Shown here piece by piece: positions 1 through 55,899 of a stretch of 55,899 nucleotides of DNA. Position numbers and translations under genes: made by a program. The stretch covers positions 1 to 55,899 of the forward strand of contig JAFWSI010000062.1 of NCBI GenBank assembly GCA_017519415.1, read 5' to 3'. The DNA comes from Ruminococcus sp. (GTDB lineage: Bacteria > Bacillota > Clostridia > Oscillospirales > Ruminococcaceae). The notes under the pieces were generated by a model that saw only the letters and a list, made by a program, of their open reading frames with translations, did not search any database and was not told where the DNA came from. Position 1 is the first letter of the stretch. Every line of letters begins with the position of its first letter.

Positions 1-410
1 ATGAATCTTCTGTAGCAGTCCCAAGCCCATCTGGGGTTGTTGGACTTTTCAGCGATTGTGTTAACAACTGTCTCGTTGAGACCGAGGTTAAGGATTGTAT
101 CCATCATACCGGGCATTGAAGCTCTTGCGCCTGAACGTACAGAAACGAGGAGAGGATTCTCCTTGTCGCCGAACTTCTTGCCTGTGATTCCTTCCATTTT
201 AACGATATACTCGTTGATCTCTGCCATGATCTCGTCAGAGATTCCGCCGTCCTCGTAATACTGAGTACAAGCCTCTGTTGTGATAGTGAAGCCCTGAGGA
301 ACAGGGAGACCGATGTTTGTCATCTCGGCCAGGTTTGCGCCCTTACCGCCGAGAAGCTCTCTCATGTTGGCATTACCCTCAGAGAAAAGGTAACAATACT
401 TATTTGCCAT
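1..410 (-). CDS. ppdK: Pyruvate, phosphate dikinase, N-terminal part (runs off window)
   Basis: Only the first 136 codons are visible, read leftwards from the ATG at 410. The protein starts [20 protein letters not shown] and continues with [21 protein letters not shown] and [20 protein letters not shown], which are hallmarks of the nucleotide-binding (ATP-grasp) domain of PPDK. The enzyme interconverts pyruvate, ATP and phosphate with PEP, AMP and pyrophosphate. Many anaerobic clostridia use it in place of or beside pyruvate kinase. A GGAGG ribosome site lies about 10 bases before the ATG. The frame is open to the window edge with no sign of damage. Confidence 0.95.
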
Positions 411-476
411 TGGTGTATACCTCCATTTTTTACATTACCGGATAACATCCGTGGGGGCATTATCCGAGTTATACCC

Positions 477-505
477 ATTATAACACATCCGAGAAAAAAT
501 TACCA
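477..505 (-). promoter_or_regulatory. Promoter for ppdK
   Basis: On the minus strand TGGTAA (500-505) is followed after 17 bases by TATAAT (477-482). It lies about 65 bases upstream of the ppdK ATG. The -10 box is perfect and the -35 box weak. Confidence 0.55.
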
Positions 506-683
506 TATTTTTGATGACGAAAATTACCCGTTTATTTTATTGCAGTTTGTACAAAATTTAACAAAGAGCTTTCTTTTATGAAAAAAAGGCTTGCATTTAT
601 CTCTAAAGTATGTTAAAACAATTATGTAGTGTGCGTTTGAATGCATACGATCAGGTAGGTATAATAAAAAGGAGACAGTATTT

Positions 684-1400
684 ATGAAGAAGCTCACGGC
701 GGCTCTTGCAGCCTGCTTTATGTTTATATGCGCGGCTTCGTGCGGCGGCGGAAAGGAAAAGGAAAGCTCCTCCGAGGCCTTGTCGGGGTCTGAGGTGACA
801 ACGGCTGTGACGACGGAGGCAGAGGCGGAGGAGGAGACGGCGGGGACCACGGCGACATCGGCAGCGGCCACGACTGCAAAGCAGGAGGATACCGTCACAA
901 CAGCTGCGGCGGAAAGCGGCGAAAAGGAGAAGGTGGAGCTGAAGGCGGATATTCCCGAAGAAGTGGGAGAGGTAGTCAGGGCTTACCTGAACTGCGCGGC
1001 AAATATGGATACCGCGGGAATGCTTTCCTGCTTTTATCCCAAGGATATTGTGGACGGCATAAAGTCGAGCGGAGTCCTTGACGACTTCAGCGAACTTATG
1101 GAGAAGAGCAATGAGCCTGCCGAGGATCTGGTGAAGAACTGCGTCATTACGGAAGCAAAGAAAATGGACGAGACCGGACTTATGGGTTCGCGGAATTATT
1201 TCAGAGCCGTGGAGGAGAATATAGGAGCCGACAAGATCCATGATGTGAAGGACGGCTACTTCATCAAGGCCGAGTATACCTGCACGGACGAAAGCGACGG
1301 CACTGAGGAGAGTATCTCCATTGTTTTGATGGACAGCGGAGAATGGGTGATAATGCCTCTCAACGAGGAAGACCTTGCGGAATTCGCAAAAAGGGAATAA
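684..1400 (+). CDS. Putative lipoprotein, Thr/Ala/Glu-rich linker, unknown C-terminal domain
   Basis: This 238-residue protein begins with a lipoprotein signal (MKKLTAALAACFMFICAASC), with the lipobox cysteine at residue 20. It would be exported and lipid-anchored on the outer face of the membrane. Residues about 22-80 are a low-complexity Thr/Ala/Glu/Ser spacer. From about 85 to the end is a folded-looking domain (e.g. VGEVVRAYLNCAANMDTAGM) resembling small SnoaL/DUF4878-like lipoprotein domains, but I do not recognise the family firmly. AGGAGA precedes the ATG by 8 bases. A TATAAT lies at 660-665, close to the start. Function unknown. Confidence 0.8.
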   Translation: MKKLTAALAACFMFICAASCGGGKEKESSSEALSGSEVTTAVTTEAEAEEETAGTTATSAAATTAKQEDTVTTAAAESGEKEKVELKADIPEEVGEVVRAYLNCAANMDTAGMLSCFYPKDIVDGIKSSGVLDDFSELMEKSNEPAEDLVKNCVITEAKKMDETGLMGSRNYFRAVEENIGADKIHDVKDGYFIKAEYTCTDESDGTEESISIVLMDSGEWVIMPLNEEDLAEFAKRE

Positions 1401-1407
1401 GCGCTGT

Positions 1408-1448
1408 GAAGCGGGACGGCTCCCACCGGAGGAGAGCCTGCTTTTTAT
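1408..1448 (+). terminator. Imperfect hairpin with T run between the lipoprotein and glmU
   Basis: A GC-rich inverted repeat (gcgggacggctc ... gagcctgc) is followed by five T. It could end the lipoprotein transcript or only attenuate it. The pairing is imperfect. Confidence 0.4.
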
Positions 1449-1478
1449 GATACGTATTACTGTACAGGAGGAATAAAA

Positions 1479-2855
1479 ATGAACAAGGCAGTTATTTTAG
1501 CGGGAGGTCAGGGAAAACGCATGAAGGCGGATATGCCCAAGCCCCTTTTCAAGGTCCTGGGGGAGCCCATGCTCGGCTGGGTAATATCTGCGTGCGAAGA
1601 GGCTGGCCTCAGGGATATATGTGTGGTCAAGGGCTTCAGGGGCGAGATGATAGACGAGTATCTGGGCGGCAGATACGAAACGGCTCTCCAGGCGGAAAGA
1701 CTGGGAACAGGCCATGCCGTGAAGCAGGCTCTGCCCTTCCTCGAAAAGGATACCGACGGGCATACGCTGGTGCTCTGCGGGGACGCTCCCTTTATTGACG
1801 CGGAGACCATAAAGGAGGCTCTTGTGATCCACAAGCAGCAGAACAACGCCGTTACGGTGATAACCGCCGAGCTTGACGATCCCTTCGGCTACGGAAGGAT
1901 AATCCGTACCGCGGGAGGTATCAGCGGCATTGTGGAGCAGAAGGACGCCACTGAGGAGCAGAAGGCCATAAAGGAGGTCAATTCGGGTACCTATTGGTTC
2001 AGGACCGCCGACCTTATAGATCTCCTCGGAAAGCTGAAGAACGACAACGCTCAGAATGAGTATTACCTTACGGATACCGTTTCCGTAGCTGTGGCGGAGG
2101 GCAGGAACGCAGGAGCCTACAAGTCTGAGAACGCCGACATCATCAAAGGCGCCAACGACAGGAAGGATCTCCTCGAGCTGAATACCTACGCGAGAATGGC
2201 TGTCATAGAAAAGCACCTTGCCAACGGTGTGGAGTTCACCTGCACCGACGGCGTCGTGATAGAAAGGGGAGTGGAGATCGGCTGCGGTACGGAGATACTG
2301 CCCAATACCATTCTCCGCAGGAATACCACTGTGGGAAAGAACTGCAAGATAGGTCCAAATACGGTGGTGGAGAACTGCAAAATAGCCGACGATGTCAATC
2401 TCCACACGGTACAGGCCTATGATTCGGAGATAGAGGCCGGTGTAAAGATAGGTCCCTATGTACATATCCGTCCTGACAGCGTTATCAGGTCGGGCGCCAA
2501 GATCGGAGACTTCGTGGAGATAAAGAACTCCACCATAGGCGAAAAGACCGCTATCGCTCATCTTGCCTACGTCGGCGACAGCGACATTGGCAAGCGCGTC
2601 AATATCGGCTGCGGAACGGTCACCGTAAACTATGACGGTATCGCCAAGAGCCGCTGCGTCATCGGGGACAACTGCTTCGTGGGCTGCAACACCAATCTCA
2701 TAGCTCCCGTGAAGCTGGGCAAGGCTGTGTATACCGCTGCCGGAACCACGGTAACAAGAGATGTTCCGGATTACGCTCTGGCTATCGACAGAGGCGTTAT
2801 GAAGATAAACGAGGGCTATACCCTCAGGAAACTCAAGAGCAAGCTCGGAAAATAA
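1479..2855 (+). CDS. glmU: Bifunctional UDP-N-acetylglucosamine pyrophosphorylase / glucosamine-1-phosphate N-acetyltransferase
   Basis: GlmU acetylates glucosamine-1-phosphate and then couples GlcNAc-1-P to UTP, giving UDP-GlcNAc for peptidoglycan. At 458 residues it has the family length. Residues 1-230 are the nucleotidyltransferase, with the signature LAGGQGKRMKADMPKP near the start and GTGHAVKQAL. From about 250 onward is a left-handed beta-helix of hexapeptide repeats, ending with the acetyltransferase segment (IAHLAYVGDSDIGKRVNIG, NYDG, GCNTNLIAPV). The start has AGGAGG seven bases upstream. Both catalytic halves look intact. Tandem terminators follow it. Confidence 0.97.
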   Translation: MNKAVILAGGQGKRMKADMPKPLFKVLGEPMLGWVISACEEAGLRDICVVKGFRGEMIDEYLGGRYETALQAERLGTGHAVKQALPFLEKDTDGHTLVLCGDAPFIDAETIKEALVIHKQQNNAVTVITAELDDPFGYGRIIRTAGGISGIVEQKDATEEQKAIKEVNSGTYWFRTADLIDLLGKLKNDNAQNEYYLTDTVSVAVAEGRNAGAYKSENADIIKGANDRKDLLELNTYARMAVIEKHLANGVEFTCTDGVVIERGVEIGCGTEILPNTILRRNTTVGKNCKIGPNTVVENCKIADDVNLHTVQAYDSEIEAGVKIGPYVHIRPDSVIRSGAKIGDFVEIKNSTIGEKTAIAHLAYVGDSDIGKRVNIGCGTVTVNYDGIAKSRCVIGDNCFVGCNTNLIAPVKLGKAVYTAAGTTVTRDVPDYALAIDRGVMKINEGYTLRKLKSKLGK

Positions 2856-2861
2856 AAAGAA

Positions 2862-2899
2862 CAAGTGCGGATGGCCGGAGCCTTCCGCACTTGCTTTTT
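2862..2899 (+). terminator. Rho-independent terminator after glmU (first)
   Basis: A 10-bp stem (2862-2871 with 2884-2893) is followed by a C and five T, starting seven bases after the glmU stop. Confidence 0.85.
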
Positions 2900-2914
2900 G
2901 CTGCTGAAAAGGGA

Positions 2915-2942
2915 AAAAGGCTGTCCTCAGACAGCCTTTTTT
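2915..2942 (+). terminator. Second tandem terminator after glmU
   Basis: A stem of about 11 bp (2915-2925 with 2930-2940) has a CTCA loop and runs into six T. It gives a back-up stop directly behind the first terminator. Confidence 0.8.
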
Positions 2943-3325
2943 ATGATAGGTATAGAACCGGATATGGCAAAAATAACGACCTTCATTGACACCCTCTCAA
3001 AAAGCCAATCAAGGTCGCTATCGAGTGACATCTGCGCACCCTCTATACGCAGCTGTCTTACGGCCGGCACAAATTCCGAAGTGCCTTATATCCTTTTGCT
3101 GTTTCTTGTTGCATACGCCATAGTTTTCATTGATTCTGAACTGTTTTAGGCGATTAAACATATTATAGGCATTAATGTTTAATAACAGTTGTGTGAGTAG
3201 GTCGTCTGGTAAGATGCTTTCAGAATGTCGGAACCGGAGGAGTTTTACCGGATCAAGCAAAAACAGATATAATTGCCGATTTCGTTACAGGACACATAAT
3301 GATCAATTTTATTATGTGGGTGGAT

Positions 3326-3354
3326 GGGAAGCGGTTTTTCGCCGCTTCCCTCTT
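3326..3354 (+). terminator. Terminator-like hairpin inside the 2943-3802 gap
   Basis: GGGAAGCGG (3326-3334) pairs perfectly with CCGCTTCCC (3342-3350) and is followed by TCTT. There is no protein gene immediately upstream, so it may end a small RNA or be a relic. Confidence 0.5.
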
Positions 3355-3767
3355 CCAACAATTGTATTATAAGGCATAGTGGGAGATAATTTCAATTGAT
3401 TATATTGCGCAAAATTAGCACTATATTGCGATTTTAAGTATTAATATTTACATTAAGTATCTGTGAACAAAATGCAAATTAATACTTATTCATATTTGGT
3501 TAATATGCGGCTTTTTTGCGTGAAAAAACAGTGTCAGCACGGGCTGTATCATCGAAATGTAACGAAAATGCGTTGTTTGCGAATGTGAGCGTTGTGTTAG
3601 CACAATCACAACATAATTTAACGTTTTGTACAATCAGAGGAAAAAATTACTAACTTCAATATGGGTTAAAACAAATACAAAATTGTGCTGAAGAAAAAAA
3701 TGTGAATTTTTGAATTTTTTTCGTATTTTTTTATGTTTTAACGATTTTTGTGCTCCCCGTTTGAGCA

Positions 3768-3795
3768 AAAAAAGCTCCGGACACCTGTCCGGAGC
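3768..3795 (-). terminator. Terminator for the 3803-4540 gene
   Basis: The perfect 10-bp stem GCTCCGGACA/TGTCCGGAGC at 3774-3795 with a two-base loop is followed on the minus strand by seven T. It lies just downstream of the stop of the gene at 3803. Confidence 0.85.
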
Positions 3796-3802
3796 TCATG
3801 GG

Positions 3803-4540
3803 TCATAATATGCCCTCGGCTGCTTCCCTGATCCTCTTGCTGTAGTAATCGGGCTGCCAGAGGAAATCAAAATCCCTCAGGAGGTTGAGACAGCTCTCGG
3901 CGTTTCCGAGGGCGCCTTCAAGACCGTCCTTGTCGCCTGCGCGGGCAAAGATATATACCACGGTTATGAATATCTCAAGGAGAGTGGTATCGTTCTTGCC
4001 GCGGGGCTTGTAGCCGAACTTCAGGAGCTTGAGCGCCTGGGAGTACTTTTTGGCGGCACAGTCGGTCAGGGCAAGAGCCATATACAGCTTTGCCTTGCGC
4101 TGGAGCGTTACCTTCTCGGAATGCTTCTGCATGAAGTTGATGTTGTAGGTGCGGAAATCCTCCGCGTCACGCCATCTGCCAAGCTTGCTGAGGGTCTTCA
4201 GCATCTCTATGCAGTATTCAAACCTCTCGTCGCTGTTCATCTTTTTTTCCGTGAGCATCTCAAGATAGAAAAGAGCCATTTTGCTGTCGTGCATCCTGTC
4301 GTACATCGAAGCCAGCTGGATTATATCAAAGGGTGCGGGCTTCTTGGCGTTATCTATAAGCGCGTCCGCATAGTTCTCGCAGACTTCCTTGCAATAGCCG
4401 TTGTTTGCGAATTCGAAGTATACATCGCCGTATTTTTTTATCTCCGTGTTTCCCGCCAGGAGCGGAAATCCCATCTTTTTTCTTTCAGCCGGTGACAACA
4501 TAAGCCTGCCCCTCCCATCTATAATAGGCTGTCTGTGCAA
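3803..4540 (-). CDS. Hypothetical TPR-like helical-repeat protein
   Basis: This 245-residue soluble protein has no signal peptide or membrane segment. The sequence is rich in helical pairs with an A-L-Y spacing (e.g. DIIQLASMYDRMHDSKMALF, KAKLYMALALTDCAAKKYSQ), as in tetratricopeptide repeats, so a protein-binding scaffold is likely. The ATG at 4540 is used here. A second ATG 13 codons in (MLSPAERK) is also possible. It is a single-gene unit with its own terminator. I do not recognise the family and no function can be given. Confidence 0.7.
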   Translation of the reverse strand: MHRQPIIDGRGRLMLSPAERKKMGFPLLAGNTEIKKYGDVYFEFANNGYCKEVCENYADALIDNAKKPAPFDIIQLASMYDRMHDSKMALFYLEMLTEKKMNSDERFEYCIEMLKTLSKLGRWRDAEDFRTYNINFMQKHSEKVTLQRKAKLYMALALTDCAAKKYSQALKLLKFGYKPRGKNDTTLLEIFITVVYIFARAGDKDGLEGALGNAESCLNLLRDFDFLWQPDYYSKRIREAAEGIL

Positions 4541-4778
4541 TATCTATATTATATCTTATGAGTAAAAACAGTAAATTATCCGCCTTGGTCTGTATAATCA
4601 ATTTTAACACAAACTAATTACTTAGTCAACATTTGTTAGCCTTATTACAGCAAAACTGTTGATGTGCACAAAAAAGCAGCCCTATTTTTTCCTAATCAAC
4701 ATATTGAACAAAACTAACGTTTAAGCTTATTTCAATAATTTGTGATATAATTGAAGTAGAATGGAATGTTAGACAGTA
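4541..4778. other. AT-rich divergent intergenic region
   Basis: The stretch between the leftward TPR-like gene and the rightward two-component operon holds no open frame of note. It should contain the control region of the leftward gene, but I see no clear promoter for it. Confidence 0.3.
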
Positions 4779-4807
4779 TTGACATATATCACCATACATT
4801 ATATAAT
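4779..4807 (+). promoter_or_regulatory. Strong sigma-A promoter of the two-component operon
   Basis: TTGACA (4779-4784) and TATAAT (4802-4807) are both perfect consensus boxes with exactly 17 bases between them, about 65 bases before the regulator ATG. The operon therefore keeps an intact promoter despite the amber codons in both genes. Confidence 0.8.
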
Positions 4808-4871
4808 ATAAAAATGATAGGAACATTCATTACGGTACGGGGCATTCGGTGCTCCGGGGGGGTAACAGAAA

Positions 4872-5540
4872 ATGAGGATACTCGTTGTAGAGGATGAAAT
4901 ATAGCTTGCCGACGCTCTGTCGGAGATTCTTAAAAGAAATATGTACAATGTGGATACGTCCTATGACGGCATAGGCGGGCTCGATAACGCCCTCACCGAT
5001 ATGTATGACTGTATCATACTCGATATAATGCTTCCCGGCATGAGCGGGCTGGAGGTCCTGAGGAATATGCGCAGAGAGCATATCAACACTCCCGTTCTTC
5101 TCCTGACGGCAAGAAGCGAGGTGGAGGACAAGATCAACGGCCTGGACTGCGGTGCGGACGACTATCTCACCAAGCCCTTCGTTACGGGGGAGCTTCTCGC
5201 AAGAGTAAGGGCTCTCACAAGAAGAAAGGGCGAGATCGTTGACGAGCACAGGCTCGATTACAACGGCCTCGAGCTCAATAAGGATACCTGCTCTATCATC
5301 TGGCAGGGCAACGACGTAAAGCTCTCACTCAAGGAGTACCAGATAATGGAGCTCCTTATCTCCAATCCTCACCAGATCCTTCCCAAGGAGAGGATCATCG
5401 AGAAGATATGGGGCTATGAGAGCGATGTTGAATACAATAACATAGAGGTCTACATATCATTTCTCAGGAAAAAACTTTCCGCTATCTCGGCTCCCGTTCA
5501 GATCAAGACGGCAAGAGGTATCGGATATTCGCTTGAGTAG
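4872..5540 (+). CDS. OmpR/PhoB-type response regulator with in-frame amber at codon 11
   Basis: From the ATG at 4872 the frame reads MRILVVEDEI, then TAG (4902-4904), then LADALSEILKRNMYNVD to a stop at 5538-5540 (222 positions). The receiver keeps the acidic pocket (E7, D8, E9), phospho-acceptor D51 (CIILDIMLP), T79 and K101 (LTKPF). The DNA-binding winged helix ends in the usual RGIGYSLE. Gln is common at the position of the TAG and CAG is one transition away. Terminating at TAG gives 10 residues. Starting at the next ATG (4941) would remove the acidic pocket and the first strand and helix. The histidine kinase gene follows after 14 bases. Its natural stop is also TAG and overlaps the kinase ribosome site. 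It is either a recent nonsense mutant or read through. Confidence 0.85.
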
Positions 5541-5554
5541 GAGGAGGGGTTTGT

Positions 5555-7678
5555 ATGCGTGGAAAAGCACATGATTCAATGTTCAGAAAAGCTCAGATGA
5601 AGCTGTTTTCCATGATCGTAAGTATCCTGCTGGCTATATTTATCGCTCTTATCGGCTCTATAAACGTTATCACAAAGGCAGTTATGAACCAGCAGTCCAA
5701 GGACGTTCTCAGGGAAATATCTTCTGATATGGAGTACGATGAGAATACCCATATTTTCGGGTTCACCAAGCCGCTGAGCTCCGAGTCGAAGGACAAACAG
5801 GAGACGTCTTCATCAAAGCCGTCCCATGCGGCGACTACCAAGGAGAATGTAACTACGGCGGAGCCTACTACCTCTGTGGCTCCTTCAACGTCTGCTGCTC
5901 CTACGGATTCCGTGACCGATCCCCAGATCGAGGGAGAGGAGCCCGACATCGGTGAGGAGCTCGTAGAGCCCGATGATCCGTATGTACCGGAGAACGATCC
6001 TACGGAGCCCCCTCAGCAGAATACGGAGGCCAAGACGGATTTCAACATGAGTCCCGAGGAATGGTGGAAGCAGTTCGGACAAGGTATGTATCAGAGCGGA
6101 ACGGGCTACTATGATCCGTTCAATATCTATGATCCCGCTAATCCCTACAATAAGTACAATCCCGCAAGTCCGTACTATGACGCCGATGCCGCTGCGGCAG
6201 CAGGAGCTGCCGGAGGCTCCGGATGGAACGGCGGCGACCAGAAATGGGACAATAACTTCCATAATTACAACAACTACGGTTTCGGCGGCTTCCCCAAGTC
6301 CTATGACAGCGAGAAGACCACGGAAAACAATAATAATAACTACTACGCTTTCGGCAACCCATACAATAATCCGTACTACAATCCCTACTATAACCCCTAT
6401 TACAACTACAATAACAACAAGAAGACCGCGGTCAACGACCCGGAGTCTCAGGCAAACCGTGAGGTTCCTTCCGGGGAGGAGGACGTGATATTCCAGACGG
6501 CCTACTGCGGTGAGAAGGTACCGGACGGCTTTACCGTGCTGGGAAATTCTTCCGGAACTGCCGGGGTGAGACAGCTGGCGGCCGCTCCCGCGGACAATGA
6601 CGGCGGGCAGGCGAGCATTGCGGATTCCTACAGCTATGAGGCTTCAAATATGACCGCCCAGGTGAGCCAGCCTATCCCGAGGACCTTCGGCTCCATAGAA
6701 TACTTCGTTATCATGGCCGATACCGAGGGCAATTACCTTGATACCTTCCTCAATGACGAGATCAAGGAGGAAAAGGCTCAGAGATACATTACGGCTATAC
6801 TCGGCAGCAGCGCCGAGACGGGAATGATAAATTCCTATCAGTATTTACAGGCGGATAAGAGCAACGGCACAATGATAGTGCTCACCGACAAGAGCCATGA
6901 GATGGATATGCTCAAACAGCTAAAACGTACCACTATCATAATAGGCGCTATCGCGCTTATAATCCTTTCGGTGCTGGCTTACTTTCTCAGCAAGAAGAGC
7001 ATCCAGCCTATCAAGGTGGCCTTCAACAAGCAGAAGCAGTTCGTTTCCGACGCAAGCCATGAGCTCAAGACTCCTCTGACTGTAATTGCTACCAACGCTG
7101 ACGTTCTTGAGGGCGAGATAGGCGAGAACAAGTGGCTCAATTACATAAAGGCTCAGACAGACCGTATGAGCGTTCTGGTGAACGATCTCCTGAATCTTAC
7201 GAGAATGGAGAACAATACCACCGACGTTATCTTCAGTGAATTCGACCTGAGCAAGGCCATAACCAATACGGCTCTGCCCTTTGAGTGTCAGGCCTTCGAG
7301 TCCAACAAGACCTTCGAGGTCGATGTTTAGGAGGGTATCACCATAAACGGCAGCGAAAAGCACATAAAACAGATGGCGGCGATATTCATCGACAATGCTC
7401 TCAAGTATTCCAACGACGGCGGTACGGTAAGAGTTTCGCTGAAGCGTATCGGCGACAAGAAGGTGCTGTCGGTATTCAATACAGGCTCCGGTATCAGGGA
7501 GTCCGACAAGGAAAAGATATTCGAGCGTTTCTACCGCAGCGACGAGTCGAGAAACCGTGCTACCGGCGGTTACGGTCTGGGACTTGCCATAGCAAAATCC
7601 ATTATCGACAGGCATAAGTTCAAGGTCAGCGTTATGAACCAGCCCGGCAAGAGCATATGCTTCATGGTTACTATGTAA
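5555..7678 (+). CDS. Membrane sensor histidine kinase with Asn/Tyr-rich sensor and in-frame amber
   Basis: The frame from ATG 5555 runs 591 codons to TAG at 7328-7330. It continues in the same frame to TAA at 7678, 707 residues in all if the TAG is read. One membrane segment is near residues 17-40 and a second near 459-480, bracketing a large extracellular part. That part has Thr/Ser/Pro-rich and Asn/Tyr-rich stretches with repeated NPYY units. The dimerisation helix has the phospho-accepting H502 (FVSDASHELKTPLTV). Beyond the TAG lie the N-box (N614 in IDNALKYS), GSGI, FERFYRSDESR and GYGLGLAIAKSI of the ATPase domain. Termination at TAG leaves no ATP-binding domain and so no kinase activity. 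The TAG overlaps AGGAGGG, so separate translation of the ATPase half is conceivable, but no ATG stands at a suitable distance. Confidence 0.85.
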
Positions 7679-7690
7679 TTCTGTAATGTA

Positions 7691-7718
7691 AAAGAGCACC
7701 CGCAGGGTGCTCTTTTTT
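7691..7718 (+). terminator. Terminator of the two-component operon
   Basis: GAGCACCC (7694-7701) and GGGTGCTC (7705-7712) form a stem with a three-base loop, flanked by A and T runs. It begins 13 bases after the kinase stop. Confidence 0.85.
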
Positions 7719-7757
7719 CAGCGGAAGCTGCATATGTAAAACCGGAATGACGGGGAG

Positions 7758-7786
7758 TTGCATTTTATATTATGATATGTTATAAT
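7758..7786 (+). promoter_or_regulatory. Promoter for the leader and CNNM gene
   Basis: TTGCAT (7758-7763), 17 bases, then TATAAT (7781-7786). Transcription would begin near 7793, giving a leader of nearly 190 bases before the CNNM gene. Confidence 0.7.
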
Positions 7787-7812
7787 AATAGAAAAGTTAA
7801 ATCAAAAAGGAG

Positions 7813-7983
7813 ATGAAAACAGCAATGGACGGTGCCCCCGACGGCAGTAATCCTGATAATTACATTTATCGCTTCGTTGAATATGTGATATTAAGGCATG
7901 GTCTGCACTACCGTTTGTGTTAGGCTGTGCCTTTAAGAGGGTGTACGGATAAAAATACTATTTTAACGGAGGATATGAAATGA
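7813..7983 (+). other. Leader of the CNNM gene with possible small reading frame containing TAG
   Basis: The leader holds a frame from ATG 7813 (or ATG 7825) preceded by AAGGAG. It meets TAG at 7921-7923 after 36 codons. If TAG is passed, the frame runs another 19 codons and its TGA (7981-7983) overlaps the ATG of the next gene, as in translational coupling. The peptide has no recognisable family. The same RNA can also form hairpins (e.g. AAGGCA ... TGCCTT near 7893-7933), so a structured regulatory leader is an equal alternative. Evidence for translation is weak. Confidence 0.3.
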
Positions 7984-9308
7984 TAGGGCAGATAATTCTG
8001 CAGATCGTACTTATAGCTCTCAATGCGGTTTTTGCCTGCGCGGAGGTGGCTGTCATCTCCATAAACGACGTCCGTCTTGAGAAGCTTGCGGCAAGCGGGA
8101 ACAAAAAAGCGTTAAGGCTCAAGAAGCTCACCGATACTCCCACCCGCTTCCTTGCGACCATTCAGGTCGCCATAACACTTGCCGGCTTCATAGGCGCCGC
8201 CTTTGCTGCCGACAGCTTTTCCGAATACCTTACGGCTGCCATTGCCAGAACAGGCATAGGCATTCCCGCAGCCGTGCTGAAGAAAATAGCAGTCGTCATA
8301 ATCACGGTGATACTTTCGTACTTCACCCTTGTCTTCGGCGAGCTCATACCCAAGCGGGCGGCTATGAAGGATCCCGAAAAAACTGCCCTTGCACTGAGCA
8401 GCACAGTTTCCTTTGTGGCTAAGCTCTTCGCGCCTATGGTATGGCTGCTGAACGCTTCCGCAAACGGCATACTCAGACTCATGGGCATAGATCCCGACAG
8501 CGAGGACGATACGGTAACCGAGGAGGAAATACTCATGATGTCCGACGCGGGTGCGGAGAAAGGCACCATTGACGAGGACGAGAACCGTATCATAAAGAAT
8601 ATTTTCGCCTTTGACGATATGACAGCAGGACAGGTCTGTACCCACAGGACGGACGTGGACGTGCTATGGAGCAGTGATGACATCAGCGTGTGGGAGGAGA
8701 CTATCCACCGCACAAGACATTCCGCCTTTCCCATTTGCGGCGACAGCGTGGATAACGTTATAGGCGTGCTCAACGCCAAGGACTACTTCCGCCTCGACGA
8801 CAAGAGCCGTGAGAATATCATGGCCAACGCCGTCCGCGAGCCCTGCTTTGTCCATGAGAATATGAAGGCCGACAGGCTCTTCGATCAGATGAAGCAGAGA
8901 GGCGCTGATCATTTTGCGGTAGTCGTGGACGAGTACGGCGGAATGAGCGGTATCATCACCATTACCGACCTCGTTGAGGAGCTTGTGGGCGACTTCGCCG
9001 ACGATCCCGAGGACGAGCCCGCAGTAAGGCTCGAGCAGACGGGGGAGGACACATGGACAGTTCCCGGTATAAGCTCCCTCAGCGACGTATGCGAGGAGCT
9101 TGAGGTCAGGCTCCCTGCGGATAAGTTCGATACCTTCGGCGGCTACGTTATAGCGGAGCTGGGCGAGATACCCAAGGACGGGTCGCAGCTCTCCCTCGAC
9201 GCGGACGGACTGCATATCGATGTGCTGGAGGTAAAGCACCACCGCATAGAGGTGTGCCGCGTGACAAAGCTCCCCTCCGAGGAAAAGGAAGACGGAGAGG
9301 AAGAATGA
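7980..9308 (+). CDS. CNNM/CorC-type membrane protein with CBS pair (hemolysin C family)
   Basis: This is a 442-residue membrane protein. The first 145 residues hold the CNNM (DUF21) membrane domain, with helices such as IILQIVLIALNAVFACAEVA and ITLAGFIGAAFAA and the family motif FGELIPKRAA. Two CBS domains follow at about 205-325 (HSAFPICGD, FAVVVDEYGGMSGIITITDL). A CorC/HlyC C-terminal domain runs from about 340 to 425. Members export or regulate magnesium or other divalent cations in the plasma membrane. GGAGG lies 10 bases before the ATG. The tail is very acidic (EEKEDGEEE). The old name hemolysin is historical. Confidence 0.92.
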   Translation: MIGQIILQIVLIALNAVFACAEVAVISINDVRLEKLAASGNKKALRLKKLTDTPTRFLATIQVAITLAGFIGAAFAADSFSEYLTAAIARTGIGIPAAVLKKIAVVIITVILSYFTLVFGELIPKRAAMKDPEKTALALSSTVSFVAKLFAPMVWLLNASANGILRLMGIDPDSEDDTVTEEEILMMSDAGAEKGTIDEDENRIIKNIFAFDDMTAGQVCTHRTDVDVLWSSDDISVWEETIHRTRHSAFPICGDSVDNVIGVLNAKDYFRLDDKSRENIMANAVREPCFVHENMKADRLFDQMKQRGADHFAVVVDEYGGMSGIITITDLVEELVGDFADDPEDEPAVRLEQTGEDTWTVPGISSLSDVCEELEVRLPADKFDTFGGYVIAELGEIPKDGSQLSLDADGLHIDVLEVKHHRIEVCRVTKLPSEEKEDGEEE

Positions 9309-9322
9309 GCAGATAATAATAA

Positions 9323-9363
9323 AGTGAGCGGGAAACAGCCGAAGGGCTGCTCTCCGCTCACTG
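9323..9363. terminator. Hairpin between convergent genes
   Basis: AGTGAGCGG (from 9323) can pair with CCGCTCACT (to about 9362), with an inner CAGCC/GGCTG arm. It lies between the converging CNNM and PHP genes and could serve both strands, though T runs are short. Confidence 0.45.
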
Positions 9364-9381
9364 ATTTATGCTGTATGGATA

Positions 9382-10146
9382 TTATCCGAGCCCCGGAAGG
9401 GTCTCGAGAAGGCGGAGTCCGTACTTTTCCACCAGCAGTCTGCACGCGTCCATGCTGTTTTTGTCGGCGAATACCCGCGGGTCATGGGCGTCGCAGCCGA
9501 TTATGGCGGTGTTACCCACCTCCTGCGCTATGCTGAAAAAGCGGTGGGAGGGATAGTGCCTGCCCGAGGAAAGACCGAGGAGATTGATCTCCACGGGTAT
9601 GTCCTTTTCTTTGAGGTATTCGCAGAGCCTTGTGAAGTGCTTTCTGTACAGCTCACGGCTGCCGTGGAAGTTCAGCAGGTCCGGGTGGGCGACATATCTG
9701 TACCTGCCGGAACCGAGCCCTTCTATTATATGATCCACGTACTGTACGAGTATGGCTTCGTCAGAGGTGGGAGCTCCCATGTATACATGGCAGGTCTCGG
9801 GATCGTTGAAGTGCTGTCCCATTATCATATAATCGAGGGGATAGTCCGCAAGGAGCCTGTCCTGCGCCTCAACGAGCTGCGGGATATATTCCGCCTCAAA
9901 GCCTATGTATATCTTTATATCGGCTGCGTATTCCTTTTTAAGGGCTGTAAGGGAGGAGAAGTAGTTCTCCGTTTCTGCGGGGGACATCCTTATGTCAGAC
10001 ACATAGCCGTCCGGGAATACCCATGGACAGTGGTCGGCAAAGCCGAGTATCTTGTATCCTGCGGCAATGGCCGCCTCAACATACTCTCTGTCCTCTCCTG
10101 TGGCGTGGCCGCAGCGGTATGTGTGGGTGTGATAGTTTGCAAGCAT
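9382..10146 (-). CDS. hisK: PHP-domain histidinol-phosphatase
   Basis: This is a 254-residue PHP-superfamily metal phosphatase. The N-terminus NYHTHTYRCGHA carries the first metal-binding histidines, followed by LGFADHCP, an E in YIGFEAEYIP, YMIMGQHF, YVAHPDLLNF and GCDAHDP, the ordered metal ligands of the HisK/HolPase family. The expected reaction is removal of phosphate from L-histidinol phosphate in histidine synthesis. No his genes are nearby, so another small phosphoester substrate cannot be excluded. An AAGGAG site lies before the ATG at 10146. Confidence 0.85.
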   Translation of the reverse strand: MLANYHTHTYRCGHATGEDREYVEAAIAAGYKILGFADHCPWVFPDGYVSDIRMSPAETENYFSSLTALKKEYAADIKIYIGFEAEYIPQLVEAQDRLLADYPLDYMIMGQHFNDPETCHVYMGAPTSDEAILVQYVDHIIEGLGSGRYRYVAHPDLLNFHGSRELYRKHFTRLCEYLKEKDIPVEINLLGLSSGRHYPSHRFFSIAQEVGNTAIIGCDAHDPRVFADKNSMDACRLLVEKYGLRLLETLPGLG

Positions 10147-10170
10147 TTTCAGCGCTCCTTTCAGTATATG

Positions 10171-10199
10171 ATTATATCACTTCTGAAAGAAAATTTCAA
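10171..10199 (-). promoter_or_regulatory. Promoter for the PHP-domain phosphatase
   Basis: On the minus strand TTGAAA (10194-10199) is followed after 17 bases by TATAAT (10171-10176), about 25 bases before the gene. Confidence 0.6.
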
Positions 10200-10234
10200 A
10201 TAAATATATTTATTTCGGGAAAGAGAGAGATAAA

Positions 10235-10861
10235 ATGAGTATTTTTGATATATTCGACAGGATCTCCGCAAATTCTCCTGCGGCAAGAGGTAAAATAGAA
10301 TATGTGATAGCAGGCCTGGGCAATCCGGGTTTGGAATACGAGAATACCCGCCATAATGCGGGGTTCATGGTGCTCGACGAGCTGGCGGAGCAGCTGGGCG
10401 GGAAGATCGACCGCCTGCGCTTCAAGGGAAAGACCGCGGAGGTGACCATAGAGGGCAAGCGCTGCCTGCTGCTGAAGCCCACCACATACATGAACAACAG
10501 CGGCCAGTCAATAGTTCAGGCGCTGGAGTTCTACAAGATAGACGCAGCCAACCTCATAGTGGTATGCGACGATATATCCCTTGACTGCGGGAAGCTCCGC
10601 ATACGCCGCAAGGGCAGCCACGGCGGTCACAACGGCCTCCGCAGCATAGGCGACCTTACCGGCAGGGACGACTATCCCCGCATAAAAATGGGCGTGGGCA
10701 AGAAGCCTCACCCCGACTACGACCTTGCAAAGTGGGTACTCGGCAAGTTCGGCAGTGCGGACTCGGAGAAAATGGCTGAGTCCGTGAAAAATGCCTGCGA
10801 GTGCATAAAGCTGATGGTGCAGGGTAAGACCGACGAGGCCATGAACAAGTATAATTCCTGA
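10235..10861 (+). CDS. pth: Peptidyl-tRNA hydrolase
   Basis: Pth cleaves peptidyl-tRNA released from stalled ribosomes. The 208-residue protein has a 20-residue N-terminal extension before the usual start (YVIAGLGNPGLEYENTRHN), with catalytic His40 in TRHNAGF. It also has the tRNA-contact Asn in TYMNNSGQS, the catalytic Asp in VVCDDISL, and the RRKGSHGGHNGLRSI loop. The gene is followed after 16 bases by mfd, the common pth-mfd pairing of Firmicutes, and the two are probably cotranscribed. Confidence 0.96.
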   Translation: MSIFDIFDRISANSPAARGKIEYVIAGLGNPGLEYENTRHNAGFMVLDELAEQLGGKIDRLRFKGKTAEVTIEGKRCLLLKPTTYMNNSGQSIVQALEFYKIDAANLIVVCDDISLDCGKLRIRRKGSHGGHNGLRSIGDLTGRDDYPRIKMGVGKKPHPDYDLAKWVLGKFGSADSEKMAESVKNACECIKLMVQGKTDEAMNKYNS

Positions 10862-10877
10862 TTCTTCGGAGAGAAAA

Positions 10878-13800
10878 ATGAAGCTTTTCAAGGATATTTT
10901 TTCAGAGCTGGCAGGCTTCAGGAGCCTGCGGGAAGCCATAGACAAGCATATATCACCCGTCTCCGTGACGGGTCTTTCCCATATACACAGGGCTCAGCTG
11001 ATATACTCGCTGGGAAGCGGCAGGACCGACCTTGTGATAACGGGCACGGAGGCAGAGGCCAAGAAGCTCTGCGACGACATCAATATGATGGCGGGCGCGG
11101 AGGAGGCTGTGCTCTTCCCCTCAAAGGAGCTGGTATTCACTCCCGTCGACAGCACAAACCACGAGTACGAGCATATGCGTATAGCCGCCCTAATTAAGGC
11201 GGCTAAAAGTCGTTGCAGCGTTATCTGTGCCAGCATCGAGGCGGTCATGCAGCCCGTTATTCCCGTGGGAGTCCTCATTGCCGCAGGTATCGAGCTCAGG
11301 CAGGGACAGGAGATAAGTCTCACGGAGCTTTCCGTGACTCTTGCAAGGTGCGGCTATCAGCGCTGCGAAAAGGTAGAGGGAGCATCGCAGTTCTCTGTTC
11401 GCGGCTCTATCCTCGACATATTCCCCGTGCAGTCCGATAAGCCGGTGCGTATAGAGCTCTGGGGAGACGAGATAGACAGCATATCCGAGTTTGAGACCGA
11501 TACCCAGCGCCGCACCGACGCTCTTGAGACGGTGGAGATATACCCCTCGGGAGAGGTGCTCTACGACAACGAGGAGCTTGCGGACAGGATAGAGGAGCTC
11601 TGCAAAAAGGTCCGCGGCAAGCGCATGGAGGCAGTCCGAGAGCACCTGGGAGCGGACGTTCACAGGCTCAGGGCAGGGGAGATATTGGCTCACAGCGTCA
11701 AATACTATCCCCTTGTATACGGCGAACCCTCCACGGTTTTCGACTACATCGGCGGGATAGTGCTTTTCAGCGATTATTCCGACATTATGGACAACGCCGC
11801 GGGAGTTCTTGCCCACCACAATGAGGACGTGAAGATACTCATGGAGGACGGTCAGCTCTGCAAGGGACTGGACGGCTATGTGCTGGAGCTCCCCGAGATA
11901 CAGCACCGCGCCGAGAAGCGGGTCTGCCTTTATATGAGCAGCTTCATGCAGGGCGGAGAGCGTATCGACTTCCGCAGACTTGTGAGCTTCGAGGCAATGC
12001 AAACCGCACCGTGGAGCGGCGAGATGAAGCAGCTCATAGAGGATCTGGAGGACTACAGGCGCCGCGGATACCGCATGATACTGGCAGCAGGCAGCGAAAA
12101 GACCCTCCCCATAATACAGCAGGATCTTAACGAAAAGGGCATTCCCTGCGACCTTGCCGAACATAACATCGAGCCCGCTGCGGGCAGGGTTGTGCTCATG
12201 TCGGGCAGCTTCGGCGGCGGCTTCGAGTATCCCGAGAACAGGACCGTTCTTATAACTCAGGGACGCGCCATGGACTCGGTCCGCAGAAAGCGCCGCAAAA
12301 AGAAGAACAAGGCCGAGGAGATACGCTCCCTTGCGGATATAACCGAGGGCGATCTCATAGTTCATTCCGGTCACGGTATAGGACGCTTCATCGGTATCCG
12401 CAAGCTTGAAATGGACGGCGTCACCAAGGATTACATCACCATACAGTATGCAGGCACGGATAAGCTCTATATACCCGTAACTCAGCTGGATATGGTGTCG
12501 AAGTATATAGGTCCCCGCGACGACAGCGGAGTTAAGCTCAGCAAGCTCAGCTCGGGCGAATGGCAGAAGACCAGAAGCAACGTAAAACGCGCCGTCAAGG
12601 ACATGGCTCACGAGCTCATTGCCCTCTATGCAAAGCGGGAAAAGAGCGTGGGCTTTGCCTTCTATCCCGACGACGAGATACAGCACGATTTCGAGGAGCG
12701 CTTCCCCTATGTGGAGACCGACGACCAGCTCACTTCAATTGCCGAGATAAAGGCGGACATGGAGCGTCCGAGACCTATGGAGAGACTGCTCTGCGGCGAC
12801 GTGGGCTTCGGCAAAACAGAGGTGGCTTTCAGAGCTGCCATGAAATGCGTGCTTGCGGGAAAGCAGTGCGCTATCCTTGCGCCCACAACGGTACTTGCGT
12901 ATCAGCACTATCAGACGGCGCTCCGCCGCTTCGAGCACTTCCCCGTGAACATCGAGCTTCTCAGCCGTTACCGTACTCCGAAGCAGCAGGAGGAGATAAT
13001 AAAGAAGCTGAAGCAGGGCAGGATAGACCTGCTTATCGGCACTCACAAGATAATACAGAAGTCCGTGGTCTTTAAGGATCTTGGACTTGCCATAATCGAC
13101 GAGGAGCAGCGCTTCGGCGTTGCTCACAAGGAGAAGTTCAAGGAGAGCTTTGCGGGCGTGGACGTGCTCATGCTCTCCGCAACGCCTATCCCGAGGACAC
13201 TTAATATGGCTATGAGCGGAATACGGGATATGTCCGTCATCGAGGAGCCTCCTCAGGACAGATACCCCGTTCAGACCTACGTTATCGAGTTCAACATGGG
13301 TACGGTGATACAGGCCATAGTAAGGGAGCTTCGACGGGGCGGTCAGGTATATTATATCCACAACCGCGTGGAGACTATACGGGCCTGTGCTTCACGCTTG
13401 CAGGAGCTCCTCCCCGAGGCGCGTATCGCCGTTGCACACGGTCAGATGAGCGAGGACGAAATGTCCGATATATGGGAGCAGCTGGTGGAGCACGAGGTTG
13501 ACGTGCTGGTATGTACCACTATCATAGAGACAGGAGTGGACGTACCCAATGTCAATACCCTTATCATCGAGGACTCAGACCGCTTCGGACTTTCCCAGCT
13601 CTATCAGCTCCGCGGACGTGTGGGACGTTCCAACCGCAGGGGTTATGCCTATTTCACCTATCAGCGGGACAAGGTGCTGACGGAGATTGCCACCAAGAGA
13701 CTTAACGCGATGCGCGAGTTCACCCAGTTCGGCAGCGGCTTCAGGATAGCTCTCCGCGACCTCGAGATAAGAGGTGCGGGAAGTATTCTCGGCGGCAGAC

Positions 13801-14339
13801 AGCACGGTCACATGGAAGCTGTTGGATACGATATGTACTTACAGCTTCTCTCCGAAGCCATAGCCGAGGAAAAGGGCATACAGCCCGAAAAGGTTCCCGA
13901 GTGCCTTGTGGATATTCAGATAGACGCCCATATCCCCGAAAAGTATATACCCAGCCTCAATCAGCGTATAGATATGTACCGCAAGATAATGCTGGTCAAC
14001 GAGGACAGCGACAAGACAGACCTTATAGACGAACTCATAGACCGTTACGGCGAACCGCCGAAGTCGGTGGTGGGACTTATAGACGTATCCCTCCTGAGAA
14101 ACAAGGCGGCTCATCTCGGTATTACGGAAATATCACAGAAAAACGGCGCCATGTACTTCTATACCGAGTACCTCGTACCTGACCAGATAGTGGGGCTCCA
14201 GAAGGCCTACAAGGGCAGGATAGCCTTCAACGGTGCAGGAAAATCCTACGTATCAGTGAAAATATCCCCTAAGGTCCGTCCCTTTGATATGATGAAGGAG
14301 ACTGTGGAGATAATATATCAGAACAGGGAGCAGAAGTGA
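10878..14339 (+). CDS. mfd: Transcription-repair coupling factor
   Basis: Mfd is a DNA translocase that removes RNA polymerase stalled at lesions and recruits UvrA. The 1153 residues match the family length. The order is: UvrB-like N-terminal modules (FSVRGSILDIFPVQ), a CarD/RNA-polymerase-interacting domain near 475-560 (GDLIVHSGHGIGRFIGI), and a RecG-like helicase. The helicase has Walker A GDVGFGKTEVA near 640, DEEQ near 741 (AIIDEEQRFGV), LSATPIPRT and QLRGRVGRS. The TRCF C-terminal domain ends the protein. It starts 16 bases after pth with a GGAG site. Confidence 0.97.
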   Translation: MKLFKDIFSELAGFRSLREAIDKHISPVSVTGLSHIHRAQLIYSLGSGRTDLVITGTEAEAKKLCDDINMMAGAEEAVLFPSKELVFTPVDSTNHEYEHMRIAALIKAAKSRCSVICASIEAVMQPVIPVGVLIAAGIELRQGQEISLTELSVTLARCGYQRCEKVEGASQFSVRGSILDIFPVQSDKPVRIELWGDEIDSISEFETDTQRRTDALETVEIYPSGEVLYDNEELADRIEELCKKVRGKRMEAVREHLGADVHRLRAGEILAHSVKYYPLVYGEPSTVFDYIGGIVLFSDYSDIMDNAAGVLAHHNEDVKILMEDGQLCKGLDGYVLELPEIQHRAEKRVCLYMSSFMQGGERIDFRRLVSFEAMQTAPWSGEMKQLIEDLEDYRRRGYRMILAAGSEKTLPIIQQDLNEKGIPCDLAEHNIEPAAGRVVLMSGSFGGGFEYPENRTVLITQGRAMDSVRRKRRKKKNKAEEIRSLADITEGDLIVHSGHGIGRFIGIRKLEMDGVTKDYITIQYAGTDKLYIPVTQLDMVSKYIGPRDDSGVKLSKLSSGEWQKTRSNVKRAVKDMAHELIALYAKREKSVGFAFYPDDEIQHDFEERFPYVETDDQLTSIAEIKADMERPRPMERLLCGDVGFGKTEVAFRAAMKCVLAGKQCAILAPTTVLAYQHYQTALRRFEHFPVNIELLSRYRTPKQQEEIIKKLKQGRIDLLIGTHKIIQKSVVFKDLGLAIIDEEQRFGVAHKEKFKESFAGVDVLMLSATPIPRTLNMAMSGIRDMSVIEEPPQDRYPVQTYVIEFNMGTVIQAIVRELRRGGQVYYIHNRVETIRACASRLQELLPEARIAVAHGQMSEDEMSDIWEQLVEHEVDVLVCTTIIETGVDVPNVNTLIIEDSDRFGLSQLYQLRGRVGRSNRRGYAYFTYQRDKVLTEIATKRLNAMREFTQFGSGFRIALRDLEIRGAGSILGGRQHGHMEAVGYDMYLQLLSEAIAEEKGIQPEKVPECLVDIQIDAHIPEKYIPSLNQRIDMYRKIMLVNEDSDKTDLIDELIDRYGEPPKSVVGLIDVSLLRNKAAHLGITEISQKNGAMYFYTEYLVPDQIVGLQKAYKGRIAFNGAGKSYVSVKISPKVRPFDMMKETVEIIYQNREQK

Positions 14340-14415
14340 CCGCAATTTTTGAACAAAGAGCAACAATTGTATAATGTGCTGAAAAATATGTATGCTTTTT
14401 TGGCTGATATGTTAC

Positions 14416-14444
14416 TTTACAGTAGGGCTTTTTTGTGCTACAAT
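14416..14444 (+). promoter_or_regulatory. Promoter for the coiled-coil lipoprotein
   Basis: TTTACA (14416-14421), 17 bases, then TACAAT (14439-14444), about 50 bases before the ATG at 14497. Confidence 0.6.
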
Positions 14445-14496
14445 GTTTCTTGAAAACAAAGAATATCCGCTTTTAAGGGAAAAAGGAGATACAGAT

Positions 14497-15579
14497 ATGG
14501 ATTACAGAAGAATTATTGCAGGAGCTGCGGTTCTTGCAATTGCCGCCTATTCCGCAGGCTGCGCGGACAAAAAGAAGCCGGAGACCGATTCAATGGTCAG
14601 TGAGACTACCACGGAATCGACAACCGCCGAGGTCACTACCGAGGAGCCGAGAGAGCAGCCCATGCCCGTTGAGGCTTCCGACCCCAATGCAGTTACCTTT
14701 GACGACGGCGAGTACGGCTTCGCCTCAGCAAAAAGCGACGATCCGGACTGCGCTTCGGGAACGCTTTCCGTTGTGGAGCTCTTCGGAAATAAGATGCTGA
14801 AATTCACGGACGACAATACCGTTCCTCTCAAGGGAAAGGTGCAGAAGATAAGCATAAACGCCGTAAAGCTCCTTGGCACAGAGGGCGCCGCAAAGGTGCG
14901 CAGGATAGAGTTCGATGTGTATGCGCAGGCTACTGCGGATCACCTTTCCACCGATGACGCCGACGGAGTAAGAGCTCCCGGCTGGATAGGAGGCGGCGGA
15001 GGAACAGTTACCGCAAGCGATGATAAATGGTACGATTTCCAGGCCTTTGAGGGCGGAGAGTATGAGTTCGAGACCTCGGGAAACGTCCATGCGGTTTTCA
15101 AGTTCCTGCTTGCCGACGGCGGACTGTGCTGGACCGAGGATATGGAGGACGCAAACTTCCTTATCATGCGCTGGGGTATTGCCAACGAGTCGGATATGTA
15201 TATAGATAATATCGTCTTCTATGACGAGGACGGAAAGTCCATACCTGTCGTTACAGGCAAGTCCGAAACGGAAAAGCTGAAGGAGGCTGCAATGGAAAAG
15301 GCTTCCGAGGTCAGGGCAGAGTTTGACGAAAAGGCAGAAAATGCAAAAGCCGAGTATGAAAAGTCTGTGGAAGAAATGCAAGCCGAGTATGAAAAGGCTG
15401 TTGCCGATATGAAGGCTAAGTTTGAAAAAAGCAAGAACGATTTTGAGAACTCCGAGGAGTATGAAAAGGTCAAGGCCAAGATCGAAGAGGCCGAGGCTAA
15501 GCTCAAAGAGGATTCTGAAAAGGCAAGGACAGCTATCGAAGAGGCTTCAAAGGCTATTGAAGAAGCAAAGAAAAAGTAA
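14497..15579 (+). CDS. Lipoprotein with C-terminal charged coiled coil
   Basis: The start at 14497 is chosen because AAAGGAG precedes it and it begins a clear lipoprotein signal, MDYRRIIAGAAVLAIAAYSA, with the cysteine at residue 22. A short Thr/Glu spacer follows. A central domain (residues about 65-245) has the look of a beta-sandwich, perhaps carbohydrate-binding like those in ruminococcal proteins. From about 265 to 360 is a long Lys/Glu/Ala helix with heptad spacing and repeated AEYEKSVEEM-type units, predicted to be a coiled coil. The protein is anchored outside the cell. Its binding target is unknown. Confidence 0.8.
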   Translation: MDYRRIIAGAAVLAIAAYSAGCADKKKPETDSMVSETTTESTTAEVTTEEPREQPMPVEASDPNAVTFDDGEYGFASAKSDDPDCASGTLSVVELFGNKMLKFTDDNTVPLKGKVQKISINAVKLLGTEGAAKVRRIEFDVYAQATADHLSTDDADGVRAPGWIGGGGGTVTASDDKWYDFQAFEGGEYEFETSGNVHAVFKFLLADGGLCWTEDMEDANFLIMRWGIANESDMYIDNIVFYDEDGKSIPVVTGKSETEKLKEAAMEKASEVRAEFDEKAENAKAEYEKSVEEMQAEYEKAVADMKAKFEKSKNDFENSEEYEKVKAKIEEAEAKLKEDSEKARTAIEEASKAIEEAKKK

Positions 15580-15615
15580 AAAAATCGCTTCCGTGTATGC
15601 GGAAGCGATTTTTGA
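15580..15615. terminator. Bidirectional terminator between converging genes
   Basis: A 14-bp stem AAAAATCGCTTCCG/CGGAAGCGATTTTT (15580-15593 with 15600-15613) has a six-base loop. Its A and T flanks let it end both the lipoprotein transcript and the leftward Xre operon. Confidence 0.85.
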
Positions 15616-15618
15616 TTA

Positions 15619-15831
15619 TCAGTCAAAATAAAATATGTCCTCAAATTTCTTGTCGAGAGCAATGCAGAGTATCAGTGCCAGCTTAGCCGTGGGACTGAAC
15701 TGCCCCGTTTCTATGGAGCTTATGGTATTGCGGGATACTCCCACCATTTTGGCAAGCTCGTCCTGTGATAGCCTTTGCTCTTTTCGTATCTCCTTGAGGC
15801 GGTTCCGGAGTATAAGTGAATCGTCTATCAT
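15619..15831 (-). CDS. Xre-family helix-turn-helix regulator (Cro-like)
   Basis: This 70-residue protein is essentially one HTH domain. Residues 8-64 contain RLKEIRKEQRLSQDELAKMV, the recognition helix VSRNTISSIETG and SPTAKLALILCIAL. It is the last gene of a leftward four-gene set, starting four bases after the preceding membrane gene. Small regulators of this type often bind their own promoter. Three matching palindromes overlap the promoter at 16907-16978, so autoregulation of the whole operon is likely. Confidence 0.9.
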   Translation of the reverse strand: MIDDSLILRNRLKEIRKEQRLSQDELAKMVGVSRNTISSIETGQFSPTAKLALILCIALDKKFEDIFYFD

Positions 15832-15835
15832 ACTG

Positions 15836-16174
15836 TCACCCCATTTTATCTATAAGCGAGGTTACTTCGCAGAATGCCGCGAAGCCGAACCACAGTGCGA
15901 AAAAAACAGTTCCTGCAATTATCGGGAGCCTATGCTTTTTAGTGCTTTTAAAGCACATATACAGTCCCATAATAAAAGGAGCGCTGAAAATGACGGTCAT
16001 CAGACCGATGTTGTATTCACCGTAAATGCGGTGCTCTGCAAGAAGGATAACATCTGCCAGAAGCATAACTGCTATCAGGGTAAAGGTAGTCATTTTCTTG
16101 ATAACTTCTAATTCGGGAAGATCCTGATTCTTGTTTTCCTTACGGCTTTTTTTCAGTATTTCTTTCTTATCCAT
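15836..16174 (-). CDS. Small membrane protein, DUF6442-like (third copy)
   Basis: This 112-residue protein has a charged cytoplasmic N-terminus, MDKKEILKKSRKENKNQDLP, and then four hydrophobic segments (e.g. TLIAVMLLADVILLA). The N-terminal pattern KKEILxKSRxENxNxD is shared with the two genes upstream, so the three are paralogues from tandem duplication. I associate the pattern with DUF6442 proteins that sit beside Xre regulators. Function unknown. Confidence 0.8.
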   Translation of the reverse strand: MDKKEILKKSRKENKNQDLPELEVIKKMTTFTLIAVMLLADVILLAEHRIYGEYNIGLMTVIFSAPFIMGLYMCFKSTKKHRLPIIAGTVFFALWFGFAAFCEVTSLIDKMG

Positions 16175-16186
16175 TGTATATCCCTC

Positions 16187-16516
16187 TTACGGTTTGATAT
16201 TGAAAAGCTCGCATATTCCGATGAAAGCGGGGATAAGAAAGGTGAAACCCGAGACCGCTGCCAACAAAATATCCGTGGCTTTTTTGCTTTTTATTGCTCT
16301 GTAAAGCCACATGGAGAACGTCATGCAGAATTCCGTAGCGATAACAGCGTAATTAACTCGGCTTGTAGCGATTATGGACAGCATAGTCCATAATGCCGTG
16401 AAAGCCATACTGATTATTAAAGCGAATCTTGCAGCGCTTTTGAAATGGTCTATCTCCGCAATATCGCGGTTCTTGTTTTCCTGTCGGCTTTTTTTAAGTA
16501 TTTCTTCCTTGTTCAT
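16187..16516 (-). CDS. Small membrane protein, DUF6442-like (second copy)
   Basis: This 109-residue paralogue begins MNKEEILKKSRQENKNRDIA and is followed by about four membrane segments (FALIISMAFTALWTMLSIIA, LLAAVSGFTFLIPAFIGI). AAGGAGG lies just before the ATG. It is separated from its neighbours by 12 bases on each side, which indicates cotranscription. Function unknown. Confidence 0.8.
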   Translation of the reverse strand: MNKEEILKKSRQENKNRDIAEIDHFKSAARFALIISMAFTALWTMLSIIATSRVNYAVIATEFCMTFSMWLYRAIKSKKATDILLAAVSGFTFLIPAFIGICELFNIKP

Positions 16517-16528
16517 TATCTTTCCTCC

Positions 16529-16861
16529 TTAAAGTACAGAGCGGTCCATGATGTCGATAATTGCAAGCATGATGACGATGAATGTTGTGGTTCCCCACAA
16601 TATGGCAGCAGGCCTGTGCCTGACGCTTTTGAATTTAACAGCCTTGCATATGCTTATGGTAAAGTTTACGAAGGCGAGAACGCTCCATAAGCTGTAATTC
16701 ATGTGATCCGTTATCAGCGCTTCTATGAGAAAAATAATGCCTGCGTATATGACTGCGGATATAAGTGCGAATTTTGCGGCGCTCTTGCTGTTTTCGATCT
16801 CCGCAATATCGCGGTCCTGATTTTCCTGTCGGCTTTTGGCCAGTATTTCTTCTTTATTCAT
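16529..16861 (-). CDS. Small membrane protein, DUF6442-like (first copy)
   Basis: The first gene of the operon encodes 110 residues. The start at 16861 is preferred over an in-frame ATG seven codons upstream because GGGAGG lies at the right distance and the protein then begins MNKEEILAKSRQENQDRDIA like its two paralogues. Four hydrophobic segments follow. It stands directly behind the operator-bearing promoter. Function unknown. Confidence 0.8.
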   Translation of the reverse strand: MNKEEILAKSRQENQDRDIAEIENSKSAAKFALISAVIYAGIIFLIEALITDHMNYSLWSVLAFVNFTISICKAVKFKSVRHRPAAILWGTTTFIVIMLAIIDIMDRSVL

Positions 16862-16906
16862 AAATGTTACCTCCCATATCATGCAAAGTTTTATTGTCAG
16901 TTTTTG

Positions 16907-16978
16907 ACAAGTATACTTGGTAACTGTATTATAGCACTGCCAAGTGTACTTGTCAATACTTTGCTAAGTAAACTTGTC
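16907..16978. promoter_or_regulatory. Three palindromic operator sites (consensus AAGTnnACTT)
   Basis: Site 1 ACAAGTATACTTGG (16907-16920) lies at the transcription start. Site 2 CCAAGTGTACTTGTC (16940-16954) overlaps the -35 box. Site 3 CTAAGTAAACTTGTC (16964-16978) lies just upstream. Core centres are about 33 and 24 bases apart. The pattern suits a dimeric Cro-like repressor, most simply the Xre protein encoded at 15619-15831. Confidence 0.75.
16928..16956 (-). promoter_or_regulatory. Promoter of the Xre/DUF6442 operon
   Basis: On the minus strand TTGACA (16951-16956), 17 bases, then TATAAT (16928-16933). It is a full consensus promoter, with palindromic sites over the -35 region, in the transcribed start region and upstream. 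Confidence 0.8.
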
Positions 16979-17054
16979 ATTTTCGTGATTTTTAACAATC
17001 GGGCGGTGCGTATATGGTTGCATATGCACAAAATAAAGCCATTAGCCGTTAGCT

Positions 17055-17402
17055 TGTAGGAGCCGGCGTCGCCGACAGCCCATTTTGCGGGACGCCTTCA
17101 CTTGCAAGGCGTCCCTCTTTCAAAAACAGTCCACCGGACTGTTTTTGAAATTCACCCTTGCGAAGCGCCTTCGTTATTTGGGCTCTGCCCAAACCCGCCA
17201 GAGGCGCTGCCTCTGACCTTACCGGTACGTCCCCTCTGTCCTTTGGACATCTCCCCATCTTATGGGGAGTCACTCCGCCAAAGGAACACAGTCCCTTTGG
17301 AATTCCATTCATGGTCGTGTGTTGATATAAAAAGGCACCGTGAAAATACGGTGCCTTAAATATTTATGTATTAACGGGACGTCGAGGACGCCGTTCCCTA
17401 CA
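17055..17402. repeat. MITE-like noncoding element bounded by inverted 27-base repeats
   Basis: The stretch begins TGTAGGAGCCGGCG (17055-17081 block) and ends with a divergent inverted copy, finishing CCGTTCCCTACA (17376-17402). Inside are further palindromes: gggacgcc/ggcgtccc near 17089-17117, caaaaacagtcc/ggactgtttttg near 17131-17155, and AAGGCACCG/CGGTGCCTT at 17332-17357. No gene is supported. Terminal inverted repeats, internal palindromes and lack of coding suggest a small non-autonomous element or composite of dispersed repeats. No target-site duplication is evident. Confidence 0.55.
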
Positions 17403-17433
17403 ATTGGTCATTTTAAATAAGTATGAAATCTGC

Positions 17434-17460
17434 GGAACGCCGAGGGCGGCGTTCCCTACA
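17434..17460 (+). repeat. Extra copy of the 27-base palindromic repeat
   Basis: GGAACGCCGAGGGCGGCGTT begins this copy, which ends CCCTACA. It forms a clean 8-bp stem (GGAACGCC/GGCGTTCC). It is closely related to 17376-17402 and to 42472-42498. Confidence 0.7.
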
Positions 17461-17464
17461 CAGC

Positions 17465-17492
17465 AAAAAGGCGAACCGAATGGTTCGCCTTT
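17465..17492 (-). terminator. Terminator of the GH94 gene
   Basis: The stem AAAGGCGAACC/GGTTCGCCTTT (17467-17477 with 17482-17492) has a four-base loop and ends on the minus strand in a T run, just past the GH94 stop. Confidence 0.85.
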
Positions 17493-17507
17493 AATTATGC
17501 ATTGAAA

Positions 17508-19925
17508 TTATCCGAGAACTACCTTTATCTCATTAACATCAGCCAGTTTATCGGCAGGAACATAGTTGCCTGCAAGCTTTTCGCCGTTGAGGATAAGCTC
17601 CTTGACGCCGCTCTGTACGTGTGCGGAGTTGTCAACAGTGATGCTGAGCTTCTTGCCGCGGAAGTTCTTCTCGATCCTGAAGCCGTCCCACTTAGCGGGG
17701 ATAGACGGAGCGATAGCAAGTCCGCCGAGGTCGGGTCTCATGCCGCAGATACCCTCGACACAGCCTACCATTACAGTAGAAGCTGTACCTGTGAGCCAGT
17801 GAACGTGTGAACGTCCCTCGTAGGGAGAAGCCTTTGACTCGGTGAACTGACCGTGTACATAGGGCTCCATAACGCGTATCTCAGCCTTGTCGTTCATGGC
17901 TGCGGGAGAGCTTTCAAGGAAGTACTCGAATGCGCGGTCGCCGTGGCCGAGAAGAGCCTCGGCAAGTATGAGCCAGCCCTGAGACTGGGAGAAGATTCCG
18001 CCGTTTTCCTTTGTATCGAGGTTGAATACCTGCATGAGAGCGCCCTTGAAGTGGTGGTACTTGTAAGGCGGCTCAAGGAGCTTAGCTCCGTAAGGTGTAT
18101 TGAGTATATCATGAACGCTGTTCATGGCCTTTTCAGCCTGTTCCTCTGAGGCAAAACGGGAAATAACCGACCAGCTCTGAGGATTGAGCCACATATTGGC
18201 CTCGGGATCCTTCTTTGCACCGACGATAACGCCGTTGTCGCGGATACCGCGGATAAATCTGTCCTCGTCCCAGCACTTTCCGAGAGCTGCCGCAAGCTTC
18301 GCCTTTTCGCCGCCGATGAATGCGATATATTCGCTGTCGCCGCGGAGAGAAGCAAGCTCCTCCATAACGTTCATGGCGTAATAAAGCTGGAAGGCAACGA
18401 AGGTGGACTCGCCCTGTGCGCCCAGACGGAGACAGTCGTTCCAGTCTGCGTGGAGACCTGCGGGCATATCGTGGCTGCCCAGTCTTTCAAGAGAGAAGCG
18501 GATAGCGTTCTTCATGTGGTCGTATACGGTAGCCTTTCCGCCGCCCTCTTCTGCGTAGGTGATGACCTCGTCGAGGAAGTCCTTGTTGCCGCTCTCACCG
18601 AGGTACTTCACGATAGTGGGGAAGAGCCACAGTGCGTCGTCTGCACGGTATGAGGGGTGGCCTGTTTCCTTTGCGTAGACGCTGTGCTCGTCGTTTTCGT
18701 CGGGACAGGTCTCGTGACCTGCGTTGTGATCGAACTTAACGAGAGGAAGTCCGCCGCCGTTGCTCACCTGGGCGGAGAGCATGAAGCGTATCTTCTCTGC
18801 TGCCATTTCGGGATCAAGGTGTATGATGCCCTGTATATCCTGTACAGTATCGCGGTAGCCGTAGCCGTTTCTCAGTCCGCAGTATACGAAAGAAGCTGCT
18901 CTTGACCAGATGAATGTGATGAAGCACTGGTAAGCGTTCCATACGTTTATCATGTTGTTGAATTCGTCGGAGGGAGTTTCTACCATGAAGTTGGAGAGCT
19001 GGCCGTGCCAGTAGTCCTTTAACTGCTTGACCTCTGCGTCTACCTTTCCTGCTGTCTTGTATTCCTCAAGTATAGCGGCAGCCTCGGTGTCATTTCGCTC
19101 GCCGAGCACGAAGATGAACTCCTTTGTCTCTCCGGGTGCGAGAGTTATATCGCTCTGGAGAGCGCCGCAGGAATTGGAGTTATAATTCATAACGCCGCTG
19201 CACCTGCCGTTCTCTACAGCTATAGGATTTGAGAAGGTCCTGTAGGTGCCGATGAAATCGCTGAAGCTTCCGCAGCAGCCTGTAACGGGCTGTCCCACCA
19301 TGCCGAAGAAGCGCTCCTTGCCGTTGTAGCCGTTCTCGTCGAAGCCCGTGTTCTCGTTCATGTGCTGGATTATCCTGTTGCCGCCCTCAAAGCTTGTACG
19401 GGTGATGAACAGCGTGTACTGGAGGTTTACCTGATCCTGCTCGTAGTTAGGCTCGTTGGTGAACTCGATGAAGCCGAATACTGAGAGCTTTCTCTCCTTT
19501 GAGGAGTTGTTTGTCACTTTGGCTCTCCATACCTCATAGGTTTTTCCGTAGGGAACGTAATAGGTAGTCTCGGACTTTATGTCGGCGTACTCTGCCGAGA
19601 TCACGGTATATGCGGTGCCGTGGCGGCATTCGCTCCTGTACTTGTCAAGGGGCTTGCCTACGGGCTGCCATGAGGCCGACCAGTAGTCGGCGGTATCGTT
19701 GTCTCTTATATATATGTAACGTCCCGGAAGCGCCATATCCGAATTGAAGCGGAAACGTGAAAGTCTTCCGTTGGCGCCCGATTTGACGAAGCTGTAGCCT
19801 GCCGCGTTGTTGGAGATCATCGCGCCGTACTCGGGGTCTCCGAGGTAATTTGCCCAGGGTGCGGGCGTTGCGGGGTTTGTGATGACATATTCTTTGTTTT
19901 TCAGATCGAAATGTCCGTACTGCAT
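17508..19925 (-). CDS. GH94 glycoside phosphorylase, cellobiose phosphorylase-like
   Basis: This 805-residue cytoplasmic enzyme is of the inverting GH94 family. Members split beta-glucosides with phosphate to give alpha-glucose-1-phosphate, saving ATP in cellulose breakdown. The N-terminus MQYGHFDLKNKEYVITNPAT matches the family start and AAAAGGAG lies before the ATG at 19925. The catalytic Asp lies in HADWNDCLRL (DWNDC at 494-498). Substrate-site segments include YRDTVQDIQG, NPQSWSVIS and HWLTGTAST. Cellobiose is the simplest substrate. The segment VMEPYVHGQFTESKASPY differs from cellobiose phosphorylases as I remember them, so another disaccharide (e.g. an acidic glucoside) is possible. It is a single-gene unit with its own promoter and terminator. 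Confidence 0.9.
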   Translation of the reverse strand: MQYGHFDLKNKEYVITNPATPAPWANYLGDPEYGAMISNNAAGYSFVKSGANGRLSRFRFNSDMALPGRYIYIRDNDTADYWSASWQPVGKPLDKYRSECRHGTAYTVISAEYADIKSETTYYVPYGKTYEVWRAKVTNNSSKERKLSVFGFIEFTNEPNYEQDQVNLQYTLFITRTSFEGGNRIIQHMNENTGFDENGYNGKERFFGMVGQPVTGCCGSFSDFIGTYRTFSNPIAVENGRCSGVMNYNSNSCGALQSDITLAPGETKEFIFVLGERNDTEAAAILEEYKTAGKVDAEVKQLKDYWHGQLSNFMVETPSDEFNNMINVWNAYQCFITFIWSRAASFVYCGLRNGYGYRDTVQDIQGIIHLDPEMAAEKIRFMLSAQVSNGGGLPLVKFDHNAGHETCPDENDEHSVYAKETGHPSYRADDALWLFPTIVKYLGESGNKDFLDEVITYAEEGGGKATVYDHMKNAIRFSLERLGSHDMPAGLHADWNDCLRLGAQGESTFVAFQLYYAMNVMEELASLRGDSEYIAFIGGEKAKLAAALGKCWDEDRFIRGIRDNGVIVGAKKDPEANMWLNPQSWSVISRFASEEQAEKAMNSVHDILNTPYGAKLLEPPYKYHHFKGALMQVFNLDTKENGGIFSQSQGWLILAEALLGHGDRAFEYFLESSPAAMNDKAEIRVMEPYVHGQFTESKASPYEGRSHVHWLTGTASTVMVGCVEGICGMRPDLGGLAIAPSIPAKWDGFRIEKNFRGKKLSITVDNSAHVQSGVKELILNGEKLAGNYVPADKLADVNEIKVVLG

Positions 19926-20043
19926 AAATACATTCTCCTTTTTATCTGCCTTGCGGGAGCTTTTCCCTGCGGCAGAAATACGGCCTGCCTTTATTTGTCC
20001 GTACATACGGCATATTATCGGCGGCCTTGTTTATTTCAAAATA

Positions 20044-20072
20044 ATTATAACATCTTACGGGCATTTTGACAA
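20044..20072 (-). promoter_or_regulatory. Promoter of the GH94 gene
   Basis: On the minus strand TTGTCA (20067-20072), 17 bases, then TATAAT (20044-20049), leaving an untranslated leader of about 110 bases. I see no known riboswitch in that leader. Confidence 0.7.
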
Positions 20073-20199
20073 GGGGGCAATTTTGTGAAATTATCATGAA
20101 TTGATAAGGAAATGCGACCTATTCCCCGGCGGTTGCTCTCCTTCCGTGAGCAAGGGACTGCAAGCTGTGCGGCAGAGTACGCAAGGTATGCAGAAGGTA

Positions 20200-20228
20200 T
20201 TGATTTTTATAAACACCTCCATTATAAT
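20200..20228 (+). promoter_or_regulatory. Promoter of the LytTR operon
   Basis: TTGATT (20200-20205), 17 bases, then TATAAT (20223-20228), about 105 bases before the LytTR start. Confidence 0.7.
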
Positions 20229-20332
20229 AAAATCACAGGGAATAGATGTTCCATTGTTTGAATATCGTACCGTTCCTGCTGAAGGCGGAAAATACGGGCA
20301 GGAAAAATGATAAAGGGAGGCGGTGTGAGCAG

Positions 20333-20779
20333 ATGAAGATACGATTGCTGGTAAGCGATGAACATTATGACGCAATAGCGGCTGAGCTTGTGAAAAAGGG
20401 GATAGAGATAGACGATGATGCGGAGCTCATACTCTCGGAGAGCAACGTTGTGGTCTCGCATCTTATTGCCCGCAGGGACGATGAGATCTACAGGCTCGAA
20501 ACAAAGGATATATCTCATATAGAAAGCTTTGCTCACGATATAGTGGCATATTGCGGAGAGGAGGAGTACAGGCTCCCAGAAACGCTGAAACGCCTTGAGG
20601 AGATACTCGACCCGAAGGAGTTCATACGCGTGAGCAACTCCGTTATAGTGTCCGTATCGCATATCAAGAGCATACGTCCCGCTCTGTCGCAGAAGTTCCT
20701 GCTGACCATGAAAAACGGCGCCAAAGTGGACGTTACAAGGACGTATTACTACATATTCAAGGAATTTTTAGGTATATAA
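20333..20779 (+). CDS. LytTR-domain DNA-binding regulator
   Basis: This 148-residue protein has a C-terminal LytTR domain (about 55-148): IYRLETKDISHIESF, YRLPETLKRLEEIL, FIRVSNSVIVSVSHIKSI and TRTYYYIFKEFL. No receiver domain is present, so it is a stand-alone LytTR regulator of the kind usually paired with a small membrane protein that controls it. That arrangement is seen here, with a membrane protein gene 12 bases downstream. The start at 20333 (MKIRLLVSD) follows GGGAGG. Signal and targets are unknown. Autoregulation is typical of such pairs. Confidence 0.88.
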   Translation: MKIRLLVSDEHYDAIAAELVKKGIEIDDDAELILSESNVVVSHLIARRDDEIYRLETKDISHIESFAHDIVAYCGEEEYRLPETLKRLEEILDPKEFIRVSNSVIVSVSHIKSIRPALSQKFLLTMKNGAKVDVTRTYYYIFKEFLGI

Positions 20780-20791
20780 GGAGGGACAGAT

Positions 20792-21619
20792 ATGGCAACT
20801 TCGGGAAGATTAATAGGTATAAGCGTGATCTGCATAGTCATATTCATAATAATTCCGCTTATCATAGCAGGATTATCCCTGCTGATATACAGGGTCTCCT
20901 ACAAGCATAAAATAAACAAGCGCCTCGCCGAGGGCATGGACGCGAACATAAAGCCCATGATGTCGCCTCTTAAATTCATAGTTGTAATGGTATCGCTCGT
21001 TATTGGTACGATAATGGTATTCTGGGGCATTGTCATGGTGTATTTCGGCGTAAGAGCAACCAAGCAGAAAAAAGATATGGCTGTATATCCCGTTGCCTTC
21101 GAGCTTGCGGACGAGGGACTCGATAATTCGCCCTTTGCGGGCTACAAATTCGGCGACGAGATAAAGGGCTATGACCGGTATTCAAAGGAATACGGCGACC
21201 TCAAGCTGGAATTCTATGTTCTGAACAATACTCTGAGCAGTATACTGCCGAATGTTCTTGTTGCCGCAGACTATACGGGCGATGAGGAAGACGTTGTGGT
21301 AAGGCAGAAGGCGGATTACGGCGTATCGCAAAGCAACTGGAGCTATACGGGCTTTGAGCCGGACAGGCTGACAGTGCTTGATGTCGGCGGATACAGGGGA
21401 GAATTCACATACGCATATGAGCTGTATTATGATGTTTATGATAAATTGGGTATTGATGACACAGATGCCGAATTCTTCAACAAGGAATGGGACTATATGG
21501 ACAGCCATTCTCCCGATACAGGCTGTAAGATAGACTTCAAAACAGAGGAGAACATGGGCGGCGGCAGAATGGCCGGCATTTCTTCTCCTCAGCTGGGGAT
21601 AGTATTTTATTATGATTGA
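20792..21619 (+). CDS. Membrane protein paired with the LytTR regulator
   Basis: This 275-residue protein has two strong membrane segments, near residues 8-32 (IVIFIIIPLIIAGLSLLIY) and 56-82 (FIVVMVSLVIGTIMVFWGIV), and a soluble remainder of about 190 residues. The soluble part has alternating acidic and aromatic residues and no recognised domain. GGAGG lies 8 bases before the ATG and the gap to the LytTR gene is 12 bases, so the two form an operon. By analogy with LytTR/membrane-inhibitor pairs it may hold the regulator inactive at the membrane. This is an inference from position only. Confidence 0.7.
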   Translation: MATSGRLIGISVICIVIFIIIPLIIAGLSLLIYRVSYKHKINKRLAEGMDANIKPMMSPLKFIVVMVSLVIGTIMVFWGIVMVYFGVRATKQKKDMAVYPVAFELADEGLDNSPFAGYKFGDEIKGYDRYSKEYGDLKLEFYVLNNTLSSILPNVLVAADYTGDEEDVVVRQKADYGVSQSNWSYTGFEPDRLTVLDVGGYRGEFTYAYELYYDVYDKLGIDDTDAEFFNKEWDYMDSHSPDTGCKIDFKTEENMGGGRMAGISSPQLGIVFYYD

Positions 21620-21629
21620 AGCATAAACG

Positions 21630-21659
21630 CAGGCGGCTTTATGAGCCGCCTGTTATTTT
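21630..21659 (+). terminator. Terminator of the LytTR operon
   Basis: CAGGCGGCT/AGCCGCCTG (21630-21638 with 21644-21652) has a five-base loop followed by a T-rich run. Confidence 0.85.
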
Positions 21660-21764
21660 TATACGCTGAGCCTTGAATAAGGTTGCCCGACCATTTGACG
21701 TGTTCGGGGTTACATATGTCATAAATGAAGTTACATAAATCCCGCAGCAAATGACATTTATCAT

Positions 21765-21793
21765 CTTCAAAACGCCTTGTTTCCGAGTATAAT
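21765..21793 (+). promoter_or_regulatory. Possible promoter of the calpain-like gene
   Basis: A perfect TATAAT (21788-21793) has a weak -35 (CTTCAA, 21765-21770) 17 bases upstream. The leader is about 85 bases. Two GTTACATA repeats lie upstream (near 21710 and 21730) and could be regulator sites. Confidence 0.45.
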
Positions 21794-21883
21794 AAAAGCA
21801 TAGGGTTGCGCAACACCTGAACAAAAAAACAAAAAGCTATCATCACCAACAAATCATGTATTATTTTTAAGGAGGAAGTAAAA

Positions 21884-23188
21884 ATGAACGAAAACACTAA
21901 AACCAACGAAATCATCGACGGCATGTCGATCAATGTCAATCCATTCGCATTAGCAGAGCTTGTAGCACACAAGAAGATCAACTGGAACAAGTACAAGGAC
22001 GAGACTCAGGCCCTCTGTGAGACCCTCAACATCACAAAGGACGAACTGTTCTCAGAGAACAGCCCCATTCTTCACCCCTACAGCGAAGTAGACAAAACGG
22101 GAAAGGTGGTAAAGCTCAGTGACGAGAAAGCTAAGGAAAGGCTCTCAAACTTCCTTGCGGACCGTACTGCACGCAGGATCACCAAGACCCCTCCCGTAAA
22201 GTCACTTTCCCTCAAGACTATCAGAGAGACTATCCCCGAAGTCCTTCTTGCCCTGAGGTCAAACAGTGAAGATGTTATGCCTGAGAAAAATATCTCAGCA
22301 AAGTCAGTGAAGAAAGATTCAGCCCCGGCAGACAAGACAACTACTTATGTATGGAAGGATATGGGCGAATACTTCAAGGAGGCTCCCGAATTCAACGATC
22401 CCGTTCAGGGCGCTCTCGGCGACTGCTACTTCATAGCGGCTTTATCATCGGTAGCATGGACACGTCCCTATGCTATCTCGAATATGGCGAAGCCATATTC
22501 AGTGGGTAACGAGACATTTCCTATCCATAAGTTCCTGTTCTACAAGAGCGGCAAGGAGCAGTATGTTACTGCCAATGAGTGGATCAGGACTCAGGTAAGC
22601 AACGGAAGTACATATTACTGCTACGCCCGTTCAAAGGACCAGAACGAGGTATGGCCCGCAGTTATCGAGAAGGCATACGCAAAGTGGCGTACAGGCGTAA
22701 CAAGCGACTGTCCCAACATGACCCCCATAGAGGGCGGATATGCTCCCAATGCGTGTATTGACCTCATAGGCGGCAAAATGACAGAATACAAAAACTCAAA
22801 GTATACGGCAGCCGCTATCCTCAAGTTCATAAAGTCCAATTGCGTAGGCAAGAAGACCATTGACCCCATGTTCGCTTCCACATCCGGAACTTCCCTGGCT
22901 GATTCGGAATATACAAAGGTCAACGTTATAAGAAGACACGCATACTCCATTCTCGGCTGGGACAGCTATAACGGCAAGGACTATGTAGTCCTCAGAAACC
23001 CATGGGGCAGCGGCGTACCGAATACAAATACCCTCAGCGGCTCGTATTCCTACACAGACGGCGGCGTCTCAAGGAGCATCCCGTATAATCAGGACGGCGT
23101 TTTCGCTCTTGAGATAAATGCTTTCAAGAAGTATTACGGATATACTACTGTTGTAAAGAGCGACAAGTTCAAGTCAAAGGGCGTCTGA
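21884..23188 (+). CDS. Calpain-like (C2 family) cysteine protease
   Basis: This 434-residue protein has no signal peptide. An N-terminal region of about 165 residues is not recognised. The catalytic core follows: the Cys box VQGALGDCYFIAALSSVAW, then the His in NVIRRHAYSILGWDSY, and the Asn in YVVLRNPWGSG, the Cys-His-Asn triad order of calpains. PAVIEKAYAKW and GGYAPNACIDLIGG also match the family. Eukaryotic calpains are calcium-activated. No EF-hand is visible here. A secreted-protein gene follows after 67 bases and may be functionally linked. The start has AAGGAGG upstream. Confidence 0.9.
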   Translation: MNENTKTNEIIDGMSINVNPFALAELVAHKKINWNKYKDETQALCETLNITKDELFSENSPILHPYSEVDKTGKVVKLSDEKAKERLSNFLADRTARRITKTPPVKSLSLKTIRETIPEVLLALRSNSEDVMPEKNISAKSVKKDSAPADKTTTYVWKDMGEYFKEAPEFNDPVQGALGDCYFIAALSSVAWTRPYAISNMAKPYSVGNETFPIHKFLFYKSGKEQYVTANEWIRTQVSNGSTYYCYARSKDQNEVWPAVIEKAYAKWRTGVTSDCPNMTPIEGGYAPNACIDLIGGKMTEYKNSKYTAAAILKFIKSNCVGKKTIDPMFASTSGTSLADSEYTKVNVIRRHAYSILGWDSYNGKDYVVLRNPWGSGVPNTNTLSGSYSYTDGGVSRSIPYNQDGVFALEINAFKKYYGYTTVVKSDKFKSKGV

Positions 23189-23255
23189 TGCAGACACTGA
23201 AAATCAAACCATAAACCAATATTATGAAAATCTATATTTATAAAGGAGAATTATT

Positions 23256-23909
23256 ATGAAAGTTAATTTTAAGAAGATTTTTGCAGCAATGGCAGCAACA
23301 GCAATATGCGCAGTTTCAGCAGCAGGTTCACTTTCCGCAAGTGCGGCAACAGGCGAATTATACCAGGTAAACGCAAGAAAGGAGCTCATTCAGTCTGAGA
23401 CACGTTTCATGCTTTCCGAAGCTCAGACAGTTCAGCTTGAGAATGGAGTACAGTTTGCAGGTACAGCTAAGCTCGGCAACAGAGTGGCGGCATTCGATCC
23501 CGACCATACCTGCGGCAGTGTGCCTCTCAATCTCCGCAGAAAGGGAAGAGTCATCGTTATCGTGAGACACGGTGTCATCATTATCATTATTATCGTAAAC
23601 GGCGGTCCTATTATCGTTGAGCCCACAGATCCCAGAGTAAGAGGTCTCGATCTCGTGAACTTCACAGGCTTTGAGTCCGTAAACGCAAGGACTTACGGCG
23701 ATATAGACAGATTTGTCGGCACAAGAGCCGTTACAAATACTATTATCAGCCAGATGAATACTATCGACATAAAAGCAGCTGTAAGCACCTCAGTTCTCAA
23801 TACCGCAGAACTTGGCCGTGTTTCGGTTGCCGAAATTGCAAATAACCGCGTATCAGTCACAGGACTTGACAGGAACCGTGAGATTATAGCTTCAGGCCTT
23901 ATAGGCTGA
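23256..23909 (+). CDS. Secreted protein with Ile/Val-rich strand, partner of the calpain-like protease?
   Basis: This 217-residue protein has a Sec signal peptide (residues about 1-31, FAAMAATAICAVSAAGSLSA then SASAA). The mature part has a charged segment and then a very unusual VIVIVRHGVIIIIIIVNGG stretch (about 98-116), flanked by RRKGR and IIVEPTDP. The rest is Asn/Thr/Val-rich. The isoleucine run is too broken by His, Arg and Gly to be a confident membrane helix and may be a beta hairpin. There is no known family. Its gene directly follows the calpain-like gene with its own AAAGGAG site, so it could be substrate, inhibitor or export partner. That is inference only. Confidence 0.7.
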   Translation: MKVNFKKIFAAMAATAICAVSAAGSLSASAATGELYQVNARKELIQSETRFMLSEAQTVQLENGVQFAGTAKLGNRVAAFDPDHTCGSVPLNLRRKGRVIVIVRHGVIIIIIIVNGGPIIVEPTDPRVRGLDLVNFTGFESVNARTYGDIDRFVGTRAVTNTIISQMNTIDIKAAVSTSVLNTAELGRVSVAEIANNRVSVTGLDRNREIIASGLIG

Positions 23910-23964
23910 TAAAAGTCGTAAACTGTTTGCATAAAAGGGGAATAAATGAGATTCAGTATATGAG

Positions 23965-24009
23965 AAAGCTCTCCCGGAGCCGCCGCAAGGCTTCCGGGAG
24001 AGCTTTTAC
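23965..24009 (+). terminator. Hairpin after the secreted-protein gene
   Basis: A long stem AAAGCTCTCCCGGA/TCCGGGAGAGCTTT (23965-23978 with 23993-24006) is followed by only a short T run. It is the likely end of the calpain operon. Confidence 0.65.
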
Positions 24010-24043
24010 GGTATTGCCGTTCCACAAAAAATTTGAAAAGGGC

Positions 24044-24072
24044 TTGACAAACGGTTTCTTTTGTGATATAAT
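24044..24072 (+). promoter_or_regulatory. Consensus promoter of the T-box leader
   Basis: TTGACA (24044-24049), 17 bases, then TATAAT (24067-24072), both perfect. Transcription should start near 24079, at the base of the T-box. Confidence 0.85.
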
Positions 24073-24079
24073 CCAAAAT

Positions 24080-24347
24080 ACAAGCAATGAGGAAGACAAG
24101 CAGAGGATTGCCAATGTCCACAGAGAGCCGGTGTTTGGTGCGAGCCGGCGATAAGCAGTGCTGTGTATCCCTTCTGAGCCGAAGTGCCGAAAGCTTATCA
24201 GTAAGCGCTTCCGTGATTCTGCGTCAATGAATAGGACTTGTCGGAGTCTGAAGTGGTGTTACGCAATAGCGGCACAATTTGAGTGGTACCGCGGGTAATC
24301 AGGTATTGATACTCGTCTCAAAGTTCGTTTCTTTGAGACGGGTTTTT
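24080..24347 (+). promoter_or_regulatory. T-box riboswitch, candidate specifier ATC (Ile)
   Basis: The leader has the ordered T-box parts. Stem I carries AGAGAG and the GGTGTTTGGTGCGAGCC apical region (24122-24147). The T-box sequence GAGTGGTACCGCGGG is at 24281-24295. A competing terminator follows, CGTCTCAAAG/CTTTGAGACG (24314-24323 with 24331-24340) plus a T run. The TGGT bulge would pair with a tRNA ending ACCA. Aligning the lower stem I (CAGAGG with CTTCTG) as in known glyQS T-boxes puts ATC (24167-24169, Ile) in the specifier position; the overlapping TAT (Tyr) is second choice. Uncharged tRNA would favour read-through into the acyl-CoA synthetase gene. Confidence 0.88.
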
Positions 24348-24434
24348 GTTTTTTCCGCTGTAGAAAGCAGCGGCAGCATTTCTCGTCCACCGTTTCATTT
24401 TCCGGAATTAAACTTTTTTAAAGGAGAGATCATT

Positions 24435-26750
24435 ATGAGCGAAATGACGACATTGCCGAATGCAGAAGAAAGAATAAAGGAGGTCGCCGAGAGAATAAGG
24501 CTCACGAGAGAGTCGGTAGGCCTTTCTCCCAAGGAAATGGCCGACAAGATAGGCGTTTCCTCCTACGAATACCTCGCGTATGAGGGCGGAGCAAAGGACT
24601 TCAGCTTCAGCTTCATCTATAAATTTGCAAATGCCTGCGGAGTCGAGATCGCAGACCTTATGGAGGGCGAATCGCCCCATATCAAGAGCTTCGACATCAC
24701 AAGAAAAGGTCAGGGTCTCCCTATTGCAAGAAGACAGGGCCTCAGCTACCTCCGTCTTGCCCCGAAGTTCCGCAACAAGATAGCAGAGCCCTTCCTCGTT
24801 ACCATACCCTATGTGGACGAGGAGTTCAGAGTTCCTCACCCCCATACCCATGAGGGGCAGGAAATGGATATAGTTATCAGCGGTCAGCTGAAGGTTCAGG
24901 TAGGCGACAATATCGAGATACTGAGTGAGGGCGACTCTATCTACTACGACAGCTCCGAGCCCCATGACGAATGGGCCGTGGGCGGTCAGGAGTGCAAGTT
25001 CTACGCTATTGTCTGCGGCGTTAACCAGCCCCAGCACGCTATCTCAAATCTCGACCCCGTTATACTTCCCGGAGTTACCAATTTCGACCTTGCGCATATA
25101 CAGGATCCCGTTGCGGACAGATTCGTGAAGCTCGAGACCGACACAATGGGCAACCTTACGGGTATAAGCTTCATAAACGAGGAGCAGTTCAACTTCGGCT
25201 TTGACGTTGTTGACGCCCTTGCGGCAAAATGTCCCGACAAGGAGGCTCTCATCTACGTCGGCAACGATATGTCGGAGAGAAGGTTCACCTTCGGCGACAT
25301 GAAGAAGTATTCCAACATGACTGCGAATTACTTCCTGTCAAAGGGCATAAAGAAGGGCGACAGGGTAATGCTCGTCCTCAAGAGGCATTATCAGTTCTGG
25401 TTCTCTATCCTTGCTCTCCACAAGATAGGCGCAATAGTTATCCCCGCTACAAATCAGCTGGTGCAGCATGACTTCACCTACCGCTTCAAGGCTGCGGGTG
25501 TAAAGGCTATCGTCTGCACGGGGGACGGAGATGTTGCTCATCAGGTGGATCTCGCAGAGGAGGAGCTGGGCATAAAGCTTATCAAGATGATGGCTCACGG
25601 TCAGCGTGAGGGCTGGGCTGACTTCGATTCGGAAATGGCAGGCTTCAGCGACGTATTCGAGCGTCCCACCGACCCGGATAAGCTCTCCTGCGGCAGCGAG
25701 CCCAACCTTATGTTCTTCACCTCGGGTACCACAGGCTACCCGAAGATAGCTACACACAGCCACAAGTACGCCCTCGGACACTTCATCACCGCCCGCTACT
25801 GGCATAATGTGGACCCCAACGGCATACATTTTACCATATCCGATACTGGCTGGGGAAAGGCTCTCTGGGGCAAGCTCTACGGACAGTGGCTCAGCGAGAC
25901 CTGCGTGTTCGTCTATGATTTCGACCGCTTTGATGCCAACAAGATCCTTCCTATGTTCAGGAAGTACAATATAACCACATTCTGCGCACCTCCCACCATG
26001 TACCGCTTCTTCATCAAGGAGGATCTCTCCAAGTACGATCTCAGCTCGATCAAGTATGCCACCGTTGCGGGAGAGGCTCTCAATCCCGAGGTATACAATC
26101 AGTTCCTCAAGGCTACCGGCGTAAAGCTCATGGAGGGCTTCGGACAGACCGAGACCACCCTGTCTATCGGAAACTTCGTGGGAATGACCTGCCGTCCGGG
26201 CTCTATGGGCAAGCCCAGCGTGCTCTATGACGTGGATATAGTCGATCCCGACGGCAAGCCCGTAAAGACGGGCGAGACAGGAGAGATAGTCATCCGCACG
26301 GATAAGAATACCCCCTGCGGACTCTTCCTCGGCTACTATCAGGACGAGGAGAAAACAAAGGAAGCATGGCACGACGGGCTCTACCATACGGGTGATACCG
26401 CGTGGAAGGACGAGGACGGCTACTTCTGGTACGTCGGCAGAGTTGACGACGTTATCAAGTCCTCGGGCTACCGTATCGGACCCTTCGAGATCGAAAGCGT
26501 TATCATGGAGCTCCCATACGTGCTCGAGTGCGGCGTAAGCGCTGCTCCCGATCCCGTTAGAGGCCAGGTGGTAAAGGCTTCCATCGTTCTTGTAAAGGGC
26601 ACCGAGGGCACAGACGAGCTCAAGAAGGAGATACAGGACTATGTAAAGAAGCACACCGCTCCTTACAAATACCCACGTATCGTGGAGTTCAGGGACGAGC
26701 TGCCAAAGACTATCAGCGGCAAAATCAGACGTGTTGAGCTCAAGGGCTGA
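24435..26750 (+). CDS. Xre-cupin-acyl-CoA synthetase fusion protein
   Basis: This is a 771-residue fusion. Residues 10-68 form an Xre HTH (RIRLTRESVGLSPKEMADKI). Residues about 105-190 form a cupin (PHPHTHEGQEMDIVISG, SIYYDSSEPHDEW). From about 235 to 771 is an AMP-forming acyl-CoA synthetase, with the P-loop FFTSGTTGYPKIATHSH, then EGFGQTETT, YHTGDTAWKDEDGYFWYVGR and the C-terminal catalytic Lys in PKTISGKIRR. It should activate a short or branched carboxylic acid to its CoA thioester. The HTH-cupin head, normally a ligand-sensing repressor, may be regulatory. The T-box suggests the product feeds amino-acid synthesis. Start 24435 follows AAGGAGA. Long frames upstream are T-box RNA. Confidence 0.93.
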   Translation: MSEMTTLPNAEERIKEVAERIRLTRESVGLSPKEMADKIGVSSYEYLAYEGGAKDFSFSFIYKFANACGVEIADLMEGESPHIKSFDITRKGQGLPIARRQGLSYLRLAPKFRNKIAEPFLVTIPYVDEEFRVPHPHTHEGQEMDIVISGQLKVQVGDNIEILSEGDSIYYDSSEPHDEWAVGGQECKFYAIVCGVNQPQHAISNLDPVILPGVTNFDLAHIQDPVADRFVKLETDTMGNLTGISFINEEQFNFGFDVVDALAAKCPDKEALIYVGNDMSERRFTFGDMKKYSNMTANYFLSKGIKKGDRVMLVLKRHYQFWFSILALHKIGAIVIPATNQLVQHDFTYRFKAAGVKAIVCTGDGDVAHQVDLAEEELGIKLIKMMAHGQREGWADFDSEMAGFSDVFERPTDPDKLSCGSEPNLMFFTSGTTGYPKIATHSHKYALGHFITARYWHNVDPNGIHFTISDTGWGKALWGKLYGQWLSETCVFVYDFDRFDANKILPMFRKYNITTFCAPPTMYRFFIKEDLSKYDLSSIKYATVAGEALNPEVYNQFLKATGVKLMEGFGQTETTLSIGNFVGMTCRPGSMGKPSVLYDVDIVDPDGKPVKTGETGEIVIRTDKNTPCGLFLGYYQDEEKTKEAWHDGLYHTGDTAWKDEDGYFWYVGRVDDVIKSSGYRIGPFEIESVIMELPYVLECGVSAAPDPVRGQVVKASIVLVKGTEGTDELKKEIQDYVKKHTAPYKYPRIVEFRDELPKTISGKIRRVELKG

Positions 26751-26755
26751 CGAAT

Positions 26756-26787
26756 AAAAAAGACGTTCCTTCGGGAACGTCTTTTTA
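26756..26787 (+). terminator. Terminator of the acyl-CoA synthetase gene
   Basis: The perfect stem AGACGTTCC/GGAACGTCT (26761-26769 with 26774-26782) with a TTCG tetraloop is flanked by A and T runs. Confidence 0.9.
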
Positions 26788-26820
26788 GTTGAGAGTTGAG
26801 AATTGAGAGTTGAGAATTGA
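26787..26820. repeat. Dispersed direct repeat, unit GAGAGTTGAGAATT
   Basis: Two exact 14-base units (26791-26804 and 26805-26818) plus a partial unit stand directly behind a terminator. The same motif recurs at 52221-52246, 25 kb away. Confidence 0.8.
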
Positions 26821-26937
26821 CATGAGGAATACTGCGGCACAAATGCCTGTAACCGGCGGCTTTTGCGGACGGCGGCGGCTTTGGCGGGGCGAAAATGAAA
26901 AAAACCGGGAATTTTTGAAAAAAATTCCGAAAAACAC
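26821..26937. other. Intergenic stretch without a gene
   Basis: Between the repeat and the rimP promoter the sequence is first GC-rich (ggcggcggctttggcgggg) and then A-rich with runs of A and T. No gene or structured element is evident. Confidence 0.3.
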
Positions 26938-26966
26938 TTGATTTTTGCGAAAAACCGTGTTATAAT
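26938..26966 (+). promoter_or_regulatory. Promoter of the rimP-nusA-infB operon
   Basis: TTGATT (26938-26943), 17 bases, then TATAAT (26961-26966). It is the only clear promoter seen upstream of the long translation/RNA operon. Confidence 0.75.
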
Positions 26967-26988
26967 ACTTTATGATGATAGTAGACCC

Positions 26989-27013
26989 AAAGACCGGAAC
27001 CCTTCCGGTCTTT
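26989..27013 (+). promoter_or_regulatory. Leader hairpin upstream of rimP
   Basis: An 11-bp perfect stem AAAGACCGGAA/TTCCGGTCTTT with a CCC loop begins about 15 bases into the transcript. A 5' hairpin before rimP-nusA is common in Firmicutes and may be a NusA-responsive attenuator or an RNA-stabilising element. The T run after it is weak. Confidence 0.6.
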
Positions 27014-27091
27014 AGTATTTATATTGAAACTAACAGGGAGACTATTACTTTTCAGGGAAAGGAGAGCCCGATATATCGGGGAAAGCTGCCT

Positions 27092-27565
27092 ATGAAATTC
27101 AAAAAATTCGGCGGTACGGAACAAAAGGTGTACGATCTTATCAGGCCCATAACCGACGAGCTGGGGTATTACCTCTGGGACGTGTGCTACGAAAAGGAAG
27201 GCGCTATGTGGTATCTGCGGGTGTTCATAGATCAGGACGAGGGTATAACCATTGCGGACTGTGAACGCGCAAACGCTCCCATAAGCGACATCCTCGACGA
27301 AAAGGATCCCATTGCTCAGAGCTATATGCTGGAGGTGGGCTCCGCAGGTCTCGAGCGCGAGCTCGTAAAGGAGGAGCACTTCGAGGTCTGTCAGGGCGAT
27401 ACCGTGAGGATACGCTTCATAAGAGCCGTGGACGGCGAAAAAGAAATAGTCGCACAGCTGAAAGGAGCCGACAGGGAAGGCGTTTCCGTCATCCTTGAAG
27501 GCGGTGAGGAAAAGAAATACCCGCTGGGGGATATTGCTTTCGTAAAGCTTTATCTTGATTTCTGA
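27092..27565 (+). CDS. rimP: Ribosome maturation factor RimP
   Basis: RimP assists maturation of the 30S subunit. The 157-residue protein starts at 27092 (MKFKKFGGTEQKVYDLIRPI), where the family normally begins; the longer upstream frame is leader. Typical segments are LGYYLWDVCYEKEGAMWYLR, VFIDQDEGITIADCERANAP and YMLEVGSAGLERELVKEEHF (the family PGL/SPGL region). It is the first gene of the operon and nusA follows after 38 bases. Confidence 0.95.
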   Translation: MKFKKFGGTEQKVYDLIRPITDELGYYLWDVCYEKEGAMWYLRVFIDQDEGITIADCERANAPISDILDEKDPIAQSYMLEVGSAGLERELVKEEHFEVCQGDTVRIRFIRAVDGEKEIVAQLKGADREGVSVILEGGEEKKYPLGDIAFVKLYLDF

Positions 27566-27603
27566 ATTGCAAAAAATTATATATACTGGAGGAATTTACA
27601 GAC

Positions 27604-28806
27604 ATGAACATGAACAAGGACTTTTTCAAGGCGCTTGAGGCACTTGGAGAGGAAAACAGCGTCGAGACCGAGCTTCTCGTTGAAAAGGTAAAGTCGGCTA
27701 TGCTCAAGGCTGCAAGAAGAGCCTATCCCCACAGTGAGGAGAGGATAACCGTTGAGATCGACCCCAAGACAAAGAAGTTCGAGATGTACATCAGACAGGA
27801 CATTATCGACGATGAACCCATAGACGAGAACGAGGTCAATATCGACGTCGCAAAGACTATGGATCCTAACGCTATGGTTGGCGGTACTATACTCAAGGAG
27901 CTTGATATATCCAAGCTCGGAAGAATGGCTGCTCTCTCCGCAAAGCAGTCCATAAAGGGCGACCTGAGAGAGATCAACCGCGAGCAGATGCTCAGCAAGT
28001 TCGAGCAGAAGGAGCATGAGTGCATAACCGCCAAGGTATCACAGGTCGAGCCCGGCAGAGGTACGGTAACCGTCGTTTACGACGGAACGGAGCTCTATCT
28101 CTTCCGCAACGAACAGATACCCGGAGAGGTCCTCGAGGAGGGCAGGTCTGTAAAGGTATACATCACAGGCATCATCGGCAAGAACAAGAAGCCCGTGGTA
28201 AAGATCTCGCGTACTCACAAGGATCTTGTGAAGAGGCTCTTCGAGCAGGAGGTCCCCGAGATATACGACGGCACGGTCGAGGTCAAGTCCATCTCCCGTG
28301 AGGCGGGCTCGAGAACGAAGATCGCAGTATGGTCAAAGGATGAGAACGTTGACGCAGTAGGCGCTTGTATCGGACCTAAGCGTTCGAGAATAACCGCTGT
28401 AGTCAACGAGCTCAGCGGCGAAAAGATAGATATAATCCCGTGGAGCGAGGTCCCCGAGGAATTCATCGCAAGAGCGCTTGCTCCTGCCGAGGTATTGAAG
28501 ACGGTCATCACCTCCATGGACGAGAAGGCCTGCACGGTGATAGTACCCAACAATCAGCTCTCGCTGGCTATCGGAAACAAGGGTCAGAACGCAAAGCTTG
28601 CGGCTAAGCTCACAGGCTTCAAGATCGACATCAAGCCCCAGTTCGATAACCTTACGGGCGAGGAGGCTCCCGAAATGAGCCCCGACTTTGTGGCTCCCGT
28701 ATTTGAGACTGCTCCCGAAGAAGACGAGGAGGCAGCTCCCGGGGAAGAGGAGGCTGCTGCCGCAGAGGAAGCTCCCGCAGAGAGCGCACCCGAGGCTGAG
28801 GAATAA
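27604..28806 (+). CDS. nusA: Transcription termination/antitermination factor NusA
   Basis: This 400-residue NusA binds RNA polymerase and nascent RNA. It has an N-terminal polymerase-binding domain (1-130), an S1 domain (about 135-200, ECITAKVSQVEPGRGTVTVV), and KH1 and KH2 (SREAGSRTKIAVWS, GACIGPKRSRITAVVNELSG, NNQLSLAIGNKGQNAKLAAK). Its C-terminal tail of about 45 residues is acidic (Glu/Ala/Pro), and it lacks the extra repeats of proteobacterial NusA, as usual in Firmicutes. AGGAGG precedes the ATG and rnpM starts two bases after the stop. Confidence 0.97.
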   Translation: MNMNKDFFKALEALGEENSVETELLVEKVKSAMLKAARRAYPHSEERITVEIDPKTKKFEMYIRQDIIDDEPIDENEVNIDVAKTMDPNAMVGGTILKELDISKLGRMAALSAKQSIKGDLREINREQMLSKFEQKEHECITAKVSQVEPGRGTVTVVYDGTELYLFRNEQIPGEVLEEGRSVKVYITGIIGKNKKPVVKISRTHKDLVKRLFEQEVPEIYDGTVEVKSISREAGSRTKIAVWSKDENVDAVGACIGPKRSRITAVVNELSGEKIDIIPWSEVPEEFIARALAPAEVLKTVITSMDEKACTVIVPNNQLSLAIGNKGQNAKLAAKLTGFKIDIKPQFDNLTGEEAPEMSPDFVAPVFETAPEEDEEAAPGEEEAAAAEEAPAESAPEAEE

Positions 28807-28808
28807 TT

Positions 28809-29087
28809 ATGAAGCCCAAGAAAATACCCATGAGAATGTGTCTCGGCTGCAATGAGATGAAGCCCAAGAAGGAGCTCATCCGTGCGGTAAGATCTCCCGA
28901 GGGAGAGATAAGCCTTGATTTCAAGGGCAAGGCCGCAGGCAGAGGAGCCTATATCTGCCGCAGCACCGAGTGCCTTGAGAAAGCAAGAAAGGCAAGGCGC
29001 TTTGAAAGAGCCTTCTCATGTAAGATAGATGAAAGCGTTTACGAGGTGATGATGAGTGAGCTCGGAAAAGAACCGCAGGACAGCTAA
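28809..29087 (+). CDS. rnpM: RnpM (YlxR) RNA-binding protein
   Basis: This 92-residue protein of the YlxR family is now known in Bacillus as a modulator of RNase P. It carries the signature IPMRMCLGCNEMKPKKELIR and GKAAGRGAYICRSTECLEKA. It lies two bases after nusA and overlaps the next gene by 32 bases, the conserved nusA-ylxR-ylxQ-infB order. Confidence 0.93.
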   Translation: MKPKKIPMRMCLGCNEMKPKKELIRAVRSPEGEISLDFKGKAAGRGAYICRSTECLEKARKARRFERAFSCKIDESVYEVMMSELGKEPQDS

Positions 29088-29379
29088 TCTGCTGGGTATC
29101 TGCATAAAGGCGGGGAAGACCGTAAAGGGCTTCGACAGTGCCGCCGAGGCCGTTAAGAACGGCACCGCTCACTGCATACTTACAGCTTCGGACGCGTCGG
29201 ATAAGACCGTGAAGGAGGTAAGATTCGTCTGCGGAAAGTACGGTGCAAGGCATTTTCCCACGGAGCTGAGCAAGCTGGAGATCGGCAGGCTCTGCGGCAA
29301 GGAAACAGCTGTTGTCGCCGTGACGGACGAGGGCTTTGCCGACGGTTTTGAAAGGATAATATCCGACGGATCGCAGTAA
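29056..29379 (+). CDS. L7Ae-family ribosomal protein (YlxQ)
   Basis: This 107-residue L7Ae/L30e-fold RNA-binding protein is of the YlxQ group. Features are NLLGICIKAGKTVKGFDSA, AHCILTASDASDKT and LCGKETAVVAVTDEGFADG. It starts at a GTG (29056) inside the 3' end of rnpM, so the two are translationally coupled. It probably binds kink-turn RNA. The exact role in Firmicutes is not settled. Confidence 0.88.
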   Translation: MSSEKNRRTANLLGICIKAGKTVKGFDSAAEAVKNGTAHCILTASDASDKTVKEVRFVCGKYGARHFPTELSKLEIGRLCGKETAVVAVTDEGFADGFERIISDGSQ

Positions 29380-29460
29380 TGCGTTGATATATAGTTTACA
29401 TGAAAGCATTTGATACTGATGCCGTTATGCCGGCAGAGACAATTGGAGGTAATCAGGCCT

Positions 29461-32160
29461 ATGGCAAAAAAAATAAAGTTAAGCGACGCTGCAAAGGATC
29501 TTAATGTCTCTTCACAGGAGCTCATCGACTTTTTCGCGGGAAAAGGCGACGCCAAGAAGAAAACGGGATCCGCTCTCACCGAGGAGGAGATGAATTCCGT
29601 TCTCGAGCACTACACAAGGGACAGATACGCTGTCAGCTCACTGAACGAATACTTCGATTCCAAGAACGATCCCCGTCCCGTAAGGGAGGAGGCTCCCAAG
29701 GAGAAAAAGCCTGCTGCGAAGAAGTCTTCCGAGACCAAGAAGGCGGAAGCTCCGAAGGAGGAAAAGCCCGCGAAGAAGTCGGAGGCTCCCAAAGAGGAGA
29801 AGAAGGCGGAGGAAAAGAAGCCTGCCGCAAAGAAGTCTTCCGAGGCAAAGAAGGAGACCAAGAAGACTGAGGCTCCCAAGGAGGAAAAGCCCATAAAGAA
29901 GGCGGAAGCTCCCAAGGAGGAGAAGCCTGCGGAGAAGAAGCAGGAGGCTGCTCCCGCAAAGAAGGCGGAGAAGAAGACCGAGGAAAAGCCTGCCGCTGAA
30001 AAGCCCGCAGAGAAGAAATCCGAGCCCGAAAAAGCCAAGGAGGCTCCGAAGCAGGAGGCTCCCGCTGCCGATAAGAGGGACAAGAAAAAGGACAGGAAGA
30101 AGGAACAGGCAAAGGCTCAGGACAGAGGCGAGCGTACAAAGTTCAATTCCGCATTCAGCTCGGAGACCGCTCAGACCTCGACTCAGCGCCGTACCGTGGA
30201 TACAAGAGGAAGCTACGTCGATCTCGACAAGTACAACGAGAGATACGATCAGATGGCTGCCTCCAACAAGCACAAGAACGATAACTATTCTTCCAAGAAG
30301 CAGAAGATAAATCAGAAGTCGGCACAGAGGAACCGTCAGCAGTTCTCCAAGAAGGAGAGCGAGGCTGAGAAGCTCAAGAGACTTGAGCTGGAAAGAGCAA
30401 GAAAGCAGCAGCTCAAGGTCCTTATCCCTGACAGCATAACAGTGGGCGAGCTTGCAACACGTCTCAAGGCTACTGCTACGGACGTTATCAAGCAGCTCAT
30501 GAAGCTGGGCGTAATGGCTTCCATAAATCAGGAGATAGACTTTGATACCGCCGCTCTCGTTGCGGACGAGATGGGCGCAAAGGTGGAAAAAGAGGTCATC
30601 GTTACTATCGAGGAGCGTCTTATCGACGATACCGACGACGACGATACGAACCTCCAGCCCCGCTGCCCCGTAGTAGTTGTAATGGGACACGTCGATCACG
30701 GAAAGACCTCCATACTCGACCGTATCAGAAACGCTCATGTTGCAGCTGGCGAGGCTGGCGGAATCACTCAGCACATAGGTGCTTATCAGGTGAATATCAA
30801 CGGACAGGACATCACATTCCTTGATACTCCCGGACATGAGGCATTCACTTCCATGCGTGCAAGAGGCGCCAATATAACCGATATAGCTATACTCGTCGTT
30901 GCGGCAGACGACGGAATCATGCCCCAGACCGTTGAGTCTATAAACCACGCCAAGGCTGCGGGAGTTTCCATAATCGTCGCTATCAACAAGATGGATAAGG
31001 AGGGTGCAAATCCCGACCGTATCAAGGAGGAGCTCACCAAGTACGATCTCGTATGCGAGGACTGGGGCGGCGACGTTATATGCGTTCCCGTATCGGCCAA
31101 GACAGGCGAGGGCATTGACGAGCTTCTCGAGAACGTGCTCCTCGTTGCGGAGGTCAAGGAGCTCAAGGCAAATCCCGACAGACTTGCAAAGGGTACTGTC
31201 ATCGAGGCCCGTCTTGACAAGGGCAGAGGTCCTATCGCAACTCTCCTCGTGCAGAACGGTACTCTCAAGCAGGGCGACGTTATCATCGCAGGCACGGCTG
31301 TGGGAAGAGTCCGCGTAATGACCAACGACAAGGGCAGAACCGTGAAGGCAGCAGGTCCTTCCGTTCCCGTTGAGATAACAGGTCTTGCAGAGGTGCCCAG
31401 CGCAGGCGACATCTTCAACGCTGTTGAGGACGAGAGACTGGCAAGAGAGCTGGTAGAGCAGAGAAAGCACGAGCAGAAGCAGGAGCAGTTCAACGCTTAC
31501 CGCAAGGTAACCCTTGACAACCTGTTCAGTCAGATCGCCGAGGGCGAGATCAAGGAGCTCCCCATCGTTGTCAAGGCTGACGTACAGGGCTCTGTGGAGG
31601 CTGTAAAGCAGTCCCTCGAAAAGCTCTCCAACAACGAGGTAAGAGTAAGAGTCATCCACGGTGCGGTCGGCGCTGTCAAGGAGAGCGACGTTATGCTGGC
31701 AAGCGCTTCCAACGCTATCATCGTCGGCTTCAACGTAAGACCCGACCCCGTAGCGGCAGAGAACGCTGTCCGCGACGGAGTGGATATAAGACTTTACCGT
31801 ATCATCTATGACGCCATAGAGGAGATCTCCACCGCTATGAAGGGTATGCTCGCTCCCAAGTTCCGCGATGTTGAGCAGGGCCGCGTAGAGGTAAGACAGG
31901 TCTACAAGATCTCCAACGTTGGTATGGTAGCGGGAAGCTATGTACTCAGCGGAAAGGTAACAAGAGGAAGCAAGGTAAGAGTTGTCCGTGACGGTATCAT
32001 TATCGCGGACGACGAGATCGCAGGACTCAAGCGCTTCAAGGACGACGCAAAGGAAGTGGCCGAGGGCTACGAGTGCGGTATCAGCCTTGAAAAGTTCAGC
32101 GACGTCAAGGAAGGCGATATTTTCGAGACCTATATCGTTGAGGAATATCGTGAGGACTGA
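29461..32160 (+). CDS. infB: Translation initiation factor IF-2
   Basis: IF-2 is the GTPase that places initiator tRNA on the ribosome. The 899-residue protein starts at 29461 ([20 protein letters not shown], the IF2-N module), preceded by GGAGG. Residues about 65-225 are Lys/Glu/Ala/Pro low-complexity repeats (PKEEKPAKK-like units), then a basic linker. A second IF2-N module follows (about 318-368), then the GTPase with G1 [13 protein letters not shown]3 DTPGHEAF and G4 NKMD, and the beta-barrel and C-terminal fMet-tRNA domains. The long repetitive linker is normal for the family but tends to vary in length between strains. Confidence 0.97.
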
Positions 32161-32258
32161 TATTATTGAACGGTTCAGGCAGGGCGCTTCGGAAGAGGAG
32201 ACTGCTGTCTGTGCAATTGATAAAACAAGGATTATTATTACTAAAGGGGGAAACTGCA

Positions 32259-32837
32259 ATGGATAACAGCAGAATGAGTACCGCAGATATGCTGCAGTAC
32301 TGCAACGAGGCACTGGCATGGGACGACTTCGGACCCATCGACATCTTTTTCTTCGAGTCCGTAAAGAAGATACTTCTCGGTCAGTGCAGCGCAATGGAGG
32401 CTCCCGAGGATTTCGGCGACGATCTTATGGGCATAGAGCGCCCTGTAAGCGACGTGGAGCTGGAGCCCGAATACGGTAACTACGCCGATATATACTACGG
32501 CGAGGAGGGTGACGAGGAGATCCCCGATTACAGCGCCACCGCCGAGGACGAGGCGTTCTCGGCAGAGATGTTCGGCGACGGCTTCTTCGCAAAGCACGAC
32601 AGCGACGGCGACAGCGCGGCTGCCGATACAGAGGAGCAGCCAGCGGAGGAACAGTCCGCAGAGGAGAAGCCTGCGGAGGATAAGCCCGCAGCAAAGAAAA
32701 CGGCAGCCAGAAAGCCTGCCGCAAAGAAGAAAGCTGCAAAAAAGACGGCTGCCAAGAAGTCTTCAAAGAAGGACGGAGCTGCCGATCCCGATAAGCACGA
32801 GGAGAATAAAGGAGACGGTTTCACCGTCAAGCTTTGA
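32259..32837 (+). CDS. Acidic protein with histone H1-like basic tail
   Basis: This 192-residue protein lies between infB and rbfA, where most genomes have no gene. The start at 32259 follows AAAGGGGG. Residues 1-85 are an acidic domain (MSTADMLQYCNEALAWDDFG, SVKKILLGQC). Residues about 85-130 are Glu/Asp-rich. Residues about 140-175 are a Lys/Ala/Pro run (PAAKKTAARKPAAKKKAAKK) like histone H1 or HBsu-type tails that bind nucleic acid. The tail may bind RNA or DNA and the acidic part may shield it. I do not recognise the N-terminal domain. Confidence 0.75.
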   Translation: MDNSRMSTADMLQYCNEALAWDDFGPIDIFFFESVKKILLGQCSAMEAPEDFGDDLMGIERPVSDVELEPEYGNYADIYYGEEGDEEIPDYSATAEDEAFSAEMFGDGFFAKHDSDGDSAAADTEEQPAEEQSAEEKPAEDKPAAKKTAARKPAAKKKAAKKTAAKKSSKKDGAADPDKHEENKGDGFTVKL

Positions 32838-32851
32838 CAGAAAGGAATGCA

Positions 32852-33190
32852 ATGCCTAATTTCAAGAACAGCCGCACGGCTGAAGATATAAAGCGTGAGA
32901 TAACTGCTATCCTCAGGGAGCTCAAGGATCCGAGGATAGACAAGATGCTCACTGTTGTAAGAGCAGACCTCTCGGGCGATATGTCGAGCTGCAAGGTGTA
33001 CGTTTCCAGCTTCGACGGTATCGAGAGGGCAAAGGAGTCTGTACTGGGACTTAAAAGCGCCGCAGGTTTCATAAAGCGGGAGCTGTTCCACAGGCTCAAG
33101 CTGCGGAAGGCTCCGGAGCTTACCTTCATCGCCGACAACTCCATTGAGAGAAGCGCGGAGATAAGCAGGAAGCTCCATGACCTGCTGTAA
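32852..33190 (+). CDS. rbfA: Ribosome-binding factor A
   Basis: RbfA binds the 30S subunit and assists 16S rRNA maturation. It has 112 residues from ATG 32852, which follows AAAGGAA; an ATG-less extension upstream is not used. The family features are SRTAEDIKREITAILRELKD, LTVVRADLSGDMSSCKVYVS and LRKAPELTFIADNSIERSAE. It sits in the conserved place after infB, before nrnA. Confidence 0.95.
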   Translation: MPNFKNSRTAEDIKREITAILRELKDPRIDKMLTVVRADLSGDMSSCKVYVSSFDGIERAKESVLGLKSAAGFIKRELFHRLKLRKAPELTFIADNSIERSAEISRKLHDLL

Positions 33191-33202
33191 GGAGGGCTTG
33201 CC

Positions 33203-34156
33203 ATGTATATAGGTTTCAGCGAGGCTGAGCTCTTTCTCAGAAACTGCGAGGACGCAGTTATAATCACACACCGCAATCCCGACGGAGACTGCATAGGCGC
33301 AGGCTTCGGACTCAAGGATATACTTGCGCAGCTGGGCGTGCGCAGCAGGGTGGTATGCCATGACGGCTTCCCTGCACGTTACGATTTCCTCACCTCCGAG
33401 GGTGCGGGGGAGGACTTCGAGCCTAAAACGGTCATCGCCGTAGACATTGCCGATGAGAACCTTATGGGCGATTACAAGGATATATACGGCGGCAGGGTGC
33501 AGCTCTGCATCGACCACCATATCTCAAACAAGAACTACGCGGAGAAAACTCTGCTCCGCGGCGACGCCACCGCTGCCTGCGAGATCATCTACGATCTTGC
33601 GAAGTATATGGGCGTGAAAATAACGAAACACTGTGCGATGTGCCTCTATACGGGCATATCCACCGATTCGGGCTGCTTCAAGTACGACTGCACCACTCCC
33701 CGCGCTCACGAGATAGCGGCAGAGATGATGCGCAGCTACGATATAAATTTTGCAAGAATCAACCGCTATATGTTCGACGTCAAGTCCATGGGCAGACTCA
33801 GGCTTGAGGCGAAGGTCAACGAGCTCATGGAGTACTGTCTCGGCGGAAAGCTCGCTATAGCTGCCGTTACCCAGGATATGATGAAGGACATGAACGTCTC
33901 CATGGAGGAGCTGGAGGGCTTTGCGCCCCTTACGATACAGCTCGAGAACACAGAGGTTGGCATACTTATGCGGGAGCGTGAGGACGGAGTGTACAAATGC
34001 TCCTTCCGTTCGGCAAACGACGTCAACGTATCGGTGATATGTCAGTCTGTGGGCGGCGGCGGTCATGCAAAGGCTGCGGGGTGCACTGTGGACGGACCTC
34101 TCGAGGAGGCAAAGGCCTTCCTTATAAAGGCTGTTGAAAGGGCGCTGAAGGAATGA
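33203..34156 (+). CDS. nrnA: DHH-family bifunctional oligoribonuclease/PAP phosphatase
   Basis: This 317-residue DHH/DHHA1 phosphoesterase matches NrnA, which degrades nano-RNAs and pAp. Metal-binding motifs are THRNPDGDCIGAG, VAVDIADENL, CIDHHISN (DHH motif) and TGISTDSGCFKYD. The DHHA1 domain ends with GGGGHAKAAGCTVDG. GGAGG precedes the ATG, and its stop overlaps the truB start (ATGA). Confidence 0.93.
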   Translation: MYIGFSEAELFLRNCEDAVIITHRNPDGDCIGAGFGLKDILAQLGVRSRVVCHDGFPARYDFLTSEGAGEDFEPKTVIAVDIADENLMGDYKDIYGGRVQLCIDHHISNKNYAEKTLLRGDATAACEIIYDLAKYMGVKITKHCAMCLYTGISTDSGCFKYDCTTPRAHEIAAEMMRSYDINFARINRYMFDVKSMGRLRLEAKVNELMEYCLGGKLAIAAVTQDMMKDMNVSMEELEGFAPLTIQLENTEVGILMREREDGVYKCSFRSANDVNVSVICQSVGGGGHAKAAGCTVDGPLEEAKAFLIKAVERALKE

Positions 34157-35046
34157 ACGGGATACTTTGCGTAGATAAGCCGCAGGATTTCACATCCTTC
34201 GACGTCGTGGCAAAGCTCCGCGGGGTACTTCATATGAAACGCCTCGGCCACGGCGGGACCCTCGATCCGATGGCGACGGGCGTGCTGCCTGTTTTTGTGG
34301 GCAGCGCTACAAAGGCGTGCGATATAATGCCCGACAATACAAAGAGCTACCTTGCGGGATTCAGGCTTGGCTTCACTTCGGATACCCAGGACGTATGGGG
34401 CGAAGTGAAGGAAGCTTCGGACGCGGCAGTGAGCCGTGATGACCTGGAAGCCGTTATACCCTGCTTCACGGGGAAGATAATGCAGCTTCCGCCAATGTAC
34501 TCCGCCGTTCAGGTGAACGGCAGGCGCCTTTACGACCTTGCAAGACAGGGCGTTGAGGTGGAGCGCGAGGCGAGAGAAGCAGAGGTGAGCTCACTGCGCA
34601 TATCCGGGTACAGCAGCGATACCCGTGAGGGAAGACTGGAGATATGCTGCGGAAAGGGCACGTATATACGCACCATAATAAACGATATAGGCGAAAAGCT
34701 TGGCTGCGGCGGCATAATGACCTCTCTGGTCAGGACCTCGTCGGGCGGCTTTACCCTTGCGGACTGCCATACTCTTGAGGAGATACAGCAGGCAGGGGAC
34801 GAGGGCAGACTTGAAGAGCTGATACTTCCCATAGACCGCGTGTTTGCAGAGCTTCCCGCCCTCAGGCTCGGGGAGGCTCAGACAAGAATGTACAGGAACG
34901 GCGTAAAGCTCGATCTGTCACGTATCAGCGGAATAGTGAACGGTGCCGGGCAGTACAGGGTATACGGCTCCGACGGAGCGTTCATAGGTACTGCCATTGC
35001 AGATACCGACGGCGGTATACTGCGGGTAGGAAAGAATATGGGGTGA
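34153..35046 (+). CDS. truB: tRNA pseudouridine-55 synthase
   Basis: TruB converts U55 of the tRNA T-loop to pseudouridine. Of 297 residues, the catalytic Asp38 lies in GHGGTLDPMATGVLPV. KSYLAGFRLGFTSDTQD, YSAVQVNGRRLYDLARQGVE and GTYIRTIINDIGEKLG are standard TruB segments, and a PUA-like C-terminal domain follows. Its ATG overlaps the nrnA stop by four bases. Confidence 0.96.
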   Translation: MNGILCVDKPQDFTSFDVVAKLRGVLHMKRLGHGGTLDPMATGVLPVFVGSATKACDIMPDNTKSYLAGFRLGFTSDTQDVWGEVKEASDAAVSRDDLEAVIPCFTGKIMQLPPMYSAVQVNGRRLYDLARQGVEVEREAREAEVSSLRISGYSSDTREGRLEICCGKGTYIRTIINDIGEKLGCGGIMTSLVRTSSGGFTLADCHTLEEIQQAGDEGRLEELILPIDRVFAELPALRLGEAQTRMYRNGVKLDLSRISGIVNGAGQYRVYGSDGAFIGTAIADTDGGILRVGKNMG

Positions 35047-35050
35047 CGGC

Positions 35051-35929
35051 ATGGAAAAGACAAGGACTGCCGCTGCTCTGGGACTTTTTGACGGAGTCCA
35101 TCTCGGACACCGCGCCGTGCTGAAGGCGGCTGAGGAACAGGCTGCAAACGGGCTTATGCCCTGCGTTTTCACGTTTTCATCGCTATTTGCGGAGAAAAAG
35201 GGCGGTGCGGGATATATTTACGGCGACGAGGAGAAGAGCTTCCTGCTGACGGAAGACTGCGGCATGGAAAGGGTGTTCTCCCACAGCTTCGGCGATATAT
35301 GCGGCCTTGACGGTGAGAGCTTCGCAGGGGATATACTCTGCGGAGAGATGAACGCTGCCTTTGTGTGCTGCGGGAACGATTTCCGCTTCGGAAGGGGCGC
35401 TTCCTGCGGTATCGCGGAGCTGCGCAGCTTCGGCGAGAGGTTCGGCTTTGCGGTGCAGACCGTGGAGGATGTTTACTGCGGAGGCAGAAGAGTATCCTCG
35501 ACGGAAATACGCTCCATGCTGTCGGAGGGCGACATCGAGAGCGCCAATGCCTTTCTCGGCGAGCCCTACACCATAATGAAAAAGGTGAGCCGCGGTGCTC
35601 AGCTGGGACGAAGCATAGGCTTCCCGACTGCCAACCAGGTGTTCGGAGAAGGACAGCTGGTGCCGAGATACGGCGTATACGCTTCAAAAGCGAGGATAAA
35701 CGGAAAATGGTATCCGTCGGTGACGGATATCGGCAGGAAGCCCACCGTGGATTACGGCGGAGCTCCTCTTGCCGAAACTTATATACACGGCTTTTCCGGT
35801 GATCTTTACGGGATCACCTTACAGGTGGAGCTGCTGCGCTTCCTGCGCCCCGAGACGAAATTCGCCTCCGTGGAGGAGCTCAGAAGGCAGATAGCTGCGG
35901 ACGCGGAGACAGCTCTCAATATATTGTGA
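35051..35929 (+). CDS. ribF: Bifunctional riboflavin kinase / FAD synthetase
   Basis: RibF makes FMN and FAD. It has 292 residues. The N-terminal FAD synthetase has LGLFDGVHLGHRAVL, CGNDFRFGRGASCG and VSSTEIRSMLSEGD. The C-terminal riboflavin kinase begins near 178, with GRSIGFPTANQVF, YGVYASKARI and TDIGRKPTV. It is the last gene of the operon, five bases after truB. No FMN riboswitch is seen because it is internal to the operon. Confidence 0.95.
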   Translation: MEKTRTAAALGLFDGVHLGHRAVLKAAEEQAANGLMPCVFTFSSLFAEKKGGAGYIYGDEEKSFLLTEDCGMERVFSHSFGDICGLDGESFAGDILCGEMNAAFVCCGNDFRFGRGASCGIAELRSFGERFGFAVQTVEDVYCGGRRVSSTEIRSMLSEGDIESANAFLGEPYTIMKKVSRGAQLGRSIGFPTANQVFGEGQLVPRYGVYASKARINGKWYPSVTDIGRKPTVDYGGAPLAETYIHGFSGDLYGITLQVELLRFLRPETKFASVEELRRQIAADAETALNIL

Positions 35930-36046
35930 AAAATTCGCAATGCTTTCACTTCATTATCACATAGAAGTATTACCATATAAAAGCTGTGAAAGATGCGGCG
36001 GGACAGCGGTTCTGCCGTCAACATACGTAATAAGGAGGCAAACCCA

Positions 36047-37246
36047 ATGATAGAGGTAAGAAACCTTACTAAGAAGTACGGCGACAAGGTTGCCGTGAAC
36101 AATATCAGCTTCAAGGTCGAAAAGGGTGAGATACTCGGCTTCCTCGGACCGAACGGTGCGGGAAAATCCACGACCATGAATATGCTGACGGGATATATCT
36201 CGTCAACTGCGGGACAGGTGCTCATCGACGGCACCGATATTCTCGAGGACCCCAAGAAGGCCAAGGCGAATATCGGTTATCTCCCCGAGATACCGCCCCT
36301 TTACATCGACATGACGGTTGACGCGTATCTCAGCTTCATGTACGATCTGAAAAAATGCAAGCTGCCGAGAAAGGCACATATAAAGGACGTATGCAATCTC
36401 TGCAAGATCGAGGACGTAAGGGGAAGGCTCATAAAGAACCTTTCAAAGGGATACAGACAGAGAGTGGGCCTTGCGCAGGCTCTTATCAACAATCCCCCCG
36501 TGCTCATACTCGACGAGCCCACGGTAGGCCTCGACCCCAACCAGATCATAGAGATAAGAACCCTTATCAAGAAGCTGGGCAAGAGACATACGGTCATTCT
36601 TTCGTCCCATATCCTCCCTGAGATACAGGCTGTCTGCGACAGGATAATCATTATCAACAGGGGCGAGGTGGCTGCGGACGGAACTGCCGATGAGATCGCA
36701 AAGAATATCACCAACAAGCACAAGATGACCCTCCGTATCGAGGGACCTACCCATACCGCAGACGATAAGAAGCTGATCGCGGGTGCCATAAGGAACCTTG
36801 CGGGCGTAAAGTATGTCCGTGCGGATATGGAGCGCGAAAAGGGCATTTACGATTACGACGTCGAGACCGACGGCAAGACAGATGTGCGCCGCGCCATCAA
36901 TAAGCTCTGTAATGAAAAGGGCTGGAATATCCTTATGCTCCAGCTTTCAGACCTCACTCTCGAGGACATCTTCCTCAAGATCACAATGGACGAGGGCTTC
37001 GACAGGAACGAGATCTCGGGCAGAAAATCAAAGCCCAAGATCAGTATCAAAGCCGGCGAGAACGGAAAGCTCAGAGCCGAGCAGGAGGCCGATGAGCCCG
37101 AGACCTTCGGCGAGGACATGACTGACGAAGATACAGCCGCCGAAGAGGAAGCCGTCAGCGAAGAAGAAACTGCCGGCGAAGCGGAAACGGCTGACGGAGA
37201 AGAGTCCGCAGCAGAAAATGAAGAAAGCAACGGAGGTGAGGAATAA
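36047..37246 (+). CDS. GldA-type ABC transporter ATPase with long acidic tail
   Basis: This is a 399-residue ATPase. The start at 36047 follows AAGGAGG. The ABC domain (1-230) has Walker A GPNGAGKSTTMN, signature LSKGYRQRVGLAQAL and Walker B LILDEPTVGLDP. Residues about 235-325 match the C-terminal domain of the GldA/NatA group. The last 65 residues are an unusual Glu/Ala-rich acidic tail (EEEAVSEEETAGEAE). The stop overlaps the permease start. With the next three genes it matches the GldA-GldF-GldG-DUF4340 arrangement widespread in clostridia. The substrate is unknown. Confidence 0.92.
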   Translation: MIEVRNLTKKYGDKVAVNNISFKVEKGEILGFLGPNGAGKSTTMNMLTGYISSTAGQVLIDGTDILEDPKKAKANIGYLPEIPPLYIDMTVDAYLSFMYDLKKCKLPRKAHIKDVCNLCKIEDVRGRLIKNLSKGYRQRVGLAQALINNPPVLILDEPTVGLDPNQIIEIRTLIKKLGKRHTVILSSHILPEIQAVCDRIIIINRGEVAADGTADEIAKNITNKHKMTLRIEGPTHTADDKKLIAGAIRNLAGVKYVRADMEREKGIYDYDVETDGKTDVRRAINKLCNEKGWNILMLQLSDLTLEDIFLKITMDEGFDRNEISGRKSKPKISIKAGENGKLRAEQEADEPETFGEDMTDEDTAAEEEAVSEEETAGEAETADGEESAAENEESNGGEE

Positions 37247-37965
37247 TGCTGGCGATCTACAGACGTGAAATGGGCGCCTTCTTTACTTCGGGCGCTGCTT
37301 ATGTTTTTCTTACGGTGTTCTGGCTGGTATCAGGCATATTCTTCTTTAACGGAGTTATAGCGGCAGGAACTACTGATACATCTGTGATGTTCAATTCTAT
37401 GTTCATCATCGTTATGTTCCTCATACCGATTCTCACAATGAAGCTCCTCAGCGAGGAGAAAAAGAACAAGACGGATCAGGGACTCCTCACAGCTCCCATA
37501 AGCCTGTGGGACATCGTTCTCGGCAAGTACTTTGCAGCTCTTACCCTTTTTATAATCGCCGAGTCCATCGTATTCATATACGCATTCATACTGAATTACT
37601 TCGGAAACGTTATATGGTCAACACTTATCGGCAACTACTTCGCCATGCTCTTCCTCGGCGCAGCATTCATCGCTGTGGGACTGTTCATCTCCTCCCTGAC
37701 CGAGAACCAGATGGCTTCGGCTGTAGTCTGCCTCGTGGTGCTCTTCGTTATCTATCTCTCGGAAATGCTGGTGGTTAATTTTGCAAACGGCAACTTCGCA
37801 AAGAGAGTTCTTTACAAGATAGTTACTACTCTGGCCTTCTATTCGAGATATACCGACTTTACAAGGGGAGTATTCAGCCTTCCCAGTATCGTTTTCTTTT
37901 TAAGTACAGCATTCCTCTTCAACTTCTTCACCGTCAAGGTGCTTGAGAAGAGACGCTGGAGCTGA
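37246..37965 (+). CDS. GldF-type ABC-2 permease
   Basis: This 239-residue membrane protein has about six helices: FFTSGAAYVFLTVFWLVSGI, MFIIVMFLIPILTMKLL, ALTLFIIAESIVFIYAFI, AMLFLGAAFIAVGLFI, ASAVVCLVVLFVIYL and a C-terminal segment. YRREMGAFFTSG and EEKKNKTDQGLLTAPIS are typical of the GldF/ABC-2 group. It is the membrane partner of the preceding ATPase and overlaps it by one base (TAATG). Confidence 0.9.
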   Translation: MLAIYRREMGAFFTSGAAYVFLTVFWLVSGIFFFNGVIAAGTTDTSVMFNSMFIIVMFLIPILTMKLLSEEKKNKTDQGLLTAPISLWDIVLGKYFAALTLFIIAESIVFIYAFILNYFGNVIWSTLIGNYFAMLFLGAAFIAVGLFISSLTENQMASAVVCLVVLFVIYLSEMLVVNFANGNFAKRVLYKIVTTLAFYSRYTDFTRGVFSLPSIVFFLSTAFLFNFFTVKVLEKRRWS

Positions 37966-37994
37966 GCTTACAGGAAAGGAAGGTTTTGATACAG

Positions 37995-39650
37995 ATGAGT
38001 AAGAAGAATATCGACGAGACAAAAGCCAAAAAGGCTGTCGATGATATAAAGGAAACTGCCGCCGAGGCAGAGAAGGCAGCTGCTCCTGCATCGGGCGCTG
38101 CAAGGAAATTCAAGTACGGCTCCGTATTCTATGTGATAATAGCTCTTGTTATCGCGGTCGTAGTGGTCCTCAACGTGGTAGTGAACATGCTGGCAAAGCG
38201 TTCGCCCATAAAGATCGACCTTACGCCCGACAACAGATACGAGCTCACGGAGGAGTCAATAAACATTGTCAGGAACATGGATAAGGACGTGGAGATAGTT
38301 GTTACCGCGTCAAAGGACTATTTCGCAAATCTCCGCAACTATTACGAGAGCATGTATGCCCAGTACTACGGAAGCGCTGCGGAAATGCCCTATGAGATGA
38401 TACCCGAGCTCCTTGACAAGTACGCTATGTATGCTGCTCAGGGCAAGGGAAGCATCACCGTAAAGTATGTCGATATGGACATCGATCCCGACCTTATAAA
38501 CAAGTACAAGGATTACTACAACGGCGATATAAGCCGCGGAAGCATCATGGTATATGCGGACGGACGTCTGAGCATGATATACGACAGCGAGGTCGCAGCT
38601 ATGCTGACCCCCGACCAGACCGCTTCAAAGTCAGGCCAGATGAAGTTCAACTTCACAGGCGAGAGCGATATAACGGGAGCTATCTGCAACGTTATAGACA
38701 CCCATCCCATAAGAGTCGCATTTGCAAAGAAGATGAACAATTCTTCCATGTATGACAAGCAGATGTACGACGATTCCGTAAACGGAAGCGTTGTTGAGAC
38801 CTTCGAGAAGGAGATACTCGGCAAGCACGGCTACGACTGCACCGACATCGACATCGCCAAGGACGAGATAAGCCCCGACGATTACGATATGCTGGTGGTA
38901 TACGCTCCCTCCGTTGACTTCACAGAGGACATCATCAAGAAGATGAGCGACTTCCTCTACAATGACGGAAAGTACGACAGGAACATGATATACGTTCCCG
39001 ATTATTCAAAGACCAATCTCCCCAATATCGAGGAATTCCTCGCAGACTGGAGCATAAAGGTGGAGAACCGCATCATTGCCGACGATACCAACGCTATCAC
39101 GTCGCCTACTAATATCCTTCTTGAGATAACCGACGTTACGGCAGTAGGCGGACTTCCTCAGTCAAAGACTCCTATCGTTGCTCCCTATTCCAGAGAGCTT
39201 ACACAGATAACCAAGAACAACGAGGATATAGTGAGCGAGGCGCTCAAGTCCTCGGCAGAGTCCTATACAGCCGATCTTACCGATAAGAACGCAGAGCTGG
39301 GCGAAAAGGGTGCGAGAAACGTTATCATGGTCTCAAAGAAGCAGCACAGCGATAACCTCGTAACCCATACCAGCAGCCTCCTCGTTATCGGAAGCCCCTT
39401 TATGACAGACAGCACTGTCATCATGCAGAATCAGACCTATAACAACGCAAACGTCCTTACTATCATGATAAATACCCTGACAGGCAAGGAGGACAACGGC
39501 GTAGTTATCCCCGATAAGAATCTCCAGCAGTCATTCATCTCAGTGACCACAAAGCAGGCAAAGAACGTACAGCTCATAGTAATACTGCTGATACCGTTCA
39601 TCATTGCCGTGACAGGTGTTATTGTACTGTTAAGGAGACGTAACCGATGA
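37995..39650 (+). CDS. GldG-type ABC transporter auxiliary protein
   Basis: This 551-residue protein starts at ATG 37995. A TTG three codons upstream is also possible. A cytoplasmic N-terminus of about 40 residues is followed by a membrane helix (VFYVIIALVIAVVVVLNVVV). A large extracellular domain of the GldG/IFT52-like type follows, with IKIDLTPDNRYELTEESINI and YDMLVVYAPSVDFTEDIIKK. A C-terminal membrane helix (VQLIVILLIPFIIAVTGVIV) ends in RRRNR. The stop overlaps the next start (ATGA). Confidence 0.88.
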   Translation: MSKKNIDETKAKKAVDDIKETAAEAEKAAAPASGAARKFKYGSVFYVIIALVIAVVVVLNVVVNMLAKRSPIKIDLTPDNRYELTEESINIVRNMDKDVEIVVTASKDYFANLRNYYESMYAQYYGSAAEMPYEMIPELLDKYAMYAAQGKGSITVKYVDMDIDPDLINKYKDYYNGDISRGSIMVYADGRLSMIYDSEVAAMLTPDQTASKSGQMKFNFTGESDITGAICNVIDTHPIRVAFAKKMNNSSMYDKQMYDDSVNGSVVETFEKEILGKHGYDCTDIDIAKDEISPDDYDMLVVYAPSVDFTEDIIKKMSDFLYNDGKYDRNMIYVPDYSKTNLPNIEEFLADWSIKVENRIIADDTNAITSPTNILLEITDVTAVGGLPQSKTPIVAPYSRELTQITKNNEDIVSEALKSSAESYTADLTDKNAELGEKGARNVIMVSKKQHSDNLVTHTSSLLVIGSPFMTDSTVIMQNQTYNNANVLTIMINTLTGKEDNGVVIPDKNLQQSFISVTTKQAKNVQLIVILLIPFIIAVTGVIVLLRRRNR

Positions 39651-41158
39651 AAAAACAAGCCAAGGGCATAATCGCTCTCAGCGCCCTTCTTGCGGCGCTG
39701 GGAGGCAGCTATGCCGTACTGAAGCTCACCGCTCCCGAGAACGGGGAAGAGGATAAGAGCTCTGCCGTTATCGAGACCACCTCGGAGGCAAAGGGCAATG
39801 GCACTATCCTCATCAGCGAAAACGGAGCTGTCACCACTGTAAAAAAGGCTGTCGTAAAGAACGGAGAGGGCGAGATAAATGTTATCCTCAAGGATGAGCC
39901 CACCGAAGATACCTCGGCTACCTATACGCTGGAGGACTACAGCGACCTCGACGTGGATATATCCATGGTGGGTACTCTCGTCAACAACGGAAACGGCATG
40001 GCGGCAGAGGCTCTCATAGCCGAGAACTGCACGGACCTTGCCAAGTACGGACTTGAAGACCCCGCCGCTACAGTTGAGTTCACCTTTGAATCGGGAAATA
40101 CCGCAAAGTTCTTCATAGGCGACAAGGCTCCCTCGAATTCGGGCACATATGTGCTTGTAAACGGTACGGACGACGTGTATACCGTAAGCAATTCTCTGAT
40201 GGCCAATTATCTGAGGTCAGTCAAGGAATTCATAAGCAGTACGGTGCTTGCAAAGCCCGACGATGACAACTACCCGAAAATAGACAGCATAAGGATAGAG
40301 CGCGGCGACATGGACGAGGATATGCTCATCGAGTACGACAAGTCCAGCGACGACAAGAACTCGGGCGGCACCTCGGCTACCCATGTACTGGTAGAGCCTT
40401 TGTTCAGCTATCTTACTGTGGAAAAATCCAACGGCATCACCAACGGTATGTTCGGACTTGCCGCCAAGGAGATATACGCTCTCAACTGCAAGGAGTCCGA
40501 TATAGCAGGCGCAGGCCTCAGCGATCCTTTCTGCAGGGTTACTATGGAATGCGGCAACGGAAAGACCTATGTTCTCCTTCTCAGTGAGATATTCACCGAC
40601 GAGTCGGGAGAAAAGTGCAGCTACGGTATGCTGGAGGGCGGAAAGGTTATATATATAATCTCTGCCGACAATGCAAAGTGGCTGACTGTTCAGCCCATAG
40701 ATATAGTATCGAGAATGCTGATAACCAATTACGTATGGAATATTACGGATATGACTGTCAGCGGCGGCGGAAAGACTGTGGAAATGAAGGTGAGCCGCAA
40801 GGATCCCGAGGCTATTCTCGACAGTCCCAGCGCGGAGGATTTCAAGGTGAAGAAGAACGGCGAGGAGCTCGACGCAGAGCGCTTCAGACAGTTCTATTCC
40901 TTCCTCGTCAGCTCCAACGCCGAGGAATTTGCCCTTGACGAGCCTGTTCCCGACGGCGAGCCCGCAGCTTCCATAGAGTTCACGGATTCATATTTCGGAA
41001 AGACCTTCAGATATGATTTCTATGACGATTCACTGATGCGTTCCCTCATAGTCGTTGACGGAAAGAGCAAGTATTACTGTACCAAGAGTTTTGTGAACAC
41101 TCTTATCGAGAATATAAAGCGCATCGATACAGGAGAGGACTACGTCACTACCTGGTAA
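39647..41158 (+). CDS. DUF4340 domain-containing exported protein
   Basis: This 503-residue protein has one N-terminal membrane anchor (KQAKGIIALSALLAALGGSY) and extracellular DUF4340 repeats. These include DLAKYGLEDPAATVEFTFES, KFFIGDKAPSNSGTYVLVNG and ISSTVLAKPDDDNYPKIDSI. In this gene neighbourhood DUF4340 proteins are thought to be extracytoplasmic partners of the Gld-like transporter. Substrate and role are not known. Confidence 0.9.
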   Translation: MKKQAKGIIALSALLAALGGSYAVLKLTAPENGEEDKSSAVIETTSEAKGNGTILISENGAVTTVKKAVVKNGEGEINVILKDEPTEDTSATYTLEDYSDLDVDISMVGTLVNNGNGMAAEALIAENCTDLAKYGLEDPAATVEFTFESGNTAKFFIGDKAPSNSGTYVLVNGTDDVYTVSNSLMANYLRSVKEFISSTVLAKPDDDNYPKIDSIRIERGDMDEDMLIEYDKSSDDKNSGGTSATHVLVEPLFSYLTVEKSNGITNGMFGLAAKEIYALNCKESDIAGAGLSDPFCRVTMECGNGKTYVLLLSEIFTDESGEKCSYGMLEGGKVIYIISADNAKWLTVQPIDIVSRMLITNYVWNITDMTVSGGGKTVEMKVSRKDPEAILDSPSAEDFKVKKNGEELDAERFRQFYSFLVSSNAEEFALDEPVPDGEPAASIEFTDSYFGKTFRYDFYDDSLMRSLIVVDGKSKYYCTKSFVNTLIENIKRIDTGEDYVTTW

Positions 41159-41176
41159 TTTTCAAGGAGGTATCCC

Positions 41177-41458
41177 ATGAGCGAGAAATTCAACACATAT
41201 AAGGGTTATCCGCTGGTAAGAAGCGGCAACCAGATATACTACGGATATATGTCCGATCCCTTTGTCATCTTCATACAGATACTCGAGACAAAGGAGGAGA
41301 ACGGCGAACAGGTGACCTCGAAGGTCAGGGTCGTTCAGATGGACACCAACGAGCCCAACCCCCTTAAAGCGTTCGTTAAGAACGCAGAGCGCGAGTGCGG
41401 ACTTTATGAGGCACTCGACGTTGCGAATGTATGGCTTGAAAAGGCTCTCAAGAGCTGA
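41177..41458 (+). CDS. Small conserved-looking hypothetical protein, last gene of the Gld-like cluster
   Basis: This 93-residue soluble protein (MSEKFNTYKGYPLVRSGNQI, then YYGYMSDPFVIFIQILETKE) follows the DUF4340 gene after 18 bases with AAGGAGG upstream. It has a compact alpha/beta look with a C-terminal helix (YEALDVANVWLEKAL). Good translation signals and codon use like its neighbours make it real. I cannot name the family. Confidence 0.75.
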   Translation: MSEKFNTYKGYPLVRSGNQIYYGYMSDPFVIFIQILETKEENGEQVTSKVRVVQMDTNEPNPLKAFVKNAERECGLYEALDVANVWLEKALKS

Positions 41459-41539
41459 AAAACTTTACGATAAAATAAAAACGGCACTCGTATGCGTTAT
41501 CACCTTAGCGGAACAAACACGAGCCAGACCGAATAGTAA

Positions 41540-41572
41540 TAAAGCCGATACTCAATGTATCGGCTTTATTTT
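41540..41572 (+). terminator. Terminator of the Gld-like cluster
   Basis: AAAGCCGATA/TATCGGCTTT (41541-41550 with 41558-41567) with a seven-base loop is followed by ATTTTAA, about 80 bases after the last stop. It could also act on the converging leftward gene. Confidence 0.8.
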
Positions 41573-41615
41573 AATCATATTTCTTTATCACATAAAAATA
41601 TGGATATTAGGCGAC

Positions 41616-42263
41616 TTATTTTGCATCTATTAATACTATTTTACAATTTGGATGCTGCTCTTTGATCTTGTCAGTATCAATATCATTCAGATTTTCTTTG
41701 GACTCAATTTCAAGATATTGCAGATCTTTCATATTATTAAGTGCACTAGCATAATCAATGCCTTTAAGCTCTTTAAATCGTAAATATTTAAAACCATCAA
41801 TACAACTGAAAGAGGAAATATTCATTCCAGAACAAAAGATATATCCACACTCAATTTTTAGCTCTTTAGAGGCGTATTCACCGCTCTCCTGAAAAGCACT
41901 TCCGGTATAATTAGAAAGAAATAAAAATCCATCAGCACGTTCGTTATTATTAATTGTAATCTTAACTTTAGGGATAGATGGAAGAGCGTCATGATAATTA
42001 TCATCTAAATACTTCTCGATATCATTTTTAATACGTTGAACTTCTGTTGCAAACTTATCCTCATGTTCAAACGCAGAAAAGTCTAACCAAAGAGTAACGC
42101 GTATTTCTTTTTTGTTTGCTAATGCTCCGTTAACTGTTACAAAACTATAATTTTGAGATTTTAAATATCTTTTCAGTTTGTTTTTGGAGTATACCTGAAA
42201 AGAAACAATGCTTGTAATTATAAGTATAATAGATGCAATAAATATTATTATCTTTTTTTTCAT
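41616..42263 (-). CDS. AT-rich membrane-anchored hypothetical with leucine-rich C-terminus
   Basis: This 215-residue protein starts with a membrane anchor (KKKIIIFIASIILIITSIVS), followed by an unknown outer domain. A C-terminal part has spaced hydrophobics like leucine-rich repeats (FKYLRFKELKGIDYASAL, NMKDLQYLEIESKENL). Base composition and codon use are much more AT-rich than the neighbours, suggesting recent transfer. Its ATG overlaps the stop of the small upstream gene (42260-42400). Orphan immunity-like or lipoprotein-like roles are possible. Function unknown. Confidence 0.75.
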   Translation of the reverse strand: MKKKIIIFIASIILIITSIVSFQVYSKNKLKRYLKSQNYSFVTVNGALANKKEIRVTLWLDFSAFEHEDKFATEVQRIKNDIEKYLDDNYHDALPSIPKVKITINNNERADGFLFLSNYTGSAFQESGEYASKELKIECGYIFCSGMNISSFSCIDGFKYLRFKELKGIDYASALNNMKDLQYLEIESKENLNDIDTDKIKEQHPNCKIVLIDAK

Positions 42264-42400
42264 TTTTCTTTTCTCCCTATTTCAAGAATATTTGAGGCGA
42301 AATTACTATACGATTTAATAGCATCGTCAGAATTAACATTATCAGAATATTCATCTAAGTCAATATAGAATTCTTTACCCCAAGAAGCGACTTTAATCAT
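42260..42400 (-). CDS. 46-residue acidic hypothetical protein
   Basis: A short frame starts at ATG 42400 with AAAGGAG at good spacing and reads MIKVASWGKEFYIDLDEYSD, ending ILEIGRKEK. The TGA overlaps the ATG of the 215-residue gene by four bases, a strong sign of translational coupling. It shares the AT-rich composition of that gene. It has no signal peptide and no known family. The pattern resembles small proteins found in immunity or contact-dependent gene sets, but this is speculative. Confidence 0.6.
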   Translation of the reverse strand: MIKVASWGKEFYIDLDEYSDNVNSDDAIKSYSNFASNILEIGRKEK

Positions 42401-42471
42401 TGTTGTGATCTCCTTTATTAAAAATCAGGCGATCAGCCTATGATGATATTATGTTGTTTGAGTTAGTTTGC

Positions 42472-42498
42472 GGGACGCCGAGGACGTCGTCCCCTACA
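42472..42498 (+). repeat. 27-base palindromic repeat, third location
   Basis: GGGACGCCGAGGACGTCGTC then CCCTACA. It matches 17376-17402 at 24 of 27 positions and flanks the AT-rich gene pair on its upstream side. Confidence 0.75.
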
Positions 42499-42515
42499 TT
42501 CGGCTTTTTGCAGCT

Positions 42516-44552
42516 TCAGCCGATTATATCCCTGCTGAAAAGGCGCATTACGTCCATTTTCAGCGGGCGGTTCTGCGGCTTTTCAAGGAGGGGATCATCG
42601 GAGAGTATCTCTCCCGCGCAGTCCTGAGCCTGCTTCATGAGCTCCATATTGCAGGCTATATCCGCTATCTTCAGGGGCGGAAGGCCGTGCTGGGCGTTTC
42701 CGAAGAAGTCTCCGGGTCCCCGCATTTTCAGGTCCTCCTCGGATATTTTAAAGCCGTCGGTGGTGGAGGACATTATCTTCATACGCTTCACGCATTCCTC
42801 GGAGGTATTGTCCGTTATGAGGATACAGGTACTCTCGAAGCTGCCCCTGCCAACTCGTCCGCGGAGCTGATGGAGCTGGGAAAGTCCGAAGCGCTCGGCG
42901 TTCTCTATGACCATTACCGCCGCATTTGGTACGTCAACGCCGACTTCGACCACCGTCGTGCAGATGAGGACCTGTATCTCGCCGTCACGGAATTTCTGCA
43001 TGACCCTGTCCTTTTCGGCGGCACGCATCTTTCCGTGGAGCAGAGCCGTGGTATAGCCTTTAAGGTCGCCCTGAGCGGCATTTTCCGCATAGGTCTTTAC
43101 CGCAAATAGCTCGCTCTCGCTCTCCTCTATCATGGGGCAGACTACGTATGCCTGTCTGCCCTCGTCAAGGCGCTCCCGCACGAAGCCGAAGGCTCTGCTG
43201 CGGAGCTTTCCCGTGACAGCGTAGGTGCTTACGGGCTTTCTGCCCTTAGGGAGCTGAGTTATGGCGGATATATCCAGATCTCCGTAGATTATCAGCGCAA
43301 GGGTGCGGGGAATTGGCGTGGCGGACATTACCAGCTTGTGAGGAGCGTCGCCTTTTTCCGCAAGCGCCGCTCTCTGAGCCACGCCGAAGCGGTGCTGCTC
43401 GTCGGTTATGACCAGTCCGAGGGCTTTGTACTCCACGTCCTTCTGTATTATCGCATGAGTTCCCACTATCACGTCAATTTCACCTGCGGAGAGCTCTCCC
43501 CGTATCTTTTCCTTTTTCTTTGCGGTCACGGAGCCTGTCAGCAGGCATACCCTTACTCCGAAGGGCTCGAGGAAGCCGCTGAGAGTGCGGTAGTGCTGGG
43601 AGGCAAGTATCTCCGTGGGAGCCATGAGAGCCGACTGTATGCCGTTCTTTGCGGCAAAATAGCAGGCGGCAGCGGCTACGGCGGTCTTGCCGCTTCCCAC
43701 GTCGCCCTGTAACAGCCTGTTCATGGGAACGTCGCGGCACAGGTCAGCGGTTATCTCCTTTACCGCCTTTTTCTGATCGTCGGTGAGCTCGAAGGGGAGT
43801 CCCTCCGTAAACTCGTTCACATCAATGGAGGAGTCCATTCCGAAGGCGGTGCTGCGTCTGCTGCGGGTCCTCATCAGTGACATTCCTATCTGGAGCTTGA
43901 GCAGCTCGTCAAAGGCAAGTCTGCGCCTTGCGGTCTCTGCCGACAGCTCGCTGTCGGGAAAATGTATGCTCTCCAGCGCCCGCATAAGAGGACAGAGCCG
44001 GTATTTCTCCAGTATTCCGGGAGGAAGAGTCTCAAAGGGCTCGTTTTTCATTATCTCCAGAGCCTGCCGCATATTCGTGCGTATCATATTTGCGGAGAGT
44101 CCCTGGGTGAGGTGGTATTTCGGCTGGATAAGCACTGTTTCATCTGTGCTTATGAAGACGGGGGAGCTTATCTCCCTGCGGAGAAAATTGCCCGTTACCT
44201 TGCCGTACATATAGTACTCTCCGCCCTCCTTCATGGCCTGGAAGGAGTAAACGTTATTATAGACGACGATGAGTATATCGTCTGTGCCGTCTGTGGCGGC
44301 AGCCTTGCAGATGACAAGTCCGCCCTTTATGCGCTGAGGCGGCATTTTCCTGAATACGGTCAGCTTCAGCACGTTGTATTCGTTCAGTACAGCCTGTCTT
44401 ACGGGTACATGGGCACGGAAGTCAAGGTAATCGCGGGGGATATGATATATAAGCTCGTAGGGCGAATTTATGCCGAGCCTGCGGTACTTTTCGCCGCGGG
44501 CCCTGCCTACGCCCTTTAGATATTCTATTTCGCTGAAAAGTGTAGTCGGCAT
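42516..44552 (-). CDS. recG: ATP-dependent DNA helicase RecG
   Basis: RecG remodels stalled replication forks and Holliday junctions. The 678 residues match the family length. It has an N-terminal wedge/OB domain (LFSEIEYLKGVGRARGEKYR, YELIYHIPRDYLDF), Walker A GDVGSGKTAVA near 282, a DEQH box near 383 (VITDEQHRFGVAQ), SATPIPRTLALI, and helicase C motifs including TTVVEVGVDVPNA and HQLRGRVGRG. Its own start region is close to the spoVS terminator. Confidence 0.96.
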   Translation of the reverse strand: MPTTLFSEIEYLKGVGRARGEKYRRLGINSPYELIYHIPRDYLDFRAHVPVRQAVLNEYNVLKLTVFRKMPPQRIKGGLVICKAAATDGTDDILIVVYNNVYSFQAMKEGGEYYMYGKVTGNFLRREISSPVFISTDETVLIQPKYHLTQGLSANMIRTNMRQALEIMKNEPFETLPPGILEKYRLCPLMRALESIHFPDSELSAETARRRLAFDELLKLQIGMSLMRTRSRRSTAFGMDSSIDVNEFTEGLPFELTDDQKKAVKEITADLCRDVPMNRLLQGDVGSGKTAVAAAACYFAAKNGIQSALMAPTEILASQHYRTLSGFLEPFGVRVCLLTGSVTAKKKEKIRGELSAGEIDVIVGTHAIIQKDVEYKALGLVITDEQHRFGVAQRAALAEKGDAPHKLVMSATPIPRTLALIIYGDLDISAITQLPKGRKPVSTYAVTGKLRSRAFGFVRERLDEGRQAYVVCPMIEESESELFAVKTYAENAAQGDLKGYTTALLHGKMRAAEKDRVMQKFRDGEIQVLICTTVVEVGVDVPNAAVMVIENAERFGLSQLHQLRGRVGRGSFESTCILITDNTSEECVKRMKIMSSTTDGFKISEEDLKMRGPGDFFGNAQHGLPPLKIADIACNMELMKQAQDCAGEILSDDPLLEKPQNRPLKMDVMRLFSRDIIG

Positions 44553-44589
44553 AAAACGCTCCTTGATGAGGGTATGTGTCAGAAGTAAA

Positions 44590-44614
44590 AAAAGGCGGAC
44601 AGAATGTCCGCCTT
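44590..44614 (-). terminator. Terminator between spoVS and recG
   Basis: AAGGCGGAC/GTCCGCCTT (44592-44600 with 44606-44614) is followed on the minus strand by a T run. It ends the spoVS transcript before recG. Confidence 0.8.
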
Positions 44615-44628
44615 GCAGATATTACCGA

Positions 44629-44889
44629 TTATCTCTGTTCGCAGATAAGCTTGATAGCGGTTCTCTCTTCACCGTCGATCTGGATATTAGCAAAAGCAGG
44701 GATACAAATAAGATCAATGCCAATAGGGGCAAGATAACCTCTTGCTATAGCGATCGCTTTTACCGCCTGATTTGCTGCTCCGGCACCAACAGCCTGAACT
44801 TCAACTGCCTTCTGCTCTCTTATAACGCCGGCAATAGCTCCGGCAACAGAATTCGGTGACGAATGTGATGATACTTTCAGAATTTCCAT
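44629..44889 (-). CDS. spoVS: Stage V sporulation protein S
   Basis: This 86-residue Alba-like protein is highly conserved in spore formers and some non-sporulating relatives. MEILKVSSHSSPNSVAGAIA starts it, with EVQAVGAGAANQAVKAIAIA and PAFANIQIDGEERTAIKLIC following. In Bacillus it influences the passage through sporulation stage V. GGAGGG precedes the ATG at 44889. It is a single-gene unit. Confidence 0.95.
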   Translation of the reverse strand: MEILKVSSHSSPNSVAGAIAGVIREQKAVEVQAVGAGAANQAVKAIAIARGYLAPIGIDLICIPAFANIQIDGEERTAIKLICEQR

Positions 44890-44960
44890 AACAAATAACC
44901 CTCCTGTTAAAAATAATTGTACGATTCTTGTCGAATGCCTTAAGGCTATTGTACAATTGT

Positions 44961-44989
44961 ATTATAACTTATTTTTTTAAAAAAATCAA
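44961..44989 (-). promoter_or_regulatory. Promoter of spoVS
   Basis: On the minus strand TTGATT (44984-44989), 17 bases, then TATAAT (44961-44966). The leader has an inverted repeat around TTGTACAAT. The boxes look like sigma-A rather than sigma-H. Confidence 0.65.
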
Positions 44990-45012
44990 GTATCTGAACG
45001 AAAGTTTGTAGA

Positions 45013-45783
45013 TTATCTTATAATAAGCCGTTCTATTTTGTGCGAAATGCCTTTTTTTTCATCGAAATCGACTATTGTTCCACAAAGAAAGCATTTTCCC
45101 TCCGCCGTTCTGAAGCGGACGGGCATACGGAAGCGGAACATATCTATGGTCTGAGCCGCGGAAACTCCGAGACAGGAAAGCTCGGGGCCTGTCATGCCCG
45201 CATCCGTAATATATGCGGTATGTCCGCCGAGTATGCATTCATCGGCGGTCTGGACGTGGGTATGGGTGCCGAAAACGCCTGTGACGCGGCCTGTGAGGTA
45301 GTGTCCCATAGCCTTTTTCTCCGAGGTCGCTTCGGCGTGGAAATCCACGAATATATTCGGGGTATCTATCTCCTCAAGGAGCTGGTCTATCCTGGTGAAG
45401 GGGTTGTCGAGGGGATCCATATATACAGTGCCGAGCATATTGATGACGGCGACGGAATAGGCTCCCATATCAAGGAGGCGGACTCCGCTGCCCACGCAGC
45501 CGCCCTCGGGGTAATTGGCGGGACGGACGATGTAATCCTCCTCGAATATTTCGAGGGCGTCCCTGTGGCGGAAGGCATGGTTGCCCGTGGTGATGATGTC
45601 GGCTCCCGCTCTTATCAGCATATCGGCAGAGGCGCGGGTGATGCCGTTGCCCTGTGCGGAATTCTCGCCGTTGACGACGGTTATATCCGCACCGCAGCTG
45701 TGCTTTAGGCCGCTCAGTCTTTCGGTGAGAAAGTCACAGCCCTCTTTGCCTACAACATCGCCGATAAAAAGTAATCTCTTCAT
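45013..45783 (-). CDS. ymdB: YmdB-type metallophosphoesterase
   Basis: This 256-residue calcineurin-like phosphoesterase is of the TIGR00282/YmdB family, in Bacillus a 2',3'-cyclic nucleotide phosphodiesterase affecting biofilm and motility. Metal ligands are in LLFIGDVVGKEG, VVNGENSAQGNG, TTGNHAFRHRD, VDFHAEATSEKKA and VFGTHTHVQTADE. GMTGPELSCLGV is a variant of the usual TGP segment. It is often near rny and spoVS in Firmicutes and here lies next to spoVS. Confidence 0.92.
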   Translation of the reverse strand: MKRLLFIGDVVGKEGCDFLTERLSGLKHSCGADITVVNGENSAQGNGITRASADMLIRAGADIITTGNHAFRHRDALEIFEEDYIVRPANYPEGGCVGSGVRLLDMGAYSVAVINMLGTVYMDPLDNPFTRIDQLLEEIDTPNIFVDFHAEATSEKKAMGHYLTGRVTGVFGTHTHVQTADECILGGHTAYITDAGMTGPELSCLGVSAAQTIDMFRFRMPVRFRTAEGKCFLCGTIVDFDEKKGISHKIERLIIR

Positions 45784-45804
45784 GCTCCGGTGCTTCTCCT
45801 GCGG

Positions 45805-46035
45805 TCATTCCTTGTCCGTTTTTTCGGACTTTTTCTTTTTGCCGCCCAGATCGGCGTCGTAGGAGATACCCGTGCCCTGAAGGCTCACGGTAGCCTTTTT
45901 CTTGTTGTTTATGGTGAATTGCAGCTTTTTGCCGCCGATCTTCGGCCCTGTGACGGAAATGCTGCCGCCCTTCTTGTTTTTGTTGAACTTGAACAGCTTG
46001 CCAAGTTTAAAGCTTTTTCTGAAATGAAATCCCAT
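45805..46035 (-). CDS. DUF4236 domain-containing small protein
   Basis: This 76-residue basic protein starts MGFHFRKSFKLGKLFKFNKN, then SISVTGPKIG, the MGFxFRKS pattern of DUF4236, and ends in a Lys-rich tail. GGAGG lies before the ATG. The gene is 21 bases upstream of ymdB on the same strand and is probably cotranscribed. The function of the family is not known. Confidence 0.85.
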   Translation of the reverse strand: MGFHFRKSFKLGKLFKFNKNKKGGSISVTGPKIGGKKLQFTINNKKKATVSLQGTGISYDADLGGKKKKSEKTDKE

Positions 46036-46061
46036 AATAGTACCTCCTGTTCCGGATTATA

Positions 46062-46318
46062 ATCCAGAGCCGGGAGCTGATATGTCCGCTTTGCCCGCAT
46101 TATCCGAGTAATGCCGCCGCAGATTTCAGCTCTCGATTCTCAGCTTTTGCGCAATTTTCGGGAAAATCTGCGTGTCCTGAACAAGGTTCAGGGCAGCCGC
46201 CGCCTGAAAGCGGCTATCGAGTATACACTAATTATAATATCACAATCGAAAAGGATAATCAATATATACATGAAATTTTTTCATCGGATCGGCATAAAAA
46301 TTTTATTGGCTGTGGGTA
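46062..46318. other. Divergent intergenic region with hairpins
   Basis: Between the leftward DUF4236 gene and the Asp23 gene there is no supported gene. CCTGAAC/GTTCAGG near 46175-46190 and TTCAGG ... CCTGAA near 46183-46208 can form competing hairpins. The leftward promoter should be here but is not clear. Confidence 0.35.
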
Positions 46319-46347
46319 TTGTAAAAAGCTGAGAACTGTGATATAAT
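46319..46347 (+). promoter_or_regulatory. Promoter of the Asp23-fakA operon
   Basis: TTGTAA (46319-46324), 17 bases, then TATAAT (46342-46347), about 80 bases before the Asp23-family ATG. Confidence 0.7.
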
Positions 46348-46429
46348 CAATATGGACTTACAGGCCCTTCGGCCGTCCGACTAAGATAATATGTGCCGCA
46401 GCACATTCAGCATAAGGAGTGATGACTTA

Positions 46430-46789
46430 ATGGTAGGCTTGGAAAATCATATCGGAAAGATCACCGTTTCTGAAAATTACCTTACAGAACTTGTAAAACA
46501 TGCCGTTACAGACTGCTTCGGAGTTGCAGACGTATGCAATGTCAGCACCTTCCGTTCCGCCGTTTCCGCTATCACAGCGGGAAAAGCGTTCAGAAAGAAC
46601 AAGGGCGTTATGATCCGCACCGATAAGGAGGGCGGTCTCATAATCGACCTGCATATCAAAGTGACCTACGGCACAAACATCACCGCTGCGGTCAACAGCA
46701 TTACACATAAGGTCTGCTTTACCGTTGAGGAAGCAGCCGGCATAGACGTACACAAGGTCAACGTCTTTGTAGACGATATGAACGCTTAA
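46430..46789 (+). CDS. Asp23/Gls24 family envelope stress-like protein
   Basis: This 119-residue protein starts at 46430 (MVGLENHIGKITVSENYLTE), following AAGGAG. Residues IGKITVSENYLTELVKHAVT, GLIIDLHIKVTYGTNITAAV and GIDVHKVNVFVDDM are family hallmarks. Short Asp23 proteins (YloU group) stand directly before the FakA gene in Firmicutes, as here. The Asp23 family is linked to cell-envelope homeostasis. The precise role of YloU is not settled. Confidence 0.93.
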   Translation: MVGLENHIGKITVSENYLTELVKHAVTDCFGVADVCNVSTFRSAVSAITAGKAFRKNKGVMIRTDKEGGLIIDLHIKVTYGTNITAAVNSITHKVCFTVEEAAGIDVHKVNVFVDDMNA

Positions 46790-46831
46790 GGCGTGCAGGC
46801 AGATGCCTGTATAGAATTGGAGGACTATACT

Positions 46832-48487
46832 GTGATACACGGTTCTTTACTCAGGGACGCTATTATTTCCGCTGCCGTCACCATAGCCAACAGGAAACGC
46901 GAGGTAGATGAGCTCAATGTTTATCCTGTTCCCGACGGCGATACCGGAACCAATATGTCAATGACCATCGGCAATTCCGTTGCCGAGCTCAGGAGACTTG
47001 ACTCAAAGGCTCCCGTATCCGAGGTGGCTTCCACCGCAGCGTCGGCATTCCTGAGGGGCGCAAGAGGAAACTCGGGCGTTATACTTTCACTTATATTCAG
47101 AGGATTTTCAAAGGGCCTTTCGGGCTGCACCGAAGCGGGCTGCGAGAATTTCGCGGACGCTCTCCAGTTCGGCGTGGAGGCTGCATACAAGGCGGTAATG
47201 AAGCCCGTGGAGGGCACTATCCTCACCGTTGTAAAGGCTGCCGCCGCCAAGGCAAGGGAAATAGCTATCGAGACCAACGACGAGGTCACCTTCTGGCAGG
47301 AGATATGCGCAGAGTCCGAGGCTGTACTCGCAAAGACCACGGATATGCTGCCTCAGCTCAAAAAGGCAGGAGTCGTTGACGCAGGCGGAAAGGGTCTTTG
47401 TATCATATTCAGAGCCATGGCGGACGTGTTCGCGGGAGGCAGCATCGCCGAGCCCGAGGAGGCTTCCGCAGGACACGAGCCATCATCCGATTCCTTCAGG
47501 ACGGCTGTCAGCGAGTACGATGACGATATAACCTATACCTACTGCACGGAGTTCATGCTCGAAAAGGACGAGGGCTGCCCCGACGTATCGAAGCTCCGCG
47601 CTTATCTCGAGACCATAGGCGACTGCGTGGTGGTCGTGGACGACGAGAAGATCATAAAGGTACACGTTCATACCGACAATCCCGGAAAGGCTATCCAGAA
47701 GGGACTTGAATTCGGACACTTCATAAACGATCCCCGTCCGAAGATAGAGAATATGCGCATCCAGCACGAGAACAAGGTCAAGGACGCAATGGCTGCCGAG
47801 GAGGGCTTCACCCCCGCAGCTCCCGAAAAGGAGTTCGGCTTCGTTGCAGTTGCCGCAGGTCACGGACTTGAGGCCATGTTTACCGATCTCGGCGCGGATA
47901 TGGTGGTAAAGGGCGGTCAGACCATGAACCCCTCCACCGACGATATACTCAGGGCGATAATGAAGACTCCGGCAAATACGGTATTCGTGCTGCCCAACAA
48001 CAAGAACATCATCATGGCGGCAGAGCAGGCCGTAAAGCTCACGGACAAGAAGGTGTGCGTGCTCCAGACGAGAACGATACCCCAGGGTATCGCCGCAATG
48101 CTCGCTTTTGACGAGAGCCGCAGCCTCAACGAGAACCGCAAGGATATGACAAAGGCCTTCGAGAAGGTATCAACGGGTCTTATCACCTTTGCCGCAAGGA
48201 ACTCCGAGTTTGAGGGGCATCAGATCAAGGAGGGCGAGATACTTGCTCTTGACAACGGCAAGCTCTCATTCACGGAGCGCGATATAAACAAGGCCACATA
48301 CAAGCTGGTAAAGAAGCTGGCAAAGGGCGACGTGAGCTATGTTACCCTTATCCACGGAGCAGATGTCCCCGAGGAGAACGCAGAGCAGCTCAGACAGTTC
48401 ATACAGTCGAAGCTCAGCGACAGGATAGAGGTAATGACCGTAAACGGCGGTCAGCCCGTCTACTACTACATAATTTCCGTTGAATAA
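46832..48487 (+). CDS. fakA: DAK2 domain fatty acid kinase catalytic protein FakA (YloV)
   Basis: FakA phosphorylates FakB-bound fatty acids so that exogenous fatty acids can enter phospholipid synthesis. The start is a GTG at 46832, with GGAGG 9 bases upstream, giving 551 residues (VIHGSLLRDAIISAAVTIAN), the family length. The DAK2/DhaL domain has YPVPDGDTGTNMSMT, FLRGARGNSGVILSLIF and KPVEGTILTVVK. A middle domain and a C-terminal DAK1/DegV-like domain follow (VLPNNKNIIMAAEQAVKL, QTRTIPQGIAAM). FakB genes are not in this window. The Asp23-FakA pairing is conserved. Confidence 0.93.
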   Translation: MIHGSLLRDAIISAAVTIANRKREVDELNVYPVPDGDTGTNMSMTIGNSVAELRRLDSKAPVSEVASTAASAFLRGARGNSGVILSLIFRGFSKGLSGCTEAGCENFADALQFGVEAAYKAVMKPVEGTILTVVKAAAAKAREIAIETNDEVTFWQEICAESEAVLAKTTDMLPQLKKAGVVDAGGKGLCIIFRAMADVFAGGSIAEPEEASAGHEPSSDSFRTAVSEYDDDITYTYCTEFMLEKDEGCPDVSKLRAYLETIGDCVVVVDDEKIIKVHVHTDNPGKAIQKGLEFGHFINDPRPKIENMRIQHENKVKDAMAAEEGFTPAAPEKEFGFVAVAAGHGLEAMFTDLGADMVVKGGQTMNPSTDDILRAIMKTPANTVFVLPNNKNIIMAAEQAVKLTDKKVCVLQTRTIPQGIAAMLAFDESRSLNENRKDMTKAFEKVSTGLITFAARNSEFEGHQIKEGEILALDNGKLSFTERDINKATYKLVKKLAKGDVSYVTLIHGADVPEENAEQLRQFIQSKLSDRIEVMTVNGGQPVYYYIISVE

Positions 48488-48527
48488 TAAAAAGCTCAGG
48501 GATCATACGGTCTCTGAGCTTTGTTTT

Positions 48528-49391
48528 TTATGTTCCCGAGGGGACTTTTTTCTTTCTGCTTATGAGCACCATGCAGACAGCTCCGCTTGCGATTATCATC
48601 GGGAACAGCGCAAGTATCTTCACCCAGAACTCGGGAACCGCGAACTCAAAGTACTCCCCCTCTGCATTATATGCAAAGAGCAGGAATACCGCTACAGTAT
48701 CGATCAGCATATGGCACAGCGCCGCAGGATATACCGAGTCCGTCCGCTTTGTGAGCCATGTCAGAAGCGCCGACCAGGATATGCACATAACTGTCATGGC
48801 AATGAAGCCGCCGTAAGGGAAAAAGTCATAGTCCCTGCCGAAGTTGTAGCCGTAAGCAAGGAGAGGTCCGTGCCACAGCGCCCAGATAATACCCGTAACA
48901 GCTACAGCCGCAGGTGTTGGCATGAGCTGTTCAAGCTTCGGCGTGAGATAACCTCTCCAGCCAAGCTCCTCGCCGAGTCCGTGGAACAGCGTTGCAATGC
49001 CTGAGGCAAGGCCTATCAGCAGTGAAGCGAAACCCATTACAACATCGCTGCCGAAAGCGCTGTCGGAGACACTTCCGTTCTTCACGATGAACAGGTGAAG
49101 AATCGCTGCCCCCACGAAAGGAAGCACCAGCGGATAAAGAACAGCCGCCGCGTAGTATTTGGCGCTGCCCCTTCTGCCGAAGCCCAGCATCGCGTCACGG
49201 AAGCCCTCTTTTGTGACGAGCCTCGTGATAATGGAGGCTATAGCAGGATAGAGCATTAATGTTGCTCCCCAGAATGCATTGGTCACATCTCCCTGCTTGT
49301 CCGAGAATATCAGCTCTATTGCAAAAGCAGGAGCGAAAGCCAGTACAAGATATATAAGTATACGAAGGATAGTTTTCTTCTTACTTGGCAT
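48528..49391 (-). CDS. CPBP-family intramembrane glutamic protease
   Basis: This 287-residue membrane protein has about eight hydrophobic segments. The CPBP/Abi motifs are HGLGEELGWRGYL (paired catalytic Glu), WALWHGP and LCHMLID. Such proteases act in prenyl-peptide processing or self-immunity to bacteriocins and in envelope regulation. It overlaps the preceding permease gene by 11 bases as the last gene of a GntR-ABC operon, so it probably assists or is regulated with that transporter. Confidence 0.9.
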   Translation of the reverse strand: MPSKKKTILRILIYLVLAFAPAFAIELIFSDKQGDVTNAFWGATLMLYPAIASIITRLVTKEGFRDAMLGFGRRGSAKYYAAAVLYPLVLPFVGAAILHLFIVKNGSVSDSAFGSDVVMGFASLLIGLASGIATLFHGLGEELGWRGYLTPKLEQLMPTPAAVAVTGIIWALWHGPLLAYGYNFGRDYDFFPYGGFIAMTVMCISWSALLTWLTKRTDSVYPAALCHMLIDTVAVFLLFAYNAEGEYFEFAVPEFWVKILALFPMIIASGAVCMVLISRKKKVPSGT

Positions 49392-50112
49392 AGTTCTCAG
49401 CTCCTTTCAGATACAGCTTCACGGATATCCTGTAGGAAAGGTAGTACAGCGGCAGCACAGCCAAAGTACATACTCCCACCCACAGCAGCAGCTTTTTCAG
49501 CTTGTCCGGATCTCCCACAAAGGCAAACATTCTTTCCCAGAAGGTATCCATGCTTGCAAATGCCGAGGTGTCGCCGAAAAGCGCATAGATTATAACTGCA
49601 AGTATGATAACGCAAACCGCCGTTATTTTCACCATGCCTCCCGTTTTTGTACCGAAGCGCACTATCAGCGGATACTCCACGGCTCTCATAAAGAGCTGCA
49701 CATAGAACATCGCCGCAATAAGCACGGAAAGTCCGCTCGATTGTCCCAATATCTGCTCAGCAAGTGCTAATTTCAGTGTTTCGAGGGTCACGACAAACAT
49801 GGCAAACAGCATTGTGAACAGGTACTTCGCGCCTATATATCCCTTTATCCCCGAAGGTGTCGAGGTCACGAAGTAAGCCCACTTCTTTCTGTCGTCGCCG
49901 CTGAAAACTCCGCTCTGTATGCAGCCTGCCGTAATAAATACGAAAACGCAGAACGCTCCCAGTATCATTGTCAGCGTTTGTCCGATAGTATCATCGTCCT
50001 TTGAATCATATACCGTAAAGATCGGTACCACGGAAAAGAATATGTATGTCAGAAGAAAAAGAAGTACAAGGCGAATATTGAGCTTGAATTCCTTATAAAG
50101 ATATCCCGTCAT
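49381..50112 (-). CDS. ABC-2 type permease subunit (second)
   Basis: This 243-residue membrane protein has about six helices (LVLLFLLTYIFFSVVPIF, LTMILGAFCVFVFITAGC, LFTMLFAMFVVTLETLKLAL and others). SGDDRKKWAYFVTSTPSG resembles the cytoplasmic loop of YtrC/YtrD-like permeases. It overlaps both neighbours by a few bases. It forms the transporter with the gene at 50112-50867 and the ATPase at 50868-51746. The substrate is unknown. Confidence 0.85.
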   Translation of the reverse strand: MTGYLYKEFKLNIRLVLLFLLTYIFFSVVPIFTVYDSKDDDTIGQTLTMILGAFCVFVFITAGCIQSGVFSGDDRKKWAYFVTSTPSGIKGYIGAKYLFTMLFAMFVVTLETLKLALAEQILGQSSGLSVLIAAMFYVQLFMRAVEYPLIVRFGTKTGGMVKITAVCVIILAVIIYALFGDTSAFASMDTFWERMFAFVGDPDKLKKLLLWVGVCTLAVLPLYYLSYRISVKLYLKGAENYAK

Positions 50113-50867
50113 CAGTAACGCCTCCTTTTGAGCTCCTTAACGCTCCACCAGAAGAACAGAAGGAGCAGTCCCGCAGCAAAGAAGGGAGCGACAATAATGC
50201 CTATTTCGCGTACTTTGTCAAAATAAGGCGCAAAGACCTTAGCAAGAGTCTTGTCTGTCACCTCTCCGTAAAGCCTTGCTGCTTTATCTCTGCAAAAATC
50301 AACGAATTTATATCCGAACCAGAACATAGCAATCAGAACAGGCGAACACGCGATCAACGTGATGGTCGCCGCCTTGTTCTGATTTTTAAAGCGCAGCATG
50401 AGAGGTATCTCCGAAAAGCCTATGGTCATAAAAGCACAGATAATAAGGATATTCTTGATATGCGGGAAGCTTACGGGCATTCTTGCGGCAGCGGAGAATA
50501 TCAGCTCCGCGGCAAAAGCAAGAACAAGTCCTGCAAGAAGCAGTATACCGCGTACTGCAAACTTTGAAGCAGCTATCTTCTTTTCGCTGACAGGCAGAGT
50601 ATAGGAATAGAGCTGCCAGTGTGACTGATAGTCCTTCTGAATTATATCGTTATGTCCATAGCCCATGCCGATCAGGGCGATACACGCCGCATAGAAGTAT
50701 GCCTGCGGATAGAGCGCTTCTATCACACCCTCCTCGCCTCTGAGGTTGCCGGCATAGGTGCTTATGAAGACCAGTGACAGCATGGCAACAAAAATGAGAT
50801 AAGCAAGCAGCGTAAGTACGGTGGTTTTGCGGATAAGATAAAGCTCGCGGTAAATAAGACCTTTCAT
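50112..50867 (-). CDS. ABC-2 type permease subunit (first)
   Basis: This 251-residue membrane protein (YRELYLIRKTTVLTLLAYLI) has about six helices and the loop QKDYQSHWQLYSYTLPVSEK, similar in place to that of the following permease. It starts directly after the ATPase stop and shares a base with the next gene. Two related permeases plus an ATPase match the YtrA-operon layout. Confidence 0.85.
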   Translation of the reverse strand: MKGLIYRELYLIRKTTVLTLLAYLIFVAMLSLVFISTYAGNLRGEEGVIEALYPQAYFYAACIALIGMGYGHNDIIQKDYQSHWQLYSYTLPVSEKKIAASKFAVRGILLLAGLVLAFAAELIFSAAARMPVSFPHIKNILIICAFMTIGFSEIPLMLRFKNQNKAATITLIACSPVLIAMFWFGYKFVDFCRDKAARLYGEVTDKTLAKVFAPYFDKVREIGIIVAPFFAAGLLLLFFWWSVKELKRRRY

Positions 50868-51746
50868 TTATCTCCACTCCTTTTTGCCCCGGTTGACGTA
50901 GTATATCATTATATCCTCAAGGGTGGTGTTGTCGATTACGGCTCCCGAGTATTTCCGGCTGCACGCCGCCTTGTCGGACACCATTATCTCCGCTCCGAAA
51001 TCGTTCAGCCTTGCGCTTACTATGTCCCCGGGATCGATGTCCTTGTATTCGTCCTTTGTGCATTTGAGTATGCCGTGATTTTCGAGTATCTCGTCCTTGT
51101 AGCCGCTTACCAGCACTTTTCCCTTGTCTATGAAGGTAACGCTGTCGGCTATCTTGTCAAGGTCGGAGGTTATATGGGAGGACATGAGTATGGTGTGATC
51201 CTCATTTTGCAGATATTCAAGGAATATATCCAGTATCTCGTTGCGCACAACGGGGTCGAGACCTGTGGTAGCCTCGTCCATGATGAGGAGCTTCGCGTTG
51301 TGGGACAGAGCAGAAGCTATTTGCAGCTTCATCTTCATTCCCTTTGAGAACTTGCCGAATTTCTTCTTCCTCGGCAGCGCAAAGCGATCGAGATAGCCGA
51401 AAAAGGTATCTGTGCTCCACTCTTCGAATATCTCGCGGAGTATCTTGTCCATAGCTATGGCATTGAGCCTGTCATCAAAGGGGAGCTCGTCAAAAACGGC
51501 AGCTATCTGCTTTTTTGCCTCGAATTCGTCCTTTTCGTGATCGAGTCCGAGGAGACGTATCTCTCCCTCGTCCTTTTTTACGATATTGAGCAGGGCGTTT
51601 ATGGTAGTGGTCTTGCCCGCGCCGTTCTGACCTATAAAGCCCATGATACTGCCCTTGGGCACGTTGAAGCTGACCTTGTCCAGTGTGAAGCCGTCATACT
51701 TCTTGGTAAGGTCCTTTATTTCTATAGCGTTTTCATATTCATTCAT
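50868..51746 (-). CDS. ABC transporter ATP-binding protein (YtrB-like)
   Basis: This 292-residue ATPase starts at 51746 (MNEYENAIEIKDLTKKYDGF), chosen because GGAGG lies 8 bases upstream, although an ATG five codons earlier exists. It has Walker A GQNGAGKTTTINAL, signature FSKGMKMKLQIASAL, Walker B LLIMDEATTGLDP and the His switch SSHITSDLDK. Its start lies inside the 3' end of the GntR gene (8-base overlap), so it is translationally coupled to the regulator. Confidence 0.92.
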   Translation of the reverse strand: MNEYENAIEIKDLTKKYDGFTLDKVSFNVPKGSIMGFIGQNGAGKTTTINALLNIVKKDEGEIRLLGLDHEKDEFEAKKQIAAVFDELPFDDRLNAIAMDKILREIFEEWSTDTFFGYLDRFALPRKKKFGKFSKGMKMKLQIASALSHNAKLLIMDEATTGLDPVVRNEILDIFLEYLQNEDHTILMSSHITSDLDKIADSVTFIDKGKVLVSGYKDEILENHGILKCTKDEYKDIDPGDIVSARLNDFGAEIMVSDKAACSRKYSGAVIDNTTLEDIMIYYVNRGKKEWR

Positions 51747-52122
51747 TTTCTGCGCCTCCATAAATAAGTTCGAGCATTTCCTTCAGCTCGTCAAGGCTGA
51801 GCTCGCACTGTCTTGCCTTATCGCAGACCTGAGAGAGGAGGGCTTCCGTCTGGCGCAGGTACTCCTCGCGCAGAAGCTCGGTGTTCTGCCCCTTTACAAA
51901 GCTTCCCTTGCCCGTGTAGGACTCAATGAAGCCGTCTCTTTCAAGGTCCTCGTAAGCGCGTTTGGTGGTTATAACGCTTATTCGTAGCTGCTGTGCAAGC
52001 GTACGCATGGAAGGCAGAGCGTCCCCTGCTTTCAGCGTACCGTTGAGGATAAGCCCCTTTATCTGAGAGGAGATCTGAGAATAAATGGGCTCTCCCGATG
52101 AGTTACTGATAATAATATCCAT
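51739..52122 (-). CDS. YtrA-type GntR-family repressor
   Basis: This 127-residue regulator has an N-terminal winged HTH (1-75: EPIYSQISSQIKGLILNG, LPSMRTLAQQLRISVITTKR, AYEDLERDGFIESYTGKGSF) and a short helical tail of about 45 residues, the YtrA subfamily pattern. It heads the operon GntR-ATPase-permease-permease-CPBP. In Bacillus the ytr operon is repressed by YtrA and induced by cell-wall antibiotics. A similar envelope-stress role is likely. GAGGTG precedes its ATG. Confidence 0.92.
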   Translation of the reverse strand: MDIIISNSSGEPIYSQISSQIKGLILNGTLKAGDALPSMRTLAQQLRISVITTKRAYEDLERDGFIESYTGKGSFVKGQNTELLREEYLRQTEALLSQVCDKARQCELSLDELKEMLELIYGGAENE

Positions 52123-52130
52123 AGTTCACC

Positions 52131-52185
52131 TCATAATGTATATATACGTTATACACATTATAACATTTATATACACACTTGTCAA
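52131..52185 (-). promoter_or_regulatory. Promoter and probable GntR operator of the ytr-like operon
   Basis: On the minus strand TTGACA (52180-52185), 17 bases, then TATAAT (52157-52162). GTGTATATA within the spacer and GTATATATA-type sequence after the -10 region give TGTATA repeats of the kind bound by YtrA proteins. Autorepression is likely. Confidence 0.7.
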
Positions 52186-52220
52186 GGGGGTTTTGAAAAA
52201 AAGCAAAGTTTTTTCAAAAA

Positions 52221-52246
52221 GTTGAGAGTTGAGAATTGAGAGTTGA
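52221..52246. repeat. Second copy of the GAGAGTTGAGAATT-type repeat
   Basis: GTTGAGAGTTGAGAATTGAG continues to AGTTGA. It matches the repeat at 26787-26820. An AAACTCT-rich stretch at 52305-52330 is roughly its inverted counterpart. Confidence 0.8.
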
Positions 52247-52427
52247 AAGTTATATGGGGCACCTGCGGCGATATTATTTAAATAGTGTGAGCGCAGCGAA
52301 CACATAAACTCTAAACTCTAAACTATAAAAACCGGACGGTAAAGCTGTTTATTTTGAATATGTGTATATGATACACAAAAGAAACAAGCAGTTTTTAGTC
52401 AAAATCGCCTATTTTTAAAAAATCATA
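52247..52427. other. Intergenic stretch without a gene
   Basis: This is a noncoding stretch between divergent genes containing tandem AACTCTA units and A/T-rich DNA. No reading frame has translation signals. Confidence 0.35.
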
Positions 52428-52456
52428 TAGACAAGCCGAAAAAAATAATATATAAT
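52428..52456 (+). promoter_or_regulatory. Promoter of the rsmD-coaD operon
   Basis: TAGACA (52428-52433), 17 bases, then TATAAT (52451-52456), with a leader of about 85 bases that can form CCGCAG/CTGCGG hairpins. Confidence 0.65.
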
Positions 52457-52546
52457 AAGGTGTATATATAAAGAAATCAATCCGGCAGCCGTATGCCGTA
52501 AATGCGGAAACCGCAGCTTATGTCTGCGGCTTCGGAGCACTTGAAT

Positions 52547-53104
52547 ATGAGAGTTATCACTGGCATTGCAAGAGGCAGAAAGCTTGTTGCACCCGAGGGC
52601 CTTGACGTAAGACCTACCGCGGATAAGGTGAAGGAGGGCATATTCTCCGCTATCCAGTTCGAGCTGGAGGGAGCAAGAGTTCTCGACCTTTTCGCAGGAA
52701 GCGGTCAGATGGGGATAGAGGCGCTCAGCCGAGGCGCGGAAAGGGCAGTATTCATAGACAATTCCCTCCGCTCTGTAAGGTGTGTGAACGAGAACCTGAG
52801 AAATACGGGCTTCGAGCGGCAGTCAGAGGTCATAAACCGCGACAGCTACGATTATATAAAGCTTACAGCGCAGACTTTCGACATTATTATCCTCGATCCG
52901 CCCTACCGATACAGCCATATCGCAAATATCCTTCCCTTCGCAGCCAGAAAGCTCCGCGACGGGGGAATAATAATATGCGAATACGAAAAGGAAGCGGAGG
53001 AGCCCGCGGCTCCCGAGGGTATGACCCTGAGAAAGACCTACCGCTACGGAAAGATCAATGTGACCATATTCTGTAAACCTGCCGGGGAGGTGGCTGAGGA
53101 ATGA
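52547..53104 (+). CDS. rsmD: 16S rRNA (guanine(966)-N2)-methyltransferase
   Basis: RsmD methylates G966 of 16S rRNA. The 185-residue protein starts at 52547 (MRVITGIARGRKLVAPEGLD), the usual family start, with GGAG upstream. It has the SAM-binding motif LDLFAGSGQMGIEALSRGA and the catalytic IILDPPYRYS. Its end overlaps coaD by four bases, the standard rsmD-coaD pair. Confidence 0.95.
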   Translation: MRVITGIARGRKLVAPEGLDVRPTADKVKEGIFSAIQFELEGARVLDLFAGSGQMGIEALSRGAERAVFIDNSLRSVRCVNENLRNTGFERQSEVINRDSYDYIKLTAQTFDIIILDPPYRYSHIANILPFAARKLRDGGIIICEYEKEAEEPAAPEGMTLRKTYRYGKINVTIFCKPAGEVAEE

Positions 53105-53592
53105 GAAGGATAGCAGTTTGTCCCGGAAGCTTCGATCCCGTTACACTGGGACATCTGGATATAATCACAAGAGCTTCAAAGCTCTTCGACAAGGTCATAG
53201 TTCTCATTTCGAGGAACGCAGGCAAGGCTCAGCCCAGCTTCACCGCTACCGAGCGTATGCTCATGATAGAGCAGGTGACGCGGGATCTTGACAATGTGGT
53301 GATAGACATTCTCGACGGCCTCCTTGCCGACTATGTGAGGAACGTGGGAGCTGTCGCTATCGTAAAGGGCCTGCGCGCCGTCAGCGACTTTGAGTATGAA
53401 TTCCAGATGGCTCTTGCCAATAAAAAGCTGTATGCGGGAGCGGAAACGGTCTTCCTGACAACAGCTACCGAAAATATGTATCTCAGCTCGAGCCTGGTAA
53501 AGCAGATAGCTTATTTCGGCGGAGATATAAGCCACTTTGTACCCGAAGAAATTCTTGGTGATATAAAACAAAGACTGATTAAGGAGAGGTAA
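53101..53592 (+). CDS. coaD: Phosphopantetheine adenylyltransferase
   Basis: CoaD adenylates 4'-phosphopantetheine in coenzyme A synthesis. The 163 residues match the family. Features are CPGSFDPVTLGHLDIITRAS (T/HxGH motif), IVKGLRAVSDFEYEFQMAL, and TENMYLSSSLVKQIAYFGG near the C-terminus, where the family has ISST/S-VR. The ATG overlaps the rsmD stop (ATGA). Confidence 0.97.
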   Translation: MRRIAVCPGSFDPVTLGHLDIITRASKLFDKVIVLISRNAGKAQPSFTATERMLMIEQVTRDLDNVVIDILDGLLADYVRNVGAVAIVKGLRAVSDFEYEFQMALANKKLYAGAETVFLTTATENMYLSSSLVKQIAYFGGDISHFVPEEILGDIKQRLIKER

Positions 53593-53597
53593 TTATT

Positions 53598-54095
53598 ATG
53601 AGTATCGATGAGATTTTGGAAGAAATGGACGAACTTCTTGACAAGGCTTCCTCAATGCCTTTTGTGTCCCACAAGAAGGTCATCGACGGTGAGCGCATGA
53701 GAGAGCTCATAAACGACGTCCGCCTTAATATGCCTCACGAGCTTAAAGAGGCTAAGAAGATAGAATTCGACTGCCAGCGTATCCTCAACGAGGCAAAGCT
53801 CAACGCTGAGAGCATTATCCGCAAGGCAGAGGAGCGTGCGGCTCAGATAGTATCGAGAGAGGCTATCGTTACCGAGGCGAAGAAGAAGGCTATGGATATG
53901 CTGACAAAGGCGCAGACCGCTGCCAAGAACCTTCAGCAGAATGCCGCAGCATCAGTGGCCAAGATGCTCAACGATACCGAGAACTATTACTCGAGAAATC
54001 TTCAGAGCATCAAGGTCGTAAAGGGCAAGCTGGGAAGCACCCTTTCCAACAGCCTCGACCTCAACGGCAGCAGCAGGAAGAACGGCATCGTGTGA
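53598..54095 (+). CDS. Coiled-coil ATPase-like/DivIVA-like protein
   Basis: This 165-residue, almost fully helical protein has long charged heptads in about 50-140 (IIRKAEERAAQIVSREAIVT, AKKKAMDMLTKAQTAAKNLQ), resembling the stalk-like or DivIVA-like proteins that follow rsmD-coaD in clostridia. There is no signal peptide or membrane segment. It starts five bases after coaD behind AAGGAGAGG. A structural role near the membrane is possible. Not established. Confidence 0.8.
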   Translation: MSIDEILEEMDELLDKASSMPFVSHKKVIDGERMRELINDVRLNMPHELKEAKKIEFDCQRILNEAKLNAESIIRKAEERAAQIVSREAIVTEAKKKAMDMLTKAQTAAKNLQQNAAASVAKMLNDTENYYSRNLQSIKVVKGKLGSTLSNSLDLNGSSRKNGIV

Positions 54096-54119
54096 TCCGT
54101 AATTGAACAAGCATCGCAG

Positions 54120-54152
54120 AGCGTTCCCGACTTTACGGCGGGAACGCTTTTT
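54120..54152 (+). terminator. Terminator of the rsmD-coaD operon
   Basis: GCGTTCCCG/CGGGAACGC (54121-54129 with 54139-54147) with a nine-base loop is followed by a T run. Confidence 0.85.
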
Positions 54153-54190
54153 TGATGACAGATGTCAGCAAAAAAATTATATCCGTCATC

Positions 54191-54219
54191 TTGAACTTGC
54201 CGGGATATTATAGTATAAT
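54191..54219 (+). promoter_or_regulatory. Promoter of the 54265-55572 gene pair
   Basis: TTGAAC (54191-54196), 17 bases, then TATAAT (54214-54219), 45 bases before the ATG. Confidence 0.7.
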
Positions 54220-54264
54220 ATGTATAAATAAGGCGCATTGCGCCGGAAAAGGGGGATATTAAGG

Positions 54265-54840
54265 ATGACTGTACATTTTTTTGAGATACGCGGCTGCCGT
54301 TTCGAGATGTTCGGCGGAAGACCTGTTATTTTTGCTCCCGAAGAAGCTGACGAGGAGCTGCTCAGGAGATATGCTTTCGTGAAGATAGCCGACGGACGAT
54401 GGGTAAGATACCTCAATCAGTATGAGTACAGCTATATAATGTCTGTAAAGGACGCGGAGGAGATAGTTTTTGACGGCAAGGCAGTGGAAAGAATGAATTA
54501 TCCTGCTGTGCAGTTTCAGAATGTAAACTACGGCAACAGGATGTACAATCCTCAGAAAAATGCGGATACGCTGTGCTATGTCTCTCTGGGACTCATGGCG
54601 GGAAGCCTTCCGCTGTCGGCGGTGCTTACTCCTCTCGGAGGCTTTGTCCTCGCCATTGCGGCCCTCGTGCTTGTCATAATAGTAAGGGTGCATTACCCCG
54701 AGCACAAGCTGGGAAAGGTGCTCTTCACCGTTTATCTGATACTTATTATCATAGGAGTGGTACTTACCATAGCGGCAATGATAATCATTGCCATAGCCTG
54801 CAACCAGTGCATCAACGACTGCAGGTCCTGTCCGGGCTGA
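54265..54840 (+). CDS. Hypothetical membrane protein with cysteine-rich end
   Basis: This 191-residue protein starts at 54265, following GGGGGA. Residues 1-100 are soluble (VHFFEIRGCRFEMFGGRPVI, YEYSYIMSVKDAEEIVFDGK). Two or three hydrophobic helices follow (TLCYVSLGLMAGSLPLSAVL, GFVLAIAALVLVIIVRV, LFTVYLILIIIGVVLTIAAM). The C-terminus carries four cysteines in about 17 residues (IACNQCINDCRSCPG), which could bind metal or form disulfides. The family is unknown. It is probably cotranscribed with the next gene. Confidence 0.7.
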   Translation: MTVHFFEIRGCRFEMFGGRPVIFAPEEADEELLRRYAFVKIADGRWVRYLNQYEYSYIMSVKDAEEIVFDGKAVERMNYPAVQFQNVNYGNRMYNPQKNADTLCYVSLGLMAGSLPLSAVLTPLGGFVLAIAALVLVIIVRVHYPEHKLGKVLFTVYLILIIIGVVLTIAAMIIIAIACNQCINDCRSCPG

Positions 54841-54855
54841 TCGGGAGGCGAGACC

Positions 54856-55572
54856 GTGACAATACATATTGATACTGATTATTCGCTGATCCCGCCCTAT
54901 GCCGTGATGATAATCTTTTCATGCACCGTCGGCCTTGTGCTTCAGTTTTTCATAAACGTGAAGCGGGGGATAGAAAAAAGGATAGCGGGCTACGTCACCG
55001 TTCTTGCTCCCTGCATGAGCATACTTGCGGCGGTGCTGCTCACATATATATCGTCGGGCGGAAAGATGTTCGGCCTTTCCTCCCTTGGCGGACTGTTCGG
55101 TATGTATGCGGCAGCTTTCACGGTTGGGCTCATAGTCCGTGACCGCGGGATAATGAAGCTGCTGGCAGAGGACTGCACTCTTGTGCTGCCGCTGATGTAC
55201 AGCATTGCAAAGGTGGGCTGCTTCCTTGCGGGCTGCTGTCGGGGAATACCCTGGGACGGACCTCTCTGCGCAGAGTACACGGGCAGGATAACGGGTACGT
55301 TTTTTCCTGTGCAGCTGGCGGAGACGGTGGTTTTCTTCCTGATCTTCGTCCTGGGAGCGGTCATGTTCCTCAGAGGGGCGAAGAATACGGTCATGACAGT
55401 CTTTATCGCTTCCGCAGCGGCAAAGGGCGGTCTTGACGTGCTGAGGGAGTCACATATAGGTAAGATACTTTCCCTCAATCAGATATTGTGCGCTCTGCTG
55501 ATCGTTGCAGGTATAGCAGTGATGATATACGGCAAAAGAACCGTCGGTTCAAAGCAGGACAGCCGCATTTGA
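54856..55572 (+). CDS. Lgt-like prolipoprotein diacylglyceryl transferase family protein
   Basis: This 238-residue membrane protein has about seven helices. SIAKVGCFLAGCCRG and PWDGPLCAEYTGRITGTFFP with PVQLAE match the Lgt signature region (RxGCFxxGCCxGxP ... PxQL). Lgt attaches diacylglycerol to the lipobox cysteine of prelipoproteins. The protein is shorter than typical Lgt and the His of the conserved HGGL segment is not obvious, so it may be an Lgt-like paralogue rather than the main enzyme. It starts at GTG 54856 with GGGAGG upstream, 15 bases after the preceding gene. Confidence 0.8.
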   Translation: MTIHIDTDYSLIPPYAVMIIFSCTVGLVLQFFINVKRGIEKRIAGYVTVLAPCMSILAAVLLTYISSGGKMFGLSSLGGLFGMYAAAFTVGLIVRDRGIMKLLAEDCTLVLPLMYSIAKVGCFLAGCCRGIPWDGPLCAEYTGRITGTFFPVQLAETVVFFLIFVLGAVMFLRGAKNTVMTVFIASAAAKGGLDVLRESHIGKILSLNQILCALLIVAGIAVMIYGKRTVGSKQDSRI

Positions 55573-55578
55573 GTGAAG

Positions 55579-55608
55579 AATGGCGCCCGGTATACGGGCG
55601 CCATTTAT
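55579..55608 (+). terminator. Terminator after the Lgt-like gene
   Basis: AATGGCGCCCG/CGGGCGCCATT (55579-55589 with 55595-55605) with a five-base loop. The T run is short. Confidence 0.7.
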
Positions 55609-55699
55609 GCTGCTTTTATGCAAAGACCTTAAAATTTTCCGTAAAAACATGCCGTTTTTCGGCAGCTTCCAAAAACTCGAAAAATTTTTTTGAAAACGC

Positions 55700-55728
55700 T
55701 TGACAAACGATCTGTTACATGGTATAAT
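55700..55728 (+). promoter_or_regulatory. Consensus promoter of the tRNA cluster
   Basis: TTGACA (55700-55705), 17 bases, then TATAAT (55723-55728), about 35 bases before tRNA-Val. Confidence 0.85.
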
Positions 55729-55762
55729 TATTTTCGTCGCCGAGGTTAAGGCGTCTGTAAGT

Positions 55763-55838
55763 GGGGGTTTAGCTCAGCTGGGAGAGCATCTGCCTTACAA
55801 GCAGAGGGTCACAGGTTCGAGCCCTGTAGTCCCCACCA
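55763..55838 (+). tRNA. tRNA-Val (anticodon TAC)
   Basis: A full cloverleaf: acceptor GGGGGTT paired with AGTCCCC, D-arm GCTC ... GAGC, anticodon arm TCTGC-CTTACAA-GCAGA with TAC in the loop, T-arm CAGGTTCGAGCCCTG, and encoded CCA. It reads valine codons GUA/GUG. Confidence 0.97.
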
Positions 55839-55841
55839 CAT

Positions 55842-55899
55842 GGCCTCGTAGTTCAGTTGGTTAGAACGCCTGCCTGTCACGCAGGAGGTCGACAGTTCG
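55842..55899 (+). tRNA. tRNA-Asp (anticodon GTC), cut by window end
   Basis: Starting GGCCTCG, with a D-arm, anticodon arm CCTGC-CTGTCAC-GCAGG (anticodon GTC) and the beginning of the T-arm (GACAGTTCG). The 3' end lies outside the window. It follows tRNA-Val after three bases and belongs to the same transcript. Confidence 0.95.

Follow-up and report, generated by a model that had tools for sequence, protein, structure and literature searches.

The DHp and ATPase halves of EnvZ work in trans, and in crAss-like phages TAG is recoded to Gln (NCBI code 15). In-frame stop codons are widespread in bacterial genes with a dN/dS below 1, where they are mostly short-lived, and a column with TAG against CAG has been displayed for Paenibacillus, according to those parts of Belinky et al. 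(2021, PMC7918605) that are drawn on here.

We describe an OmpR/PhoB-type response regulator and an adjoining histidine kinase, each interrupted ahead of its natural end by one in-frame stop, which in both cases is TAG. The two genes lie in a stretch of 55,899 nucleotides (the window), which belongs to a Ruminococcus assembly of 2.48 Mb that comprises 75 contigs and is 74.9% complete. The most similar named kinases come from Ruminococcus flavefaciens and other Ruminococcus assemblies, many of them derived, to judge by their titles, from the rumen, and a limited literature search returned nothing on this locus or on TAG readthrough in Ruminococcus.

We hypothesise that the two genes form a dispensable signalling pair that nonsense mutation has inactivated very recently, with TAG acting as an ordinary terminator, and consider this to be probably correct. 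One gene of the pair would first have gained a nonsense mutation, at which the pathway stops, and the partner gene, released from constraint, would then have gained the second, TAG terminating as usual in both. The pairing of the lesions in one operon would follow from the shared function of the two proteins, since, with either partner inactive, the other is no longer kept from decaying.

The interrupted regulator and kinase

The regulator frame (4872-5540, plus strand) encodes a receiver and a winged-helix DNA-binding domain, both of which are recognised by Pfam when the frame is read through its single internal stop (Response_reg, 2.3e-28; Trans_reg_C, 8.1e-23). That stop is the TAG at codon 11 (4902-4904), so the sequence-only reading, made from the DNA letters and their open reading frames, was right that the neighbour of the kinase is also interrupted by TAG. 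In an alignment of 34 distinct sequences from Ruminococcus and its near kin the column is CAG in all 33 others; among more distant regulators CAT predominates, and CAA, AGT, GGT and AAG occur as well. The natural end is itself a TAG (5538-5540), an ordinary stop that is shared by the regulators of 7 of 39 relatives (duplicates not removed). Termination at codon 11 would leave a peptide of 10 residues; the most that could be made is a product restarted at Met24, which would be without the first strand and the acidic pocket of the receiver.

The membrane sensor histidine kinase frame (5555-7678, plus strand) has 707 residues, and codon 592 (7328-7330) is a TAG and its sole internal stop. With this TAG read as a residue, Pfam places a HisKA (DHp) domain at residues 493-553 (7031-7213), before the stop, and a HATPase_c domain at residues 600-705 (7352-7669), after it, where the frame is open for 115 codons and then ends in TAA. 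The phospho-accepting His is codon 502 (7058-7060). A single amber between the H-box and the ATPase domain, 90 codons past this His, had been reported from the sequence-only reading, and these coordinates are correct. We also agree with that reading that termination here would abolish kinase activity, as the product would end after the DHp domain and be unable to autophosphorylate. The arrangement is that of a two-component system, with a HisKA and HATPase_c kinase adjoining a receiver and DNA-binding regulator (Pfam).

Ahead of the kinase core, window positions 5735-6844 (residues 61-430) encode a low-complexity region rich in Asn, Tyr and Pro, and the kinases of relatives have 324-491 residues of similar composition ahead of theirs. 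Upstream and divergent of the pair, on the minus strand (3803-4540), is a protein of 245 residues for which neither Pfam nor NCBIfam gives a match. A similar protein is listed near the pair in 40 of 55 relative loci, a set that includes some duplicates. Elsewhere in the window, at 16187-16882 on the minus strand, two small DUF6442 proteins adjoin in the same frame.

It had been proposed that both TAGs stand at CAG-like positions, which would make two of them in one signalling pair a striking coincidence, and CAG in close relatives had been named as the sign that would count against that interpretation. For the regulator both the CAG-like position and the sign are found (33/33 Ruminococcus-group sequences). 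At the kinase the proposal breaks down, because in the core alignment of 30 distinct sequences its TAG column is Glu or Asp in 28 of the 29 others and CAG in none (GAC 12, GAG 11, GAT 4, GAA 1, GTC 1). That both stops are TAG is not very odd either. With this codon usage, a single base change that creates a stop most often creates TAG, as it does for 45 of the 77 possible routes in the regulator, for 152 of the 242 in the kinase and for 51.5% of those over the sampled genes. What does exceed scatter is the co-occurrence of both TAGs in one operon. In a homology scan with 407 relative proteins (best hit at least 45% identity; 86,597 codons), eight internal-stop rows were obtained, namely the two TAGs of the window pair and six TAAs that were judged by eye to be leaders or junctions ahead of start codons; across these codons no frameshift was called and no other internal stop was kept. 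A looser scan (559 queries, 136,450 codons) returned eight TAA rows, one TGA row and two TAG rows, the latter again being the window pair, and the non-TAG rows were judged by eye to be leaders or alignment ends.

Apart from their stops the two genes look conserved. At columns that are invariant in relatives, the regulator has no private change in 136 and the kinase core has one in 95. The dN/dS of the regulator ranks 14th of 34, which is mid-range, that of the kinase core 5th of 30, and that of the part after the TAG 3rd of 30 (0.150, median 0.096), inside the range. We found no sign of relaxed selection elsewhere in the two genes, there being no excess of private changes, although a very recent loss would be invisible to such a comparison. 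If both genes had drifted freely between the two hits, the probability of no visible missense change would be 0.116 with the kinase hit second and 0.037 with the regulator hit second, and that of at most one would be 0.218 and 0.072, respectively. Of all the results this low drift probability speaks most strongly against simple slow decay; a loss that was recent or selected would be compatible with it, and so would an artefact or suppression. From the conservation of the genes, either the stops are very recent or the product is still made.

Distribution of the pair in the genus

We searched 125 genomes of the genus, the host assembly included, at a cut-off of E <= 1e-60. A regulator match was found in 115 of them, in one case to a 51% paralogue only, and a kinase-core match in 114. 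Among the matches listed, only the window's own regulator and kinase carry an internal stop, so that, as in a nonsense pseudogene, an essential domain that is kept in intact relatives is cut off here by an in-frame stop. The 68 good genomes include 65 with a regulator match and 64 with a kinase match. Three genomes that are at least 93% complete (G042, G046 and G111) have neither match at this cut-off; a fourth of at least the same completeness, G011, has no kinase match, and its regulator match is the 51% paralogue. Joint absence of the pair therefore occurs elsewhere in the genus, and from these four good genomes the pair appears to be dispensable. Since the regulator is nevertheless near-universal in the genus and the genes are conserved, inactivation must be either very recent or selected, and we infer the former.

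TAG in the host genome

The way in which TAG is used elsewhere in the assembly is that of a stop. In a sample of 1.18 Mb, 56 of 934 predicted frames (6.0%) end in TAG, a few of them at the internal TAGs under discussion, compared with 56 of 834 (6.7%) in the comparison genome G035. Where a TAG-ended frame has a relative at 50% identity or more, it ends where the relative ends in 11 of 13 cases, one of which is the regulator. The median distance to the next in-frame stop is 16 codons after TAG, 16.5 after TAA and 11 after TGA, with no shortening after TAG. Over the whole assembly, the window regulator is the only gene with an internal stop among 10 HisKA, 41 ABC_tran and 22 Response_reg matches. 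Two features of a code of type 15 were not seen, as TAG is not rare or absent as a terminator (56/934 frames) and internal TAGs are not common at conserved Gln positions (one in the 73 domain matches, and two in 86,597 codons, of which one is at a Gln column). On this evidence TAG does not appear to be generally reassigned in the host genome.

Among 24 tRNA genes none has a CUA anticodon, many tRNAs being absent from this 75%-complete assembly, and tRNAs for Ala, Cys, Glu, Ile, Lys, Met and Trp were not found in it. Release factor 1 (prfA, TIGR00019) has no match above the cut-off, and the sole match below it is, from its sequence, presumably prfB. Nor does a 6 kb stretch of G035 with prfA in it have a match in the host assembly, an empty result that shows little without a control of its own, and the absence of prfA is best read as an assembly gap. 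In 83 of 100 genomes of the genus prfA is above the cut-off, and a loss of release factor 1 in the host was considered and rejected.

We likewise reject programmed readthrough. The four best internal TAGs share no 3' base (C, G, A and T), and the RNA fold of the 90 bases 3' of the TAG is unremarkable in the regulator (z -0.63) and the kinase (z 0.17); for a Tim44-like gene with an internal TAG (described below) z is -1.48, and only an adhesin gene, also described below, stands out, with a z of -2.65 that 2 of 200 shuffles matched. Nor is the stop conserved, since among the matches listed TAG is found in the host genome only.

Other interrupted genes

Coding-potential scans covered up to 1.49 Mb of the host assembly, and the sample of kept lesions represents about 60% of it. 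Seven of the 16 host rows were kept by eye. Five of these are TAG, at window positions 4902 and 7328 and in L130, L233 and L256; one is TAA (L119) and one a doubtful TGA (L131). The nine rows that were dropped as junctions, leaders or non-coding were one TAG (L246), one TAA (L118) and seven TGAs. Five or more TAGs in seven has a probability of about 0.25 at the 51.5% route share and is, at a share near one half, unremarkable. Under the same criteria 1.2 Mb of G035 gave 12 rows (seven TGA, three TAA and two TAG), which were left unsorted and do not therefore provide a clean control.

Among the kept genes is a Tim44-like zinc-ribbon protein (L130, G000:C33:1-20000, 7589-8389, minus strand), one of three neighbouring paralogues, in which a TAG at 7952 separates positions 9-66 of the Pfam profile from positions 72-136. 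Its TAG column is CAG in four of five relatives (approximately 46-48% identical) and in both of its own paralogues, and GAG in the remaining relative. The second is a giant adhesin with SpaA repeats and an ice-binding-like character (L233, G000:C51:40001-60000, 11525-19999), of which more than 2,800 codons lie inside the stretch, with a single in-frame TAG (15668) near the stretch's middle.

The lesions of the host are not confined to TAG, which we count in favour of inactivation. A clear TAA interruption (5113) lies in a frame of 722 codons, towards the end of which there is a weak SH3 match (L119, G000:C22:50001-70000); the frame continues for 172 more codons with no start codon nearby. A tyrosine recombinase-like gene (L256, G000:C70:1-20000, near 6747, minus strand) has a TAG together with a frameshift read from its translation, and by its look would be a true pseudogene. 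The doubtful TGA is at 11301 of L131.

Alternative explanations

Next after inactivation we rank an error of assembly or consensus, or a mixture of strains in what is a metagenome-type assembly, such that one or both TAGs exist in no living cell. We place it here because only the one assembly carries the TAGs, and regard it as unlikely but as a serious rival. The TAGs rest on one sequence in an incomplete assembly of many contigs (75% and 75, as above), and most of the kept lesions in the sample are substitutions. Against this, the 86,597 homology-covered codons hold no other kept internal stop and no called frameshift, so that two errors in a single operon could be explained only if the error rate were high locally, and the regulator has no other private change at invariant columns.

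We consider it improbable that the lineage has an amber suppressor, for example a tRNA-Gln with a CUA anticodon, by which internal TAGs would be partly read and both proteins made. The proposal accounts for the conservation of both genes outside their stops, and for Gln being found at two of the three places where relatives show the residue (33 of 33 at the regulator, and four of five together with both paralogues at the Tim44-like protein). TAG makes up five of the seven kept internal stops, and TAG rows were commoner in the host than in G035 in an earlier scan (7/36 against 1/22, the rows being judged by eye only) and in a later one (6/16 against 2/12, the G035 rows being unsorted). Moreover, with prfA and the tRNAs for seven amino acids missing from the assembly, a suppressor tRNA could have gone unseen. 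However, the kinase column is Glu or Asp, a share of five or more in seven is expected about one time in four, the assembly has no CUA tRNA and its lack of prfA is best read as a gap. Furthermore, three large families show one TAG in 73 domain matches, TAG ends a share of frames near that of G035, L119 is clearly interrupted by TAA, and the recombinase-like TAG sits in a frameshifted gene. A hint of recoding that the TAG-split Tim44-like and adhesin genes had given was weakened once the wider scan added the TAA and the doubtful TGA, and TAG recoding as the best reading is rejected because TAG serves as a terminator, one gene is cut by TAA and the kinase column is Glu/Asp. A bolder form of the idea would be an early stage of ambiguous reassignment, in which a natural amber suppressor that has gone unseen, and that probably inserts Gln, keeps the pair, the Tim44-like protein and the adhesin partly expressed while TAG ends other genes; we think this slightly less probable still.

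Split translation, in which translation would begin anew after the TAG to give an ATPase half that acts in trans with the DHp half, as the halves of EnvZ do, is very improbable: the overlap of the kinase TAG with AGGAGGG (7329-7335) that had suggested it is real and the cut does fall between two domains, but the in-frame codon at good SD spacing is ATA and there is no standard start codon at that spacing, the sole candidate restart codon in the stretch checked (the first in-frame ATG, GTG or TTG) being the ATG at 7373-7375, 37 bases past the SD-like string and within the ATPase domain, while only 1 of 29 relatives has AGGAGG at the TAG position, the window lacks the ATG that 20 of 29 have four codons 3' of it, and a split kinase would be partnerless because the regulator is broken too.

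Comparison with known systems

If very recent nonsense inactivation is correct, the locus would be a small example of a signalling pathway lost as a unit, with both partners interrupted in one genome and open in most relatives. It also carries a caution, namely that in-frame ambers in two neighbouring genes are by themselves no sign of recoding where TAG is the commonest one-step nonsense codon. Amber suppression, if it were true, would provide one of the few views of TAG being decoded ambiguously in a cellular genome.

In domain order, operon layout and the possession of HisKA and HATPase_c the pair is like two-component systems of the OmpR/PhoB class, and its nearest curated models are RppA/RppB and PhoB/PhoR, with 1kgs as the closest solved chain. 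It differs from that class in reaching the curated cut-off of none of the NCBIfam models among the matches listed (25 of 75 and 25 of 93), in the long Asn/Tyr/Pro-rich region ahead of the kinase core, and in that both genes are interrupted. The regulator resembles the genes of code-15 crAss-like phages in having TAG where relatives have Gln; unlike in those phages, TAG here still ends about 6% of sampled frames and internal TAGs are very rare. There is also a likeness to the nonsense-interrupted genes in the cited parts of Belinky et al. (2021, PMC7918605): as in those, one in-frame stop lies in a gene that is conserved elsewhere, and the regulator has a TAG/CAG column. Compared with the cases given there, two adjacent genes of one pathway are interrupted here, and CAG is found in just one of their two columns. 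With these differences, the window pair fits the known kind of mostly short-lived nonsense-interrupted genes that those parts of the study describe.
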